Origin: an uncultured Alphaproteobacteria bacterium
GTDB lineage: Bacteria > Pseudomonadota > Alphaproteobacteria > HIMB59 > GCA-002718135
DNA length: 64,000 nt
Assembly: GCA_902620285.1 (NCBI GenBank)
Contig: CACNHT010000001.1
Span: forward strand, 45,599 to 109,598
Direction: 5' to 3'
Positions 1 through 64,000 of the stretch are shown here, piece by piece; the first letter of the stretch is position 1; each line of letters begins with the position of its first letter. The translations under genes were made by a program, and so were the position numbers. The notes below the pieces were generated by a model, which saw nothing but the letters and a program-made list of their open reading frames with translations, did not search any database and was not told the origin of the DNA.

Positions 1-545
1 ATTGCTCCTGACCTCCACCCCCTACCATCAATAACTTGTTCGTTTGCAAGAACTGTTTTGTCTACTGGATCCCAATTTACCTCTGCCTCTTTTTTATATG
101 CAAGCCCAGCCTTAAACATATCAATAAAAAATTTTTGTTCGTGCTTATAATAATCTGGGTGACAAGTTGCAATTTCTCTTTCCCAATCTAGAGATAGGCC
201 CATTTGTAAAAGCTGGCTTTTCATTGTTTTAATATTTTGATATGTCCATTTCTCAGGATGTTTTTTTTCTGTTAAAGCAGCATTTTCAGCAGGTAAACCA
301 AATGCATCCCAGCCCATTGGGTGTAAAACATTGTATCCTTTCATTTTTTTATACCTAGCCACTACATCGCCTAAAGTGTAATTTCTTACATGCCCCATGT
401 GAATTTTACCTGAAGGATAAGGAAACATCTCTAAAACATAATATTTTTCTTTGTTGATATCTTTTGATGTTCTAAAAACTTTTTTATCTGACCAGACCTT
501 CTGCCATTTTTTTTCTATTAATTTATGATTGTATCTTGATGACAC
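1..545 (-). CDS. leuS: Leucyl-tRNA synthetase, N-terminal part (runs off the window edge; GTG start)
   Basis: Minus-strand reading gives (V/M)[78 protein letters not shown], the class I synthetase HIGH-type motif (HMGH) and LeuRS signature. Not in the ORF track because it is truncated. Confidence 0.96.
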
Positions 546-547
546 TT

Positions 548-1153
548 TTAACTTGATTGTAGTCTTAATTTTTTAGCTTTATTTAAAATAGCATTTTCAA
601 TTTTTTTATTGTTTTCTTTTTCAGTTTTTTTGTTAACCCAAATTTGATTATTAAACTCTTGACAAAAAGAGGTTACTTTAAGATTTTCTGTATTAAGAGA
701 TTTGCCAGAAATAAAAATATTAAGTTTACATCTTTCAGATTGATTTTCAGAAGTTGAATACCAGTCAGTTATTATGGTGCCACCAATTGGATCCGCGGAA
801 CTTAATGGCATAAAATTAATAGTTTCTAAAGCACCTCTCCATAAATATACATTAACAGGCATGCTTATGTTGCTTGTTGAACTTTCCTGACTGCTATTAT
901 TTCCTAATATACCATCAAAAGATAGTCCACCTTTACCTAACATACCACCCCCACTCTGTAATCGAGTTTCAGCATCTCTCATTGCAAGTTCCTTGTCAGT
1001 TGCAGAGTTAAACTTTGTCCCCGATTTATCTATTATAGCTTGTGTTGTTTGTGCTTTTGACCATAACTCTTTCATTTCCTCTTCACTTTTGTTGCTGTTA
1101 CAGGAAAACAAAAAGGTTAACAAAATTAAAATAGTCAAACGAAGAATAAACAT
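548..1153 (-). CDS. DUF3576-type lipoprotein
   Basis: Lipobox-like [38 protein letters not shown] is typical of the DUF3576 family; immediately downstream of leuS as in many alphaproteobacteria. Confidence 0.8.
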
Positions 1154-1191
1154 TAATCACTAATTATTGTATTGCGAACAAAATGTAAAAC

Positions 1192-1226
1192 ACAAAAAAA
1201 AACGGCACTAATTAAAGTGCCGTTTC
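1192..1226 (-). terminator. Rho-independent terminator of porin gene
   Basis: Minus strand AAACGGCACTTTAATTAGTGCCGTTTTTTTTT hairpin plus U-tract just after the porin stop codon. Confidence 0.85.
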
Positions 1227-1246
1227 TAAAGATATAATATCTTTTA

Positions 1247-2290
1247 TTAGAATGACATGTTTGCACCGATGTACCAAGCAGATCCATCAGTTGTATCATT
1301 TGCACCTTCGTCACTTGAATCAACATCAGTATAACCAAGGATTGCAGTAACACCAGAAGCAACAGCGTAAGAAACACTTGCATCAGTTACATCTTGTGAG
1401 TCAGTAGTTGTTCCTGGAGTTCCAAGAACACCGTCTTGTGATTCACCTGTAGTTAGACCAACATTAAATGTTAAGTCTCCAGTTACATATTTAACACCAA
1501 CTTTAACTACGTCACCAGCAACTTCGTTAGCTACTGTATCACCAGCAGTTGAATCACCATCAGCAAAACCAACAGCAACTGTTAAATCACCAGTTACAGC
1601 ACTTAGTCCTACATGAACACCACCTGGATCATTTGAGATCGCAGTAGCACCCGTTTTAGATCCGTCAGCAGCTGATAAACCAGCACCAATAGTAACAGCA
1701 GTATCACCAAGATCAGTTACATAAGTAGCACCAATCGCATAGTGACTGTCCACTCTGTAAGTAGCAGTAGCAGCTGCACCATTATCAGTTGAAGCTGAGA
1801 AAGACATTTTCAGACCATCAGCTAAGAAATCTGAAGCAGTATGATACTCAACACCAAATGCAGTTGATTCATTCATAAAGTCCAATCCTGTTGGAGCAGA
1901 GTTTGAAGATGTGATTGCTACACCCTCAGCACCAGCTGATCCAGGAATAGATACAGCATGTGAACCAGATGCGTTACCAGCATTTAGTACATCAAGTTTT
2001 GAACCGTCAGTAAATGCTAAAGTAAAACCAGCATCAAAATCTTCACCACCGTTTTCATCCATTACTTTAAAGCTAGATGAAATAGTCATACCACCGTCAG
2101 TAGTTTCAGATAATGAAACAGTAAAGTTGTTATCATTAATCTGTGCGTTAGTGCTTGTTCCGCTTGTTGGCGAATCAAACTCCATACCAGTTTGGTGGTT
2201 ACCACTCATAGTAGCTGTTACAGCTTCAGCAACTGAAGCAGCACCAAGCGTAGAAACTAGAGCAGTTCCCATTAATAGTTCTTTTTTCAT
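1247..2290 (-). CDS. Gram-negative porin
   Basis: Signal peptide MKKELLMGTALVSTLGAASVAEA; beta-barrel repeats; C-terminal aromatic SAWYIGANMSF; AAGGAG-type RBS. Confidence 0.85.
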   Translation of the reverse strand: MKKELLMGTALVSTLGAASVAEAVTATMSGNHQTGMEFDSPTSGTSTNAQINDNNFTVSLSETTDGGMTISSSFKVMDENGGEDFDAGFTLAFTDGSKLDVLNAGNASGSHAVSIPGSAGAEGVAITSSNSAPTGLDFMNESTAFGVEYHTASDFLADGLKMSFSASTDNGAAATATYRVDSHYAIGATYVTDLGDTAVTIGAGLSAADGSKTGATAISNDPGGVHVGLSAVTGDLTVAVGFADGDSTAGDTVANEVAGDVVKVGVKYVTGDLTFNVGLTTGESQDGVLGTPGTTTDSQDVTDASVSYAVASGVTAILGYTDVDSSDEGANDTTDGSAWYIGANMSF

Positions 2291-2445
2291 AATTACTCCT
2301 TTTGAGTTAATGAATATTCATTAAATACAGGCATCTTACCTATATTGAGGAAGTTAATATTTAAAAATTGAATAAATTACAAAAAAAGCATAATGATTTA
2401 TTATATTTTTTGAAACAATGTTGTTTTTTTACAACATTATACTTT

Positions 2446-3084
2446 ATGTTTAATATTAAAAAATACAATGAAATTAACGATTTTCTTAAAAAAAGCAGTA
2501 ATTCTGCCAAAATTGTCGCTATATCTAAAAATCATCCACTTAAAAGTGTGTTGGAGGCGATTAATGCCGGAGTATATATTTTTGGGGAAAATAGAGTTCA
2601 AGAAGCACAAGAAAAATTTCACAAACTTAAGCTGGATAATACAAAAATAGAACTTCACTTAACTGGGCCGCTACAATCAAATAAAGTAAAGACAGCAATT
2701 CAGCTTTTTGATGTTTTTCATACTTTAGATAGGGAAAAAATAGCAAGAGAGTTCTCAAAATATAGAGAATTACTAGTAAACAAGAAAATTTTTCTTCAGG
2801 TAAATACAGGAAAAGAAAAAACAAAAAGCGGTATTTTTCCAGAAGATACGAAAGATTTTTTGTTTTTTCTAAGGCAAGAAATGAAATTGCCCATTATAGG
2901 CTTGATGTGTATACCGCCGATAGATGATGACCCAGGATATCATTTTAAGAAATTAAAACTTCTTGCAAATGAAAATAAAATTAATGAATTAAGCATTGGA
3001 ATGAGTGATGACTATGAGAAAGCACTTCAGCTTAACCCCACATACATAAGGCTTGGAACAATTTTGTTTGGAAAAAGATCGTGA
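2446..3084 (+). CDS. yggS: YggS family PLP-dependent/PLP-homeostasis protein (ORF track start 2368; ATG at 2446 more likely)
   Basis: VAISKNHPLKSV, FGENRVQEAQEK, LHLTGPLQSNKVK, LSIGMSDDYEKAL, RLGTILFGKR are YggS/PLPBP signatures. Confidence 0.93.
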   Translation: MFNIKKYNEINDFLKKSSNSAKIVAISKNHPLKSVLEAINAGVYIFGENRVQEAQEKFHKLKLDNTKIELHLTGPLQSNKVKTAIQLFDVFHTLDREKIAREFSKYRELLVNKKIFLQVNTGKEKTKSGIFPEDTKDFLFFLRQEMKLPIIGLMCIPPIDDDPGYHFKKLKLLANENKINELSIGMSDDYEKALQLNPTYIRLGTILFGKRS

Positions 3085-3674
3085 AAAACGGACTAAATAT
3101 ATTTTGTAACAACAATATTAAAAATTTTTTACCCTCGTTTCTTTCGGATTATGAGTTAACTATTATGAAATTAGATCAAATAAAAGATAATATACAAATA
3201 TCTCAAGCAAACATAATTATTATAACTAACAATGATATTGATCTTAGGGCCTGCGGCAAGTTAAGTGACAATTGTTTAATAATTTCAAATTTAAAAAACT
3301 TAAATTTTAATAATAAATCAAACATATTAAATAGCCCACTCTCTATAAATCACTTAAAAAATAGAATTGAGCATTTTGTTCAAAACTTAAAAGTTAAGTT
3401 TCATGATTTTTATATTTATAATGAAAAACTTATAAATCTTAATAATGATAATTTTTGCTACCTAACTAAAATAGAGCTTGAGATCTTAACTTATTTAATT
3501 AGGAAGAAAGAAACGAGTAAAAATTTTATTAAAGAAAATATTTTAAATATTAAATCAAATATGGAAACTAATTCTCTTGAAAGCCATCTTTCAAGAATAA
3601 GAAAAAAAATAAACACGATAAAAAGTAGAGTAAAAATTCAAACGAAAAATGAAAAGCTTTTAATCACGATTTAA
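3081..3674 (+). CDS. Atypical OmpR-type transcriptional regulator: degenerate receiver-like N-terminus plus winged-helix C-terminus
   Basis: C-terminal LTKIELEILTYLIRKKE..LESHLSRIRKKI matches the OmpR/PhoB wHTH pattern; N-terminus looks receiver-like but lacks the phospho-acceptor Asp pattern. Confidence 0.65.
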   Translation: MKNGLNIFCNNNIKNFLPSFLSDYELTIMKLDQIKDNIQISQANIIIITNNDIDLRACGKLSDNCLIISNLKNLNFNNKSNILNSPLSINHLKNRIEHFVQNLKVKFHDFYIYNEKLINLNNDNFCYLTKIELEILTYLIRKKETSKNFIKENILNIKSNMETNSLESHLSRIRKKINTIKSRVKIQTKNEKLLITI

Positions 3675-4267
3675 TTTAAAAAATTAGGGTTTATAAGTCT
3701 AAAAAATTTTTTATCAAAAACTTCATTGAAACTATGGTTATAAATTGACAGTTTAAGAATATCATCATTAATTACCACTTCTATTCCCCTTAATATCAAT
3801 GGTTGTTTTTCAAATAATACTCTTATGACAAAATTTTTTTCTTCATTATCAATTCCCTTTTTTTCTAATAATAGCTCATTATTTTTTACTTCTACTTTTC
3901 CATCTTCAAAAAAATAAGGGTTTCTAAATATGTCATAAAAGAACCAAGCATTAGTATTTTTTGGATCAAAAAACTCATCCTCTTCAAGCTCGTAATCATA
4001 ATACATCGCCTTATCTTTAGCTAAAATAATTAGAATTTTCGTTGGTAAAAAATACTCAGCCCTAACCCTTTTTTTACCTATGTATACCTTGCCTTCACTC
4101 AAGTTTTCTCCATCGCTCTGTATGAATGAAGCAGAAAAATCACTTAGCGAGCTTAAATAATTTAATGCCTTTGCTTTGTCTTCAGAAGCTGAATATGCCT
4201 TAGACGCAAAAAAATAAAAAACTATTATTAATATAAATAATAAATACTTTTCATTTTTTAAGAACAT
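3671..4267 (-). CDS. lolA: Outer-membrane lipoprotein carrier protein LolA
   Basis: LNYLSSLSDFSASFIQSDG..GKVYIGKKRVRAEYFLP..ILAKDKAMYYDYELEE; adjacent to ftsK as is common in alphaproteobacteria. Confidence 0.85.
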   Translation of the reverse strand: MFLKNEKYLLFILIIVFYFFASKAYSASEDKAKALNYLSSLSDFSASFIQSDGENLSEGKVYIGKKRVRAEYFLPTKILIILAKDKAMYYDYELEEDEFFDPKNTNAWFFYDIFRNPYFFEDGKVEVKNNELLLEKKGIDNEEKNFVIRVLFEKQPLILRGIEVVINDDILKLSIYNHSFNEVFDKKFFRLINPNFLN

Positions 4268-6482
4268 GTCTTTTGCCCGCGTTATTTGCTTCGCTTATAA
4301 TTCCATCCTCTTCCATCTTTTCTACTATTCTTGCAGCTCTATTATAACCAATCTGAAGATATCTCTGAATATAGCTTGTTGAAACTTTTTGTTGTTTAAC
4401 AACAATATCAACTGCTTTACCATAAAGATCATCATTATTATTTGAAATTAAATCCTGTGAATTTGAAACACTTAAATCATCTTCTGATAATGATATTTCT
4501 TTCTTATAATCAAATGTAGCCTGTTGTTTTATATAACTAACAACTTTTTCAACCTCATTTTCCGACACAAAACCGCCATGCAATCTTTTTATTATACCGC
4601 CATTTTCTAAAAACAACATGTCACCACTGCCCAATAATTGTTCTGCACCCATTTCGTTAAGTATTGTCCTGCTATCAAATTTACTTGATACTTTATAACT
4701 TATACGACTAGGAAAATTTGCTTTTATTGTTCCTGTAATTACATCAACACTGGGTCTTTGTGTGGCTGTAATTAAGTGAATTCCAGATGCTCTTGCCATT
4801 TGTGCTAATCTTTGAACCAATGACTCAACTTCTTTTCCAGCCACCATCATCAAATCGGCCATTTCATCAATCACCACAACAATAAAAGGCATTTTTTCAA
4901 GAATAATTTCTTGTTTTTCAATAATTGGCATCCTTGTATCATCATCTATACCTGTTTGAACCTCTCTAAAAAGTTTTCTTCCAGACGAAATAGTTCTTAA
5001 AACTTTATCATTATAAGAATCTATATTTTTTACATTTAACGAGCTCATTAACTTATATCTATTTTCCATTTCTCTAACTACCCACTTAAGAGCAAATACA
5101 GCTTTCTTTGGATCAGTAACTACAGGTGTTAAAAGATGGGGAATATCTTCATAAATACTCAATTCTAACATTTTTGGATCAATTAATATCAGCTTGCATT
5201 CATTAGGTTTAAATTTGTAAAGTATGCTTAATATCATTGTATTAATACCCACGGATTTTCCCGAACCAGTTGTTCCTGCTATTAGCAGATGTGGCATTCG
5301 CTCTAAATTTGCGAAAATACTTTTTCCAGAAATATCTTTTCCCAATGCAAGAGTAAGGGAATCATTTTCAGTTTCAAATTCGTCTTCTTGAATTAAATCA
5401 CCAAATAAAACACTATCTCTTTTAGTATTTGGTATTTCGATACCCAAGCTTGTCTTACCAGGTTGAGTTGAAATTCTAGCAGAAATAGAAGACATTGCTC
5501 TAGCAATATCATCAGACAAACCTATTACTTTACTAGATTTTATTCCTGCATTTGGAATAAATTCAAATAAAGTTACAATTGGACCACTACTAAAACCAAC
5601 TATTTTTCCTTCAACACCATATTCAGACAGAGTTTTCTCTAACTTAATAGCTGAATCAGTGTTTATTTTTTCCAATTCTCTATTTTTATTATTTTTTAAA
5701 TTTGATTTCGAAAGTAGATTTTTAGATGGAAGGCTAAAACTAAAATTATCTAGCTCTAGTTGTTTATTAGGTTTTGGATTATTATTTTTTTTGCTTAAAT
5801 TAACATAATTTTTTTTCTTTATTGTTGGCTCACTTCTCAATGCTTTTTTTGTAATTTTTTTTGTAAAACTTATATATTTAAATAAACTAAATACAGAAAA
5901 TATAAATTTAAAATATTTAAAAAATTTTAAGAATGAAAAAAATTTATTTATCCAAGAAAAATTTATTCTAAAAGATAAAAATATTAAAACTACACCAAAT
6001 GTAAAAAGTAAAAAATTTATAATAAAATAAATAAAAATATTTTCTAGAAGATTTAAATTTATATTTGTAAATAAATCGAACAGGAACTGTGAAACTAAAC
6101 CTGTTTTTAGAAAGGTTATATCAACTGATTTTATGGAAAAATTAATAAGAATTATTCCCGCTAGGTTCGATAAAAATTTCAAAATTATAAACCTGCTAAG
6201 AATACCTAAAAGTAATTTACTACCTTCTAGTATTAAAAAAAACACCAATAAATAACTTAGTGTTCCAATGAAAATTAATGAATAACTTGATAAATAAGCA
6301 CCGAAAAAACCTATAAGATTTTCAATATTGCTGTCATTAATATTGTAGTTAAATTGATTAAAACCTGGATCATTTGCAGAGTATGAGTAAAGACTGGCAA
6401 AATAAATTAGTCCAAATCCAAATAAAACTATTCCTACTAAAAATTTAATAATAAAATTTCTAATTGAACCATACTTGAACAT
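4251..6482 (-). CDS. ftsK: DNA translocase FtsK
   Basis: N-terminal TM segments; [25 protein letters not shown]-type Walker A; [13 protein letters not shown] Walker B; C-terminal gamma domain [28 protein letters not shown]. Confidence 0.97.
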   Translation of the reverse strand: [743 protein letters not shown]

Positions 6483-6529
6483 ATAGTTAGATTGTAATAC
6501 ATTTAGATTATGGTAATTCGAAGAAAATT

Positions 6530-7711
6530 ATGAAAGAAATTCAATCAAACATCAATATAATAGGAGGAGGTCTTATAGGGGCTGTTACAGCATATTCACT
6601 TTCTAAACTTGGCAATAAAGTAGTAGTTTTAGAGCAAAATGCTAAATTTAATCATAAAAATATTTTAGACAAAAGAACAACAGCAATTTCAGAGGGTACG
6701 AAAAAATTTCTTGAAGAAATAAATATTTGGAATGAAATTGGTAATTACGCAGAACCAATAAAGAATATCCAGATAATAGACAGAAATCAATCAAACAAAA
6801 TTTATTTTGACAACCAAAGAAGAAAATCCAATCTTGGATATATAGTAAAAAACGAATTTATACTTAATTGTTTGTATAAAAAATTACAAAAACAAAAAAA
6901 TGTAGAAATTTTTAATAATGTTTCTGTTAAAGACATTTTTTATAATGGCGATAGTATCACAACCAAGCAAAATAATTTCTATGTTAATGCAAATATTCTA
7001 TTTGCGTGTGATGGGAAAAATAGCCACATAAGAAAAATTTTTAAAACACCAATTTATAGAAAAGATTATAAAAAAAAAGCAATTGTAATAAATTTTTATC
7101 ACTCAAAGAATCACAATAACACCGCTTACGAGTTCTTCTTTAAAAACGGACCTCTTGCAATCCTACCAATGCAAAAAAATATAAATAATTTTCAGAGTTC
7201 CATAGTTTGGACAAACAGTAATGAATTTATAAACTCTTTACTTTCATTAGATGATAATAATATTATTTCCATTTTAAATGAAAAGATACAGGGATGTGTA
7301 GGTGAGATAAAAAAAATAATGAGCAAACAAACCTTTCCTTTAAGAGCTCATTTAAACTCTAAGTTTTATGAAAATAGAATTATTTATTTAGGAGACTCAG
7401 CCCACTCATTTCATCCAATTGCAGGACAAGGATGGAATCTAGGCATGCAAGATGTAGAAAGTATATATAATCTTGTTAAAAAATATAACTCTCTAGGTTT
7501 GGAATTAGGAGATGAAATATTTTGTAAAGAATTTCAGAAAGATAATTTTTTTAAAGCCTATAGACTGTATCAAATCACTGATAAAGTTGATAGTGTCTTT
7601 AAATTAGACAATACAATTTTTAATCATGCAAGGTTTGCAACTATCAATTTAATTGAGAAAAGTAAAAAATTAAAAAATCAGATAAGTGATTTTGCGATGG
7701 GTGTTAATTAA
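6530..7711 (+). CDS. UbiH/UbiF/COQ6-family FAD-dependent monooxygenase
   Basis: NIIGGGLIGAVTAYSLSKLG Rossmann motif; RIIYLGDSAHSFHPIAGQGWNLGMQDVESI flavin hydroxylase motif. Confidence 0.85.
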   Translation: MKEIQSNINIIGGGLIGAVTAYSLSKLGNKVVVLEQNAKFNHKNILDKRTTAISEGTKKFLEEINIWNEIGNYAEPIKNIQIIDRNQSNKIYFDNQRRKSNLGYIVKNEFILNCLYKKLQKQKNVEIFNNVSVKDIFYNGDSITTKQNNFYVNANILFACDGKNSHIRKIFKTPIYRKDYKKKAIVINFYHSKNHNNTAYEFFFKNGPLAILPMQKNINNFQSSIVWTNSNEFINSLLSLDDNNIISILNEKIQGCVGEIKKIMSKQTFPLRAHLNSKFYENRIIYLGDSAHSFHPIAGQGWNLGMQDVESIYNLVKKYNSLGLELGDEIFCKEFQKDNFFKAYRLYQITDKVDSVFKLDNTIFNHARFATINLIEKSKKLKNQISDFAMGVN

Positions 7712-8297
7712 TAGTTTTTCTATTATTATCTTCAACTATCTCAAGTTCTAAAATTGAATGAAGTTTTTTATAAAAATCACTTAAATTTTTTGTTTCCAAA
7801 AGAGCCTGTTTTTCAATGTCGCTAAAAGGGGATATCATTGCTATAAACTTAATAATTTGATTAAAATCAATATTTTGAATTTCTTCTAAATTTAAGTTAA
7901 TTTTTTTGACTTTAATATATTGGCTATACTTATCTAAAAGATTATTTTTTTGTTTTTCATTTATAATGTTTTTATCTTCATCAAAATCTAACATTTCAGC
8001 TTTAACCAACCTAAACTTATATTTTTTTTCTAATTCTTTTTTAACTTTAAAACAATTAGTGCCCTGTAGACTAATTAAATATCGTCCGTCTGTTGTTTCA
8101 CTAAAACTATGAATTTTTCCAATACAACCAATATTATAGAGTTTATTTTTTTTATCAGATTGTATCATGCCTATGCACCTTTCCTTTGAGAGAGCGTAGT
8201 CCACCATTTCAAGATATCTCTTTTCAAATATATTCAGAGGCAAGCTTGTTCCAGGAAAAAGGACAGCACCGTTTAAGGGAAAGATAGGGATTTCCAT
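7704..8297 (-). CDS. LON peptidase substrate-binding (N-terminal) domain protein
   Basis: MEIPIFPLNGAVLFPGTSLPLNIFEKRYLEMVDYAL, typical LON-SB start. Confidence 0.88.
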   Translation of the reverse strand: MEIPIFPLNGAVLFPGTSLPLNIFEKRYLEMVDYALSKERCIGMIQSDKKNKLYNIGCIGKIHSFSETTDGRYLISLQGTNCFKVKKELEKKYKFRLVKAEMLDFDEDKNIINEKQKNNLLDKYSQYIKVKKINLNLEEIQNIDFNQIIKFIAMISPFSDIEKQALLETKNLSDFYKKLHSILELEIVEDNNRKTIN

Positions 8298-8298
8298 G

Positions 8299-9165
8299 TT
8301 ATGAAAACATTAATTGTGAAAGTTTCTTCCTATATTGAATAGTAACTTGATCAGCATTTCCAAGTACACTAAAAAATTCTACCATCTTATTTTTTATACT
8401 ATCTTTGTTTTTTGGATAATTTTTTAGAAGAATATCCATTCCATTTTCATATTCTTTCATTGAAAAATATTTATCTGATATTTCTAAAATTAAATCTATA
8501 TTATCTGGTTCACTCTCAAGCTTATCAAGTAACTCATTTATATTTGGTCCGGATGAATTATTTTTCACAATTTCCATCTTCTTTAAAACCTGTTTAATCT
8601 CATCCTCTTCTAGCACATCTTTTTCTAATGAATTAATGAACGCCTCAACCTCCTCAAACTGTTTAAGCTCGATCAAACACTCTAAATAAAAACAAATACC
8701 TTTGATTTCATCTGAGTTTTTAGAAATAAATTCTAGAAGAGTGTCTTTAGTTTCTTCAAACTTATTTTCAGCCATGGCTTTTTCTATTTCATTATAAAAT
8801 TCGGTGAAGTCTTCATTAATTTTAGATCCTAAGCATTTTTCAATAAATTCAATAATCTGGCCCTCAGGAATAACACCCTGAAATGCATTAACAATCTGTT
8901 TATTTTTGAATGCATAGACTGTAGGAATTGATTGAATTCTTAATTGCGCAGCAATTTGTTGATTTTCATCAATATTAATTTTTACTAAGGTGATTTTATC
9001 TCCTGATTTTGATATTATTTTTTCTAAAATTGGTGTTAATTGTTTACAAGGACCACACCAAGGAGCCCAAAAATCAACAACAATTAATTTACTTTCACTA
9101 GCTTCAATAACCTGATCATTAAACTCTGTTTCAGTAACATCTATTATATTTGAATTTTCACTCAT
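8299..9165 (-). CDS. Thioredoxin with TPR-like C-terminal region (CnoX/YbbN-like)
   Basis: VVDFWAPWCGPCKQLTPILE plus helical C-terminal extension; next to LON-domain gene. Confidence 0.88.
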   Translation of the reverse strand: MSENSNIIDVTETEFNDQVIEASESKLIVVDFWAPWCGPCKQLTPILEKIISKSGDKITLVKINIDENQQIAAQLRIQSIPTVYAFKNKQIVNAFQGVIPEGQIIEFIEKCLGSKINEDFTEFYNEIEKAMAENKFEETKDTLLEFISKNSDEIKGICFYLECLIELKQFEEVEAFINSLEKDVLEEDEIKQVLKKMEIVKNNSSGPNINELLDKLESEPDNIDLILEISDKYFSMKEYENGMDILLKNYPKNKDSIKNKMVEFFSVLGNADQVTIQYRKKLSQLMFS

Positions 9166-9674
9166 AAAGATTTGACTATACTATAACTATCTAGAGAAAA
9201 AATATGAATTTTTTTATTATTTTCAAGGAGGAAGTTTATAAACCCTGATGTCTTTATACTTATAGTTGTGGTATTAATTAGGGGGTGAAAATTAATTATT
9301 TCACTGTTAAAAAGTTTTTCATCCAAGTAAAACTCAACAACATTATCTTTGTCATTAAGAAGCGCAAATGGTGAGACTGATCCTGGCTTTATGCCCAGAA
9401 ATTGTTCTAAATATTCAGCATTAGCAAATGATAAATTCTTAGCATCGATAGATTTAGAAAATTGCTTTAAATCAACCTTTGCATTTTCATCACAACTAAA
9501 AAGAAAAAAATTATTTTTTTTATTTTTTAAAAATAAATTTTTTGTATGTGCACCTTTAATTTCACCTCTTAGATTTTCAGAATCTTCAACTGTAAATAAA
9601 GGATCATGATCATGAATTTGAAATTCTTTATTTTTTACACTAAGTAATTCAAATAAATCTGTCTTTGTAAGCAT
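9162..9674 (-). CDS. Prolyl-tRNA deacylase / YbaK-domain (ProX-like) protein
   Basis: GEIKGAHTKNLFLKNKK..FLFSCDENAKVDLKQFSKSIDAKNLSFANAEYLEQFLGIKPGSVSPFALLND. Confidence 0.88.
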   Translation of the reverse strand: MLTKTDLFELLSVKNKEFQIHDHDPLFTVEDSENLRGEIKGAHTKNLFLKNKKNNFFLFSCDENAKVDLKQFSKSIDAKNLSFANAEYLEQFLGIKPGSVSPFALLNDKDNVVEFYLDEKLFNSEIINFHPLINTTTISIKTSGFINFLLENNKKIHIFSLDSYSIVKSL

Positions 9675-9731
9675 AAATAATATTATATTTATTAAGAAAT
9701 AAGGTATTTAAATACAATTACAAAATTAACA

Positions 9732-11207
9732 ATGGGAAAAAAAGCAGTAGTTATAGGAAGTGGTTTTGGGGGTATTGCGATTAGTTTAAGATTAAAAAAA
9801 TTGGGCTACGATACAACAATTATTGAAAAACTAGACGACCTTGGAGGAAGAGCAAGAGTTTTTGAAGTGAATGGATTTAAACATGATGCTGGACCAACAG
9901 TCATAACAGCACCATTTCTTTTTGATGAATTATTTAGTTTATTTGGAAAAAAAAGAGAAGATTATTTGAATTTTGTTCCTCTTGAACCCTGGTATAGATA
10001 TTATTTTCATGATGGTAAGACTTTTGATTATTGTTCTACAGTTGAAAAAACAAACAGTGAGATAAGTAAATTTGATAAAAGGGACATAAAAGGATATTCA
10101 AACCTTTTAAATCAATCAAAAAAAATATTTGATGTGGGTTTTACTAAACTAGCTGACAAACCATTCATTTCTTTTTTCAAAATGTTAGGCGTCATTCCCA
10201 ATTTAATTATTTTAAAAAGTTATTTCACAGTATCTCAACTTGTAAACAGCTATCTAAAAAACCCTTATCTTAGAAAAGCATTTTCAATTCACCCTCTTTT
10301 AGTTGGAGGTGATCCACATACAACAACATCAATTTATGCTTTAATTCATTATTTAGAAAGAAAATGGGGCGTGTTCTTTTGTATGGGTGGTACTGGTAAA
10401 ATTGTATCTGAGTTAAAAAAATTAATGGTTGATTCTGGTGTTAAAATTAAAACAAATACAGAAGCTAAAGAGTTTATTGTTGAAAAAAATAAGATTACAA
10501 AAATATTAACAAATAATGAAGAAATTACTGATCTAGACTTAGTTGTTTGCAATGCTGACCCACCAATGGTTTATTCCAATCTTTTAAAAAAACAAAATTT
10601 AAGCAGACCTGTATTAAAAGAAAAAAACTTATTGTATTCAATGGGGCTTTTTGTTCTTTTCTTTGGAACAAAAAAACAATACCATAAAGTTGCTCACCAT
10701 ACTATTTGGATGACTGAAAGATTTAAATCTTTACTTAATGATATATTTAAAAATAAAATTTTATCTGATGATTTCTCCTTATATATTCACAGGCCTACTG
10801 CAACAGACAAGTCATTTGCTCCAGATGGTTGTGATAGTTTTTACGTTTTATGCCCAGTACCTAATTTACAAGGCAAAATTGATTGGGATGTTGAATCAGA
10901 AAACCTTAAAAATAAGATAGTTAAAGAATTATCACAAACAATTATGCCAGATTTAGAAAAGAGTATTACAGATGTTTTTTGGATGAATCCTAAAGATTTT
11001 AAAAATGATTATAATTCTATGCACGGAGCCGGTTTTTCCATAGCTCCAATCTTTACACAATCAGCTTGGTTTAGATACCACAACAAGGATAAAAAAATTA
11101 AAAACCTATATTTTTCGGCGGCAGGTTCTCATCCAGGCGCTGGAATACCAGGAGTTCTTTCATCAGCTAAAGTTGTTGAAAACATAATTAAAGCTGAATT
11201 AAAATAA
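9732..11207 (+). CDS. crtI: Phytoene desaturase
   Basis: KKAVVIGSGFGGIAISLRL; GGRARVFEVNGFKHDAGPTVIT; LYFSAAGSHPGAGIPGVLSSAKVV. Confidence 0.95.
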   Translation: MGKKAVVIGSGFGGIAISLRLKKLGYDTTIIEKLDDLGGRARVFEVNGFKHDAGPTVITAPFLFDELFSLFGKKREDYLNFVPLEPWYRYYFHDGKTFDYCSTVEKTNSEISKFDKRDIKGYSNLLNQSKKIFDVGFTKLADKPFISFFKMLGVIPNLIILKSYFTVSQLVNSYLKNPYLRKAFSIHPLLVGGDPHTTTSIYALIHYLERKWGVFFCMGGTGKIVSELKKLMVDSGVKIKTNTEAKEFIVEKNKITKILTNNEEITDLDLVVCNADPPMVYSNLLKKQNLSRPVLKEKNLLYSMGLFVLFFGTKKQYHKVAHHTIWMTERFKSLLNDIFKNKILSDDFSLYIHRPTATDKSFAPDGCDSFYVLCPVPNLQGKIDWDVESENLKNKIVKELSQTIMPDLEKSITDVFWMNPKDFKNDYNSMHGAGFSIAPIFTQSAWFRYHNKDKKIKNLYFSAAGSHPGAGIPGVLSSAKVVENIIKAELK

Positions 11208-11209
11208 TA

Positions 11210-12091
11210 ATGATTGATTTAAAGCTCAATTCATCTGCTGACCTTAAAAAAGAGGGCAAAAGTTTTTACTGGGCAAGTTTTTTTTTACCAAAAAGTTACA
11301 AAAAAAATGCTGGGATTCTTTATTCAATTTGTAGATATTTTGATGATGTTGCTGATAAATATAGCGAAGATCAAACTATCTATCTCAAAAATTCAATTGA
11401 AGAAATAAGGACCAATAAAAATAATAAAGTAAATACTTTTTTACAAAAAAATGAAATTAACAATTTAATTTTTATAGATTTAATTGAGGGATTAATCTTG
11501 GATCAGAAAAAAATAAGAATTCAAAACAAGGAAGAACTTATAAAATACTCCTATCATGTTGCTGGCACTGTTGGATTAATGATGTCTAAAATTATAGGAG
11601 TAAAACATGAAAAGGCAGCACGATCCGCAATCGATTTAGGTATTGGAATGCAGTTAACAAATATAGCGAGAGATGTTTATGAAGACTCTAAAATGAAAAG
11701 AATATATTTACCTGCTAATTGGATACCTGGTATATCATTAAAAAATTTAACTGATCTTCATAACAAAAGTTTTGAAAAAGATGAAAGAATATCAAATGCA
11801 ATTCATGAAGTAATAGGACTTTCAGATAAGTTTTATGAAAATGGTTTTGCTGGTTTAAAATATATCCCAATATCTTCCAGATTAGGGATATTCATTGCGG
11901 CTAATATTTATAGAGCTATTGGTATAAAAATTAAATCTAATAAAAAAAAATATTTAAGAGAAAGGGTATATTTAAACTTATTAGAAAAATCTTTAATTAC
12001 ACTTAAATCAATTTTACTTTTTATTTTCATCCCTTTTATGAAATATCAGTATCAAAAAATTAGAGATAAACTCCCAAATGAAAATTTATAA
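11210..12091 (+). CDS. crtB: Phytoene synthase
   Basis: SFYWASFFLPK, YSICRYFDDVAD, YHVAGTVGLMMSKIIGV, LGIGMQLTNIARDVYEDSKMKRIYLP. Confidence 0.95.
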   Translation: MIDLKLNSSADLKKEGKSFYWASFFLPKSYKKNAGILYSICRYFDDVADKYSEDQTIYLKNSIEEIRTNKNNKVNTFLQKNEINNLIFIDLIEGLILDQKKIRIQNKEELIKYSYHVAGTVGLMMSKIIGVKHEKAARSAIDLGIGMQLTNIARDVYEDSKMKRIYLPANWIPGISLKNLTDLHNKSFEKDERISNAIHEVIGLSDKFYENGFAGLKYIPISSRLGIFIAANIYRAIGIKIKSNKKKYLRERVYLNLLEKSLITLKSILLFIFIPFMKYQYQKIRDKLPNENL

Positions 12092-13160
12092 AGCTGCAAT
12101 AATTGGCTTAGGCCCTAGCGGTTTAGCTGTAAATAAAATTCTTTACGGAGATAGTAGTAAAGAAATCATTGCATTTGAAAGTGAAGATATAAACAAAAGA
12201 AATAATATTTTTGGTTTTTGGTTAACAGATTGGATGAAGCCATTTGAAAAAATTATTGAAAAAAAATGGTACAAATGGACTATTGGTAACAAAGATATTG
12301 AGGTAATGCATACAAGTTTAGATAAACCCTACTGTGTCACTAGTTTTAAAACTTGGAAAAAATTTTGCTTAGAAACAAAAAATAAATTAGAAATCATAAA
12401 CAAACAAGTTGTTCGATATTTTCCTGAACAAAATTATTTTAAAATAATCACTATAGATGACAAAATATATTACGCTGAAAATATATATGATTCACGATCA
12501 GCAAAAGAAAAAAAAGGTGAATTATTACAACATTTTTTTGGAATTAATATTACCGTAGCAGACAATACTTTTAATGAAGATAATTTAACCTTGATGCATT
12601 TTACGGAAGAAAATAATGTTTTACATTTTATGTATATCCTACCATTTAGTCACAATAAAGCGCTTGTTGAATCGACAGTCTTTTCAAAAGATGTTTTTCC
12701 CAGTTCCTGGTATAGAGAAAAAATAAATGATTACTTAAAAAAAAATAATATTACTAATTTTAAAGAAGAGAGTTCAGAAAAAGGAGTAATACCAATGTTT
12801 TTTGCAGAGGAGAAAAGATCAGTTAATTCTAATATCTTTAATATCGGTATTAGAGGAGGTGCATGTAAGACCTCTACTGGATATGCCTTTTCATTTCTTA
12901 TTAAGCAAATTCAGTTGTTAAAAAATTCAAAGAACAACCATGTAAATATCCATAATTTTTTAGAAAGAAAAATGGATAAGGTTTTTATTAATTTTTTAAA
13001 AAATAATAGAGAAGATGGAAGGTCATTTATCAAGCTCGCATCTAATCTAAATGGAGATGAATTCCAAAGTTTTATGATGGGTGAATCAAGTTTACTAACT
13101 AAGTTAAAAATTATAAATAGTATGCCCAAACTTCCTTTTATAAAAGAATTATTTAAATAA
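12078..13160 (+). CDS. crtY: Lycopene beta-cyclase
   Basis: AAIIGLGPSGLAVNKIL; position between crtB and blh; GIRGGACKTSTGYAFSFLIKQI resembles the GxxAGxxxPxTGYxF region of CrtY. Confidence 0.87.
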   Translation: MKIYKAAIIGLGPSGLAVNKILYGDSSKEIIAFESEDINKRNNIFGFWLTDWMKPFEKIIEKKWYKWTIGNKDIEVMHTSLDKPYCVTSFKTWKKFCLETKNKLEIINKQVVRYFPEQNYFKIITIDDKIYYAENIYDSRSAKEKKGELLQHFFGINITVADNTFNEDNLTLMHFTEENNVLHFMYILPFSHNKALVESTVFSKDVFPSSWYREKINDYLKKNNITNFKEESSEKGVIPMFFAEEKRSVNSNIFNIGIRGGACKTSTGYAFSFLIKQIQLLKNSKNNHVNIHNFLERKMDKVFINFLKNNREDGRSFIKLASNLNGDEFQSFMMGESSLLTKLKIINSMPKLPFIKELFK

Positions 13161-13161
13161 C

Positions 13162-13980
13162 ATGTTAGCCGACCTTACAATTTTAAATATTATTTCTTTT
13201 TTATTAATTTTTTTCATTGGTCTTCCCCATGGTTCATTTGATGGTGCGGTTGCCTCTTTAGTAGGTTTTAGTAACAGAATTCAATTTCTACAATTCATAT
13301 TTTATTACCTAATTTTATTTTTTCTAGTCATTCTATTTTGGTTATATTTTCCTATTATTGCACTAACGATTTTTATTATAATGACTATTGCTCATTTTGG
13401 ATTATGTGATTGGACAAATTTTAAAATAAATAAATATAAGTATTCTATAAGTTTTACTTATGGAATGACTATTATTTTTGGAATAATATTTTTCAACGAA
13501 GATCAATCTTTTTTGATATTTGAATATCTGACAAATAATAATATTTATTCAATCCAAAAATATTTTTTTATCCCATATTTTTTAACATTATTATCTATAA
13601 TATATTTTATTTATCTTTCCTTCTTTGAAAAGAAATTACGAAAAGGAATTATTGAGATTCTATTTCTTTTATTAATTTTTTATTTTTTTGATCCATTACT
13701 AAGCTTTGCAATATACTTCTGTTTTTTTCATACTTACAAACATTTAAAACATTTGATTAAAAATATTTATTTAAATTTAAAAAATAAAAAATTTGTGATT
13801 TACTCCACGATAATTTTTACAGTAATTTCTTGGATTGGGGGTTTAGGAATTGCTTACTATTTAATTCAGAATTTATCATTATATGAGTCAATATTAAAAG
13901 TAATTTTCATTGGACTTGCTGCTTTAACCCTTCCTCATATGTTACTTGTTGATATTGTCTACAGAAGAAGATTTAAATAA
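13162..13980 (+). CDS. blh: Brp/Blh-family beta-carotene 15,15'-dioxygenase
   Basis: Multi-TM; FFIGLPHGSFDGAV, IAHFGLCDW, FCFFHTYKHLKHL, LPHMLLVDIVYRRR with the conserved histidines; follows crtY. Confidence 0.88.
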   Translation: MLADLTILNIISFLLIFFIGLPHGSFDGAVASLVGFSNRIQFLQFIFYYLILFFLVILFWLYFPIIALTIFIIMTIAHFGLCDWTNFKINKYKYSISFTYGMTIIFGIIFFNEDQSFLIFEYLTNNNIYSIQKYFFIPYFLTLLSIIYFIYLSFFEKKLRKGIIEILFLLLIFYFFDPLLSFAIYFCFFHTYKHLKHLIKNIYLNLKNKKFVIYSTIIFTVISWIGGLGIAYYLIQNLSLYESILKVIFIGLAALTLPHMLLVDIVYRRRFK

Positions 13981-14034
13981 ATCGTTTTCTCAAATATTGA
14001 CTTATAAATTCAAAGTGGTAATTGTGTAATTTAT

Positions 14035-14109
14035 GCGGGCGTAGCTCAGGGGTAGAGCGCAACCTTGCCAAGGTTGAAGTCGAGGGTTCGAATCCCTTCG
14101 CCCGCTCCA
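14035..14109 (+). tRNA. tRNA-Gly(GCC), CCA encoded
   Basis: GCGGGCG TA GCTC AGGGGTA GAGC GCAACCTTGCCAAGGTTGA AGTC GAGGGTTCGAATCCCTT CGCCCGC T CCA folds as a cloverleaf with GCC anticodon. Confidence 0.97.
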
Positions 14110-14110
14110 A
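14059..14110 (+). repeat. Copy 1 of 52-nt direct repeat (3' half of tRNA-Gly)
   Basis: 50/52 identity with 14811-14862. Confidence 0.95.
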
Positions 14111-14281
14111 GAGATCCGCCAAATATTAGATCTTGCAGAGTTAGCGAAACGGACTCATCGACACTACATCGACAGAAATTATAACTTCTTTTAACACTTT
14201 ATATATGAGTAGTAATAGTTTTGGTTGTTCGATAGTAAATTTTGAAGAAAAGATTAAAAAAAAATAGACAAAGTTTAATCT

Positions 14282-14710
14282 ATGCTTGATAATAAATGTG
14301 TGGGTAAACTTTTTTATGTTGCGTTATTTATTTATTTAATAGCACCCTCTACACTTTTTGCACAAGACGATTTGTCTGGTAAGGGGATCTTCTGCTATAA
14401 AGAAGACGAGTCAAGTGCAAGAGCTATTGGTGTAGAGTTTAGCACTAAAACTCAAGCAATTATTTATTTAGAAGAAAATACTGATCCAAGAAAACAAATT
14501 TATACATCTTATAAAACTTCAGCTGAACAAGTTGTTATAAAGGATTTGTCAGGATATTATGAGATTTATGTTAATAGAAAAAATTTAACAGTTGAGACAT
14601 CGCGGCAGGGTTATTGGTTTGGAAAATTTTGTATTATTGTTGAGCCTAAAGAATTAGAAAATCTATTTATAAAAAGTTTTTCTAAGTTTAAACAGGGCAA
14701 CATTCTTTAA
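14282..14710 (+). CDS. Small secreted/periplasmic hypothetical protein
   Basis: Signal peptide LFYVALFIYLIAPSTLFAQDD; lies between the two tRNA-Gly repeat copies. Confidence 0.55.
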   Translation: MLDNKCVGKLFYVALFIYLIAPSTLFAQDDLSGKGIFCYKEDESSARAIGVEFSTKTQAIIYLEENTDPRKQIYTSYKTSAEQVVIKDLSGYYEIYVNRKNLTVETSRQGYWFGKFCIIVEPKELENLFIKSFSKFKQGNIL

Positions 14711-14810
14711 GTCCATCGACACTATATAGACACTCAGCATAAAAAAAATAAAATAGACAGAATATTATGTTATATTTTTATAAGGATTATGGTGAGTAAG
14801 TTCGTACCTG

Positions 14811-14862
14811 GCAACCTTGCCAAGGTTGAAGTCGAGAATTCGAATCCCTTCGCCCGCTCCAA
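14811..14862 (+). repeat. Copy 2 of 52-nt direct repeat: tRNA-Gly 3'-half remnant (anticodon to CCA), GG to AA change in the T stem
   Basis: GCAACCTTGCCAAGGTTGAAGTCGAGAATTCGAATCCCTTCGCCCGCTCCAA; no 5' half upstream, so not a functional tRNA. Confidence 0.95.
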
Positions 14863-15045
14863 ATCCCAATTCCACCTTTATTTTTTAAAATCCATTTGCA
14901 ATTAAGTTGCAATGCAGTTTTACTATTTTGATCATTTAAAAATTAATATAGCAACTAAAGAATTTAATGATTGGGTACATCAAAAATAAATCCTATACTT
15001 TTAATACTTCCATAAATGATTGTTTTTTCTTCATCTTTATAACCA

Positions 15046-15687
15046 TCAATACCATTCATAAAACCAATTTTCATATAAGTTTAAGCTCTTTAATTTGTTA
15101 ATTAACTTTTTGTGATCATTAACCCAAACTTGATTTTTAATAACTAGTTTTGAACCATCAGCACTTGGTATCTTCTTACCTTCTGGATTACCATGAGTTT
15201 CACAAATTACCATTTCAACCTTTTCTTTATTTTCAATAATTTTAGGCATAATTTCATATTCTGAACCTTCAACATCCAATTTTATTAAGTCTATTTTTTT
15301 GTGTTCACTTAAAATTGTTTTTATATCCAAGCATTTCACGGATATTTTTTTATTTATATCTATTCCATCCTTTTGCGGCTTTAGAGTCGATCTTTGGTTA
15401 TAATCAAAAATATTTTTAGCTTTTTTGTGGAAATATAAAAAAGATGTCCCAGTAAAATTTGAAACAGCAAAATTAAACACTTTAATCTTTGGATTATTTT
15501 TAAATCTATTTATCATATACTTGCAACAACTTATATTAGGTTCATAACAAATAATATTTGAATTAAATTTCTTAAATAACAAATCTGCTATATCTCCAAC
15601 ATTTGCTCCTATATCTAATATAATTGAATTACTATCAATGTGATTTAGATTTAATAACATTTCCTGATATTTTGATAAAATGTTCAT
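15046..15687 (-). CDS. FkbM family methyltransferase
   Basis: ILDIGANVGDIADLLFKKF; ICYEPNISCCKYM; IDLIKLDVEGSEYEIM; METHGNPEG-like MVICETHG. Confidence 0.87.
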   Translation of the reverse strand: MNILSKYQEMLLNLNHIDSNSIILDIGANVGDIADLLFKKFNSNIICYEPNISCCKYMINRFKNNPKIKVFNFAVSNFTGTSFLYFHKKAKNIFDYNQRSTLKPQKDGIDINKKISVKCLDIKTILSEHKKIDLIKLDVEGSEYEIMPKIIENKEKVEMVICETHGNPEGKKIPSADGSKLVIKNQVWVNDHKKLINKLKSLNLYENWFYEWY

Positions 15688-15766
15688 AAGTAATCTACAT
15701 TTAAATAATTTATTAACAAATATATTCTATATACTAATTAAAATAATAAAATTTAAAAAATTTATA

Positions 15767-16618
15767 ATGAAGATTGATTTTAAATTTGTTCCAAGTTTTT
15801 CAACTTCTATTAATCCTAATTTTAAAAAATCCATTTTTTTTATGCATATACCTAAAAGTGGAGGAACAACAATAGATCATATTTTCATAAAATTATCAAA
15901 TATTCTAAAAAATTTTAATTTTATAAGATGTAAATATGATTCTGATACCAGCAAGATCAGATCATTTTCAAATCTTAACAATAACCCTAAACCGATATTT
16001 CTTTCTGGTCATTTAGATTATGATTTTACTGACAACCTTAAAAATTTTTTTAAATGTACAATTGTTAGAGAGCCAGTAAGTAGAGTAATTTCACATTATA
16101 AATTCAATATTTTTAAAATGAAGAAAACACCTCAAACGTATTCTTTTGAAAATTTTATTAATGACGAAGTTAATAGTAATAGAGATAATTTAATTACAAG
16201 ACATTTCTGTGGTCTTTTAAATAAAAATATTGAAATTTCTAATAATGACAAGAAAAATGCAATTAAAAATATTCATAATTTTGATAGTATTTCAACAATT
16301 GAAAATTGGGATAATTTTCTTTCTGATATCTTAACTGAATTTGGTTTGCCCTCAATTATATACTCTAAATTTCAACAACATAATTATGACTTTTCTTACC
16401 ATCCTAGTAAGAAAGATTTAGATTTGATTAAGGAAAACTTTGGATATGATATAGAATTTTATTCAAATGTATCTGAAAGAAAATATAATATTAAATTTAA
16501 AAGGACCCAAGAATATAACAAAGATATTTGTATTGTTTCACCATTTTTAAATGTTGAAAATAAATTATTTAGTGACGAAGAAGTTAAAAAATTATTAATA
16601 AAAAAAAATGAAATCTAA
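15767..16618 (+). CDS. Sulfotransferase family protein (ORF track start 15680)
   Basis: FFMHIPKSGGTTIDHIF (5'-PSB loop) and CTIVREPVSRVISHYKF (3'-PB motif). Confidence 0.87.
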   Translation: MKIDFKFVPSFSTSINPNFKKSIFFMHIPKSGGTTIDHIFIKLSNILKNFNFIRCKYDSDTSKIRSFSNLNNNPKPIFLSGHLDYDFTDNLKNFFKCTIVREPVSRVISHYKFNIFKMKKTPQTYSFENFINDEVNSNRDNLITRHFCGLLNKNIEISNNDKKNAIKNIHNFDSISTIENWDNFLSDILTEFGLPSIIYSKFQQHNYDFSYHPSKKDLDLIKENFGYDIEFYSNVSERKYNIKFKRTQEYNKDICIVSPFLNVENKLFSDEEVKKLLIKKNEI

Positions 16619-17336
16619 ATATTTAATTTTACAAATTGACATCGGTGAAGGAACCCAGTGGGGGAATACAAAAACAATTAATCCAATAAGAGAAATATTT
16701 ATTCCTTCAGTTAAAGAGTATTGTAAAAAATTTAATTATGATCACCAATTAATCACCAAAAGTATTTATGAGGAGAGAAATAAAGAATTTAATTTTTTAG
16801 AAACCAAAAAAAAACATTATTCTTTTGAAAGATATTTCCATTTCGAAAAAAATTATGAATTCATTATTTATCTTGATAACGACATATACATATATCCAGA
16901 TGCAAAAGAATTACCTAAAATTTCTGGTTTAATGAATGTTAAAGAACCTGAGGGAAACAGTTCAAAAATATTTAGAGAGGTTAACAATCTTGACGAGTCT
17001 TTCCCATATTTTAATTCTGGAGTAACATTTTGTGATAAAGAAACAGCGAAAAATCTATCAAATTATATGATATACAGATTAAAAAACAAAATTAGATCTA
17101 AAGGAAAGAATTCTGACAATATGCTATTAAATGAATTTATTATTGAAAATAAAAAAATATTTCAAGAACTGGGTCCAGAGTGGAACTATATGCCTCTTCT
17201 TCCAAATTGTAAAAGAATTAATGAGCCATATTTTTTTCATTTTGTTGGTATTCGAGGAAAAGAAATAATTAATAAACTTCAAGATAATAAAATACCAATT
17301 TTAGATTTTTTGAAAGAAATCAAAAAATTTAATTAA
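16608..17336 (+). CDS. Putative glycosyltransferase (GMA12/MNN10-like or GT8-like)
   Basis: ERYFHFEKNYEFIIYLDNDIYIYPDAKELPKI: DxD motif in context; SFPYFNSGVTFC; YFFHFVG. Confidence 0.6.
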   Translation: MKSKYLILQIDIGEGTQWGNTKTINPIREIFIPSVKEYCKKFNYDHQLITKSIYEERNKEFNFLETKKKHYSFERYFHFEKNYEFIIYLDNDIYIYPDAKELPKISGLMNVKEPEGNSSKIFREVNNLDESFPYFNSGVTFCDKETAKNLSNYMIYRLKNKIRSKGKNSDNMLLNEFIIENKKIFQELGPEWNYMPLLPNCKRINEPYFFHFVGIRGKEIINKLQDNKIPILDFLKEIKKFN

Positions 17337-17355
17337 TAATTGTTATTATAAAAAT

Positions 17356-17958
17356 TTATTTAGTTTTCATACTTATTCTAATGTTAAAACTTATGACTAT
17401 TCTTTCATCTTTAGAAAGATTTTCATTAACAGAATGATCTAAATAACTTGGAAATAATACTAATGCACCCTCTTTAGGGCTTATACCGTTTACTTGAGCG
17501 TTTAATGAATTTGGTGTTGTAGCGTTTGGGTGAGAATAAATTGGCGCAGGTCTAGGGTCATAAAAAATAATATCACCAGAATTTTCTGGAGCTCTAACAT
17601 AATAAGCTCCACTTACAGTGCTATTCCCATGCTGATGTCGCAAGTTTGCTGAACCACCTGTATTTACAATTGCCCACATATTACTAATTTTAGCTATTTG
17701 TTTTTTTGTATCCCAATTCATATCAATCATTAATTGTTCAATATGCTTTGATATAAAAAAGATAAAATTTTGAGGTTCTTTTTCATTAAGATCAAAATCT
17801 CTAGAATGCCATCCCTTTATATTGCTCTTATTTATTCCAACTTGATCACTACTTTGTTGTTTTTTTATATATTCATAAATTTCCTCATTAATTTTCTTAT
17901 AATTATCAAGCTGTATAGTCCAAACAGGCGTGGGGAAAAAAAGATTTGGTTTAGTCAT
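17356..17958 (-). CDS. Putative 2OG-Fe(II) oxygenase (TIGR02466-like)
   Basis: LFFPTPVWTIQLDN; LRHQHGNSTVSGAYYVRAPENSGDIIFYDPRP; GALVLFPSYLDHSVNENLSKDERIVISFNI. Confidence 0.82.
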   Translation of the reverse strand: MTKPNLFFPTPVWTIQLDNYKKINEEIYEYIKKQQSSDQVGINKSNIKGWHSRDFDLNEKEPQNFIFFISKHIEQLMIDMNWDTKKQIAKISNMWAIVNTGGSANLRHQHGNSTVSGAYYVRAPENSGDIIFYDPRPAPIYSHPNATTPNSLNAQVNGISPKEGALVLFPSYLDHSVNENLSKDERIVISFNIRISMKTK

Positions 17959-18033
17959 TATTTATATTTATAGTAATTTGTAGTGCCAGTAAACAAATCT
18001 AAATATTTACAGTAATAAAAAATAGTATTTAGT

Positions 18034-18177
18034 TTATTTAATATTAAAATATTTTTTTATTAGCATAACAGTTCTAATAATTCGTTGATGGTGTTTGTCA
18101 AAGTTTTTTCTTCCTGATACAATATGTGGATACTTTGAAATTAAATTCTTTACATATTTTGGCAGTTTTTTTTTCAA
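18034..18177 (-). CDS. Unlisted 47-aa basic small ORF (TTG start) overlapping the purH stop by TTGA
   Basis: Manual translation: LKKKLPKYVKNLISKYPHIVSGRKNFDKHHQRIIRTVMLIKKYFNIK*. Length is exactly 48 codons; overlap geometry typical of translational coupling. Confidence 0.4.
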   Translation of the reverse strand: MKKKLPKYVKNLISKYPHIVSGRKNFDKHHQRIIRTVMLIKKYFNIK

Positions 18178-19091
18178 TGTTTGAATAGTCGATTTTTGAT
18201 AAAATAGAGAGATACTTTATTGTTGTTCGCAAAAGAAATTATTTTATCATCATTAATTGATCCATTTGGTTGAGCAACTGTATTACAACCATTTTTACTT
18301 AATAAATTAATGCTATCAGTAAAAGGGAAAAAGCCATCTGAGGCACATACATAAGGTTTATTTTTAAAGAAACTTTTTTTGTTTTTAATAGCGGATTTCA
18401 ATGCATCGACTCTATTAGTTTGTCCATGCCCTAGACCAAGAGTCTGTTTGTTATTTGCTAAAACCACAGCATTTGATTTTAAATGTTTAACTACTTTTAT
18501 TGAGAAAATTAAATCTTCTAGCACTTTTATTTTAGCACTTTTTTTTGAAGCCAATTTTAAAAAATTTTTATTTATAGGTTTCAAATCTCTAGATTGGTAA
18601 AGATCACCGAATAAAGTTGATTTATAATCTATAGTTTTTTTAACAATTTTTGGAGATTTCATTAAAATCAAGTTTTTCTTTGTTTTCAAAATATTTATAG
18701 AATCAACAGAAAATTCTGGAGCAACTACCATTTCAAAAAATTTTTTGCGAATATTTTTTGCCAACTCTAATTTTACTTTTCTATTTAAAAAAATTATTCC
18801 GCCAAAGGCACTTTTGCTATCACTTTCATAAGATTTTTTAAATGCCCTAGTTATATCTCCAGATGATGCTACACCACATGGATTTGTATGTTTCATTATT
18901 ATAGATGTCGGCTCATTAAACTCACTAATACATCTTATTCCACTATCAAGATCAAGAATATTATTATAACTTATTAATTTACCACTAATTTGATTACTAA
19001 AAATAGATTCTTTATCATGATTAATTATATAAGCATCTTGGTTTGGATTTTCTCCATACCTAAGTGTTTTTTTATTATATTTATTTTTCAT
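18174..19091 (-). CDS. purH: AICAR transformylase domain of PurH (separate ORF)
   Basis: KTLRYGENPNQDAYI; GIRCISEFNEPTSIIMKHTNPCGVA; AFGGIIFLNRKV; CASDGFFPFTDSINLLSKNGCNTVAQPNGSINDDKII. Confidence 0.93.
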   Translation of the reverse strand: MKNKYNKKTLRYGENPNQDAYIINHDKESIFSNQISGKLISYNNILDLDSGIRCISEFNEPTSIIMKHTNPCGVASSGDITRAFKKSYESDSKSAFGGIIFLNRKVKLELAKNIRKKFFEMVVAPEFSVDSINILKTKKNLILMKSPKIVKKTIDYKSTLFGDLYQSRDLKPINKNFLKLASKKSAKIKVLEDLIFSIKVVKHLKSNAVVLANNKQTLGLGHGQTNRVDALKSAIKNKKSFFKNKPYVCASDGFFPFTDSINLLSKNGCNTVAQPNGSINDDKIISFANNNKVSLYFIKNRLFKH

Positions 19092-19680
19092 TGAGCCAAT
19101 TGTAAATTATCTTATCATATTTAGAGGTTTCTTTAAAAACTTTTGAGCTCATTTTTTTTCTAAAGTAAAAATCTGTCTCACCATTGTTTTTTTCTAAATT
19201 TTTTATCAATTTTGAATAATCTTTAGGATTAATAATAGGTGTAATATATTTATAATTTTTACTTGCCGCACGAAGTAGAGATGGCCCACCAATATCTATC
19301 ATTTCAATTAAGTTTTTATTCTCTTTTTTATTTAAAAATTTTTTAAATGGATACAAATTAACAATCACAACATCAATTTTAGGAAAATCTAGAGATTCAA
19401 ACTGTTTTTTGTGAATTGGATCATTTCTAACGTATAGTAAAGAACTATAAATTAAAGGGTTTAAAGTTTTTACTCTACCCCCAAACATTTCTTTAAATTT
19501 TGTAAGCTTTGAAACATCAATACATTTAAAACCCATAGATCGAATTTTATCACCAGTAGATCCACTAGATATAAAATTAAAATTATATTTTTCCAAGTTA
19601 GAGCAAAGTTGCTTTAAGTTAGTTTTGTCAAATACTGAAATTAAAGCAAATTTTTTTTCTATATTTTTTCTAACGACCAT
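19081..19680 (-). CDS. purH: IMP cyclohydrolase (MGS-like) domain of PurH (separate ORF)
   Basis: FALISVFDKTNLKQL; FKEMFGGRVKTLNPLIYSSLL; DVVIVNLYPFKKFL; MIDIGGPSLLRAASKNYKYITPI. Confidence 0.93.
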   Translation of the reverse strand: MVVRKNIEKKFALISVFDKTNLKQLCSNLEKYNFNFISSGSTGDKIRSMGFKCIDVSKLTKFKEMFGGRVKTLNPLIYSSLLYVRNDPIHKKQFESLDFPKIDVVIVNLYPFKKFLNKKENKNLIEMIDIGGPSLLRAASKNYKYITPIINPKDYSKLIKNLEKNNGETDFYFRKKMSSKVFKETSKYDKIIYNWLNEK

Positions 19681-21191
19681 TTTCTAATAACTTTTTTATC
19701 TGCAACTATACCCTTAATAACTATTTGTTTTGTTGGTTGTGTGAAATTATTATCAACTAATATACTATTTTCTACAATTAACTCCATATCACTTTTATAC
19801 AACCAAATATTATTTGTTTTTGTTTTTAAAATTATATTTTTTTTACTATTTGTAAAATTGTGTGTTATTCCCGCCGCTAAATGAAATCTTATATGATATA
19901 CAAATCTTCTATTAATATTTTTATAAGCAATAAAACTGTCTTCACCAATAATTTTGTTTTCTTTTTTATAAATTCTTAACTTCCTCTTAATTATTTTATT
20001 AAATTTATTTAAATATCCATTATGCGATCCCTCAAAGATCTCAAATTCTTCCTCTTTATCTCTTCTAAAAACAACAGATTGTGGGAATTTTTTATGTGGA
20101 TTACCTTCCTTAATCTCACTTATGTTAGTATTTTGTAAAACAATTGTAGAATGAGCAGCGCTGTATCGAAGATATTCTGGGTTTTTACCAAAACTTTCAG
20201 AAGCTCCACAATTACTGAATATTTTCTCTCCAAAACCACTTATTTCAATCGATAATGTTCCAGCGTTTAAGTTTGAACTAATTTTATTCCTATTTGGTTG
20301 AACAACGTCAAAAAATACTTTCTTATTTTTATCAGAATAGAAAGCAATACCATTACTTACATTTTCAAATTCTCTTATTTTTAAATAATTTTCCTTATTA
20401 ATAGAACTGTTTATATTTTTTGTGTAAAGATTATTAGATCCATTAAACAAAGGTATTGTGCCATCATGATGGAAGTACTGATTTAATATAGAGGTCATTT
20501 TTAATATTAAATTATCAAATACAGCTGATTCATTCATGTCAAAAAAGAGAAAAATATTTTTAATTTCATTCAAATTATTTATGAATTTAGTATGTTCTAA
20601 AATATTGTAACTTTTGTGCATCCCTAATTTATCAATTTGATTTTCAATAATATATTTTATGTAATCTATTCTTCTTTTATTAATTTTTTTTAATATAAAA
20701 GTTGATAATATGAATGCCACGATATCAAATGAACTGATTTCTGTGATTTTTTTTACTTTGAAGTCAAATTGTACATGTTGAATATGATTAAATATAATTA
20801 AATTTAATCTTTTTTTTTCTGACTGAACCGAAGATGAATTAATATATTCATAATTGTATAAAAGATTTATTAGTCGCCTAGAAGTTAAATCTTCAGACCA
20901 AGGAAAACCCAGTTTATTTTTATTAAGAACATACCAGCCAAATATGGAATTTTTTGATAATTTTATTCCTAGTGAACCCCCAAGTTTTTTTGAAAAGTTA
21001 AGAAAATCAAAACTATGTATATGGTTGTTTTTAATTGTATAAAAATTTTTTTTAAAAATAAATGATTTTACTTGTTTATAATTTGTGAAATCAATTTTTC
21101 TGAAATTTAAATCTAAATATGAAAGATTTGTTTTAGGTCTCAATTTCAAAATTATAAAAATAAAAAAAAATTTTCTTATTTTTAAAATCAT
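19659..21191 (-). CDS. Heparinase II/III family protein
   Basis: HDGTIPLFNGSNN; SNCGASESFGKNPEYLRYSAAHSTIVLQNTNISEI; VYHIRFHLAAGI; neighbourhood rsmB–heparinase–purH. Confidence 0.88.
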   Translation of the reverse strand: MILKIRKFFFIFIILKLRPKTNLSYLDLNFRKIDFTNYKQVKSFIFKKNFYTIKNNHIHSFDFLNFSKKLGGSLGIKLSKNSIFGWYVLNKNKLGFPWSEDLTSRRLINLLYNYEYINSSSVQSEKKRLNLIIFNHIQHVQFDFKVKKITEISSFDIVAFILSTFILKKINKRRIDYIKYIIENQIDKLGMHKSYNILEHTKFINNLNEIKNIFLFFDMNESAVFDNLILKMTSILNQYFHHDGTIPLFNGSNNLYTKNINSSINKENYLKIREFENVSNGIAFYSDKNKKVFFDVVQPNRNKISSNLNAGTLSIEISGFGEKIFSNCGASESFGKNPEYLRYSAAHSTIVLQNTNISEIKEGNPHKKFPQSVVFRRDKEEEFEIFEGSHNGYLNKFNKIIKRKLRIYKKENKIIGEDSFIAYKNINRRFVYHIRFHLAAGITHNFTNSKKNIILKTKTNNIWLYKSDMELIVENSILVDNNFTQPTKQIVIKGIVADKKVIRKWSLEKI

Positions 21192-22456
21192 TTTATTTTC
21201 TTTAAATATGCTGCAAAATACCCGTCTATATTATAATTTGATACTGTATCTGGCATTGTAATTATATAATTATTTTTAATTAACTTTGTATGTTCCTTAT
21301 GCCTATAATTAGAACTAATTTTAAATAGTTCAAAATTATCATGATTTGTAAGAAAATTTTTTATTTGATCTAACGTTTCACACTTTAAAAACGAACATAC
21401 CATATAAAGTATTAAACCATTATTATTTAGCAATAATGAGGCTTTTTCTAACATTCGTTTTTGTATATTTATTAATTCTTTAAAATCTGGGCCTTTTGTT
21501 TTAAAAAAAATTTCCGGATTTCGCCTTATTGTACCTATAGATGAACATGGAGAGTCAACTATAATAAAATCATATTTTTTAAATTTATTTGATTTGATAA
21601 AATCCAAATTCATTATTTTGGCCTTAAAATTTAACCTATTTAAATTAGATTTGAGTAATTCTATCCTTTTTTTACTAATATCATTTAAATCAATATTAAA
21701 ATTTCTATTTAATATTTGGAAAGACTTGCCACCAGGAGCCGAACAAGCATCTAAAAAATTTTTATTTTCATATTTTGGAGGTAAAATGTGAAGTGGAAAA
21801 AAAGAAGAAAAATCTTGCACCCATAAATTTCCTAGCAAAAATGATCTTAATTTACTTATATCTTGTTTTTCTTCAACAAAACCAGAAATATCAGATGTTT
21901 TGATTATTTTTTTTTCAAAGGTATTTAAGTATTTCTTATCCTTAAAAACAACATGAAGGTCAGGTTCTTTATTATAATTTTCTAAGAAATTCTTTTTTTC
22001 AACATTAGTTAATGATTTTGTTTTGTTCCTAAACCACATAGGCAAGTCATCTAAATTAATTTTTGTCTCTTTTAGACTTATTTTATTTCTAGCGATTTTT
22101 TTTAATATAGCATTAATTAGACCATGATAAATTTTTAATTTTTTTGCAATTTCAACTGAACAATTAATAACTGCATATTCTTTAAAATCTAAGAAAACAA
22201 TTTGTGTGATAGCACTTTGAAGTAAAATCATTTCATGAACTTTTATTTTTTTTTTAACAAACTTATTTATTATTTTTAATGTATGAAGTTGAAACCTCAT
22301 TGTGGTTAAAGTTACGTTATATAAAAAAGCAATATCTTCCTTTTTATTATTTTTTATTCTTTTATTAATTAATCTGTTATTGAGTGTCTGGTTAAATTTA
22401 TAAATTGAATATAAAGTGTTATGAATATCCAGTCTTATTTTTTCACCCTTTACCAT
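21188..22456 (-). CDS. rsmB: 16S rRNA m5C967 methyltransferase (RsmB/Sun/NOL1)
   Basis: NusB-like N-terminus; FLDACSAPGGKSFQIL; DFIIVDSPCSSIGTIRRNPEIF; MVCSFLKCET. Confidence 0.9.
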   Translation of the reverse strand: MVKGEKIRLDIHNTLYSIYKFNQTLNNRLINKRIKNNKKEDIAFLYNVTLTTMRFQLHTLKIINKFVKKKIKVHEMILLQSAITQIVFLDFKEYAVINCSVEIAKKLKIYHGLINAILKKIARNKISLKETKINLDDLPMWFRNKTKSLTNVEKKNFLENYNKEPDLHVVFKDKKYLNTFEKKIIKTSDISGFVEEKQDISKLRSFLLGNLWVQDFSSFFPLHILPPKYENKNFLDACSAPGGKSFQILNRNFNIDLNDISKKRIELLKSNLNRLNFKAKIMNLDFIKSNKFKKYDFIIVDSPCSSIGTIRRNPEIFFKTKGPDFKELINIQKRMLEKASLLLNNNGLILYMVCSFLKCETLDQIKNFLTNHDNFELFKISSNYRHKEHTKLIKNNYIITMPDTVSNYNIDGYFAAYLKKIK

Positions 22457-22523
22457 TTAATAAATTAAATTATTTATTTAAATTAATTATATTAAATATA
22501 ACAAAAATAAAATATATTGAATT

Positions 22524-23075
22524 ATGCGTGGAAATTTAGAAACAATAGTGGGCGCCATGTTTGCTGGAAAAACAAGTGAGTTACTTAAAAGAATTCTTTG
22601 GGCTAAACATCAAAATAAGAAAATTATTGTAATAAAACCAAGTATAGATAACAGATATTCAAATGAGAAAATAATAACACATAATGATTTAAGTCATGAA
22701 TGTTACGCTATGACTAATTGGAAAAGAACTCTCGAAAAATTTAGTTTTCAGAAGAGTAATGTTGATATGGTTTTTTTGGATGAAATCCAATTTATGGATA
22801 CAGTTGATACTCTTAGTAATGTTGATATTATTTTAAACAATGGGATTGATGTAGTGTGTGCCGGTCTTGATCAGGATTCAAGAGGAAAACCATGGGAAAC
22901 CTCATCAATGTTATTAGGATTGTCAGATAAAATTGTAAAAATTTATGGCTTCTGTAATGTCTGTGGATTGGAAGCAACAAAAACTTTTAGGAAGACTGAA
23001 GGCGGTCAAAGAACTCAAGTTGGAGCTGCCAATATTTATGAACCGAGATGTTTAAAACATTGGGAGCCTAGATAA
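22524..23075 (+). CDS. tdk: Thymidine kinase
   Basis: ETIVGAMFAGKTSELLKRI; VFLDEIQFMD; VVCAGLDQDSRGKPW; zinc-site CNVCG..EPRCLKHW. Confidence 0.95.
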   Translation: MRGNLETIVGAMFAGKTSELLKRILWAKHQNKKIIVIKPSIDNRYSNEKIITHNDLSHECYAMTNWKRTLEKFSFQKSNVDMVFLDEIQFMDTVDTLSNVDIILNNGIDVVCAGLDQDSRGKPWETSSMLLGLSDKIVKIYGFCNVCGLEATKTFRKTEGGQRTQVGAANIYEPRCLKHWEPR

Positions 23076-23078
23076 TAA

Positions 23079-25001
23079 TTATTTATTTTTTCTATCTACA
23101 ATTAAATTATCTACAACAGACGGATCGGCTAAGGTGGAGGTATCTCCTAAATTTTCAAATTCATTAGAAGCAATTTTTCTGAGTATTCTTCTCATTATTT
23201 TTCCAGATCTAGTTTTAGGCAATCCAGTTGTAATATGTATATAATCTGGAGTTGCAATTGGTCCAATTTTTTCTCTTATAGTTTTTTTTAACTCTGCAAT
23301 TAAGTTATTTGAAGTTTCTACTCCTGCTTTAAGAGATACATAACAATATAAGCCATTACCTTTTACTTCATGAGGATAGCCAACAACAGCAGCTTCAGAA
23401 ACATCTTTATGAGATACAAATGCGCTTTCTATTTCAGCAGTACCTAAATTGTGACCTGATACAATGATTACATCATCCACTCTACCTGTAATCCAATAAT
23501 AGCCATCCTTATCTCTTTTACACCCATCACCGGTAAAATATTTTCCATTAAATTGAGAAAAATAAGTATCAATGAATCTTTTATGATCGCCATACACAGT
23601 ACGCATTTGACCAGGCCATGACCTTTTCATACACAGCATTCCTTCACATTCACCTTCCAATTCTTTCCCTTCCTTATCAACAATACAGGGCTCTATACCA
23701 AAAAAAGGTTTTGATGCTGAGCCCGGTTTTAATTTTATGGCCCCAGTCTGAGGAGATATTAATATCCCGCCTGTTTCTGTTTGCCACCATGTATCAACAA
23801 TTGGACAATTTGAATTTCCTGGAACTTCAAAATACCACTTCCAGGCCTCTGGATTTATAGGTTCACCAACTGTTCCTAAGAGTTTTAATGATGATCTACT
23901 TGTCTTTGTAACATAATCATCACCTTCTCTCATTAATGCTCTAATTGCAGTTGGAGCTGTGTAAAATATATTTACTTTGTGCTTATCAACTATTTGCCAA
24001 AATCTAGAAAAGTCAGGATAATTTGGAACACCTTCAAACATTAAAGTTGTTGCTCCATTGGCAAGTGGCCCATAAATTATGTAACTATGACCAGTAATCC
24101 AACCTATGTCTGCAGTACACCAATATATATCTTCATCATTATAATTAAAAATATATTCATGCGTCATTGAAGCATAAACTATATACCCACCTGATGTATG
24201 CATAACACCTTTTGGTTTACCAGTTGATCCTGAGGTATACAAAATGAACAATGGATCTTCTGCATTTAAAATTTCTGGTTCACAACTACTATCAACTTCT
24301 TTTATAAGATCATCATAAAATAAATCTCTATCTGTTTTTAATTCTATTTCTTTGTTTGTTCTTTTAACAACTAAACATTTTTTAACATCAGGACATTTTT
24401 CTAGTGCTTTATCTGTTGTCAATTTTAATGGAATTGTTTTTCCTCCCCTAATTCCTTCATCTGCTGTCACTACATATTCAGATTTACAATCTTTAATTCT
24501 GCCAGCTATAGATTCTGCAGAAAAGCCCCCAAAAATAATTGAGTGCACAGCTCCAATTCTTGCACAAGCTAACATAATATAAGCTAACTCAGGTATCATC
24601 GTTAAGTATATTGTTACTCTATCACCTTTTTTTACACCAATTTTTTTAAGTACATTTGCTGCTTTTGATACATTTATTAATAGATCTTTGTAAGTTATTT
24701 GCTTTGTTTCATCGGGATCATCACCTTCCCAAATAATTGCAACTTTTTCTGGATTAGTTTTAACATGCCTATCTATACAATTATAGGATACATTAAGGTT
24801 ACCATCTTCAAACCATTTAATGTTTACTTCGTCTTTAGAATATTTTACATTTGAGATATTAGTAAATTTTTTAATCCAATCAATTCTGTCTGCTTGTTCA
24901 GACCAAAATTTATCGTTGTTTTGAATAGACTGATTATACATTGAAGAATATTTCTCTTCGTTAATCTTAGCATTTTTGAGCCATTGTTCTTTGATTTCCA
25001 T
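23079..25001 (-). CDS. acs: Acetyl-CoA synthetase
   Basis: [81 protein letters not shown]. Confidence 0.97.
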
Positions 25002-25054
25002 ATTAACAGAGTAATTCTAATTTATTTAAATATCAACAAGTAATTTTTTTTTAG

Positions 25055-25465
25055 CTAATTTGACATTTTAATAATTAAATCCCACTCGGTTTTTTTTATT
25101 GGCATCACTGATAGCCTACTTTGTTTAACCAGTGCAATATCTTTTAATTTGTTATTTTCTTTTATTTCATTAAGAGAGACAGGTTTTTTCAGTTTTTTTG
25201 TTGCTTTAACATCAACTACTACAAAACGTTCTGTTTTATCAGTAGGATCTTGATAATATTCTTTTACCACTTTAACAATACCAATAATACTTCTCTCTGA
25301 AACTGAGTGATAGAAAAAACATAAATCATTTTTTTTCATTTTTTTTAAATTATTCCTTGCCTGATAATTTCGGACTCCATCCCACATTGATGCACCTTCT
25401 TTAACTTGATTATCCCAAGACCAAGTTTCAGGCTCAGATTTTAAAAGCCAATAATTAATTTTCAT
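25055..25465 (-). CDS. EVE domain protein (ORF track start 25513; ATG at 25465 likely)
   Basis: MKINYWLLKSEPETWSWDNQVKEGASMWDGVRNYQARNNLKKMKKNDLCFFYHS. Confidence 0.92.
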   Translation of the reverse strand: MKINYWLLKSEPETWSWDNQVKEGASMWDGVRNYQARNNLKKMKKNDLCFFYHSVSERSIIGIVKVVKEYYQDPTDKTERFVVVDVKATKKLKKPVSLNEIKENNKLKDIALVKQSRLSVMPIKKTEWDLIIKMSN

Positions 25466-25490
25466 TTTTGTATTTTTATACAAAGAATTT

Positions 25491-26420
25491 TTATAAACAA
25501 TAATTTTGCTCAAAGATTTTCATTATAAAGGAGACATATTCATCCTTCATATGTCTATTGTCATCTTTAAAAGGATCAACTAAATAATCTTTGGTAATTT
25601 CATAAGATGGAAAGTAATAGATTTTATCGTCTCCTTTATATTTAGTTAATACATTATCAAGAGCGACTCTTAAAATTGACTTAGATATAGAGTTAGCTGT
25701 GATACAAGATTGGTTCCTAAATGTTGCCATTAATGGTATTGGAGATAAAGTAAAAATAATTTTAGCTAGAGGTAAATTTCTCTTGATAATTTTACAAATC
25801 TCATCAAGATTTCTTGAATTCTCATCTACTGTAGATAATTTAAATCCATGTTTTTTTTCATCAAATTCTGAAGTAGGTATTGCTTTCCAAAAAACTTGAT
25901 TATTTTCTTTGTTGTACCAAACCTCAGAAAGACCAACAGTTATTACAAATACATCTATTTGATTTAGCAATCTTAAGGTCTCATTTCTTATTTCTTCATC
26001 TTTTCTTGCAAAATCATCTGGTGAATAATACCAAGTATTTTGTTCTATATTTTTATTTTCAAAAGCCCATAATAATTGTTCCAAAACTGTAAACGTGTTA
26101 GCCATACCTTCTCCATACCTAATTATATGTGAGTTTAGACCATATTTTTTATTAAAAACTGAATAATTTTTTATCGATAAATATTCTGAAACACTTGAAG
26201 CAAAACAACTTCCAAAGGCAATAATTTTTTTATTTTTATCTATAAATGGTTTTTTTGGAGAATATCCTTTCAGGATATATTCTGAAATGAAATCATTTTG
26301 TTTAAAATGTTTTTTAGAAGGAATAAAATTACAGTTCTTACCTCTGAACCAATGACCACCAAATATTTGTTCATCATTTTTTGTTCTAACTCTAAAATTT
26401 TCTAATTTTTCATTCTTCAT
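25491..26420 (-). CDS. GSCFA domain protein (SGNH-like)
   Basis: KKIIAFGSCFASSVSEYL (GSCFA motif), VFVITVGLSEVWY, FTLSPIPLMATFR, YYFPSYEI. Confidence 0.88.
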   Translation of the reverse strand: MKNEKLENFRVRTKNDEQIFGGHWFRGKNCNFIPSKKHFKQNDFISEYILKGYSPKKPFIDKNKKIIAFGSCFASSVSEYLSIKNYSVFNKKYGLNSHIIRYGEGMANTFTVLEQLLWAFENKNIEQNTWYYSPDDFARKDEEIRNETLRLLNQIDVFVITVGLSEVWYNKENNQVFWKAIPTSEFDEKKHGFKLSTVDENSRNLDEICKIIKRNLPLAKIIFTLSPIPLMATFRNQSCITANSISKSILRVALDNVLTKYKGDDKIYYFPSYEITKDYLVDPFKDDNRHMKDEYVSFIMKIFEQNYCL

Positions 26421-26448
26421 ATGTAATTTTGAATATTTTAAACATTAA

Positions 26449-27102
26449 TTATAATAAATCTCCTATTAAGTCATAATCTGAAGAATAAATTTTCTTTAAT
26501 TTAGTTATTTGACTATTAGTCAAATCAATATTTCCAGCAAAACCACCTGTTTGAATTCTGGGAAATTCAATTTTATTTTGAAAAAAATTATTTACACCAT
26601 TTATAAAAATTTCCATATTAGAAATATTTGAAACTATTGTAAAATATTTTAAATCATCGCCTAGCCAGTAACTCTGAGGAAGAAAATGTCTATTATCAAA
26701 TAAGCTATTTTCTAATTTTTCAATTATTTCGTCTATATCTAAATTTTGGAAAGCAGCATCCTTGTGATATAAAATTCTATTCTTATACGCTGATACAAAT
26801 CTTTTTATTGGATCTCTTATAATACAGCATTTCTCATCGACATCTATTTTCTCAAAAGGTGTATAACTTGGTAGAAAGTTTACTAAATTAAAATTTTTAT
26901 CTAAATTTTTATATTTATCATCCTGATTAATTTTATATTCAGGCACCTTGTCACCAAGAAAATAATAATTTTTATCTATTTTTAAATGTTTTAAAAAAAA
27001 TAATTTAGCTGATGAGTTTGCATTTTTTGCCACTGGATAATATACAAGTTTTTTTTCAGTCTTTTTATTTTGAAAAATAGCATAAGTAATTTTTTTTTTC
27101 AC
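26449..27102 (-). CDS. Sulfotransferase family 2-like protein
   Basis: YYPVAKNANSSAKLFFLKHL (K-NAN 5'-PSB-like loop) and CCIIRDPIKRFVSAYKNRI. Confidence 0.78.
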   Translation of the reverse strand: MKKKITYAIFQNKKTEKKLVYYPVAKNANSSAKLFFLKHLKIDKNYYFLGDKVPEYKINQDDKYKNLDKNFNLVNFLPSYTPFEKIDVDEKCCIIRDPIKRFVSAYKNRILYHKDAAFQNLDIDEIIEKLENSLFDNRHFLPQSYWLGDDLKYFTIVSNISNMEIFINGVNNFFQNKIEFPRIQTGGFAGNIDLTNSQITKLKKIYSSDYDLIGDLL

Positions 27103-27112
27103 AGCACTTTTA

Positions 27113-28126
27113 TTAATTTAATTTATTATTCACCATCATTTTTGATTTTGGTTTAAAATATATGTCTTGTTTATTTATATTATAGTTTTTGTAGCACGCC
27201 CAAGCAATCATAGCAGCGTTATCAGTCATCATTTCTTTTAAGGGATAGTATATTTCAATATTTTTATTAATAAAAAAACTTTCTATTTTATTTTTTATAT
27301 ATTTATTATTTGATACACCCCCCACAACTGAAAGCGATTTTATATCTACATTAGTTGATTTTAACCTTTCTAATCCTTTTTCTATTTTTTCAATTAATAT
27401 TTCAGTAATATTTTTTTGAAATGATGCAGATAGATCTCTTACAAATTCTTTATCAATTCTATTTTTTTTTGTTAAAAGATTTATATGAGTTTTAATACCA
27501 GAAAACGAAAAATTAAAGTTTTTTTCTTTTATCAAAGGCTTTGGTAAAATAAATTTATTTTCGTTTCCATTTATTGCTTCTCTTTCAATTTCGCTACCAC
27601 CAGGATACGGCAATCCTATTAACTTTGCAGTTTTGTCAAAAGCCTCTCCAATTGCATCATCAAGACTTTCTCCCAATAGCTCTATTTCATTTTCACTTTT
27701 CATCAAATAAACATGAGTATGTCCTCCAGTTAAAAGCAATATGAGATTTGGAAATTTAATATTGTTATTAAAGCTTGTAGATAATATGTGTCCTTCAAGA
27801 TGATTAATTGGGATGAAAGGTTTGTTGAAAGAAATTGCTAAAGATTTAGCAAAAGTTGAACCAACTAATAAACTTCCTATAAGTCCCGGTCCACAGGTAG
27901 CAGTAAAAACATCTATTTCTTTTGGGTCTATTTTTTTATTATTAAATAAATCATTTGTTATAATTTGTATTTTTTCTAAATGCGATCTTGATGCTAACTC
28001 TGGAACAACACCACCATGCATTTTATGAATTTCCTGAGAAAAAGTAATATGTTCTACGATAGAGTTGTTTTTCATTAGACATATTGATGTTTCGTCACAC
28101 GAAGTTTCTGCTGCAAATACAAGCAT
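27113..28126 (-). CDS. tsaD: tRNA N6-adenosine threonylcarbamoyltransferase TsaD
   Basis: VFAAETSCDETSICLM; GGVVPELASRSHLEKI; LILLLTGGHTHVYLM; SVVGGVSNNKYIK; MTDNAAMIAWA. Confidence 0.97.
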   Translation of the reverse strand: MLVFAAETSCDETSICLMKNNSIVEHITFSQEIHKMHGGVVPELASRSHLEKIQIITNDLFNNKKIDPKEIDVFTATCGPGLIGSLLVGSTFAKSLAISFNKPFIPINHLEGHILSTSFNNNIKFPNLILLLTGGHTHVYLMKSENEIELLGESLDDAIGEAFDKTAKLIGLPYPGGSEIEREAINGNENKFILPKPLIKEKNFNFSFSGIKTHINLLTKKNRIDKEFVRDLSASFQKNITEILIEKIEKGLERLKSTNVDIKSLSVVGGVSNNKYIKNKIESFFINKNIEIYYPLKEMMTDNAAMIAWACYKNYNINKQDIYFKPKSKMMVNNKLN

Positions 28127-28171
28127 ATTTTTTTGGTATAGTATTTTACACTGTTAAACAACAAACTAATA

Positions 28172-29071
28172 ATGCTAAAAAAGGCTATGAAAAAAGTTTT
28201 TGATAGTTTTTATGTTTTTTCTAAATTTTCATTAAGCTTTATTCTTTTATTATGTGTTTTTTTCTTAATTTACCTTCTCTATACGAATTATCAAAATGAA
28301 GATGAGGTATCCAAACTAGAGATTGAACTAGAAAATGAACTTAGAGAAAATATTAATGAAAATTCTCAATTCATAAAAAATATATCTAAAGAAATACTAG
28401 AAACAAAAACAGCTTTAACAAATATAGAAAAACTTATTAAAGAAAATTCAAATAAAGAATCTAAAGTTGATTTGACGCCAATTAATGAAAGTATAGAATT
28501 ATTAAATAAAAATTTCAATTCTCTAAGTTATGAGATTTCTTCTATTAAAAATAAAAATATTGAAGATCAGTCCAATAGTAAACCTGAACTAGTAAATCAA
28601 TCAATCAATGAAGTAGTTGAGTTAATAAAAATTAAATACGAAAACAACATAGATTTTGATAGGGAACTGCAATACCTTGAAACAATTTTAGAAAATAACA
28701 AAAATCCTATTTTGGAAAAATTATCAATTCTAAAAAGAAATAAATACAAAGGTCATTTATTTTTAGAAGATCAATTTAATGATGAGGTTAATTTATATTT
28801 GAAGAATATTGTGAATAATAACAATAGTTTATTTAACGAAATTTTTTTACCCTACATAAACCTATCTCCCTCTTCAGAAAATATTATTTCAGATGAAAGA
28901 ATTTTAATATTAGAAGAAACTAAATTTTTTATTAAAAATAGAAACATTACCAAAGCTTATGACAGTATAAGCAAAATTGAAAACTATAATGTTTTTTTTA
29001 AAGTATCTTTGAATGAAATGAAAAATTATAATAATTTTATAACAGAAATATCAAAATTAATTAATGTATAG
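28172..29071 (+). CDS. Mitofilin/HemX-like membrane-anchored coiled-coil protein
   Basis: One TM near the N-terminus followed by long coiled coil; immediately upstream of a hemY homolog as in alphaproteobacteria. Confidence 0.6.
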   Translation: MLKKAMKKVFDSFYVFSKFSLSFILLLCVFFLIYLLYTNYQNEDEVSKLEIELENELRENINENSQFIKNISKEILETKTALTNIEKLIKENSNKESKVDLTPINESIELLNKNFNSLSYEISSIKNKNIEDQSNSKPELVNQSINEVVELIKIKYENNIDFDRELQYLETILENNKNPILEKLSILKRNKYKGHLFLEDQFNDEVNLYLKNIVNNNNSLFNEIFLPYINLSPSSENIISDERILILEETKFFIKNRNITKAYDSISKIENYNVFFKVSLNEMKNYNNFITEISKLINV

Positions 29072-30353
29072 ATTTTCAATTTTTGTACTGCAGTTATTGT
29101 TATTAATCATAACGCTCACTTTAATTTTTACTAATCCATTTATTGTATCCTTAGATATAGGAAATTTAAAATATTCTTTTTCTTCAAATTTATTTGCTGT
29201 TGTTTTTATATCTTTTATTTTCCTATTATATTTACTGTTTTATTTATTTTACCGATCAAGACTTTCACTTAGTAAATATTTCTTAAAAAATAAATATAAT
29301 AAAATTGAAAAAGGTTACTTACACTTTGTCGACGCAATGATAGCTGTTGCAAACAAAGACAACAAGACAGCTTTAAAATCACATAAAAAAATGGTTAGTT
29401 ATCTTAAAAATGATCCATCATTATCTCTGTTACTAAAGTCTGAAGTTTTAAAGATTGAAAAAAAATTTCCAGAATTAAACAATGTTTATGAAGATATGAT
29501 TAAATCAAAGAAAACTGAAACACTTGGATATAGAGGTTTAATGGAACAAAATTTAAGAAATCAAGATTATCACCATGCATTCTTATATGGAGAAAAATTA
29601 TTTTCAATAAATCCAAATATTGAAAAACTTTATGACACACTAATATTTATTGCTGCAAAAACAAAAAACTGGAATCAAATAATTTTATTATCAGATAAAG
29701 CTTTTTCAAATAAAATAATAAGTAAAAATGATTTAAATGAAAATAAATCAATAGGATTTTATGAGATAGCTAAAATAAAATATGATAGTGATATTAAGGA
29801 CTCTTTAAAAAATATTTTGAAAGCAGTAGACATGAAAAAAAATTTTCCTCCATATATAAAACTTCATTTGGAAATTACTGCTGCCTTAAATGACAAACGA
29901 AACCTTAAAAAATTAATCAAGAAATATTGGAGTTTAAATCCGAGTTCTTTACTTCGCATTATCATAATAAAAATACTTAATGATAATGATCTTACCGATA
30001 TAAAATTTATAAATGAAATAATTAAAAATAATGCTGGCGAAGAAGAATCCAAAAAACTTTTAATTTATTTTGCTATTAAAAATTTAAAATGGGATATTGC
30101 TAGGGATAATATTATTGGAATGATTGGCTCTAATCCTTCTAGGGATATCTGTTATTTAATGTCAGATATAGAACTTGGAGAAAATAATGATAAGCAAAAA
30201 AGTGATGCTTGGATAATGAGAGCTGAAAATGCTAAATTAGAAAATTGTTGGATATGTAGAATTACAAATCAGTCACAAGAAGAATGGAGCTCTTTATCTA
30301 ACTCTGGTAATTATAATTCTCTTGTTTGGTCGTCTCCAATGATGATAAGATAA
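29064..30353 (+). CDS. hemY: HemY-like protein (HemY N domain, TPR)
   Basis: Two N-terminal TM helices; KYFLKNKYNKIEKGYLHFVDAMIAVANKDNKTALKSHKKM; C-terminal CWICRITNQSQEEWSSLSNSGNYNSLVW. Confidence 0.8.
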   Translation: MYRFSIFVLQLLLLIITLTLIFTNPFIVSLDIGNLKYSFSSNLFAVVFISFIFLLYLLFYLFYRSRLSLSKYFLKNKYNKIEKGYLHFVDAMIAVANKDNKTALKSHKKMVSYLKNDPSLSLLLKSEVLKIEKKFPELNNVYEDMIKSKKTETLGYRGLMEQNLRNQDYHHAFLYGEKLFSINPNIEKLYDTLIFIAAKTKNWNQIILLSDKAFSNKIISKNDLNENKSIGFYEIAKIKYDSDIKDSLKNILKAVDMKKNFPPYIKLHLEITAALNDKRNLKKLIKKYWSLNPSSLLRIIIIKILNDNDLTDIKFINEIIKNNAGEEESKKLLIYFAIKNLKWDIARDNIIGMIGSNPSRDICYLMSDIELGENNDKQKSDAWIMRAENAKLENCWICRITNQSQEEWSSLSNSGNYNSLVWSSPMMIR

Positions 30354-30366
30354 AATAGCAATTGAT

Positions 30367-31062
30367 ATGAAATTAAATTTTTTTATAGGATATGATTCTA
30401 AAGAGGATATTGCATACAGAGTTTGTAAGTATTCACTTTTAAAGCGCACCAAAGCAGATGTAAATGTAATATCTTTAAAACTCGATGAGCTTATTGCTAA
30501 AAACTTATACACTAGAAGCATTGATCCTTTAGCATCTACACAATTTACTTATTCTAGGTTTTTAGTTCCAAAACTAACAAATTATGAAGGTTGGGCAGTT
30601 TTCTGTGACTGTGATTTTATTTTTTTAGGTGATGTATCCAACTTATTTAAAAATCTTGATGAAAATAAAGCTGTTTACTGCGTTAAGCATGACTATACAC
30701 CCAAAGAGAAACATAAAATGGATGGACAAAAACAAACAATATATCCAAGAAAAAATTGGTCTAGCTTTATTTTATATAATTGTTCTCATCCAAGTACAAA
30801 AAAACTCACTCTTGATAAAGTTAATAATGAAACAGGTGCATATCTACATCAATTTAAATGGTGTGAAGATGATGAAATTGGATCTTTAGACGAAAGATGG
30901 AATTGGTTAGAGGGATGGACTTCAGGCCACAATGAAGATAAACCCTACGCAGTTCATTATACTAGAGGAGGACCATGGTTTTCTGAATGGCAGGACGTTG
31001 AATTTGCAAAAGAATGGCTTACAGAAAGAGATGAATATCTCTCCAATAAATTTAAATCATAG
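30367..31062 (+). CDS. Glycosyltransferase (GT8-like)
   Basis: FFIGYDSKEDIAYRVCKYSLLKR; WAVFCDCDFIFLGDVSNLF (DxD); VHYTRGGPWF. Confidence 0.72.
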   Translation: MKLNFFIGYDSKEDIAYRVCKYSLLKRTKADVNVISLKLDELIAKNLYTRSIDPLASTQFTYSRFLVPKLTNYEGWAVFCDCDFIFLGDVSNLFKNLDENKAVYCVKHDYTPKEKHKMDGQKQTIYPRKNWSSFILYNCSHPSTKKLTLDKVNNETGAYLHQFKWCEDDEIGSLDERWNWLEGWTSGHNEDKPYAVHYTRGGPWFSEWQDVEFAKEWLTERDEYLSNKFKS

Positions 31063-32842
31063 ATTTTAAATAATTTACTAAATTTGTAGATCCTTTTAAA
31101 AAAACCTCTCTTTCAATTAATTCCACAGAATTATACCAAGGTGTTTTATTATTCTTCTGATTCCAATAATGAAAAAGTGCATAGTTATCTGGTTTTATAA
31201 GTAATGTTTTTACTCCTAGACTGCCTGCTAGGTGAGCCGTACTATTGCTCACTGTTATAAAGATGTCTAGTGACTTTAAAAGTGAAGCTATACCGTCAAA
31301 ATCATTATAAAGATCTAAATCTTCTATATTCAGAAGTTCATTTTTTTTATTATTGAAATTATTAATTTCATCAGCAACATCACCGTATTGTAAATTAAAA
31401 ACATTACAATTTTGTAACTTAAATACGTCCTTAAAGTCATCTAACTCTAATGATTTGTCAGATGCGTATCTATTATTAAAACTTTTCCATGAAATTCCAA
31501 TATTATATTTATTTTCATATTTAGATAACTTACTTTGTATTTCTGTATATTTTTTTTGATCTATTTTTAGGAATGGTTCATCAAAAAAATTTTCTAATCT
31601 TTTACGATAATATTTACCCAAGCTTCCCGCATACAAAACATAATCAATTTTTTCTAATTCATAATCATCATTTGAAATACTTCCAAGTTCAACAAAACTA
31701 TTACTATATTTTGGAAACGATCTTTTAAATAAATCTAATAATCTTGGATCACATTCTATAGTAACATTTTCTAAAGTTTTTAGAAGATCACCATACATTG
31801 AGCCATAAAGAATTTCATCTCCAACACCCTGTTCTCTTACAACCAAAAATTTATTTTTAGAGTTATTTAAAATTTTTTTTCTAAATATTTTTTTATTTAA
31901 TCTTTCAATATTTTTATTCTTTTTAACAAATTCATTCAACTTTAGTCTTCCATCAAAATAATTCCAACCTTTTTCAAAATCATGATCTTTTAAATAAATA
32001 AATGACAATGTTTTTTGTATATCGCCATCATCTGGTTTTATCTTTAATGCTTTGAAACTATTATTTCTCGCATCTTCATTAATGCCTAAATCAAAAAAAG
32101 TTTTTGATAAATTATTATAAACATATGGATTGTTTGGATTTAAATTAATGGCTTTTTTATAATAATATATAGCTTTATCATTTTTTCCTTCTTCTCTATA
32201 AAAACCAGCAATATTATTTATAATATGGTAAGAATTTCCGTCTCTTTCTAATGCAAATAAAAAAAATTTTTCCGCATTTTTTGTGTCACGTTTCTCATGA
32301 TAAACTCTACCTAATGAATTTAGTGCGGATAAATTATTTGGATCAAATTCTAAGATATCATTAAAGATTTTTATAGCCATTTTATAATCTCTTTCAGCAA
32401 AGGAACACTGACCTAAAATATTAAGAGCAATTAAATCTTTACTATTTTTAATTAGATAATATTCACATATTTCACGAGAAATTTGAATATTGTTTAATTT
32501 TAAACATGCAAAAGCTTTATCTTTGTGAACGTTTTCAATTTGTTGAATTTTTAATATTTTATCTATTATATTTAATGCTTCGTAGTATTTTTCTTCCGAG
32601 AAAAAAATATTATAAAGATTAATCATAGCCTTTATATTTTTTTCAAACTTAATTAAATAATTGTAGTTAATCTTTGCCTCTTCATTTAAATTAAGTTTTT
32701 GCTGAATTACTGCCAAATTGTAACGTAATAAATTATCATCTTTATTTTTTTTAAAAATTTTTAATAATTCTCTGTAACTATCTAGCTTGTTCCCAGATTC
32801 AAACTTTCTAAGAAGACTATTAATTTGAAAATTTAAATTCAT
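31052..32842 (-). CDS. TPR protein with C-terminal GT9/GT41-like glycosyltransferase domain
   Basis: Multiple TPRs (NPYVYNNLSKTFFDLGINEDARNNSFKALKIKPDD); FLVVREQGVGDEILYGSMY; YNIGISWKS; FITVSNSTAHLAGSLGVKTLLI. Confidence 0.82.
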   Translation of the reverse strand: MNLNFQINSLLRKFESGNKLDSYRELLKIFKKNKDDNLLRYNLAVIQQKLNLNEEAKINYNYLIKFEKNIKAMINLYNIFFSEEKYYEALNIIDKILKIQQIENVHKDKAFACLKLNNIQISREICEYYLIKNSKDLIALNILGQCSFAERDYKMAIKIFNDILEFDPNNLSALNSLGRVYHEKRDTKNAEKFFLFALERDGNSYHIINNIAGFYREEGKNDKAIYYYKKAINLNPNNPYVYNNLSKTFFDLGINEDARNNSFKALKIKPDDGDIQKTLSFIYLKDHDFEKGWNYFDGRLKLNEFVKKNKNIERLNKKIFRKKILNNSKNKFLVVREQGVGDEILYGSMYGDLLKTLENVTIECDPRLLDLFKRSFPKYSNSFVELGSISNDDYELEKIDYVLYAGSLGKYYRKRLENFFDEPFLKIDQKKYTEIQSKLSKYENKYNIGISWKSFNNRYASDKSLELDDFKDVFKLQNCNVFNLQYGDVADEINNFNNKKNELLNIEDLDLYNDFDGIASLLKSLDIFITVSNSTAHLAGSLGVKTLLIKPDNYALFHYWNQKNNKTPWYNSVELIEREVFLKGSTNLVNYLKSMI

Positions 32843-34625
32843 TTCCTTTTTCTAAAATATTATTGATTACATTAACTGTCTCATTAATTGTTTTTTCGAT
32901 TCCTAAAACTTTTATGTTTTTATACCAAATTGAAGAACCAGTTTGTGTATTCCAATAGTAATAAGTAGATGATTTTTTTGGGCAAATTAGTATTGTTGGT
33001 ATACCTAAGGCTCCAGCAAAATGTGCTGTTGAATTACTTACAGTAATAAATAAATCTAAATTTTTTAGCAATCCCATACATGACTCAATATCATTAAATA
33101 AATCTAAATCGCTAAACACTTCCAAGTATTTGTTTTGCTCAAATATATATTTTTTGTCTGAATCAATATCCCCATATTGTAAATTAATAATTAATCTGTT
33201 TTCCATAAACAATGGCTCAAAATCTTTAATCGATAATGATTTCAAACTACCATAAATATTTACAACACTTTTCCAAGATATACCTATTTTCAATTTATCT
33301 TTATGATTGTTTAGTTTTTCTCTGTAGTTATGAACAATATCTTCTCTTGCAGTTAAATAATGAATATAGTCAAAATCACTTTTATTTTTTCTGAAAAATT
33401 TGATTAAACTTCCTGCATATATAATTTTATTAAAATCAGATGCACTAGAGTTTTTTGAGTAATACCCATCTTCTACAAATATTTCTTTTCCAAATGATCG
33501 ATCAAAAATAGGTACTAATCTTTTATCGGCTTCTATTTTAAGATTTTTAAATTTATTTATAATATCAGGATATATTGAACTAAATAAAACTTCCTCACCT
33601 ATCCCTTGTTCTCTTAAAACAAGTAATTTGTCATCTTTATCAATAGTTAAATTTTTAAATAAATTATTTTTAATCAAATCAAAATTACTTAACTTATCTT
33701 TATTTTTTTCTATTAATAACCGTGAATCAAATAATTCCCAGGAGTCCTCAAAATTATTTATTTTTAATTGTAATGTACAATATGCATATATTAATTTGTA
33801 ATCATAGGGATTAATTTTTATTGCTCTATCATAGAATATTTTTGCTTCTTTTTCTTTACTATCTCTGCAGTAGCATATAGCTAAATTTGAAATTATTTCT
33901 TGATTATTTGGTTCTAAACTTAAAGCTTCATTATAATGTTTCACTGCACCAACAATATTATCTTGAAGGCTTAGAACATTAGCTAAATTCATTAGGGTTG
34001 ATACATTTTTTTTATCAAGGTCATAGGCGCTATCGAAGCTTTTTTTTGCTTCATCTAGTTTTTCTAACTCAAGTAAACAAGCGCCTAAATTATTGTAGCT
34101 ATCTATGTATCGATCATTTATTTTTAAAGCTGTATTAAAGAAATTTTTAGCTTCCTCAAAAAAATTATTTTTAAGATATATTAAGCCTTTAATATTGTAA
34201 CCAAAGTAATCGTCATCTTTTAAGTTTGAAATATTCTCAATGCATTTCTTTGCTTCAATATAATCTTTCTTTAAAAAATAAATGTAGGATTTGTCACGTA
34301 AAGCGTTATAATTTTTATTATCTTTTTCAAGTATAGAATTAATTTTTTCTAACGCCTGATCAAGCAAACCTTTTCTTAGAAGTAATTTATATAATTGAGA
34401 AAGGTATAAAATGTTATTTTTATCAATGAACAAAATTTTTTTTAAAGCATTAATAGATGTATCTATGTCACCAACTTTCATAGATATTTGATAGAATATA
34501 TTTTGAACGCTTATATTTTTATTATATTTTTCAGATAATTTTTTAATATCCTTTAAAGCAATTTCCTTATTTACATTTTTGAATGTATCAATAATTTTTT
34601 TAAGTTTATTTTCTAAGTTAGACAT
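32820..34625 (-). CDS. TPR protein with C-terminal GT9/GT41-like glycosyltransferase domain, paralog of the next gene (ORF track start 34703; ATG at 34625 likely)
   Basis: TPR repeats; LLVLREQGIGEEVLFSSIYPDI; LKIGISWKSVV; LFITVSNSTAHFAGALGIPTILICPKKS. Confidence 0.82.
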   Translation of the reverse strand: MSNLENKLKKIIDTFKNVNKEIALKDIKKLSEKYNKNISVQNIFYQISMKVGDIDTSINALKKILFIDKNNILYLSQLYKLLLRKGLLDQALEKINSILEKDNKNYNALRDKSYIYFLKKDYIEAKKCIENISNLKDDDYFGYNIKGLIYLKNNFFEEAKNFFNTALKINDRYIDSYNNLGACLLELEKLDEAKKSFDSAYDLDKKNVSTLMNLANVLSLQDNIVGAVKHYNEALSLEPNNQEIISNLAICYCRDSKEKEAKIFYDRAIKINPYDYKLIYAYCTLQLKINNFEDSWELFDSRLLIEKNKDKLSNFDLIKNNLFKNLTIDKDDKLLVLREQGIGEEVLFSSIYPDIINKFKNLKIEADKRLVPIFDRSFGKEIFVEDGYYSKNSSASDFNKIIYAGSLIKFFRKNKSDFDYIHYLTAREDIVHNYREKLNNHKDKLKIGISWKSVVNIYGSLKSLSIKDFEPLFMENRLIINLQYGDIDSDKKYIFEQNKYLEVFSDLDLFNDIESCMGLLKNLDLFITVSNSTAHFAGALGIPTILICPKKSSTYYYWNTQTGSSIWYKNIKVLGIEKTINETVNVINNILEKGNEFKFSN

Positions 34626-34656
34626 AAAAAAAACCCAGTCTTTAAAAGACTGGGTA
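34626..34656 (-). terminator. Rho-independent terminator of the Bax inhibitor-1 gene
   Basis: Minus strand ACCCAGTCTTTTAAAGACTGGGTTTTTTTT; U-tract directly followed by ATG of the TPR-glycosyltransferase gene. Confidence 0.9.
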
Positions 34657-34686
34657 TAATAAAAAGATATTTGGGTTTTAAAAGAA

Positions 34687-35436
34687 TTATCTTCTTTGAC
34701 CAAATAATTGTAGCAATAAAATGAATAAATTGATGAAGTCCAAATACAATTTTAATGCACCCATCAATGCTTTTTTTGATCCTATTTCTTCACTATCACC
34801 ACCATAATACATATTCTTTATGTTTTGTGTATCATATGCAGTCAAACCCACAAAAACTAAAACACCTACAACTGAAATTACAAAAGCCATAAGCCCTGAT
34901 TGGAAAAATATGTTTACTACACTTGCTATAATTACACCAATTAGGCCCATAAACAAAAAGCCACCCAGTTTAGTTAAATCTCTTTTAGTTGTGTATCCAT
35001 AAAGACTCATTGCACCAAAAGTACCAGCAGTTATAAAAAACACTCTTGCAATTGACTCTCCTGTAAATTGAATAAATATTGATGCCATTGATAAACCCAT
35101 TACCGAAGCAAAAATCCAAAATGTTATTTGAGCTGCAGAAGATGACATTTTATTTATTCTTGCACTTAAATAAAAAACAAAACCAAGAGGTGCAAGCATT
35201 ATAACCCATGCGAGGCCTGAGTTGAATAGCGTGTTACCAAGAGGGGTTAAAACAACACCTTGTGGTAAATAAGCCTCAACTGATGCTTTTCCAAAAAAAT
35301 AAGCAATGAAACCGGTAAGAACTAAACCTGTAGTCATATAATTGTAGACTTTAAGCATATACGCTCTTAAGCCTTCATCAATTACTGCCTGATCTACTGA
35401 TTTAGTATAAGATCGTTGATTAAAGTCTAAAGCCAT
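34687..35436 (-). CDS. Bax inhibitor-1 / YccA family membrane protein
   Basis: Seven TM-like segments; VFVGLTAYDTQNIKNMYYGG; ALKLYLDFINLFILLLQLFG. Confidence 0.95.
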   Translation of the reverse strand: MALDFNQRSYTKSVDQAVIDEGLRAYMLKVYNYMTTGLVLTGFIAYFFGKASVEAYLPQGVVLTPLGNTLFNSGLAWVIMLAPLGFVFYLSARINKMSSSAAQITFWIFASVMGLSMASIFIQFTGESIARVFFITAGTFGAMSLYGYTTKRDLTKLGGFLFMGLIGVIIASVVNIFFQSGLMAFVISVVGVLVFVGLTAYDTQNIKNMYYGGDSEEIGSKKALMGALKLYLDFINLFILLLQLFGQRR

Positions 35437-35507
35437 AATTTCTCCTTTTAATTATTATTAATATCGCTATAAATCTGACAATTTCAAGGTATTTTGTTAA
35501 AATTAGT

Positions 35508-36557
35508 ATGAAGTATAGAAAACTAGGGACCACAAATTTAGACGTAAGCGTTATTTGTCTCGGTACCATGACGTGGGGAGAACAAAACAATCAGGATGAT
35601 GGCTTTAATCAAATGGATTATGCTGTTGAAAGAGGAGTAAATTTTTTTGATACAGCTGAGGTTTATTCCATACCAACCAGAGCTGAAACGTATGGCAAAA
35701 CAGAGGAAATTATTGGAAATTGGTTTGCTCAAAATAATAAAAGAAAAGATGTAATTTTGGCAACTAAAATTTGTGCAAAAAGTGAAGGTAACAACTGGAT
35801 AAGAGATGGGGGGCCCAATCTCATTTTTGATAAAAAAAATATTAATGCTGCAATTGATGGTAGTCTTAAAAGATTAAAGACTGATTATATTGATTTATAC
35901 CAACTTCACGCACCAGAAAGAAAAGTTCCAAAGTTTGGAAAATTAGATTTTGAATATGACCCAGAGGACTCATGGGTTGAGTTAGAAGAAGTCTTATATT
36001 GTCTTAAAGATTTAGTTAAGCAAGGAAAAGTAAGGCACATAGGTGTATCTAATGAAACACCTTGGGGTGTTATGAAATATATGAAATTATCAGAAGAAAA
36101 AAATTTACCGCGCATGATGTCTATTCAAAATGTTTATAGTTTAGTAAATAGAATTTTTGACATCCATAATTCTGAAGTTTCAATTAGAGAAAATTGTGGT
36201 TTACTTGCTTATTCACCTTTAGCAGGAGGAAGATTAAGTGGAAAATATATTGGTGGAAAAAATCCACCTAATACAAGATTTACATTATGGGCTAATCGCT
36301 TTGATAGACACAATACGATGAGAGGAGAACATGCAATTGAGAAATATGTTAATCTTGCTAAGAAGCATGGCATAGCCCCATCTACATTTGCTAATGCTTT
36401 TGTGAATGATCGTCCTTTTGTAACTAGTAACATTATTGGGGCCACAACAATGGATCAGCTTAAAGAAAATATCGATAGTATTGATATAACCTTAACTAAT
36501 GATATTTTAAAGGAGATTGAAGACATTCATCTTTATGATCCAAACCCTTGCGTGTAA
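35508..36557 (+). CDS. Aldo/keto reductase (Tas/YghZ-like), copy 1
   Basis: MKYRKLGTTNLDVSVICLGTMTWGEQN; FFDTAEVY; GLLAYSPLAGGRLSGKY; SNIIGATTMDQLKENI. Confidence 0.92.
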   Translation: MKYRKLGTTNLDVSVICLGTMTWGEQNNQDDGFNQMDYAVERGVNFFDTAEVYSIPTRAETYGKTEEIIGNWFAQNNKRKDVILATKICAKSEGNNWIRDGGPNLIFDKKNINAAIDGSLKRLKTDYIDLYQLHAPERKVPKFGKLDFEYDPEDSWVELEEVLYCLKDLVKQGKVRHIGVSNETPWGVMKYMKLSEEKNLPRMMSIQNVYSLVNRIFDIHNSEVSIRENCGLLAYSPLAGGRLSGKYIGGKNPPNTRFTLWANRFDRHNTMRGEHAIEKYVNLAKKHGIAPSTFANAFVNDRPFVTSNIIGATTMDQLKENIDSIDITLTNDILKEIEDIHLYDPNPCV

Positions 36558-36575
36558 AAATTATGAATTTAAAAA

Positions 36576-37628
36576 ATGAAATATAGAAAATTAGGCAATA
36601 CAGATATTGATGTAAGTGTCATTTGTTTAGGTACAATGACTTTTGGTGAACAAAATAGTCAACAAGATGGTTTCGATCAAATGGATTATGCTGTTGAAAG
36701 AGGAGTGAATTTTTTTGATACTGCAGAACTATACGCAGTCATGCCTAGAAAAGAAACTTATGGTAAAACTGAGGAGATAGTTGGTAATTGGTTTCAAGAA
36801 AAGAAAAACAGAGATAAAATAATTCTAGCCTCAAAAATAGCCTCTAAATCAGATGGTCTTGAGTGGATTAGAGAAGGATCAAAAAATCTTGGTTTTGATA
36901 AAAAAAATATGAATGCTGCAATAGATGCAAGTCTTAAAAGATTAAAGACTGATTATATTGATTTATACCAATTACATTGGCCTGAGAGAAAAGTTCCAAA
37001 ATTTGGAATTTTAGATTTTGAATACGATGCCAGTGATAATGATTGGACTACCGTTGAAGAAGTTTTATATAACTTAGACCAGCTTGTAAAAGCAGGAAAG
37101 GTTAGATATGTAGGTTTATCTAATGAGACACCTTGGGGTGTTATGAAATATCTTCAATTATCTAAAGAAAAAAATTTACCACGCATGATGTCTATCCAGA
37201 ATGTTTATAGTTTAGTAAATAGAATTTTTGACATCCATAATTCCGAAGTATCAATCAGAGAGAATTGTGGCTTACTAGCTTATTCACCTTTAGCAGGAGG
37301 AAGATTAAGTGGAAAATATATTGGAGGTAAAAATCCAAAAAAAGCAAGGTATACTCTTTGGCCAAGAAGATTTTCAAGACACCATACTGAAAGAGGTGAA
37401 CATGCTATTGAACAATATGTTAATCTTGCGCATAAACTTGGTATAGCTCCATCTACATTTGCCAATGCTTTTGTGAATGATCGTCCCTTTGTAACAAGCA
37501 ATATTATTGGAGCAACAACAATGGAACAACTTAAAGAAAACATCGATAGTATTGATATTACTTTATCTAAAGAAGTTTTAAAAGAGATTGAAGATATTCA
37601 TTTATCAGACCCAAACCCATGTGTTTAG
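36576..37628 (+). CDS. Aldo/keto reductase (Tas/YghZ-like), copy 2
   Basis: Same motifs as copy 1, 18 bp downstream. Confidence 0.92.
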   Translation: MKYRKLGNTDIDVSVICLGTMTFGEQNSQQDGFDQMDYAVERGVNFFDTAELYAVMPRKETYGKTEEIVGNWFQEKKNRDKIILASKIASKSDGLEWIREGSKNLGFDKKNMNAAIDASLKRLKTDYIDLYQLHWPERKVPKFGILDFEYDASDNDWTTVEEVLYNLDQLVKAGKVRYVGLSNETPWGVMKYLQLSKEKNLPRMMSIQNVYSLVNRIFDIHNSEVSIRENCGLLAYSPLAGGRLSGKYIGGKNPKKARYTLWPRRFSRHHTERGEHAIEQYVNLAHKLGIAPSTFANAFVNDRPFVTSNIIGATTMEQLKENIDSIDITLSKEVLKEIEDIHLSDPNPCV

Positions 37629-39511
37629 CAGTTTAATAAATTATTTTTTTCTTCAACTTTTAAATTAATATCTATTGATTCATATTTTTTTTTGAAACCT
37701 TTTTTCATTAAATAATATTTACATAGCAACCATATTTTGTCTAAATTTTGTTTATTAATAAAATCATGATTAATATTTTTAAATTTAAAAATATTACTTT
37801 CTCTAAATTCATTTTCATTAATGGTTTCAGAAATTAATTTTATAGTATTTTCATCATAATTAACATTTTGAATATTTAGACCTTGTTTAAATTGTTGAGA
37901 ATACATTGTGTTAGGAAAATAATCTTTAAAAGCTTCTCTTAATATTGATTTTGTGAATCCCTTCTTTAGCTTATTAGAACTACTTAAAGCTAATCCAAAT
38001 AACCTTACATTATTATCTAAAAAAGGCATTCTAACTTCCACCGAATTTGACATTGATGCTCTATCCCACTTATTTAAAAAAAATTGAAACCAACCACAAT
38101 AAGACATTAAATAAGTAAAACATAATTCATAAGGAAAATTTTCTAAATCATCTAAATCATCATTAATAATTTGATTACTCCCATCAAAATTACCTATATG
38201 TAAATAGTTTCTAAAACCAAAATTTAAGTCCGGTGTTGCTCTAAAAGATATTGGAGCAATCTCCTGTTCACCTAAACCAAATAATCTTTTAAATTTATTT
38301 ATATTTTGAGTTTTGCCAAATTTATTTATTGTTTTAAAATTATTAGCAATACTATTATAAATATCTACAGATAATTCTGGTATCCATTGTGGATATCCTA
38401 AAAACTCATCTGCACCGTGACCATCTAGACTTACTCTAATACCTTTTTCTTTTTGTTTTTTATATAATTCAAATTGGATAAAGTATTCTTCTACTACTTC
38501 AAGAGATGAAACAAGATCCATTGTTTTATCTGCTGTCATTTTTTTAAAATTAACTATTTGGTAATTTCTTTTAAATTTTTTTGATAGTTGAACTGCATCA
38601 TCTTTAGTTTTCATTTCTTCATAATCCATTATAATTGGGTTTAGATCTAAATCATCCTTAACTAATTTTTCTTTTTTTTGTATTAAATTCATTAATGAAA
38701 AAATAGCGGAAGAATCCAAGCCACCACTTAGTGAAGTTCCAGTTTTAACATCGCTGTTTAATCTTAATTTAGTAGACTCATAGAGAAGATTAAAATAATC
38801 ATGAACATTTTCTCTAAACCCTGAATTGATTTTTGGTAAATTTTTAAGAGGATAGTCCCATCTAAGTATTTTTTTTTCTAAATTATTTAAATTTACTTTT
38901 AGATATCTTCCTTGTGTAAGTTGATTAATATTTTTAAATATTGTCTTAGAGCAATTATTAAGAGTAGAAAAGTTTATACCCAAATTATTATTATCAAATT
39001 CAATAGTATTTTCTAATGCGTAAAAGGCCTTTATTTCGGAACTGAATGCAAAAAAATTATTATTATCAAAAACATAACAAGGCTTATATCCAATACCATC
39101 TCTACAAATTATTACTTCATTATTCTTTTTGTCTAATATTGCAAAAGACCATTCTCCATTAAATTTTTGAAATGAATCAACACCCCATTCTTTATATGCA
39201 TTAAGAACAACCTCAGTATCTGAATTTGAATAAAATTTATATTTCTTAAGTATTAGTTCTTCTCTCAAAGTTTTATAATTATAAATTTCTCCATTATAAA
39301 TAATCCAATATCTCCCATCCACAGACATAGGTTGTGAGCCAAGATTTGACGTGTCGATGATAGACAACCTAGTATGACCAAGTAAAAGATTTTTATGATT
39401 AATGAAACCACGATCATCTGGCCCTCTATGATCTAAAAGCGCATTCATTTTTATGATTTTTGAAAAATCTGTTTTAGATTTTTTAAATATTATTCCATTA
39501 ATTCCGCACAT
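37625..39511 (-). CDS. asnB: Asparagine synthase (glutamine-hydrolysing)
   Basis: MCGINGIIF N-terminal Cys; LLDHRGPDDRGF; TGTSLSGGLDSSAIFSLM; SVEVRMPFLDNNVRLFGLAL. Confidence 0.93.
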   Translation of the reverse strand: MCGINGIIFKKSKTDFSKIIKMNALLDHRGPDDRGFINHKNLLLGHTRLSIIDTSNLGSQPMSVDGRYWIIYNGEIYNYKTLREELILKKYKFYSNSDTEVVLNAYKEWGVDSFQKFNGEWSFAILDKKNNEVIICRDGIGYKPCYVFDNNNFFAFSSEIKAFYALENTIEFDNNNLGINFSTLNNCSKTIFKNINQLTQGRYLKVNLNNLEKKILRWDYPLKNLPKINSGFRENVHDYFNLLYESTKLRLNSDVKTGTSLSGGLDSSAIFSLMNLIQKKEKLVKDDLDLNPIIMDYEEMKTKDDAVQLSKKFKRNYQIVNFKKMTADKTMDLVSSLEVVEEYFIQFELYKKQKEKGIRVSLDGHGADEFLGYPQWIPELSVDIYNSIANNFKTINKFGKTQNINKFKRLFGLGEQEIAPISFRATPDLNFGFRNYLHIGNFDGSNQIINDDLDDLENFPYELCFTYLMSYCGWFQFFLNKWDRASMSNSVEVRMPFLDNNVRLFGLALSSSNKLKKGFTKSILREAFKDYFPNTMYSQQFKQGLNIQNVNYDENTIKLISETINENEFRESNIFKFKNINHDFINKQNLDKIWLLCKYYLMKKGFKKKYESIDINLKVEEKNNLLNC

Positions 39512-40386
39512 TATATTTTAATTCTTTCAAGTAGCATTCGCACATCTTCAATATAGCTTCTATCCCATAGATAAACATTTAATAGTGAATAATATAATTG
39601 ATAAATTGGCTCATATTCTAAATAATATTTATCAATCTTGATGTAATCATTGTATTTATCTAAAAAATTATCGTCTATAAAGTTTGGGTTAAACCATCTT
39701 AAATAAGATATTTCTAATTCATTATGACCATAAAAAGATCCTGGGTCAATTAAACCTGCAAACTTTTTGTTTTTAAAAAGTATATTTCCTTCCCATAAGT
39801 CGCCATGTAATAGTGATGACCTTGGATTGTTTGGAATAAAATTATCTATTTTTTTGATTAATAAATCAATTTTAGTGTTAATTGCTTTATCCATAGGTTT
39901 ATTTTTATTAACTAAATCAAAAATGTAATATAATCTCTTATGTAAATAGAACTCCTTCCAATTTTTTGACATTGAATTAATTTGTTTTAAACCACCAATC
40001 TGTGTGTCAAAACTAAAACCATAATTTGAACTATTCAATGAGTGAATAGAAACTATGGCATTTAAAAAATCATCGTTTGTTTGATTTGGTTGATCATTAT
40101 TATTATCTATAAATGTCATTATTAGAAATCTATCATTATGGTTAATAATGCTTGGAAAATAATTAAATTTTTTTTTATTAAAAAAAAGAAGGTTGTCTGT
40201 TTCAGATTTTATTGCATTAAATTTATCATTTTTTTTGTAATAATATTTAACAATAAACTCTTTTTTATCATCTGTGATAATTTTTAAACAATTAATACCA
40301 AAAGAATCTGATAATAACTTGCTATCTATAATTTTTTTATTATCTAAAAGTTCTTCAATTTCTAAAATGATATCTTGCTCAATCAT
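39511..40386 (-). CDS. Fructosamine kinase-like / aminoglycoside phosphotransferase-fold kinase
   Basis: SSLLHGDLWEGNILFKNKKFAGLIDPGSFYGHNELEISYLRWF. Confidence 0.82.
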   Translation of the reverse strand: MIEQDIILEIEELLDNKKIIDSKLLSDSFGINCLKIITDDKKEFIVKYYYKKNDKFNAIKSETDNLLFFNKKKFNYFPSIINHNDRFLIMTFIDNNNDQPNQTNDDFLNAIVSIHSLNSSNYGFSFDTQIGGLKQINSMSKNWKEFYLHKRLYYIFDLVNKNKPMDKAINTKIDLLIKKIDNFIPNNPRSSLLHGDLWEGNILFKNKKFAGLIDPGSFYGHNELEISYLRWFNPNFIDDNFLDKYNDYIKIDKYYLEYEPIYQLYYSLLNVYLWDRSYIEDVRMLLERIKI

Positions 40387-40391
40387 ACCAC

Positions 40392-40823
40392 ATGTCCAAA
40401 AAAATTAATTTTCAATTTCTAATTTCCTATTTCGGATTAATACCATATGTTTTAACTTTTTTAGATAAATACTATTTTTTAACAGTTGAGGAAGAAGACC
40501 TGCTTAATTTTGTTACTTACTATAGTCTAATTATAATCGTTTTTATTGGATCAATAAACTGGGATTTAAAAAATAATCCACCCACTCACATAGTTGTATA
40601 CGGTTTTTTGCCAAGCTTATTTGCTGTAATAATTATTATATTAAATCTTTTTAATATAAATATTTTAATAATATTTATTTTAATAATTTTACTATTGCTA
40701 ACTCAGTTATTTTTCGACTATATTATTTTATTTGCAAATGAAACAAATAAAAAGGCATTTTACTATCTCAGACTACCTTTAACTGTTTTAATTATAATAT
40801 TTTTATTTCTTATTTTATTGTAA
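40392..40823 (+). CDS. DUF3429-like membrane protein
   Basis: LISYFGLIPYVLTFLDKYYF; FIGSINWDLKN; five hydrophobic segments. Confidence 0.65.
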   Translation: MSKKINFQFLISYFGLIPYVLTFLDKYYFLTVEEEDLLNFVTYYSLIIIVFIGSINWDLKNNPPTHIVVYGFLPSLFAVIIIILNLFNINILIIFILIILLLLTQLFFDYIILFANETNKKAFYYLRLPLTVLIIIFLFLILL

Positions 40824-41805
40824 CGCTGATACGGCCAATATTTCTGCCTGCATGATTCTGTAGTTCAAATTTTTCTTTTTTTTCTAAGTATTTTAACTCT
40901 TGCTTTTTCATAATTTTTAATTTTTTAAAAATATTAAGTATAGAAATAGGAATCGCTCTTTCATTTCCATCTGTAATTTTAATTACCCCACTAATTTCTT
41001 TTTGAATATCAATAAATAAAAAAACACCTTCAGCTCCACTTTTACAAAATATTTTTCCCTTTGAGGCTTTCATAACTTTAGTATCAAAACTTGTAGTTCC
41101 TCCTATAAATTCAGGATTTTCTAAAACTGAATTAATCAAAGTTTTGACTTCTTCAGTATAATCATAACTATTTTTGTAACTTTTGATCAAATTATTTAAT
41201 GCCTTTGAAATAGATTTAATTTTAAATGAATATTGTGGTGCACTACAACCATCTAGAGAAAAATTTTGCTTTGATAATTTAGTTTCTGTAAATTTGTTGA
41301 AAACTTTTCTAATATTTTTTTGATGAGTGTGATTATAATCTAGATAGTTTTTGATACTCTGATTATTAATCAAACAACTTGATAACATAGCTAAGTGCTT
41401 TCCAGCACAATTATTATATAATTCGTTAAATTTTTCTCTAGAATATATTATTTTTTCAAAAGCTCTTTTATCTAGTGGTCCATGTATACCACATTGTAAA
41501 TTTATTGTTTTTAACTTTATTTTTGAAATCCATTTTTTTAATTCTCTTATATGAATTTTTTCTCCTTTGTGTGATGCACATGCTAAAGCTATATGTTTAT
41601 TATTTAATTTATAATTTTTTATGGCATTTGACATTGCAAAAGGAATAGCTTGAAATATTTTAATTGATGATCGAGGAAAAAAAAATTCATTATCATTATT
41701 TGTAGACAATAGATTTTTACCATGGACATTTGTTACTAAAGCTTTAACTTGGTGGGTACTTTCAACTTTCTTGCCCCTAATAAAATTTACGTGAATTTTA
41801 GTCAC
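40810..41805 (-). CDS. Asparaginase (L-asparaginase II family)
   Basis: VESTHQVKALVTN; FFPRSSIKIFQAIPFAMS; ALACASHKGEKIHI; NNCAGKHLAML; DGCSAPQYSF. Confidence 0.87.
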   Translation of the reverse strand: MTKIHVNFIRGKKVESTHQVKALVTNVHGKNLLSTNNDNEFFFPRSSIKIFQAIPFAMSNAIKNYKLNNKHIALACASHKGEKIHIRELKKWISKIKLKTINLQCGIHGPLDKRAFEKIIYSREKFNELYNNCAGKHLAMLSSCLINNQSIKNYLDYNHTHQKNIRKVFNKFTETKLSKQNFSLDGCSAPQYSFKIKSISKALNNLIKSYKNSYDYTEEVKTLINSVLENPEFIGGTTSFDTKVMKASKGKIFCKSGAEGVFLFIDIQKEISGVIKITDGNERAIPISILNIFKKLKIMKKQELKYLEKKEKFELQNHAGRNIGRISVTIK

Positions 41806-41829
41806 GTATAATGTTATACAATAATGAAT

Positions 41830-42459
41830 TTATTTTTGCTTAAAAAAAGATTTAATAAATGTAAATAAATTTAGGAAAGATCCATACTTTCCAAAAAATA
41901 TTACGTCCTTTTCAGTAATACTTAAACAGACACAGCCTGTATCATTTGATGCTATAGGGGTATGTTTTATTTTTTGGTCATTTATCTGAATATCTCCCTT
42001 ATAGTATTCACCATATTCATCACAGAAACTGCCTTCTAAAACTAATATATACTCTTTTCCACCATGGGAGTGCAGTGGTACGGAAACTCCAGGATCCATT
42101 TTTATTAATTTTAATTCATCTTTATCATCAATAGATGCAGTAAATTCATTGAAACCTTTATAAACTTGTTTCCAATTTAGATTGTTTAGGTCTCCAAAAA
42201 AGTTGGTAACTGGATCCCTAAAATTTGATTCAGATTTAGGATTTTTACTATTAATGCAGTCTGTATATTTCAAGTTTTTAGTTGGAATGTTTTCATTATC
42301 CAATAGATTTTCACCCAACATATCTTCAAAAGTACTGCCAATTTTGGAGGCGTTTGAATTTAGTTGTAAATAAGTAGATGCGAATAGTGACTTTGCTGGA
42401 CCTAAAATTCCCGATGCAAAATCGAATATAAGCTGATTTTTAACTACTGTTCCGTTCAT
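41830..42459 (-). CDS. ChrR-like cupin anti-sigma factor with degenerate anti-sigma zinc site
   Basis: Overlaps an ECF sigma gene by 4 bp; C-terminal cupin PLHSHGGKEYILVLEGSFCDEYGEYYKGDIQINDQKIKHTPIA; N-terminal ASD-like FDFASGILGPAKSLFASTYLQLNSNA. Confidence 0.78.
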   Translation of the reverse strand: MNGTVVKNQLIFDFASGILGPAKSLFASTYLQLNSNASKIGSTFEDMLGENLLDNENIPTKNLKYTDCINSKNPKSESNFRDPVTNFFGDLNNLNWKQVYKGFNEFTASIDDKDELKLIKMDPGVSVPLHSHGGKEYILVLEGSFCDEYGEYYKGDIQINDQKIKHTPIASNDTGCVCLSITEKDVIFFGKYGSFLNLFTFIKSFFKQK

Positions 42460-42992
42460 CTTAAAAATCCCTGCATTTTCGTTAAAATATGTCTTATTCT
42501 AGATTTAACTGTGCCTAAAGGAATTTCAAGTTCATCTGCAATTTTTTTATGACTTTTATTTTCAAAAAAGTTCATTTTAATCATTATTTTCTGCTGTTCA
42601 TCGAGTTCATTATTTATCCTTTCTATTTGTTTTTTTGCTTCATTTTCTTCAAGAGGGTCAACTTCTCTATCTTGGTATAAAAATTCTCGTATATCTTCTT
42701 CTTTAAAATTTATTTTTGAATTTTTCCTGAAAAAGTCTATTTTTTTGTTTCTCGCAATAGTAAATATCCAGGTTGAAAGAGCTGATTTTCTAGAATCATA
42801 GAGGTTTGATTTTACCCAAACAGTACTTAAAACTTCCTGAGTTAATTCCTCAGAACTCTCAATTTTAATATTATTTTGAATAAAATAAGCATTTATTTTT
42901 GGAGCAAAAAAATCAAAGATTTCCGAAAAAGCCATTTCGTCGCGGTCAATTCGAATCCTTTTCATCAAGTTATCTAGGTATGATTTTTCCAT
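42456..42992 (-). CDS. ECF RNA polymerase sigma factor (RpoE/ECF11-like)
   Basis: SSEELTQEVLSTVWVKSNLYDSRKSALSTWIFTIARNKKIDFFRK; KKIADELEIPLGTVKSRIRHILTKMQ. Confidence 0.93.
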   Translation of the reverse strand: MEKSYLDNLMKRIRIDRDEMAFSEIFDFFAPKINAYFIQNNIKIESSEELTQEVLSTVWVKSNLYDSRKSALSTWIFTIARNKKIDFFRKNSKINFKEEDIREFLYQDREVDPLEENEAKKQIERINNELDEQQKIMIKMNFFENKSHKKIADELEIPLGTVKSRIRHILTKMQGFLR

Positions 42993-43061
42993 AATTTAAA
43001 AAGACTGCTTCATTGATTAAACACTCTTAACTAATTGCATAAGATATACTAAAAGAAGTAA

Positions 43062-43535
43062 TTGATGAAAATTTTTCTCAAGTTTTTAATAGTGCTATAT
43101 GTAGCACTTCCTAGTGCCCTGAATGCTTTAGAAGTAGGTAAATGGTCTTTTGAGAAGGCTGATGAGTATTGCTATATTGGCAGCTTAGCAAAAGAAACAG
43201 ATTTATCAAGCGATAAGAAAAGAGGAGACTTCTATGTTTTAGTTTATAAAAATATAGGCAATCCAGACACTGTAGTTCAAATAGAGGCTGGTTATAGTTA
43301 TAAAGTTCCCTCTGATATTATTATCAGTATAGATAGGGGAGAGTACAAATTTTATACAACTGAAGATTTGCCTACTGCTGCATGGACAGAAGAAGATTCA
43401 AAAGTAATTTTTGCTATGAAAAAAGGACTAGAGCTTAAGGTTACAGGTGAGTCTTCAAGGGGCACAATCACTAATGATACTTATACACTTAATGGATTTA
43501 CAGCAGCGTATAATCAGTTAATAAACGATTGTTAA
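43062..43535 (+). CDS. Secreted protein, possibly IalB (invasion-associated locus B)-like
   Basis: Signal peptide LKFLIVLYVALPSALNA; GKWSFEKADEYCYIGSLAKETD...; weak family match by eye. Confidence 0.5.
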   Translation: MMKIFLKFLIVLYVALPSALNALEVGKWSFEKADEYCYIGSLAKETDLSSDKKRGDFYVLVYKNIGNPDTVVQIEAGYSYKVPSDIIISIDRGEYKFYTTEDLPTAAWTEEDSKVIFAMKKGLELKVTGESSRGTITNDTYTLNGFTAAYNQLINDC

Positions 43536-44723
43536 ATGCCTAAGAAAATTGTTTTAGCTTACTCAGGCGGATTAGATACAAGTGTTATTCTCAAGTGGCT
43601 TCAAAATAAATATAAATGCCCCGTAGTTACTTTCACAGCAGATATTGGTCAAGGAGAAGAACTTTCACCGATTGAAACAAAAGCAAAAAACTTAGGTGTT
43701 GAAGAAATATTTATTGAAAATTTACAGGAAGAATTTGTTAGAGATTATGTTTTTCCAATGTTTAGAGCTAACGCTCTTTACGAGGGTACATACTTGTTAG
43801 GTACAGCTATAGCCAGACCCTTAATTGCAAAAAGGCAAATTGAAATAGCTAAAATTGTAGGAGCAGATGCTGTGGCGCATGGAGCTACTGGTAAAGGCAA
43901 TGATCAAGTTAGATTTGAACTTGGATACTATGCAAATAATCCTAAAATCGAAGTTATAGCACCTTGGCGAGATTGGGAATTCAATTCAAGAAATGATTTA
44001 TTAGATTATGCAGAAAAAAATCAGATAACAGTACCAAAAGATAAAATGGGTGAGCCTCCATTTAGTACAGATGCAAATCTTCTTCATACTTCTTCTGAAG
44101 GTAAACTTCTTGAAGATCCTTGGCTTGAACCACCTGAACATATCTTTTCTAGAACAAAATCCATTGAAGATACTCCAGATAAAGCAGATGATATAATAAT
44201 TACTTTTGAAAACGGCGACCCGGTTTCTATAAATGAAAAGAGACTAAAACCTCACGAAATTCTTACAAGACTAAATTCTATAGCTGGAAGTCACGGAGTA
44301 GGAAGAATAGATATTGTAGAAAATAGATTTGTTGGAATGAAATCAAGAGGGGTTTATGAAACACCAGGTGGAACAATATTATTAGATGCTAGAAGGGCGA
44401 TAGAAAGTATTACTTTAGATAAGGGAGAGGCACATATTAAAGATGAATTGATGCCAAAATATGCTGAAGTCATTTATAATGGTTTTTGGTTTTCTTCTGA
44501 GAGAAAATCAATGCAAAAATTGATAGATTCAATGTCACACAAAGTTAATGGTGATGTCAAAATTAAAATATTTAAAGGTAATGTAATTATATTGGGCAGA
44601 AGATCAAGCAACTCTCTGTATGACAATTCATTAGTTTCTTTTGATGAAGTAGGTGAGTATAATCAAAAGGATGCAGAAGGGTTTATTAAAATAAACTCAA
44701 TAAGACTCCGTAAAAATAATTAA
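43536..44723 (+). CDS. argG: Argininosuccinate synthase
   Basis: [66 protein letters not shown]. Confidence 0.98.
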
Positions 44724-44729
44724 TATTCT

Positions 44730-45581
44730 ATGGGTTACGGTGATGATTTACTTGTAACTACAATAGCAGCTAAAATTAAAAAGCAGTTTCCAGAAAGACA
44801 AATAGTCATTGGCATTGCAAAAAAAAATCATGCTTTCCATTCACCAATTTATGAGAATAATCCAAATATTGCAGACTGTAGAAATTTAGATAATAGTAAA
44901 CCTATTCATCTAATTGACTTCCATGAATTGAATAGACCTTATATAGATTACGAAAAAAGTATCCCAAATAATTATGTCTGGAGAAATTTCAAACCTAGCC
45001 CAGGTGAAATATTTCTTTCAGACCAAGAAAAAATTGAAGCAAAAAATATTATTTCTAAAGCTAAAAAATTTTGGAATGAAAATTATAATAAAAAATTTAG
45101 AAATATAATTTTTCTTGAAACTTCCTCAACAAAAATCAATGATGCACAATTCAGTTTTAAACATCAAAATAAAGATTGGGGTATTCAGAATTGGACAAGG
45201 TTAATAAACAAATTAAAGAATGATTATTTGATTATTCAATCTAAACATACTCAAACAAAAAAAGTTGAAGGTATATTTATACCTAAAGAAACAGATTTTA
45301 GACTTGCTTGTGCACTAATGAATGAAGTTGATTTTTATGTTGGCCCTGAGGGTGGTTTTGGGCATGTAGCAGCCGCATTAAATAAAAAAGCAGTTCTATA
45401 TTTTGGAGGATGGATATCACCAGATATAATTGGTTATGATTTTCATGAAAATATATATTACGAAGATAAACAATCACCATGTGGAGTAAAATTAAAACTT
45501 TGCGAACATTGTTCTAAAGCAAGAGAAGTGATAACAGTTGATCTTTTCTTAGAACGTATTTATAAAATTAGTTCTTCTTAG
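44730..45581 (+). CDS. Glycosyltransferase family 9-like (heptosyltransferase-like) protein
   Basis: MGYGDDLLVTTIAAKIKKQFP; WTRLINKLKNDYLIIQ; VDFYVGPEGGFGHVAAALNKKAVLYFGGW. Confidence 0.65.
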   Translation: MGYGDDLLVTTIAAKIKKQFPERQIVIGIAKKNHAFHSPIYENNPNIADCRNLDNSKPIHLIDFHELNRPYIDYEKSIPNNYVWRNFKPSPGEIFLSDQEKIEAKNIISKAKKFWNENYNKKFRNIIFLETSSTKINDAQFSFKHQNKDWGIQNWTRLINKLKNDYLIIQSKHTQTKKVEGIFIPKETDFRLACALMNEVDFYVGPEGGFGHVAAALNKKAVLYFGGWISPDIIGYDFHENIYYEDKQSPCGVKLKLCEHCSKAREVITVDLFLERIYKISSS

Positions 45582-46456
45582 TCTAAAAATTTTAATTTGA
45601 ATGCTGCGGTTGTGTTTCTTAAAAGGCATGCAATTGTCATTGGTCCTACTCCTCCAGGTACTGGAGAAATTGCCCTTACTTTATTTTCCACGTCACTAAA
45701 CAAAACATCACCTACTAATTTTGATTTCTCTTCATTTATTTTGATTCTATTTATACCAACATCAATAATAATAGCTCCTTCTTTAACCCAATCTTTATTT
45801 ACAAACTCAGGTTTACCAATTGCTGCTATTAAAATATCAGCACTCTTGCAAATTCTCTCAATATTAATAGTTTTTGAATGAACTGTCGTAACAGTACAAG
45901 ACTCTTTTAATAATAATTGTGCCATAGGCTTTCCAACTATATTTGATCTTCCGATTACAACGGCATTTTTACCAGCTAAATTAATATTAAGTTCTCTTAG
46001 AAGTAATAAACAACCATAAGGAGTACATGGTATCATTAGACTTTCGTAATTCTTTTGGCTTATTGATAGTTTGCCGACATTTAAAGGATGAAATCCATCA
46101 GCATCTTTTTCTGGTGCTATACTATTTAAGACTACTTCTTCATTTATAGTTTTTGGTAAAGGAAGTTGGACGAGAATACCATTAACATCATCATTATTAT
46201 TTAATTGATTAATTAAATTGATCAAATTGTTTTGATTTGTGGTTTCTTCCAAGTGATGATCAATTACATTAATTCCAACTTCTTTTGCTGCTTTTGTTTT
46301 AGCTTTTACATATACACTACTTGCAGCAACATTTCCTACTTGTATAACTGCAAGTCCAGGTACACGATTAGATTTTTTCTTTATATTTTCAATTTCATTT
46401 TTTAATTGATCTTTTAATTTTTGTGCTATTTTTTTTCCATCTAATATATGTGGCAT
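45578..46456 (-). CDS. folD: Bifunctional methylene-THF dehydrogenase/cyclohydrolase
   Basis: GLAVIQVGNVAASSVYVKAKTKAAKEVGI; GILVQLPLPKTINE; NAVVIGRSNIVGKPMAQLLL; AISPVPGGVGPMTIACLLRNT. Confidence 0.97.
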   Translation of the reverse strand: MPHILDGKKIAQKLKDQLKNEIENIKKKSNRVPGLAVIQVGNVAASSVYVKAKTKAAKEVGINVIDHHLEETTNQNNLINLINQLNNNDDVNGILVQLPLPKTINEEVVLNSIAPEKDADGFHPLNVGKLSISQKNYESLMIPCTPYGCLLLLRELNINLAGKNAVVIGRSNIVGKPMAQLLLKESCTVTTVHSKTINIERICKSADILIAAIGKPEFVNKDWVKEGAIIIDVGINRIKINEEKSKLVGDVLFSDVENKVRAISPVPGGVGPMTIACLLRNTTAAFKLKFLD

Positions 46457-46458
46457 AA

Positions 46459-46740
46459 TTATCTAGGCCAATATTCAATAAATAAACTTTTTAAAAACCA
46501 CAAACCAAGATAAACAACAATTGGAGATAAATCTACTGCACCAAAAGTAGGTAAGTATCTTCTTACAAAATTTAAACTTGGTTCACATAATCGATATAAA
46601 GCATCAAGGATACTATAAACAAATCTATTACCAGTATTGACTATATTAAAGTTTACTAACCAAGTTAAAATTATGTAAACTATAAGAACAAACTGAAATA
46701 AGTTTATAATTTGAATTATTAAATATAAAAGTGAGTTCAT
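46459..46740 (-). CDS. YggT family membrane protein
   Basis: VYIILTWLVNF..LYRLCEPSLNFVRRYLPTFGAVDLSPIVVYLGLWFL. Confidence 0.9.
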   Translation of the reverse strand: MNSLLYLIIQIINLFQFVLIVYIILTWLVNFNIVNTGNRFVYSILDALYRLCEPSLNFVRRYLPTFGAVDLSPIVVYLGLWFLKSLFIEYWPR

Positions 46741-47400
46741 CTATAAATAGTCTTTGATCTTACATCCATATTCTAAAGGAATATGTTTTATTTTACCATC
46801 ATCTTTGGTAGTACATATACAAATTACTTTAACTTCTTTTTGAGTTTTTATTAAGGTTTCAATTTTATTAGACCACCAGACTGGTTTTTGAATATTTATA
46901 TGTGCATTTGAACCATCAGGTAATAGAGCGATCGCCTCATAACATGCTACATTTATAAAAATAAATTTTTTTGATATGTCAAAAAATCTTTCTAGTATCC
47001 AATCTATATCAGTTACAGGAATATGCTCTAAAACGTCTATGCAAATTGTCAAATCGAAATTTTCATTTTTTTCAAATTTTGAATATTTTTCATAACATGG
47101 ATCATAAAGTTTTATATCAATATTCCAAAATTTACTTAGAGGCGGAATGAATTTATTTCCAAGATTAAAACCATTCATATAAAAATTTCCTTTTCCACAA
47201 CCATAATCAATCATATTGAAAATATTTTCTTTTTTTATAATTTTTTTAATAATTTCAGCATATGCTAATGTGCTTTTTCCATCATATGCATCTTTTGGAT
47301 CTCTTTTTCTGCCATCAATTAAATGATAGCCATTTTTATGCATATCTTTGTAATATTCTAAATTTTTGTAATAATTTTCTGAAGGATTATTATTGGTCAT
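46741..47400 (-). CDS. Class I SAM-dependent methyltransferase-like protein
   Basis: NMIDYGCGKGNFYMNG; FDLTICIDVLEHIPVTDIDWILERFF. Confidence 0.75.
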   Translation of the reverse strand: MTNNNPSENYYKNLEYYKDMHKNGYHLIDGRKRDPKDAYDGKSTLAYAEIIKKIIKKENIFNMIDYGCGKGNFYMNGFNLGNKFIPPLSKFWNIDIKLYDPCYEKYSKFEKNENFDLTICIDVLEHIPVTDIDWILERFFDISKKFIFINVACYEAIALLPDGSNAHINIQKPVWWSNKIETLIKTQKEVKVICICTTKDDGKIKHIPLEYGCKIKDYL

Positions 47401-47430
47401 AAAAAAAGCGGTCTACCAAGACCGCTTTTA
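47401..47430 (-). terminator. Rho-independent terminator of the amino-acid ABC binding-protein gene
   Basis: Minus strand AAAAGCGGTCTTGGTAGACCGCTTTTTTT; U-tract abuts the ATG of the downstream methyltransferase gene. Confidence 0.9.
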
Positions 47431-47448
47431 AATCAATTAATATCTTAA

Positions 47449-48282
47449 TTACATAGAAATATCTCTGCCAAACCACTGTTTAGTAATTTCAGCAGTAGTT
47501 CCGTCTTTAGACATTGCGGAGATTGCTGCATTCCACATATCTAGTATCTCTGTATCCTCTTTTCTTACAGCGCCACCGACTCCATCACCAAAGACACCAC
47601 CAGAGAATGTCGGACCAGTGAAAGCAACATTAACGCCAGCATCAGATTCCATATAATCAATTATTGACCCTACATCAGCAAGAACAGCATCACATCTTCC
47701 AGAAGCTAAATCTAAATTGTGATCATCAACTGTTTCATATAGCCTAACATCTACTGCGCCAGACATATGTTTTTCTAAAAAATTTTGATGAATTGTAGAC
47801 GATTGAACACATACGGTTTTACCATCCATTGCAGCAATTAGTTGTCCTATAGCAGCTTGCTCTTTTCCACCTGCATTATTAAGATTAACTTTAGCCATAC
47901 CTGCAATGTTTAAATTTGCCAAACCGCTATTTTTTAAAACAGCAAATCTCGCACCATCAGTCATATAACCAGTTGTAAAATTAACTTTTTCTTTTCTTTC
48001 TTCAGTAATAGACATTCCAGCAATAATAATGTCATATTTACCTTGAAGAAGAGCAGGAATAATACCATCCCAGTCTTGAGTCACCCATTCGCATGTAACG
48101 CCCATACGTTTACAAGCTTCGTTACCGAAATCTATTTCAGCACCTTCTAGTTCACCAGCTGAATTAAGATTATTCCATGGTGGATAAGCACCTTCTGTAC
48201 CAATTCTTATTGTTTGTGAATTTGCGATTGAAGCAACCCCAAAAATACCAATTGATAATAAGTATATTAAAATTTTTTTCAC
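47449..48282 (-). CDS. Amino-acid ABC transporter periplasmic binding protein (Lys/Arg/Orn/octopine type)
   Basis: Signal peptide; TIRIGTEGAYPPWNNLNSAGELEGAEIDFGNEACKRMGVTCEWVTQDWDGIIPALLQGKYDIIIAGMSITEERKEKVNFT. Confidence 0.96.
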   Translation of the reverse strand: MKKILIYLLSIGIFGVASIANSQTIRIGTEGAYPPWNNLNSAGELEGAEIDFGNEACKRMGVTCEWVTQDWDGIIPALLQGKYDIIIAGMSITEERKEKVNFTTGYMTDGARFAVLKNSGLANLNIAGMAKVNLNNAGGKEQAAIGQLIAAMDGKTVCVQSSTIHQNFLEKHMSGAVDVRLYETVDDHNLDLASGRCDAVLADVGSIIDYMESDAGVNVAFTGPTFSGGVFGDGVGGAVRKEDTEILDMWNAAISAMSKDGTTAEITKQWFGRDISM

Positions 48283-48358
48283 GTTTCCTCCTTGAAGAAG
48301 TATTTCTAAATTATACGAGAACCATATAAGCTAAATAGAAAAAAACAAAATAAATTGT

Positions 48359-48745
48359 TCAGATCTTCTTTCCTTTGGTCTTAATTAATACAAAAAACAA
48401 GCCAATTATTAGTAATATAAAAGGAAAACTCCAAAGAAAGATATTATTATAATTCATTAATGGTCTAAAAAGGATGTATTCACCATATCTTTCAACTAAA
48501 AATTTCTTAATATCTCCTTCACTTTCTCCTTCTTGCAACTTTTGTTTTACTATTTTTTTAATATCATTAGAGAATTCTGCATCAGAGTCGTAAATACTTT
48601 GATTTTGACAAGTCATGCATCGTAACTCTAAGGTTAATTTTTTTACTCTCTCATTGATATTTTCAGCTGAATGTATTTTAAAAGTAAAAAACACAAAACC
48701 TAAAATTATTATATATAAAACTTTAAAGAAGCGGCTCAATTTCAT
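48359..48745 (-). CDS. ccmH: Cytochrome c-type biogenesis protein CcmH (N-terminal/CycL type)
   Basis: LRCMTCQNQSIYDSDAEFSNDIKKIVKQKLQEGESEGDIKKFLVERYGEYILFRP. Confidence 0.96.
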   Translation of the reverse strand: MKLSRFFKVLYIIILGFVFFTFKIHSAENINERVKKLTLELRCMTCQNQSIYDSDAEFSNDIKKIVKQKLQEGESEGDIKKFLVERYGEYILFRPLMNYNNIFLWSFPFILLIIGLFFVLIKTKGKKI

Positions 48746-49247
48746 TTTCTAAAATATGCTTAGTAATAGGACCCATATATTTGTAGATAATCATACCATC
48801 CTCATTAATTAAATATGTTTCTGGCAGACCAAAAACACCAAATTCTAAAGCAATTAATCCATCAGAGTCTACGCCAACAAAATGATATGGATTTCCATCA
48901 TCTTCTAAATACTTTTTTGCATCTGAAGTTGGATCTTTGTGGTTAAATCCCAACAAATATAGTTCAGGATGTTTTTTACGTATTTCAAAAAAAAGTGGAT
49001 GTTCTATTTTACAAGGACTACACCAAGAAGCAAAAAAATTAATTAAGGTCTTTTTATTTTTTATATCTTTTGTTTTGATTTTATCCTTTGCGTTGTAAAG
49101 AGAACTACTTTCAAAAATAGGAACATCTTTATTTAAGAGCGCACTTGGTGGTTTACTTGGATCTTTACCACTTAATAAATAAACAAGTGAAAAAAGACAT
49201 ATTATTAAAAGTGTAATCAATGGTGTTAAAATAAATATTCTATTCAT
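48723..49247 (-). CDS. ccmG: Thiol:disulfide interchange protein CcmG/DsbE
   Basis: LINFFASWCSPCKIEHPLFFEI; FGVFGLPETYLINEDGMIIYKYMGPI. Confidence 0.94.
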   Translation of the reverse strand: MNRIFILTPLITLLIICLFSLVYLLSGKDPSKPPSALLNKDVPIFESSSLYNAKDKIKTKDIKNKKTLINFFASWCSPCKIEHPLFFEIRKKHPELYLLGFNHKDPTSDAKKYLEDDGNPYHFVGVDSDGLIALEFGVFGLPETYLINEDGMIIYKYMGPITKHILENEIEPLL

Positions 49248-51106
49248 CTTCTAGAAACTGCTATAAAACCTGAATACATCATTATTATCACTCCAAACCA
49301 TATAAAACTAACAAAAGGATTAATTAAAACTTTTACAAACCATTCATTATTTTTTTGATCACCGAGGATAAAATATATATCCTTATTCCATTGATGTAAA
49401 ATCCCAGCTTCAGACGTAATCATTTTAGAAACAGGATAATAATTTTTTCCAACTTCTATTTCTTTTAATTTATTTTTTTCAATATCAAACAAAAATTTTC
49501 CTCTTAAGGCTTGGAAATTAATCTGATTAGTTGTTTCTATTTTTTCAAACAAAACTGTTTTTCCATTTACTTTAAACTTATCTCCCTCAATAAGGTTAAA
49601 ATCTAGCTCGTTTTGAAAAACACTAGAACAAGTGATACCAACTATAGCAATACCAACCCCAATATGCGCTATATGAGGATTAATTATTTGGATAAACTTA
49701 ATAGAAAATTTAACTTTGTACGAAGAAAAGATAGCAATAATTGAGGCTAATATTATCCAAAAACCTAGAAGTAGTCCAACAAAGCCCCATGTATTAAAAT
49801 CTAAAAAATATGATTGAATTAAAACTAAAATACTTAATACGATAAACCCTAGTACATATTTTTTTGAATTTTGTATTTTATTCGTTTGCCAGGATAAAAT
49901 TGGTGCAATGCTCATTAATAAAAAACCAGGGATCATTATAGGAATTACAGTTGCATTAAAATAAGGGCCTCCAACTGATATTCTCTTATTATATAAAACC
50001 TCAATTATAATTGGGTATATGGTTCCTAAAAGAATAGTTAAGGTTGCTATAATCATTAAAATATTATTTATTACAAGTGCTGAAACCTTATTGATAAATA
50101 ACAAGTTTAAAGCGATTGATTTTTTTGGTTCTTTTAACAAGAAAACTAAAAAACCAAATCCAGTTATAATAAAAAAAATTAGTAATATAAATATGCCTCT
50201 GGATGCATCTGCAGCAAATGAATGTACACTTGTTAAGATTCCAGATCTTACTAAAAATGTTCCAAAAACACTTAATGAAAAGCATAGAATTGATAAAAAA
50301 ACTATCCACTTTTTAATAGCTTGCTCACCTCTTACCATCATGAGAGAATGGACTAATGCAAGTCCTGCAATCCAAGGCATCAGTGAAATATTTTCGACTG
50401 GATCCCAAAACCACCAACCGCCCCATCCTAATTCATAATATGCCCAATAAGAACCTAGAGCTATTCCACCAGTTAAAAAGGTCCAACTAATCAATGACCA
50501 TTTTTTTGCAACATAAAGCCATTCACCATCTGTATTTTGAAATAAACCTGCAATAGCAATACTGAATACTATAGAATAGCCAACGTAACCTGCATATAAA
50601 ATTGGTGGATGAACCGCCAAACCTGGATCTTGTAAAATTGGATTTAAACCCAAACCTTCATTTACTAAAATTGAATTAACTAGAAACGGATTTGATGTAA
50701 AGACGATAAAGAGACCAAATAAAATATGAAGAAAAGATTGAATAATTAATGTTAATCTTTGAAAATTTCTGTCTATATTTTTTGTAAAAGAAAAAAAGAA
50801 ACTAAAAACAGATAATATACATAGCCACAAAAGCATCGAACCTTCATGATTCCCCCAAGTACCTGAAATTTTATATATTAATGGTTTATTTGAGTGAGAG
50901 TTTTGAAATACATTATAATTAGAGAAATCAGACACCACGTAAGCATACATTAGTGAAAAAAAAGATAATAAAGTTAATAATGACGAAAAACGAATGAAAA
51001 AATTAAATTTCTGTTTTTGAAACTTAAAAATGTATCTAGATAAAATTAAATAAAAATTAATACCTATGGCAAAAACTAAACTTAAAAAACCAATTAATGA
51101 ACTCAT
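49244..51106 (-). CDS. ccmF: Cytochrome c heme lyase CcmF
   Basis: KISGTWGNHEGSMLLWLCIL; WGGWWFWDPVENISLMPWIAGLALVHS. Confidence 0.97.
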   Translation of the reverse strand: MSSLIGFLSLVFAIGINFYLILSRYIFKFQKQKFNFFIRFSSLLTLLSFFSLMYAYVVSDFSNYNVFQNSHSNKPLIYKISGTWGNHEGSMLLWLCILSVFSFFFSFTKNIDRNFQRLTLIIQSFLHILFGLFIVFTSNPFLVNSILVNEGLGLNPILQDPGLAVHPPILYAGYVGYSIVFSIAIAGLFQNTDGEWLYVAKKWSLISWTFLTGGIALGSYWAYYELGWGGWWFWDPVENISLMPWIAGLALVHSLMMVRGEQAIKKWIVFLSILCFSLSVFGTFLVRSGILTSVHSFAADASRGIFILLIFFIITGFGFLVFLLKEPKKSIALNLLFINKVSALVINNILMIIATLTILLGTIYPIIIEVLYNKRISVGGPYFNATVIPIMIPGFLLMSIAPILSWQTNKIQNSKKYVLGFIVLSILVLIQSYFLDFNTWGFVGLLLGFWIILASIIAIFSSYKVKFSIKFIQIINPHIAHIGVGIAIVGITCSSVFQNELDFNLIEGDKFKVNGKTVLFEKIETTNQINFQALRGKFLFDIEKNKLKEIEVGKNYYPVSKMITSEAGILHQWNKDIYFILGDQKNNEWFVKVLINPFVSFIWFGVIIMMYSGFIAVSRR

Positions 51107-51543
51107 TTATATTTTTTATTCCAATAACCCGTATCTTTTAAACTTTCTTTTATTGATGCAGGCATATAATTTTCATCATGTTTTGCAAAAACATTTGTTG
51201 CATTAAAAACATCATTATTATCAAAAGATCCTTCTATGACTGCCCCTTGCCCTTCTCTAAACAAATCAGGAAGAATTCCATTATAAGAAACAAGTATCGA
51301 TGCCTTCTGATCTGTAATTCTAAAATTAAATGAACTTGATGAAATTTTATTGAAGCTGTCATTTTCTACAAAACCACCTATTCTAACTAATTTATTTATT
51401 GTGATATCTGACTTAATAATTTCAGAAGGCGTATAAAAATATGAAATATTTTCTCTGGTATTATATAAAATTAATAACACAGCGCTTAGTATTATGATTA
51501 AAGTAAGAATTATGAGGAGTAATCTTTGAAAACGCAGACTCAT
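51103..51543 (-). CDS. ccmE: Heme chaperone CcmE
   Basis: FYTPSEI; VRIGGFVENDSF; PDLFREGQGAVIEGSFD; FAKHDENYMP (heme-binding HxxxY). Confidence 0.95.
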   Translation of the reverse strand: MSLRFQRLLLIILTLIIILSAVLLILYNTRENISYFYTPSEIIKSDITINKLVRIGGFVENDSFNKISSSSFNFRITDQKASILVSYNGILPDLFREGQGAVIEGSFDNNDVFNATNVFAKHDENYMPASIKESLKDTGYWNKKYK

Positions 51544-51644
51544 TTATTTTTTATTCTTCTAAATTTTAGATAACTAATAGATAATAGGAAAAAAATTAAA
51601 AGAAAGGCCACAATATAAGAACCAAAAATATACCAAAAATACAT
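51540..51644 (-). CDS. ccmD: Heme exporter subunit CcmD (34 aa; absent from the ORF track)
   Basis: Manual translation MYFWYIFGSYIVAFLLIFFLLSISYLKFRRIKNK*, single TM; ATGA overlap with ccmE; located between ccmC and ccmE. Confidence 0.85.
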   Translation of the reverse strand: MYFWYIFGSYIVAFLLIFFLLSISYLKFRRIKNK

Positions 51645-51705
51645 AACTTCTAATAACAAAATTATTTAGGAATGATACTTAATCCAAAGGACTAAAAGTC
51701 ACAAA

Positions 51706-52404
51706 TTAACTTAAGTTAGATTTCCTTATAATTATCTCAGTTTTTATTCTTAAAATAGCTATAGTTATTCCAATCATCATAAATGCAATTGTCATAATAA
51801 TTAACGGCGTCATCATGGAAGGATCGATACTAGGTTTTGATAACTTACTTATGGTTGCGGTTTGATGTAAAGTGTTCCACCAATCCACAGAGAATTTAAC
51901 AATAGGTAGATTGATAGAGCCAACAAGCACAAATATTGCAACAACTTTTTCTCTGACAATTCTATTTTCAAAAGATAAATTCATAAAGATTATTATAAGA
52001 TAAATTACAAAAAGTATTGCTACAGAAGTTAAACGCGCATCCCACACCCACCAAGTTCCCCACATTGGTTTTCCCCATAGAGAACCACTTATTATACAAA
52101 TTAATGTAAAAACTGCTCCTATTGGAGCTATTGCTGAATTAATAATAAACCCAAAAGGTATTCTAAAAGCAAGTGCAGCAATACTATATAAAGTCATTAT
52201 TGCATAAGTTAGAAGTGCTAACCAAGCACTTGGAACGTGTACATACATTATCCGAACAGTTGATCCTTGTTGATAATCATTAGGTGAAAAATAAAAGGAA
52301 AATAACAATCCTAAAAAAAATAATACTATTGATGAAACTAATGCTGGTTTAAACAAATAATCAGCAACCTGATTAAATTTATTGGGATTAATTAAAAACA
52401 TCAT
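51706..52404 (-). CDS. ccmC: Heme exporter membrane protein CcmC
   Basis: RIMYVHVPSAWLALLTY; GSLWGKPMWGTWWVWDARLTS; SVDWWNTLHQTATI. Confidence 0.97.
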   Translation of the reverse strand: MMFLINPNKFNQVADYLFKPALVSSIVLFFLGLLFSFYFSPNDYQQGSTVRIMYVHVPSAWLALLTYAIMTLYSIAALAFRIPFGFIINSAIAPIGAVFTLICIISGSLWGKPMWGTWWVWDARLTSVAILFVIYLIIIFMNLSFENRIVREKVVAIFVLVGSINLPIVKFSVDWWNTLHQTATISKLSKPSIDPSMMTPLIIMTIAFMMIGITIAILRIKTEIIIRKSNLS

Positions 52405-52405
52405 A

Positions 52406-53078
52406 TTAATTATTTTCTAATGATAGTTTAAGACACAAACCACTTGCCCATGGATTTAAAGCAAAAACTATTAATAATATTCCAGATAATATATTTATTA
52501 GAGAATTAAAGTTTTCATCTATATTAATTATTCCAACTGAAAAAATAATTACTGGTATGCTGAATATCATAACTATAACACTTCCAAGCAAGAAGTTTCT
52601 TTGATTCATTAAATTCATTGACGATGAAATTGAGCCTAAGCATGATAGAATTAATGATCCTATAGCAAAACTAGTTAAAAGGTAGATAAGTTTTTCATTT
52701 GAAATATTTAGCAAAATACAAGCTATTGGAATGGATAGTAAAAAAGGTATCTGAACAAAGATAAAATGTGATACAGTTTTTAAAATAGAAATTAAACCAA
52801 AACTGAAACCGTTTAAATGCATAATTAATAAATTACCATTTTCAAAGTCTTCCTGATAAAATTTTCCTAGAGATAAAGTTGAGCTTAACAATAATAATGT
52901 CCATATTATTCCAACCCCTATAAGTGAAATTGTTTCCTTTTCTGGTCCAATAGAGAAAATAAATATAAATATTGATATGAAAAAAAAAATGATATTTGTT
53001 AAAATATCTTGAAATCCACTTAGGTTTAATTTGTATTCTCTATAATAAAAGAAAATTATTTTTTTTTAAAAAATTCAT
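52406..53078 (-). CDS. ccmB: Heme exporter membrane protein CcmB, apparently interrupted by a 1-nt poly-A frameshift near its start
   Basis: In-frame coding extends well upstream of the ORF-track start (52891): ..IIFFYYREYKLNLSGFQDILTNIIFFFISIFIFIFSIGPEKETISLIGVGIIWTLLLLSSTLSLGKFYQEDFENGNL. The ATG at 53078 (9-10 nt after the ccmA stop) is out of frame by one nt at an A9 run (53059-53067). Confidence 0.85.
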
Positions 53079-53082
53079 TGTT

Positions 53083-53688
53083 TTATAAGTTAATTTCTTC
53101 TGTCACATAAATGCCTGGATTTTGATGAGAACTAAAAATTATAGAGCCTTCCTTAGCACAATGATCTTCAAAAGTTTGTTTCATTAATTCAATTGAATCT
53201 TCATCTAAATTTGAAAAAGGCTCATCTAAAATCCAAACCTTTTTATCTTCTATAATTAATCTTAAAAATTCTAATTTTTTGGTTTCTCCTAGAGACAAAG
53301 TTCCAACTTTTTGATTTACTTGGTTTTCTAATTTTAAGGTTTTTAGTGCAGTTTCAATTTGAGGATTATTAATATTTGATACAAAACATCTTCTCCAAAT
53401 ATATATGTTATCTTTGATTGTTAATTTTTTTAAGCTTGATGTTTTATCAGCTATATAAGTAACATGATTATAGAAATCATATAGATTATTCTTTAATACT
53501 TTCCCTTTCCAATAAATTGATCCAGTAGATGGTTCAATTATATTTATTATTGTTTTTAGTAATGTTGTTTTACCAGAACCATTTTTCCCTTTTAATATAG
53601 TGATGTTCCCAGACGAAAGAGATAGATTAATATTTTCGAATATTTTTTTATCTAATCTTTCTACTGATAAATCCTTACCAATTATCAT
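53083..53688 (-). CDS. ccmA: Heme exporter ATP-binding protein CcmA
   Basis: ITILKGKNGSGKTTLLKTI; TLSLGETKKLEFLRLIIEDKKVWILDEPFSNLD. Confidence 0.95.
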   Translation of the reverse strand: MIIGKDLSVERLDKKIFENINLSLSSGNITILKGKNGSGKTTLLKTIINIIEPSTGSIYWKGKVLKNNLYDFYNHVTYIADKTSSLKKLTIKDNIYIWRRCFVSNINNPQIETALKTLKLENQVNQKVGTLSLGETKKLEFLRLIIEDKKVWILDEPFSNLDEDSIELMKQTFEDHCAKEGSIIFSSHQNPGIYVTEEINL

Positions 53689-53723
53689 TATTTAGATCTA
53701 AATACTTTCTAATTTAAAACAAT

Positions 53724-53750
53724 AAAAAAAACGGGGCATAACCCCGTTTT
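53724..53750 (-). terminator. Rho-independent terminator of the lysine-rich histone-like gene
   Basis: Minus strand AAAACGGGGTTATGCCCCGTTTTTTTTA. Confidence 0.88.
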
Positions 53751-53775
53751 ATCTTTATGAAAAAGATAAGAAAAA

Positions 53776-53801
53776 GAAAACTTTAATTTAAAGTTTTCTT
53801 G
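53776..53801 (-). terminator. Second AT-rich hairpin with U-rich tail directly after the lysine-rich gene
   Basis: Minus strand AGAAAACTTTAAATTAAAGTTTTCTTTTTC perfect inverted repeat. Confidence 0.5.
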
Positions 53802-53817
53802 AAAAATTGAAGTTTTT

Positions 53818-53994
53818 CTATCTTCTCTTTTTCTTCTTTTTAGCAGCTTTTTTCTTTTTCTTTTTAGGAGCTGCTTTTTTCTTTTTCTTAGGAGCAGCTT
53901 TTTTCTTTTTCTTTTTAGGAGCTGCTTTTTTCTTTTTCTTAGGAGCTGCTTTCTTTTTCTTCTTTGGAGCAGCTTTCTTTTTCTTCTTAGCCAT
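53818..53994 (-). CDS. 58-aa lysine/alanine/proline repeat protein, histone H1-like
   Basis: MAKKKKKAAPKKKKKAAPKKKKKAAPKKKKKKAAPKKKKKAAPKKKKKKAAKKKKKRR*; AAGGAG RBS 6 nt upstream of the ATG; strong terminator downstream. Confidence 0.75.
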   Translation of the reverse strand: MAKKKKKAAPKKKKKAAPKKKKKAAPKKKKKKAAPKKKKKAAPKKKKKKAAKKKKKRR

Positions 53995-54287
53995 AAAATA
54001 CTCCTTGTATTTTGTTACCCCGGAGGAACCTCCCTCCATTATCACTTTCATGATAATTATAAAAGGCTAGGCATTTATTCCCAAAACTTACGGTTAAAGT
54101 CAACAATATACCAATATATTAAAATTATCTGATCTAGATTTAAATTATAATAAATAAAATTTATAAAAAAAGTTTACGAACTTACTTTTATATTTTTTGG
54201 CTGAAAACATATAATAAATAAACATTTTACTATACAAAAATTTATCTTCATACTATTTAATTATTATAATTATTAATCATTTTTAGC

Positions 54288-56927
54288 ATGAAAAATATAA
54301 ATTCTTTTAATTCAGAACATGTCATTGAAATAAATGATCAAAAATTTAAATATTTTGATTTAAATAAAGCGGCTAAATACTTTGACTTTGATCTAAATAA
54401 AACACCAATTTCTTTAAAAATAATAATTGAAAATCTTCTTAGAAATGAAGATGGAGAGAATATTAATAAAGATATGATTTCCAAAGTTTTTAATTCTTTT
54501 AAAAATTTAAATAATAAAGATGAAAAAATTGAAATAGCTTTTTTCCCAACACGAGTTCTAATGCAAGACTTTACCGGAGTGCCTGCGGTTGCTGATCTTG
54601 CCGCAATGCGCAATGCATTGAAATTAAGAGGAATTGAGCCAAAAAAAATAAATCCTCTATCTAGAGTAGATCTAGTTATAGATCATTCTGTTATGGTAGA
54701 TAATTATAAAGATAATAATGCATTGAAAGAAAATGTCAGAAAAGAATTTGACAGAAATAAAGAAAGATATGAATTTCTAAAATGGGGACAAAGTTCATTT
54801 GATAACTTTTATCTAGTACCGCCAGGAGCAGGGATTTGCCATCAAGTAAATTTAGAAAATATAGCTAAGACCATATGGTTAAAGGAAATTGATAACCAAA
54901 ATTATTTATTTCCAGACTCAGTTGTGGGAACAGATAGTCATACAACAATGGTTAATTCACTCTCTGTTTTAGGATGGGGAGTTGGAGGAATAGAGGCAGA
55001 GGCGGCAATGCTAGGCCAAGCAATTTCTATGAATATCCCTGAGGTTATTGGTCTTGAACTTAAAGGATCACTGAAAGAAGGAATTACTGCAACTGATTTA
55101 GTTTTATGCATTACTAAAATTTTAAGAGATAAAGGAGTGGTTGGAAAGTTTGTAGAATTTTATGGAACGGGATTAAAGAATCTATCATTAGCTGATAGAG
55201 CAACAATTTCAAATATGGCACCAGAGTACGGAGCAACTTGTGGATTTTTTCCAACAGATGAAGAAACAATAAATTATCTAAAATTAACAGGTAAAGAAAA
55301 TGACCATCTTAATATTGTCAAAGAATATTCAAAAAAACAAACTCTTTGGGCAGATGAAAACTATGCTCCTGATTACAATGACAAAGTAATATTAGACTTA
55401 GACACGGTGGAACCAACTCTGGCTGGACCCAAAAGGCCTCAAGATAAAATTCTTTTAAAAGAAGTCCCAATTGAATTTAGTAAGATTGACAGTAATCAAA
55501 GTATTTATAAAAAATTAAATACAGGTGATATTGTAATTGCTGCAATTACGAGCTGTACAAATACATCTAATCCTAATGTAATGATAGCGGCAGGGTTAGT
55601 TGCTAAAAAGGCAATTGATTTAGGTTTAGTAGTTAAACCCTGGGTTAAGACAAGTTTAGCACCTGGAAGTAAAGTTGTTAGTGACTACCTTGATAAAGCT
55701 GGATTAACAAAATATCTTGATAATCTTGGTTTCAATACTGTTGGCTACGGCTGCACAACTTGTATTGGCAATTCTGGTCCTTTGGATGAATGGGTATCTG
55801 ATGAAATTAGAAAAAATAATCTAACTGTTTGCTCTGTTCTATCTGGAAATAGAAACTTTGAAGGAAGAGTTCACCAAGAAGTAAAAGCTAATTTTCTAGC
55901 TTCACCACCCCTTGTTGTTGCTTATGCTATTGCTGGTAATATTAATATAAACCTTACAACTGAATCTATTGGAAAATCTAAATTTGGTAAAGAAGTATTC
56001 TTAAAAGATTTATGGCCATCAAATTCAGAAATTAACGAGACACTCAGCTTATGTTTAACTCCTGAAATGTTTAAAGAAAGATATAGAGAAATTTACAAAG
56101 GTGATGAAAATTGGAAATTGATTAGCAATTCTAAAAATACAACATATGATTGGAATGATGCTAGCACTTATATAAAGCATCCACCTTTCTTTGACACAAA
56201 AAAAGAATTTGAACTAAAAGATATAAAACACGCAAGAATATTAGCATTATTAGGAGATAGTGTAACTACAGACCATATTTCTCCTGCTGGGAGTATTAAA
56301 GAAGATAGCCCTGCAGGTCTTTATTTAACAGATAGACAAATTAATTCTAAAAATTTTAATTCTTATGGATCAAGGCGTGGAAATCATGAAATTATGATGA
56401 GAGGCACTTTTGCCAACATAAGAATTAAAAACTTTATTTTAGATAACATCGAAGGTGGTTATACCAAATCTTTTCTCTCAAACAAACAAATGTCCATTTA
56501 TGATGCAGCTCAAGAGTATATAAAAAGCAACATTGATACAGTTATAATAGCTGGTAAAGAATATGGCACTGGTTCGTCTAGAGATTGGGCAGCTAAAGGC
56601 ACTAGGCTATTGGGTGTAAGAGCAGTAATTGCAGAGAGTTTCGAAAGAATTCACAGATCAAACTTAATTGGAATGGGAGTTTTACCTCTTGAGTTTATGA
56701 ATAATGAAAACAAAATTAATCTAAATATTATAGGTGAGGAATCTATATCTATATCTGGTCTTTCTGATCTAAAACCAGGAAAAATACTTAATTGTGAAAT
56801 TAACTCTGAAGAAAATAAAAATATAACCTTAAAGTGTAGAATAGATACTAATAAAGAACTTGAATATTATAAAGCCGGGGGAATTTTAAATTACGTTTTA
56901 AATGAAATAATCTCAGAAGCTGCATAA
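54288..56927 (+). CDS. acnA: Aconitate hydratase A
   Basis: VMVDNYKDNNAL; VVGTDSHTTMVNSLSVLGWGVGGIEAEAAMLGQ; ITSCTNTSNPNVM; GYGCTTCIGNSGPL; GSSRDWAAKGTRLLGVRAVIAESFERIHRSNLIGMGVLPLEF. Confidence 0.98.
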   Translation: MKNINSFNSEHVIEINDQKFKYFDLNKAAKYFDFDLNKTPISLKIIIENLLRNEDGENINKDMISKVFNSFKNLNNKDEKIEIAFFPTRVLMQDFTGVPAVADLAAMRNALKLRGIEPKKINPLSRVDLVIDHSVMVDNYKDNNALKENVRKEFDRNKERYEFLKWGQSSFDNFYLVPPGAGICHQVNLENIAKTIWLKEIDNQNYLFPDSVVGTDSHTTMVNSLSVLGWGVGGIEAEAAMLGQAISMNIPEVIGLELKGSLKEGITATDLVLCITKILRDKGVVGKFVEFYGTGLKNLSLADRATISNMAPEYGATCGFFPTDEETINYLKLTGKENDHLNIVKEYSKKQTLWADENYAPDYNDKVILDLDTVEPTLAGPKRPQDKILLKEVPIEFSKIDSNQSIYKKLNTGDIVIAAITSCTNTSNPNVMIAAGLVAKKAIDLGLVVKPWVKTSLAPGSKVVSDYLDKAGLTKYLDNLGFNTVGYGCTTCIGNSGPLDEWVSDEIRKNNLTVCSVLSGNRNFEGRVHQEVKANFLASPPLVVAYAIAGNININLTTESIGKSKFGKEVFLKDLWPSNSEINETLSLCLTPEMFKERYREIYKGDENWKLISNSKNTTYDWNDASTYIKHPPFFDTKKEFELKDIKHARILALLGDSVTTDHISPAGSIKEDSPAGLYLTDRQINSKNFNSYGSRRGNHEIMMRGTFANIRIKNFILDNIEGGYTKSFLSNKQMSIYDAAQEYIKSNIDTVIIAGKEYGTGSSRDWAAKGTRLLGVRAVIAESFERIHRSNLIGMGVLPLEFMNNENKINLNIIGEESISISGLSDLKPGKILNCEINSEENKNITLKCRIDTNKELEYYKAGGILNYVLNEIISEAA

Positions 56928-56931
56928 TTTT

Positions 56932-59481
56932 ATGTACAATGAACATGAAAATTTATTAGCTATACTTGGGCCTACTAATACCGGCAAAACTTATGCTGCA
57001 TTTGAAAAACTATTTTCATATTCTACAGGAATCTTTGGTTTTCCTTTAAGGTTACTTGCAAGAGAGAACTACGATAAAGCTATAAAAAAGGTTGGACTTA
57101 ATAAGGTAGCATTAATAACTGGTGAAGAAAAAATCTACCCAAAAGAAGCTAAATATTTTTTTTGCACTGTAGAATCAATGCCTAACAACATATCAGTAGA
57201 TTGTGTAATCATAGATGAGGTTCAACTATCAGCTGATTATGAAAGAGGGCATATTTTTACAGATAGAATTTTGAATTCAAAAGGGAATTTTCAAACTATT
57301 TTTTTAGGATCATTAAATATAGAAAATATATTAAGAAAAATTTATCCAAATATTGTAGTTGAAAAAAAAAATAGATTTTCCCAACTTACATTTTTAAGGA
57401 AACAAAATTTCTCAAAACTTGAACCCAGATCAGCGATAATTGCATTCAATATTAATAAAGTATATGAAATTGCTGAAAGTATTAGAACTCATAAAGGTGG
57501 TACTGCAGTTGTATTAGGATCACTTAGTCCAAGAACTAGAAATGCTCAAGTTGAAGTTTATGAAAATAAAAATGTAGACTATCTTGTTGCCACTGATGCT
57601 ATTGGTATGGGTTTGAATCTCAGTATCAATCATGTTAGCTTTTCATCACTAGAAAAATTTGATGGAAGATATAATCGTAATCTTGCCCCAAATGAATTAG
57701 GTCAAATTGCGGGTAGAGCTGGTAGATATAAACAAGATGGTAGTTTTAGTTATACTAAAGAAGCAGGTAATTTAGACCCATTAATTATTCAACAAATAGA
57801 AACGCACAACTTTGATAAAATTCAAAAAGTTTATTGGAGAAATAGTGATTTAAACTTCAATTCAATTGACTTATTATTATCTTCTTTAAAAAAATACCCC
57901 ATACAAAATTACTTTATTCATAAAAAAAATGCTTTGGATGAAATTAATCTACGTAATTTAATTAATGATCATCAAATAAAAAATTTACTTACTTCAAAAA
58001 AAAATTTAAAATTATTGTGGGATGTTTGTCAAATACCAGATTTTGAAAAACTATTTAATGATAATTACTTATTACTTCTAAAAGATATATACTTAATTTT
58101 AATTGAAAATGACTATAATATCCCTGAGGAATGGATAGATAAGAAAGTTACAAAGCTTAATAATTTTGAAGGAGGAATACCTGAATTATCAATCAAAATA
58201 TCACAAATAAGAACATGGACATACATATCGAATAATCATGATTGGGTAAAAAATACACATTACTGGAAAGAGAAAACTCAGCAAATTGAAAATGAATTAT
58301 CTGATCAACTACATACCAGTCTTACAAAAAAATTTATAGATCATTCTTCTAAATTTTTTATTGGAAACCAAAAATTCCAAAACATTCAAGATATTCTTGT
58401 AAAAAATAATAAAGAAATCCTTATAGACAACAGTAAATTTGGTATTATCAAAGGTTTTGATCTTATTGAGGATAAAAAAATATTTTCACAATCTCTTTTT
58501 TCGATTAGTAATATAAAAAAATCAGTAAGAAATATGATTAAAGAAAAAGTAGAAAATTTTTTAAATGCACCCACAGACTCAATTAGTTTTGGTGATATTA
58601 GTATATCTAAAATTAATGCTGATACATTTATTTATTGGGGGGATGAACCCGTTGGTAAATTAAAAAAAGGTAAATCAATATATAAACCGACAGCTGATTC
58701 CTTGAATTCTGAATATTTGTCTTCAGAAAATAAATTACTCATTTCCGCAAAATTACAAAAATGGTTAGACAATCAAATAAATGAAACACTTTACCCTCTT
58801 TTTAAAAACTTAGATGAAGATATAAATAAAGAAATAAGAGCCATTGCATACAATTGTTTTGAAAATTTTGGAAATTATCCCATTGAAAAATTTAAAACTA
58901 ACTTAAAGAAAATTTCACAAGAGAGTAAGTTTCAACTTTCAAAATTAGGAATTAGGATCGGAGCAAAATATTTTTTTATACCTAATTTATTGAAAAAAAA
59001 ACCCTTAGAATTTTGTGCTCTTTTATGGAAAACATTTTATCAAAACAACACCAATCATATTTTGCCCCTACCTTCTAATGGCAGAGTTTCTTTTACATCA
59101 GAAGTCAAAATGCCAGATAACTATTGGCAAGCTATTGGATATATTAATATTAATAATTTTATATTCAGAATAGATATTTTTGAAAAAATTTTTTTCCTTG
59201 CAAGGCAGAAACTTAAAAAGGGACCTTTCTTGGAATCAGCAGAACTCATGAATCCTATTGGATGTAATAGCAACCAACTTAGAGACATAATGAATTTTTG
59301 TGGTTATAAATATTTAACTATTTCTGATGAAAAAAAACTATTTTTTCTTCCTAATAAGAAAAATGAGAAAAATAAAAATATAACAAAAAAATCAAAGAAT
59401 AAAATAAATAATAAAATTGACAAAAATAAAATTAAAAGAGATCCTAATTCTCCCTTTGCAGTTTTAGAAAAACTTCTTTAA
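56932..59481 (+). CDS. SUV3-like ATP-dependent RNA helicase
   Basis: AILGPTNTGKTYAAFEKL; GIFGFPLRLLARENYDK; VIIDEVQLSADYERGHIFTDRIL; GRYNRNLAPNELGQIAGRAGRYKQDGSF; Lys/Asn-rich C-terminus. Confidence 0.92.
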   Translation: MYNEHENLLAILGPTNTGKTYAAFEKLFSYSTGIFGFPLRLLARENYDKAIKKVGLNKVALITGEEKIYPKEAKYFFCTVESMPNNISVDCVIIDEVQLSADYERGHIFTDRILNSKGNFQTIFLGSLNIENILRKIYPNIVVEKKNRFSQLTFLRKQNFSKLEPRSAIIAFNINKVYEIAESIRTHKGGTAVVLGSLSPRTRNAQVEVYENKNVDYLVATDAIGMGLNLSINHVSFSSLEKFDGRYNRNLAPNELGQIAGRAGRYKQDGSFSYTKEAGNLDPLIIQQIETHNFDKIQKVYWRNSDLNFNSIDLLLSSLKKYPIQNYFIHKKNALDEINLRNLINDHQIKNLLTSKKNLKLLWDVCQIPDFEKLFNDNYLLLLKDIYLILIENDYNIPEEWIDKKVTKLNNFEGGIPELSIKISQIRTWTYISNNHDWVKNTHYWKEKTQQIENELSDQLHTSLTKKFIDHSSKFFIGNQKFQNIQDILVKNNKEILIDNSKFGIIKGFDLIEDKKIFSQSLFSISNIKKSVRNMIKEKVENFLNAPTDSISFGDISISKINADTFIYWGDEPVGKLKKGKSIYKPTADSLNSEYLSSENKLLISAKLQKWLDNQINETLYPLFKNLDEDINKEIRAIAYNCFENFGNYPIEKFKTNLKKISQESKFQLSKLGIRIGAKYFFIPNLLKKKPLEFCALLWKTFYQNNTNHILPLPSNGRVSFTSEVKMPDNYWQAIGYININNFIFRIDIFEKIFFLARQKLKKGPFLESAELMNPIGCNSNQLRDIMNFCGYKYLTISDEKKLFFLPNKKNEKNKNITKKSKNKINNKIDKNKIKRDPNSPFAVLEKLL

Positions 59482-59501
59482 AAGTATTTTACAGGTAAAA
59501 A

Positions 59502-59948
59502 TTGATAAATTTATTAAAAAATATTTTAAGTAATCCTAGCGTTACAGAGGATAACAATAACAAAAATCTAGAATTACTTTGTGGTTTGATGATTGAGGCT
59601 GCATATACTGATGGTCAAATAGATGCTAATGAATTAAATAAAATTAAGTTAAGCTTGGTTAATGTATTTGCTGAGGACCCAAAAGAAGTTAATTTAGTTC
59701 TTGAAGAAGCTATAAAAAATAAAAATAATGCTAAATCTCTTCACTATTACACCTCATTTATTAATAAAAATTTTGATCAAGATAAAAAACTTCTTCTTAT
59801 TGAAACCTTATGGGAAATTGTTCTGTCTGATGGAGAGATACATGATTTTGAGTCAAATCTTTTAAGAAGACTTGCTGGATTGTTATACATTTCTGATGTA
59901 AATGCTGGAAATGCTAGAAAAAGAGCTCTAGATAAAAATCAAAATTAA
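59502..59948 (+). CDS. TerB-family tellurite resistance/COG4103-like protein
   Basis: [58 protein letters not shown]. Confidence 0.85.
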
Positions 59949-59949
59949 C

Positions 59950-60282
59950 ATGACCTACGTTGTTGATGAAAAATGTATAAAATGTAAACATATGGATTGT
60001 GTTGAGGTATGCCCAGTTGATTGCTTTTATGAAGGTGAAAACATGCTTGTTATACATCCAGACGAATGTATAGATTGCGGGGTTTGTGAGCCAGAGTGTC
60101 CAGTTGATGCAATATTACCAGATACAGAAGATAATATTGAAAAATGGGCTGAAATTAATCGAAAGTACTCAGAAATTTGGCCCAATATTAGTGAGAAAAA
60201 AGATCCCCCACCTGATGCAGAGGAATGGCAAAATGTAGAAGATAAATATAATAGGCACTTTAGTGAAAAACCAGGAAAATAG
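59950..60282 (+). CDS. fdxA: 7Fe ferredoxin (FdxA)
   Basis: [55 protein letters not shown]. Confidence 0.96.
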
Positions 60283-60786
60283 ATGAAAACAAAAAAAAAC
60301 TCTGAATTTAAAATAGGAGAAATTGTAGTTTATCCTAAACATGGTGTTGGTGAAATTACCAAGATAGAAAATTTAGAAATAGCAAATATTAAAACCAGTT
60401 TTTATGTTGTAAAAATGGAGCAATCAAAATTAACTATTAGAGTACCTCTTGAGAAAAAAGATGAAGTTGGATTAAGAAGAATATCATCTAAAAAAATCAT
60501 AGAAGAAGTTTATTCTACTTTAAAGCTTAAACCAAAAATACGAAGAATCATGTGGAGCAGAAGAGCACAAGAGTACGAAACTAAAATTTTTTCTGGTGAT
60601 CCAATAAAAATTTCTGAAGTTGTTAGAGATTTATTTAGAAAAAGTAGTCAAGCTGAGCAGTCATATAGTGAAAGACAAATGTTTCAAGTTGCAATTGAGC
60701 GTTTAGCAAGAGAAGTTGCGGCAGTTGAAAAAACTGATTATTTTCAGTCAACAGAAAAAATAGAACAAATATTGAATAAAAAATAA
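60283..60786 (+). CDS. carD: CarD family transcriptional regulator
   Basis: FKIGEIVVYPKHGVGEITKIE; KIRRIMWSRRAQEYETKIFSGDPIKISEVVRDLFRK; YSERQMFQVAIERLAREVAAVE. Confidence 0.95.
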   Translation: MKTKKNSEFKIGEIVVYPKHGVGEITKIENLEIANIKTSFYVVKMEQSKLTIRVPLEKKDEVGLRRISSKKIIEEVYSTLKLKPKIRRIMWSRRAQEYETKIFSGDPIKISEVVRDLFRKSSQAEQSYSERQMFQVAIERLAREVAAVEKTDYFQSTEKIEQILNKK

Positions 60787-60790
60787 TATC

Positions 60791-61603
60791 TTGGATAACA
60801 TTAGTAATTTTGTAGAATTAAAAAAATCAAGCAAGATATGGGCCATAGGTTCTATTCATTCAAACTTAAAATCTTTTAGTTCAATAAAAAAATACATTTT
60901 AAAAAATTTTGAGGAAACTGATAAGCTAATTTTCTTAGGTAACGTAATCGGACTTGGAGATAATTCAAAAGAAACTTTAACTAGTGTTATTGATTTAAGA
61001 TTTAATCTAATGTCAAAATTTAAGCTTAAACCAGAATCAATCGTTTTTCTTCGAGGTGCTCAAGAAGAAATGTTTACTAAATTATTACAACTTCAGCTTG
61101 CACCAAATCCTGCTGAAATTATAGAATGGATGTTTGATCATGGAGTAAATAAAACCATCTCTTCATATGGCTTTTCAGTAAATGAATTAAAGAACATTGC
61201 TTCATCTGGAACAATGAATATTTCGAAATTTACATCAAATTTAAATAAGGTAGTACAAAATAACCCCGGACATACACAATATTTTTTGAATTTAAAACAT
61301 GCTGCGTATTCACATACAAAAAAAATATTATTTGTTAATAGAGGTGTTGATATTACTAGACCTCTATCAGCACAAAATGATTGTTTTTGGTGGGGTTTCC
61401 AAAACTTTTCTAGAATACAGAACCCTTATAAAACATTCTTGAAAATAGTAAGAGGTTACGAATCTGAACATTTAAATAAATTAGAAATTTCAAAAGACAG
61501 TGTGATTTGTACTTTATTTAAGCAACCTTTATCTAACAAAAGTATTTTGTGTGGTATTTTTACAGAAAATGGGGAAATTTTAGATATATTTGAAAATAAA
61601 TGA
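60791..61603 (+). CDS. Calcineurin-like metallophosphoesterase-fold protein with degenerate active site (TTG start)
   Basis: WAIGSIHSNLKSF / LIFLGNVIGLGDNS / IVFLRGAQEEMF align with GDxHG / GDxVDRG / GNHE motifs but lack metal ligands; carD–phosphatase–rpoH context. Confidence 0.65.
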   Translation: MDNISNFVELKKSSKIWAIGSIHSNLKSFSSIKKYILKNFEETDKLIFLGNVIGLGDNSKETLTSVIDLRFNLMSKFKLKPESIVFLRGAQEEMFTKLLQLQLAPNPAEIIEWMFDHGVNKTISSYGFSVNELKNIASSGTMNISKFTSNLNKVVQNNPGHTQYFLNLKHAAYSHTKKILFVNRGVDITRPLSAQNDCFWWGFQNFSRIQNPYKTFLKIVRGYESEHLNKLEISKDSVICTLFKQPLSNKSILCGIFTENGEILDIFENK

Positions 61604-61634
61604 TCCATTTTAATTATCATACGTATAATTAGTT

Positions 61635-62501
61635 ATGAATGCTAAGAACTACTTCTTTTCAAACAATCTTATCGAGTTATCGAAAAAAGCAGCAATTCTT
61701 GAGAAAGATGAAGAATTCCGATTAATAAATGATTGGAGAGATAATAAAACTCCCAAATCTCTGCAAAAAATTCTCAATTCATACCTTCGGTTAGCTGTTT
61801 CATACGCAAGAAAATATACCAGTTATGGCTTACCAGTAGACGATTTAATCCACGAAGGAGTACTAGGAATAATGCATGCTTTAGAAAAGTTTGATACTTC
61901 AAAAGATTTTAGGTTGTCAACATACGCATCTTGGTGGATCAGGGCTTCTATACAGGATTATATATTAAAAAATTGGTCTGTAGTAAGAACTGGATCAACT
62001 GCATCTCAAAAAGCTCTTTTTTTTAATTTAAAAAAAATAAAACAACAAATAAATGATGTTTCAAGAGAATTTATGGGTCAAGAAGAATTAAATAAAGTAT
62101 CAACTATGCTTAATGTAAAATCAATTGAAGTACAAAATATGGAGTCCAGGCTTACAGGAGGAGATCTACATTTAAACCAAAAAGTTGACAATGAAACTGA
62201 AAATGATTTAATGAGTTTGCTTGCTGATGAACGTCAAAATCCGGAAGAATCTTTTGAAGATTTTAATGATAAAAACATAAAAAAAAATTATATCAATAAG
62301 GCAATAGACACCTTAAACGAAAGAGAGAAAACTATTATCAGACTAAGAAAATTTAGAGAAAGAAGCATAACTTTAGATGAATTAGGTCAGAAATTAAAGA
62401 TCAGTAAAGAAAGAGTTAGGCAAATAGAAACTAAAGCATTAGAGAAACTAAAGAAATCCCTACTAGAGATATCACAACAAAATAAAGAATTTTTTGTTTG
62501 A
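61635..62501 (+). CDS. rpoH: RNA polymerase sigma-32 factor
   Basis: GLPVDDLIHEGVLGIMHALEKFDTSKDFRLSTYASWWIRASIQDYILKNWSVVRTGSTASQKALFFNL (RpoH box). Confidence 0.97.
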   Translation: MNAKNYFFSNNLIELSKKAAILEKDEEFRLINDWRDNKTPKSLQKILNSYLRLAVSYARKYTSYGLPVDDLIHEGVLGIMHALEKFDTSKDFRLSTYASWWIRASIQDYILKNWSVVRTGSTASQKALFFNLKKIKQQINDVSREFMGQEELNKVSTMLNVKSIEVQNMESRLTGGDLHLNQKVDNETENDLMSLLADERQNPEESFEDFNDKNIKKNYINKAIDTLNEREKTIIRLRKFRERSITLDELGQKLKISKERVRQIETKALEKLKKSLLEISQQNKEFFV

Positions 62502-62532
62502 TAGGTATACTAAATAATTATAAGATATTTTA

Positions 62533-63063
62533 ATGTCTAGGATAATTATCTCAGTAATTATTATTTTATTATCAAATAGTGCTATTGCTAATGGAACAAA
62601 TATTTTTGGAATTGGTATTTATGATATAAAATTTGATGGTTCTGAAAAAAATCAAGCAGTAGACTTTAGATATGAGTATAGAAGTGATACATCGCTACTT
62701 GATATCGGGCCAGAGGAAGATAACTTTTTCTTTTTAAAACCTTTGTTTGGTTTTGAATACACAAATGATGATGCTGCATATTTCTTAACTGGATTTTATT
62801 TTGAGGATAATTTAGGTGAACTTTTTCAAGGTAATAAAAGTAAATATTTTTTTACACCTAGTTTTGGTGCAGGTTTTTATAAAGATGGTTCAGGAAAGAA
62901 ACTTGGAAATGACATACAATTCAGAACATCATTAGAATTAAGCTATGAATTAAAAAACAATAATAGAATTGGAATTTCTTTTAGCCACATTTCAAATGCT
63001 AATTTAGGTGATAAAAATCCAGGAGTTGAAATTCTAAGCCTTTCTTATCATGTGCCTTATTAA
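62533..63063 (+). CDS. Acyloxyacyl hydrolase / PagL-like lipid A deacylase family
   Basis: Signal peptide; IGISFSHISNANLGDKNPGVEILSLSYHVPY (H-S-N catalytic region of the PagL family). Confidence 0.82.
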   Translation: MSRIIISVIIILLSNSAIANGTNIFGIGIYDIKFDGSEKNQAVDFRYEYRSDTSLLDIGPEEDNFFFLKPLFGFEYTNDDAAYFLTGFYFEDNLGELFQGNKSKYFFTPSFGAGFYKDGSGKKLGNDIQFRTSLELSYELKNNNRIGISFSHISNANLGDKNPGVEILSLSYHVPY

Positions 63064-63068
63064 ATAAA

Positions 63069-64000
63069 TTAACTAAGTTTTTTTTCATTCACAAACTTTA
63101 TTAATAAATCTTCAATTAAATTAATTTTTTGATCTTTCATATAATCATTAATTTTAGATTTATAAATTTTGCTATGTGGAACAGAAAAAAAGATACTAAG
63201 TAGAGGACTTAGTAATCTAAATATTGATTCGACGGCTAATTTAGGTTTAATATACTCCAAATAGTTTTTAATTACATTCTCATCTATTAATTTATTTTTT
63301 TCTTTAAAAATTTTTTTATCAACTTCTTTTAATATAAAGGGATTATTTTTAATCAATCTTCCAACCATTACGCCATCAAATTCTTTCAATAGACTCTCTG
63401 CTTTATCAAGATTATCTATACCTCCATTTAAGATAAATGTTATGTTAGGAAATTTATTTTTTATTTTTTTAACAAAATCATATTTAAGAGGGGGTATTGT
63501 TCTGTTGGCTTGAGGGCTAATACCAGTTAAGATTGCATTTCTTGCATGTATATAAATAAATTTAATTCCAGTTTTTGACATTTCGTCTATAAATTCTTCA
63601 AAAAACTCATAATTTAATTCTCTACCTAATCCTAATCTACATTTTAAAGTAGATTCAATTTTATCATTTTGTAAAGCTTCTATACAATTTCTTACAAGTA
63701 TCTTATCTCTCATAAGACAGGCGCCAAAACTACCTTTTTGTACTGCTTTACTTGGACAACCAACATTCAAGTTAATCTCATCATAATTATAATCTATGGC
63801 TACCTGAGAAGCTTTTATTAAGTCATCAATTTCAGAACCGCCTACTTGAAGAGCAACAGGGTTATTAAAGTCATTATCAATAATATTATCCCTACTCTTC
63901 GAATAAATAAGTGACTTTGTTGCTATCATTTCACTAAATAAAAAACTATTCTTTGATAAAATTCTATAAAGTTTCCTGGCATATGGTGTGGTATATCCCA
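63069..64000 (-). CDS. dusA: tRNA-dihydrouridine synthase DusA (N-terminus runs off the window)
   Basis: VALQVGGSEIDDLIKASQVAIDYNYDEINLNVGCPSKAVQKGSFGACLMRD; in-frame upstream ..YTTPYARKLYRILSKNSFLFSEMIATKSL continues to the edge. Confidence 0.95.
   Translation of the reverse strand, partial: GYTTPYARKLYRILSKNSFLFSEMIATKSLIYSKSRDNIIDNDFNNPVALQVGGSEIDDLIKASQVAIDYNYDEINLNVGCPSKAVQKGSFGACLMRDKILVRNCIEALQNDKIESTLKCRLGLGRELNYEFFEEFIDEMSKTGIKFIYIHARNAILTGISPQANRTIPPLKYDFVKKIKNKFPNITFILNGGIDNLDKAESLLKEFDGVMVGRLIKNNPFILKEVDKKIFKEKNKLIDENVIKNYLEYIKPKLAVESIFRLLSPLLSIFFSVPHSKIYKSKINDYMKDQKINLIEDLLIKFVNEKKLS

Follow-up and report, generated by a model that had tools for sequence, protein, structure and literature searches.

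The haem-exporter gene ccmB in a 64,000-nucleotide stretch of DNA from an uncultured marine alphaproteobacterium of SAR11 type (the window) is, as assembled, put out of frame by a run of nine adenines shortly behind its start codon. This break is most likely an ordinary one-base homopolymer indel that calls for no new mechanism, and the ccmB of the living cell is most likely intact. The extra A was probably introduced when the whole genome of a single cell was amplified, sequenced or assembled.

The ccmB frame is broken at an A9 run

The start region contains the following features:

53076..53078, minus strand: ccmB start codon ATG, aligned with the in-frame ATG of same-genus homologues
53059..53067, minus strand: A9 run, the site of the frame break, one A longer than the longest in-frame run (A8) of relatives
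52409..53065, minus strand: open CcmB frame without a start, 219 codons, matching Pfam PF03379 at 2.5e-34
52406..52891, minus strand: 161-amino-acid ORF from a TTG, the first conventional start in the CcmB frame and probably not the true start of the gene

The ATG at 53078 adjoins the stop codon of ccmA, and from there the minus strand reads ATG AAT TTT TTA AAA AAA AAT AAT TTT CTT TTA TTA TAG. With A9, as assembled, this frame has 12 codons, encoding MNFLKKNNFLLL, before a stop codon. In the CcmB frame, a TAA at the T/A junction closes the 5' side; the stretch from 53065 to 52409 is open, and its first ATG, GTG or TTG is the TTG at 52891. A complete CcmB ORF with an in-frame start is absent from the assembled sequence, which bears on the intactness of the gene and not on its homology.

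We examined a series of run lengths. Only A8 and A11 connect the ATG to the CcmB frame, yielding products of 223 amino acids (MNFLKKIIFFYYREYKLNLSGFQ...) and 224 amino acids (MNFLKKKIIFFYYREYK...), respectively; A10 gives MNFLKKK and a stop. The assembled run is therefore either one A too long or two too short. A first-pass annotation of this DNA had placed the frame break at the A9 run right after the ATG at 53078, which our analysis bears out. It had taken MNFLKKK followed by TAA to be the assembled reading, which is instead the A10 version, and had proposed that one extra A would restore CcmB, whereas one fewer or two more are needed. Its doubts about the TTG start at 52891 were well placed, given that homologues and E. 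coli CcmB extend 58 to 62 residues further; the cost of starting there, put earlier at about 55 residues, is 58 residues of the open frame and 62 of the expected protein. Inside ccmB, at window positions 52980-52989, there is also a T10 run (coding strand) that is in frame and is longer than the A9 that breaks the start.

ccmB lies in an otherwise intact ccm operon

Its sequence marks ccmB as an ordinary gene for the haem exporter CcmB, with a product that would belong to the CcmABCD haem-export complex. The open frame matches the Pfam CcmB family (PF03379) with 118 bits against a curated cut-off of 24.9, over positions 6-213 of 215, and it aligns nearly end to end with the solved E. coli CcmB (query 18-216 on chain 18-219 of 7f02_B). 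This is the single CcmB match in the genome (1.38 Mb in 54 contigs, 80% complete). The likeness to E. coli CcmB (PF03379; 7f02 chain B) thus extends over nearly the whole length of the sequence and to the operon context, and the difference is that the start codon in the window is one base out of frame as assembled. The family match, the E. coli match and the operon all uphold the earlier identification of the gene as ccmB.

The other genes of the operon are:

53083..53688, minus strand: ccmA, intact by ORF and homologue comparison
51706..52404, minus strand: ccmC, intact by ORF and homologue comparison
51103..51543, minus strand: ccmE, intact by ORF and homologue comparison
49244..51106, minus strand: ccmF, intact by ORF and homologue comparison
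48723..49247, minus strand: ccmG, intact by ORF and homologue comparison
48359..48745, minus strand: ccmH, intact by ORF

ccmB sits between ccmA and ccmC in the order ccmA-B-C-E-F-G-H, and its neighbours are all open, in agreement with the first description of the rest of the operon. Against the nearest relatives, the remainder of ccmB has a dN of 0.05-0.07 and a dS of 0.69-1.06, a low ratio that indicates purifying selection. We found no further decay of ccmB: there is no second break in the gene, 219 codons are open and the operon is intact. We rejected a pseudogene formed by decay, there being neither extra disabling changes nor relaxed selection. Directly upstream of the operon, at window positions 53818-54051 on the minus strand, is a gene for a 77-amino-acid protein rich in Lys, Ala and Pro, with KKKKKAAP repeats.

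Related genomes start ccmB in frame

We read the start regions in all 80 of the 102 genus genomes with a ccmB match, the window's own included. One homologue, cut by a contig end (L008), was left out of the start count, leaving 78 of 79 homologues testable. All 78 have an in-frame ATG, GTG or TTG no more than 10 codons upstream, and the window is the sole exception. The break is therefore a true departure, beyond chance. The commonest form of the start among relatives is ATG..TTAAATAAAATAATT, or more fully ATGAATTTTTTAAATAAAATAATT, and in most of them the run is broken by a T (A3-T-A4). An uninterrupted, in-frame A8 occurs in 14 relatives, 57 of the 78 have no A run longer than four at the site, and A9 is found among the same-genus homologues in the window only. 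In this comparison with relatives, which had been proposed at the outset, every testable genome thus has a start upstream of the TTG position.

A technical indel is the probable origin

Almost all of the named relatives are single-cell assemblies (isolate names in AG- and AH-), from which we infer that the window's genome is one as well. In a benchmark of the GORG-Tropics single-cell workflow, indels occurred at 3.0 per 100 kb (PMC11247762). To estimate how frequent such breaks are here, we compared 753 kb of the window's genome with 800 kb of a relative (G078), covering 424 orthologues and 137,300 aligned residues. The coding DNA so compared amounts to approximately 412 kb, and apart from ccmB no frameshift of the window's genome was detected in it. 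One indel over this length is below the benchmark rate, so biology is not needed to explain it. That the break occurs in a single genome, within a conserved gene and at a homopolymer, likewise fits an amplification or assembly error. Residual indels of single-cell assemblies (PMC11247762) resemble it in being isolated one-base changes in a conserved gene that is otherwise intact.

The survey also produced candidates that we discarded. The first round gave two, a stretch upstream of the start of a tsaD-like gene and an ORF that does not look like a gene. A wider round gave seven in the window's genome, ccmB and six others; five of the six precede the codon at which the gene concerned truly starts, and the sixth is a stop four residues short of the end of the relative's gene, so that none of the six is a frameshift within a gene.

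We also compared the ccm loci of named related genomes, 53 in all, in which ccmB, ccmC, ccmE, ccmF and ccmG are intact except at contig ends. These loci contain one other frameshift, an extra A in the ccmA of AG-912-N10 (L097:396-680, contig CACIBE010000015.1), which has GGAAAAAAC where GGAAAAAC is expected (A5 to A6). The insertion lies inside the ATP-binding motif (Walker A), approximately 525 bases from the contig end. This independent indel shows that such events do happen in assemblies of this kind.

Two observations count against a technical origin. The ccmB site lies midway along a contig of 205 kb, away from its edges. Furthermore, the 723 gene models of the window's genome (753 kb) contain 170 coding A/T runs of at least nine (142 A9, 10 A10, 2 A11 and 16 T9), and where an orthologue could be compared no other frameshift was found, which implies that the assembly is not generally poor at such runs. 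The same count shows that a run of A9 is in itself ordinary in this genome.

On the simplest path, a T-to-A change would first have joined A3 and A4, converting AAATAAAA to A8, and a single A would then have been inserted during amplification, sequencing or assembly to give A9. A T-to-A variant of APC that creates an A8 run (PMC5009743) is alike in that the substitution makes a long, slip-prone A run; it differs in affecting a human tumour gene, for which slippage in both replication and transcription is discussed. A homopolymer error, previously listed as the third of three alternatives, is thus the best explanation and a probable one.

Recent mutation, slippage and other readings

The A9 could instead be a genuine and recent product of replication slippage from A8, in a cell or strain lacking MutS and MutL, with selection expected to purge the broken ccmB. 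We found mutS in none of the 102 genus genomes, some of them more than 90% complete (controls positive in 11 of 14), and no match to mutL above the cut-off in the same 102; the sub-threshold MutL matches were short pieces of other proteins, most likely sharing the same ATPase fold. Loss of both genes is published for SAR11 subclades (PMC12374537). In a genus without mutS and mutL, A/T runs should slip often in replication, and the window's A9 exceeds the A8 of 14 relatives by exactly one base, so that a private mutation is a reasonable second choice. However, the genes for cytochrome c maturation (ccm) are retained throughout the genus, which implies that living cells should seldom carry a null allele; the approximately 412 kb compared contained just this one break, and the rest of ccmB is free of decay. 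We regard a recent mutation as possible but doubtful.

Slippage by RNA polymerase, the leading reading of the first-pass annotation, would have a true A9 allele tolerated because some transcripts carry A8 (or A11), as with frameshifted genes in Buchnera and Blochmannia, endosymbionts of insects. Loss of one base in the RNA would open the entire ccmB frame, and the downstream frame is undecayed and under purifying selection. There is precedent in Blochmannia vafer, in which eight genes carry frameshifts in poly-A/T tracts and those tested show no accelerated evolution; in Blochmannia and Buchnera, slippage of RNA polymerase is thought or has been shown to correct frameshifts at poly-A runs (PMC3017870). 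The likeness to these cases lies in an AT-rich genome, an indel in a poly-A run of nine and a gene otherwise intact, whereas the ccmB break is found in one genome and is unconserved. An out-of-frame run occurs in none of the 78 testable relatives, so the slippery site is not conserved, and the event required is deletion of one A or gain of two, since slippage to A10 leads to an immediate stop. For the RNA polymerase of E. coli, which is not the SAR11 enzyme, rescue by deletion was undetectable on the poly(A) runs tested, perhaps shorter than A9, and reached 10% on T8 (PMC6260861). Slippage as the source of CcmB is therefore unsupported and unlikely. A literature search on homopolymer frameshifts in Pelagibacter found nothing on point.

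Ribosomal +1 frameshifting, or non-standard initiation at ATA or ATT just past the run, could also supply a nearly full-length CcmB. The lysine tRNA in the P site could pair anew with the A run, and ATA and ATT codons do occur where the open frame begins; however, the site is unconserved, relatives begin ccmB at a standard start and a -1 shift at the run would hit a stop, making this very improbable. Contingency loci typically carry runs just after the start codon, and a run of nine close behind the ATG might suggest phase variation of ccmB through changes in run length, as had also been proposed. This is contradicted by the 78 of 78 relatives that are in frame, in most of which a T interrupts the run, and by the housekeeping function of CcmB, and it merits hardly any credence. 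That the TTG at 52891, as the first conventional start of the open frame, is the true start of a short CcmB has next to no probability, given the loss of 58 residues from a frame that matches 7f02_B nearly end to end and the upstream start in all testable relatives.

Implications

As assembled, the sequence would lead gene callers to place a false TTG start 58 to 62 residues late or to miss CcmB altogether. It is improbable that a streamlined, free-living marine bacterium without mismatch repair tolerates an out-of-frame A9 in an essential gene through poly-A slippage that supplies CcmB, which would extend a phenomenon of endosymbionts to a group of bacteria that ranks among the most abundant in the ocean. 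Were the A9 nonetheless a true and tolerated allele, one would have to ask whether slippage by the polymerase buffers SAR11-type bacteria, which lack mutS and mutL, against homopolymer mutations.
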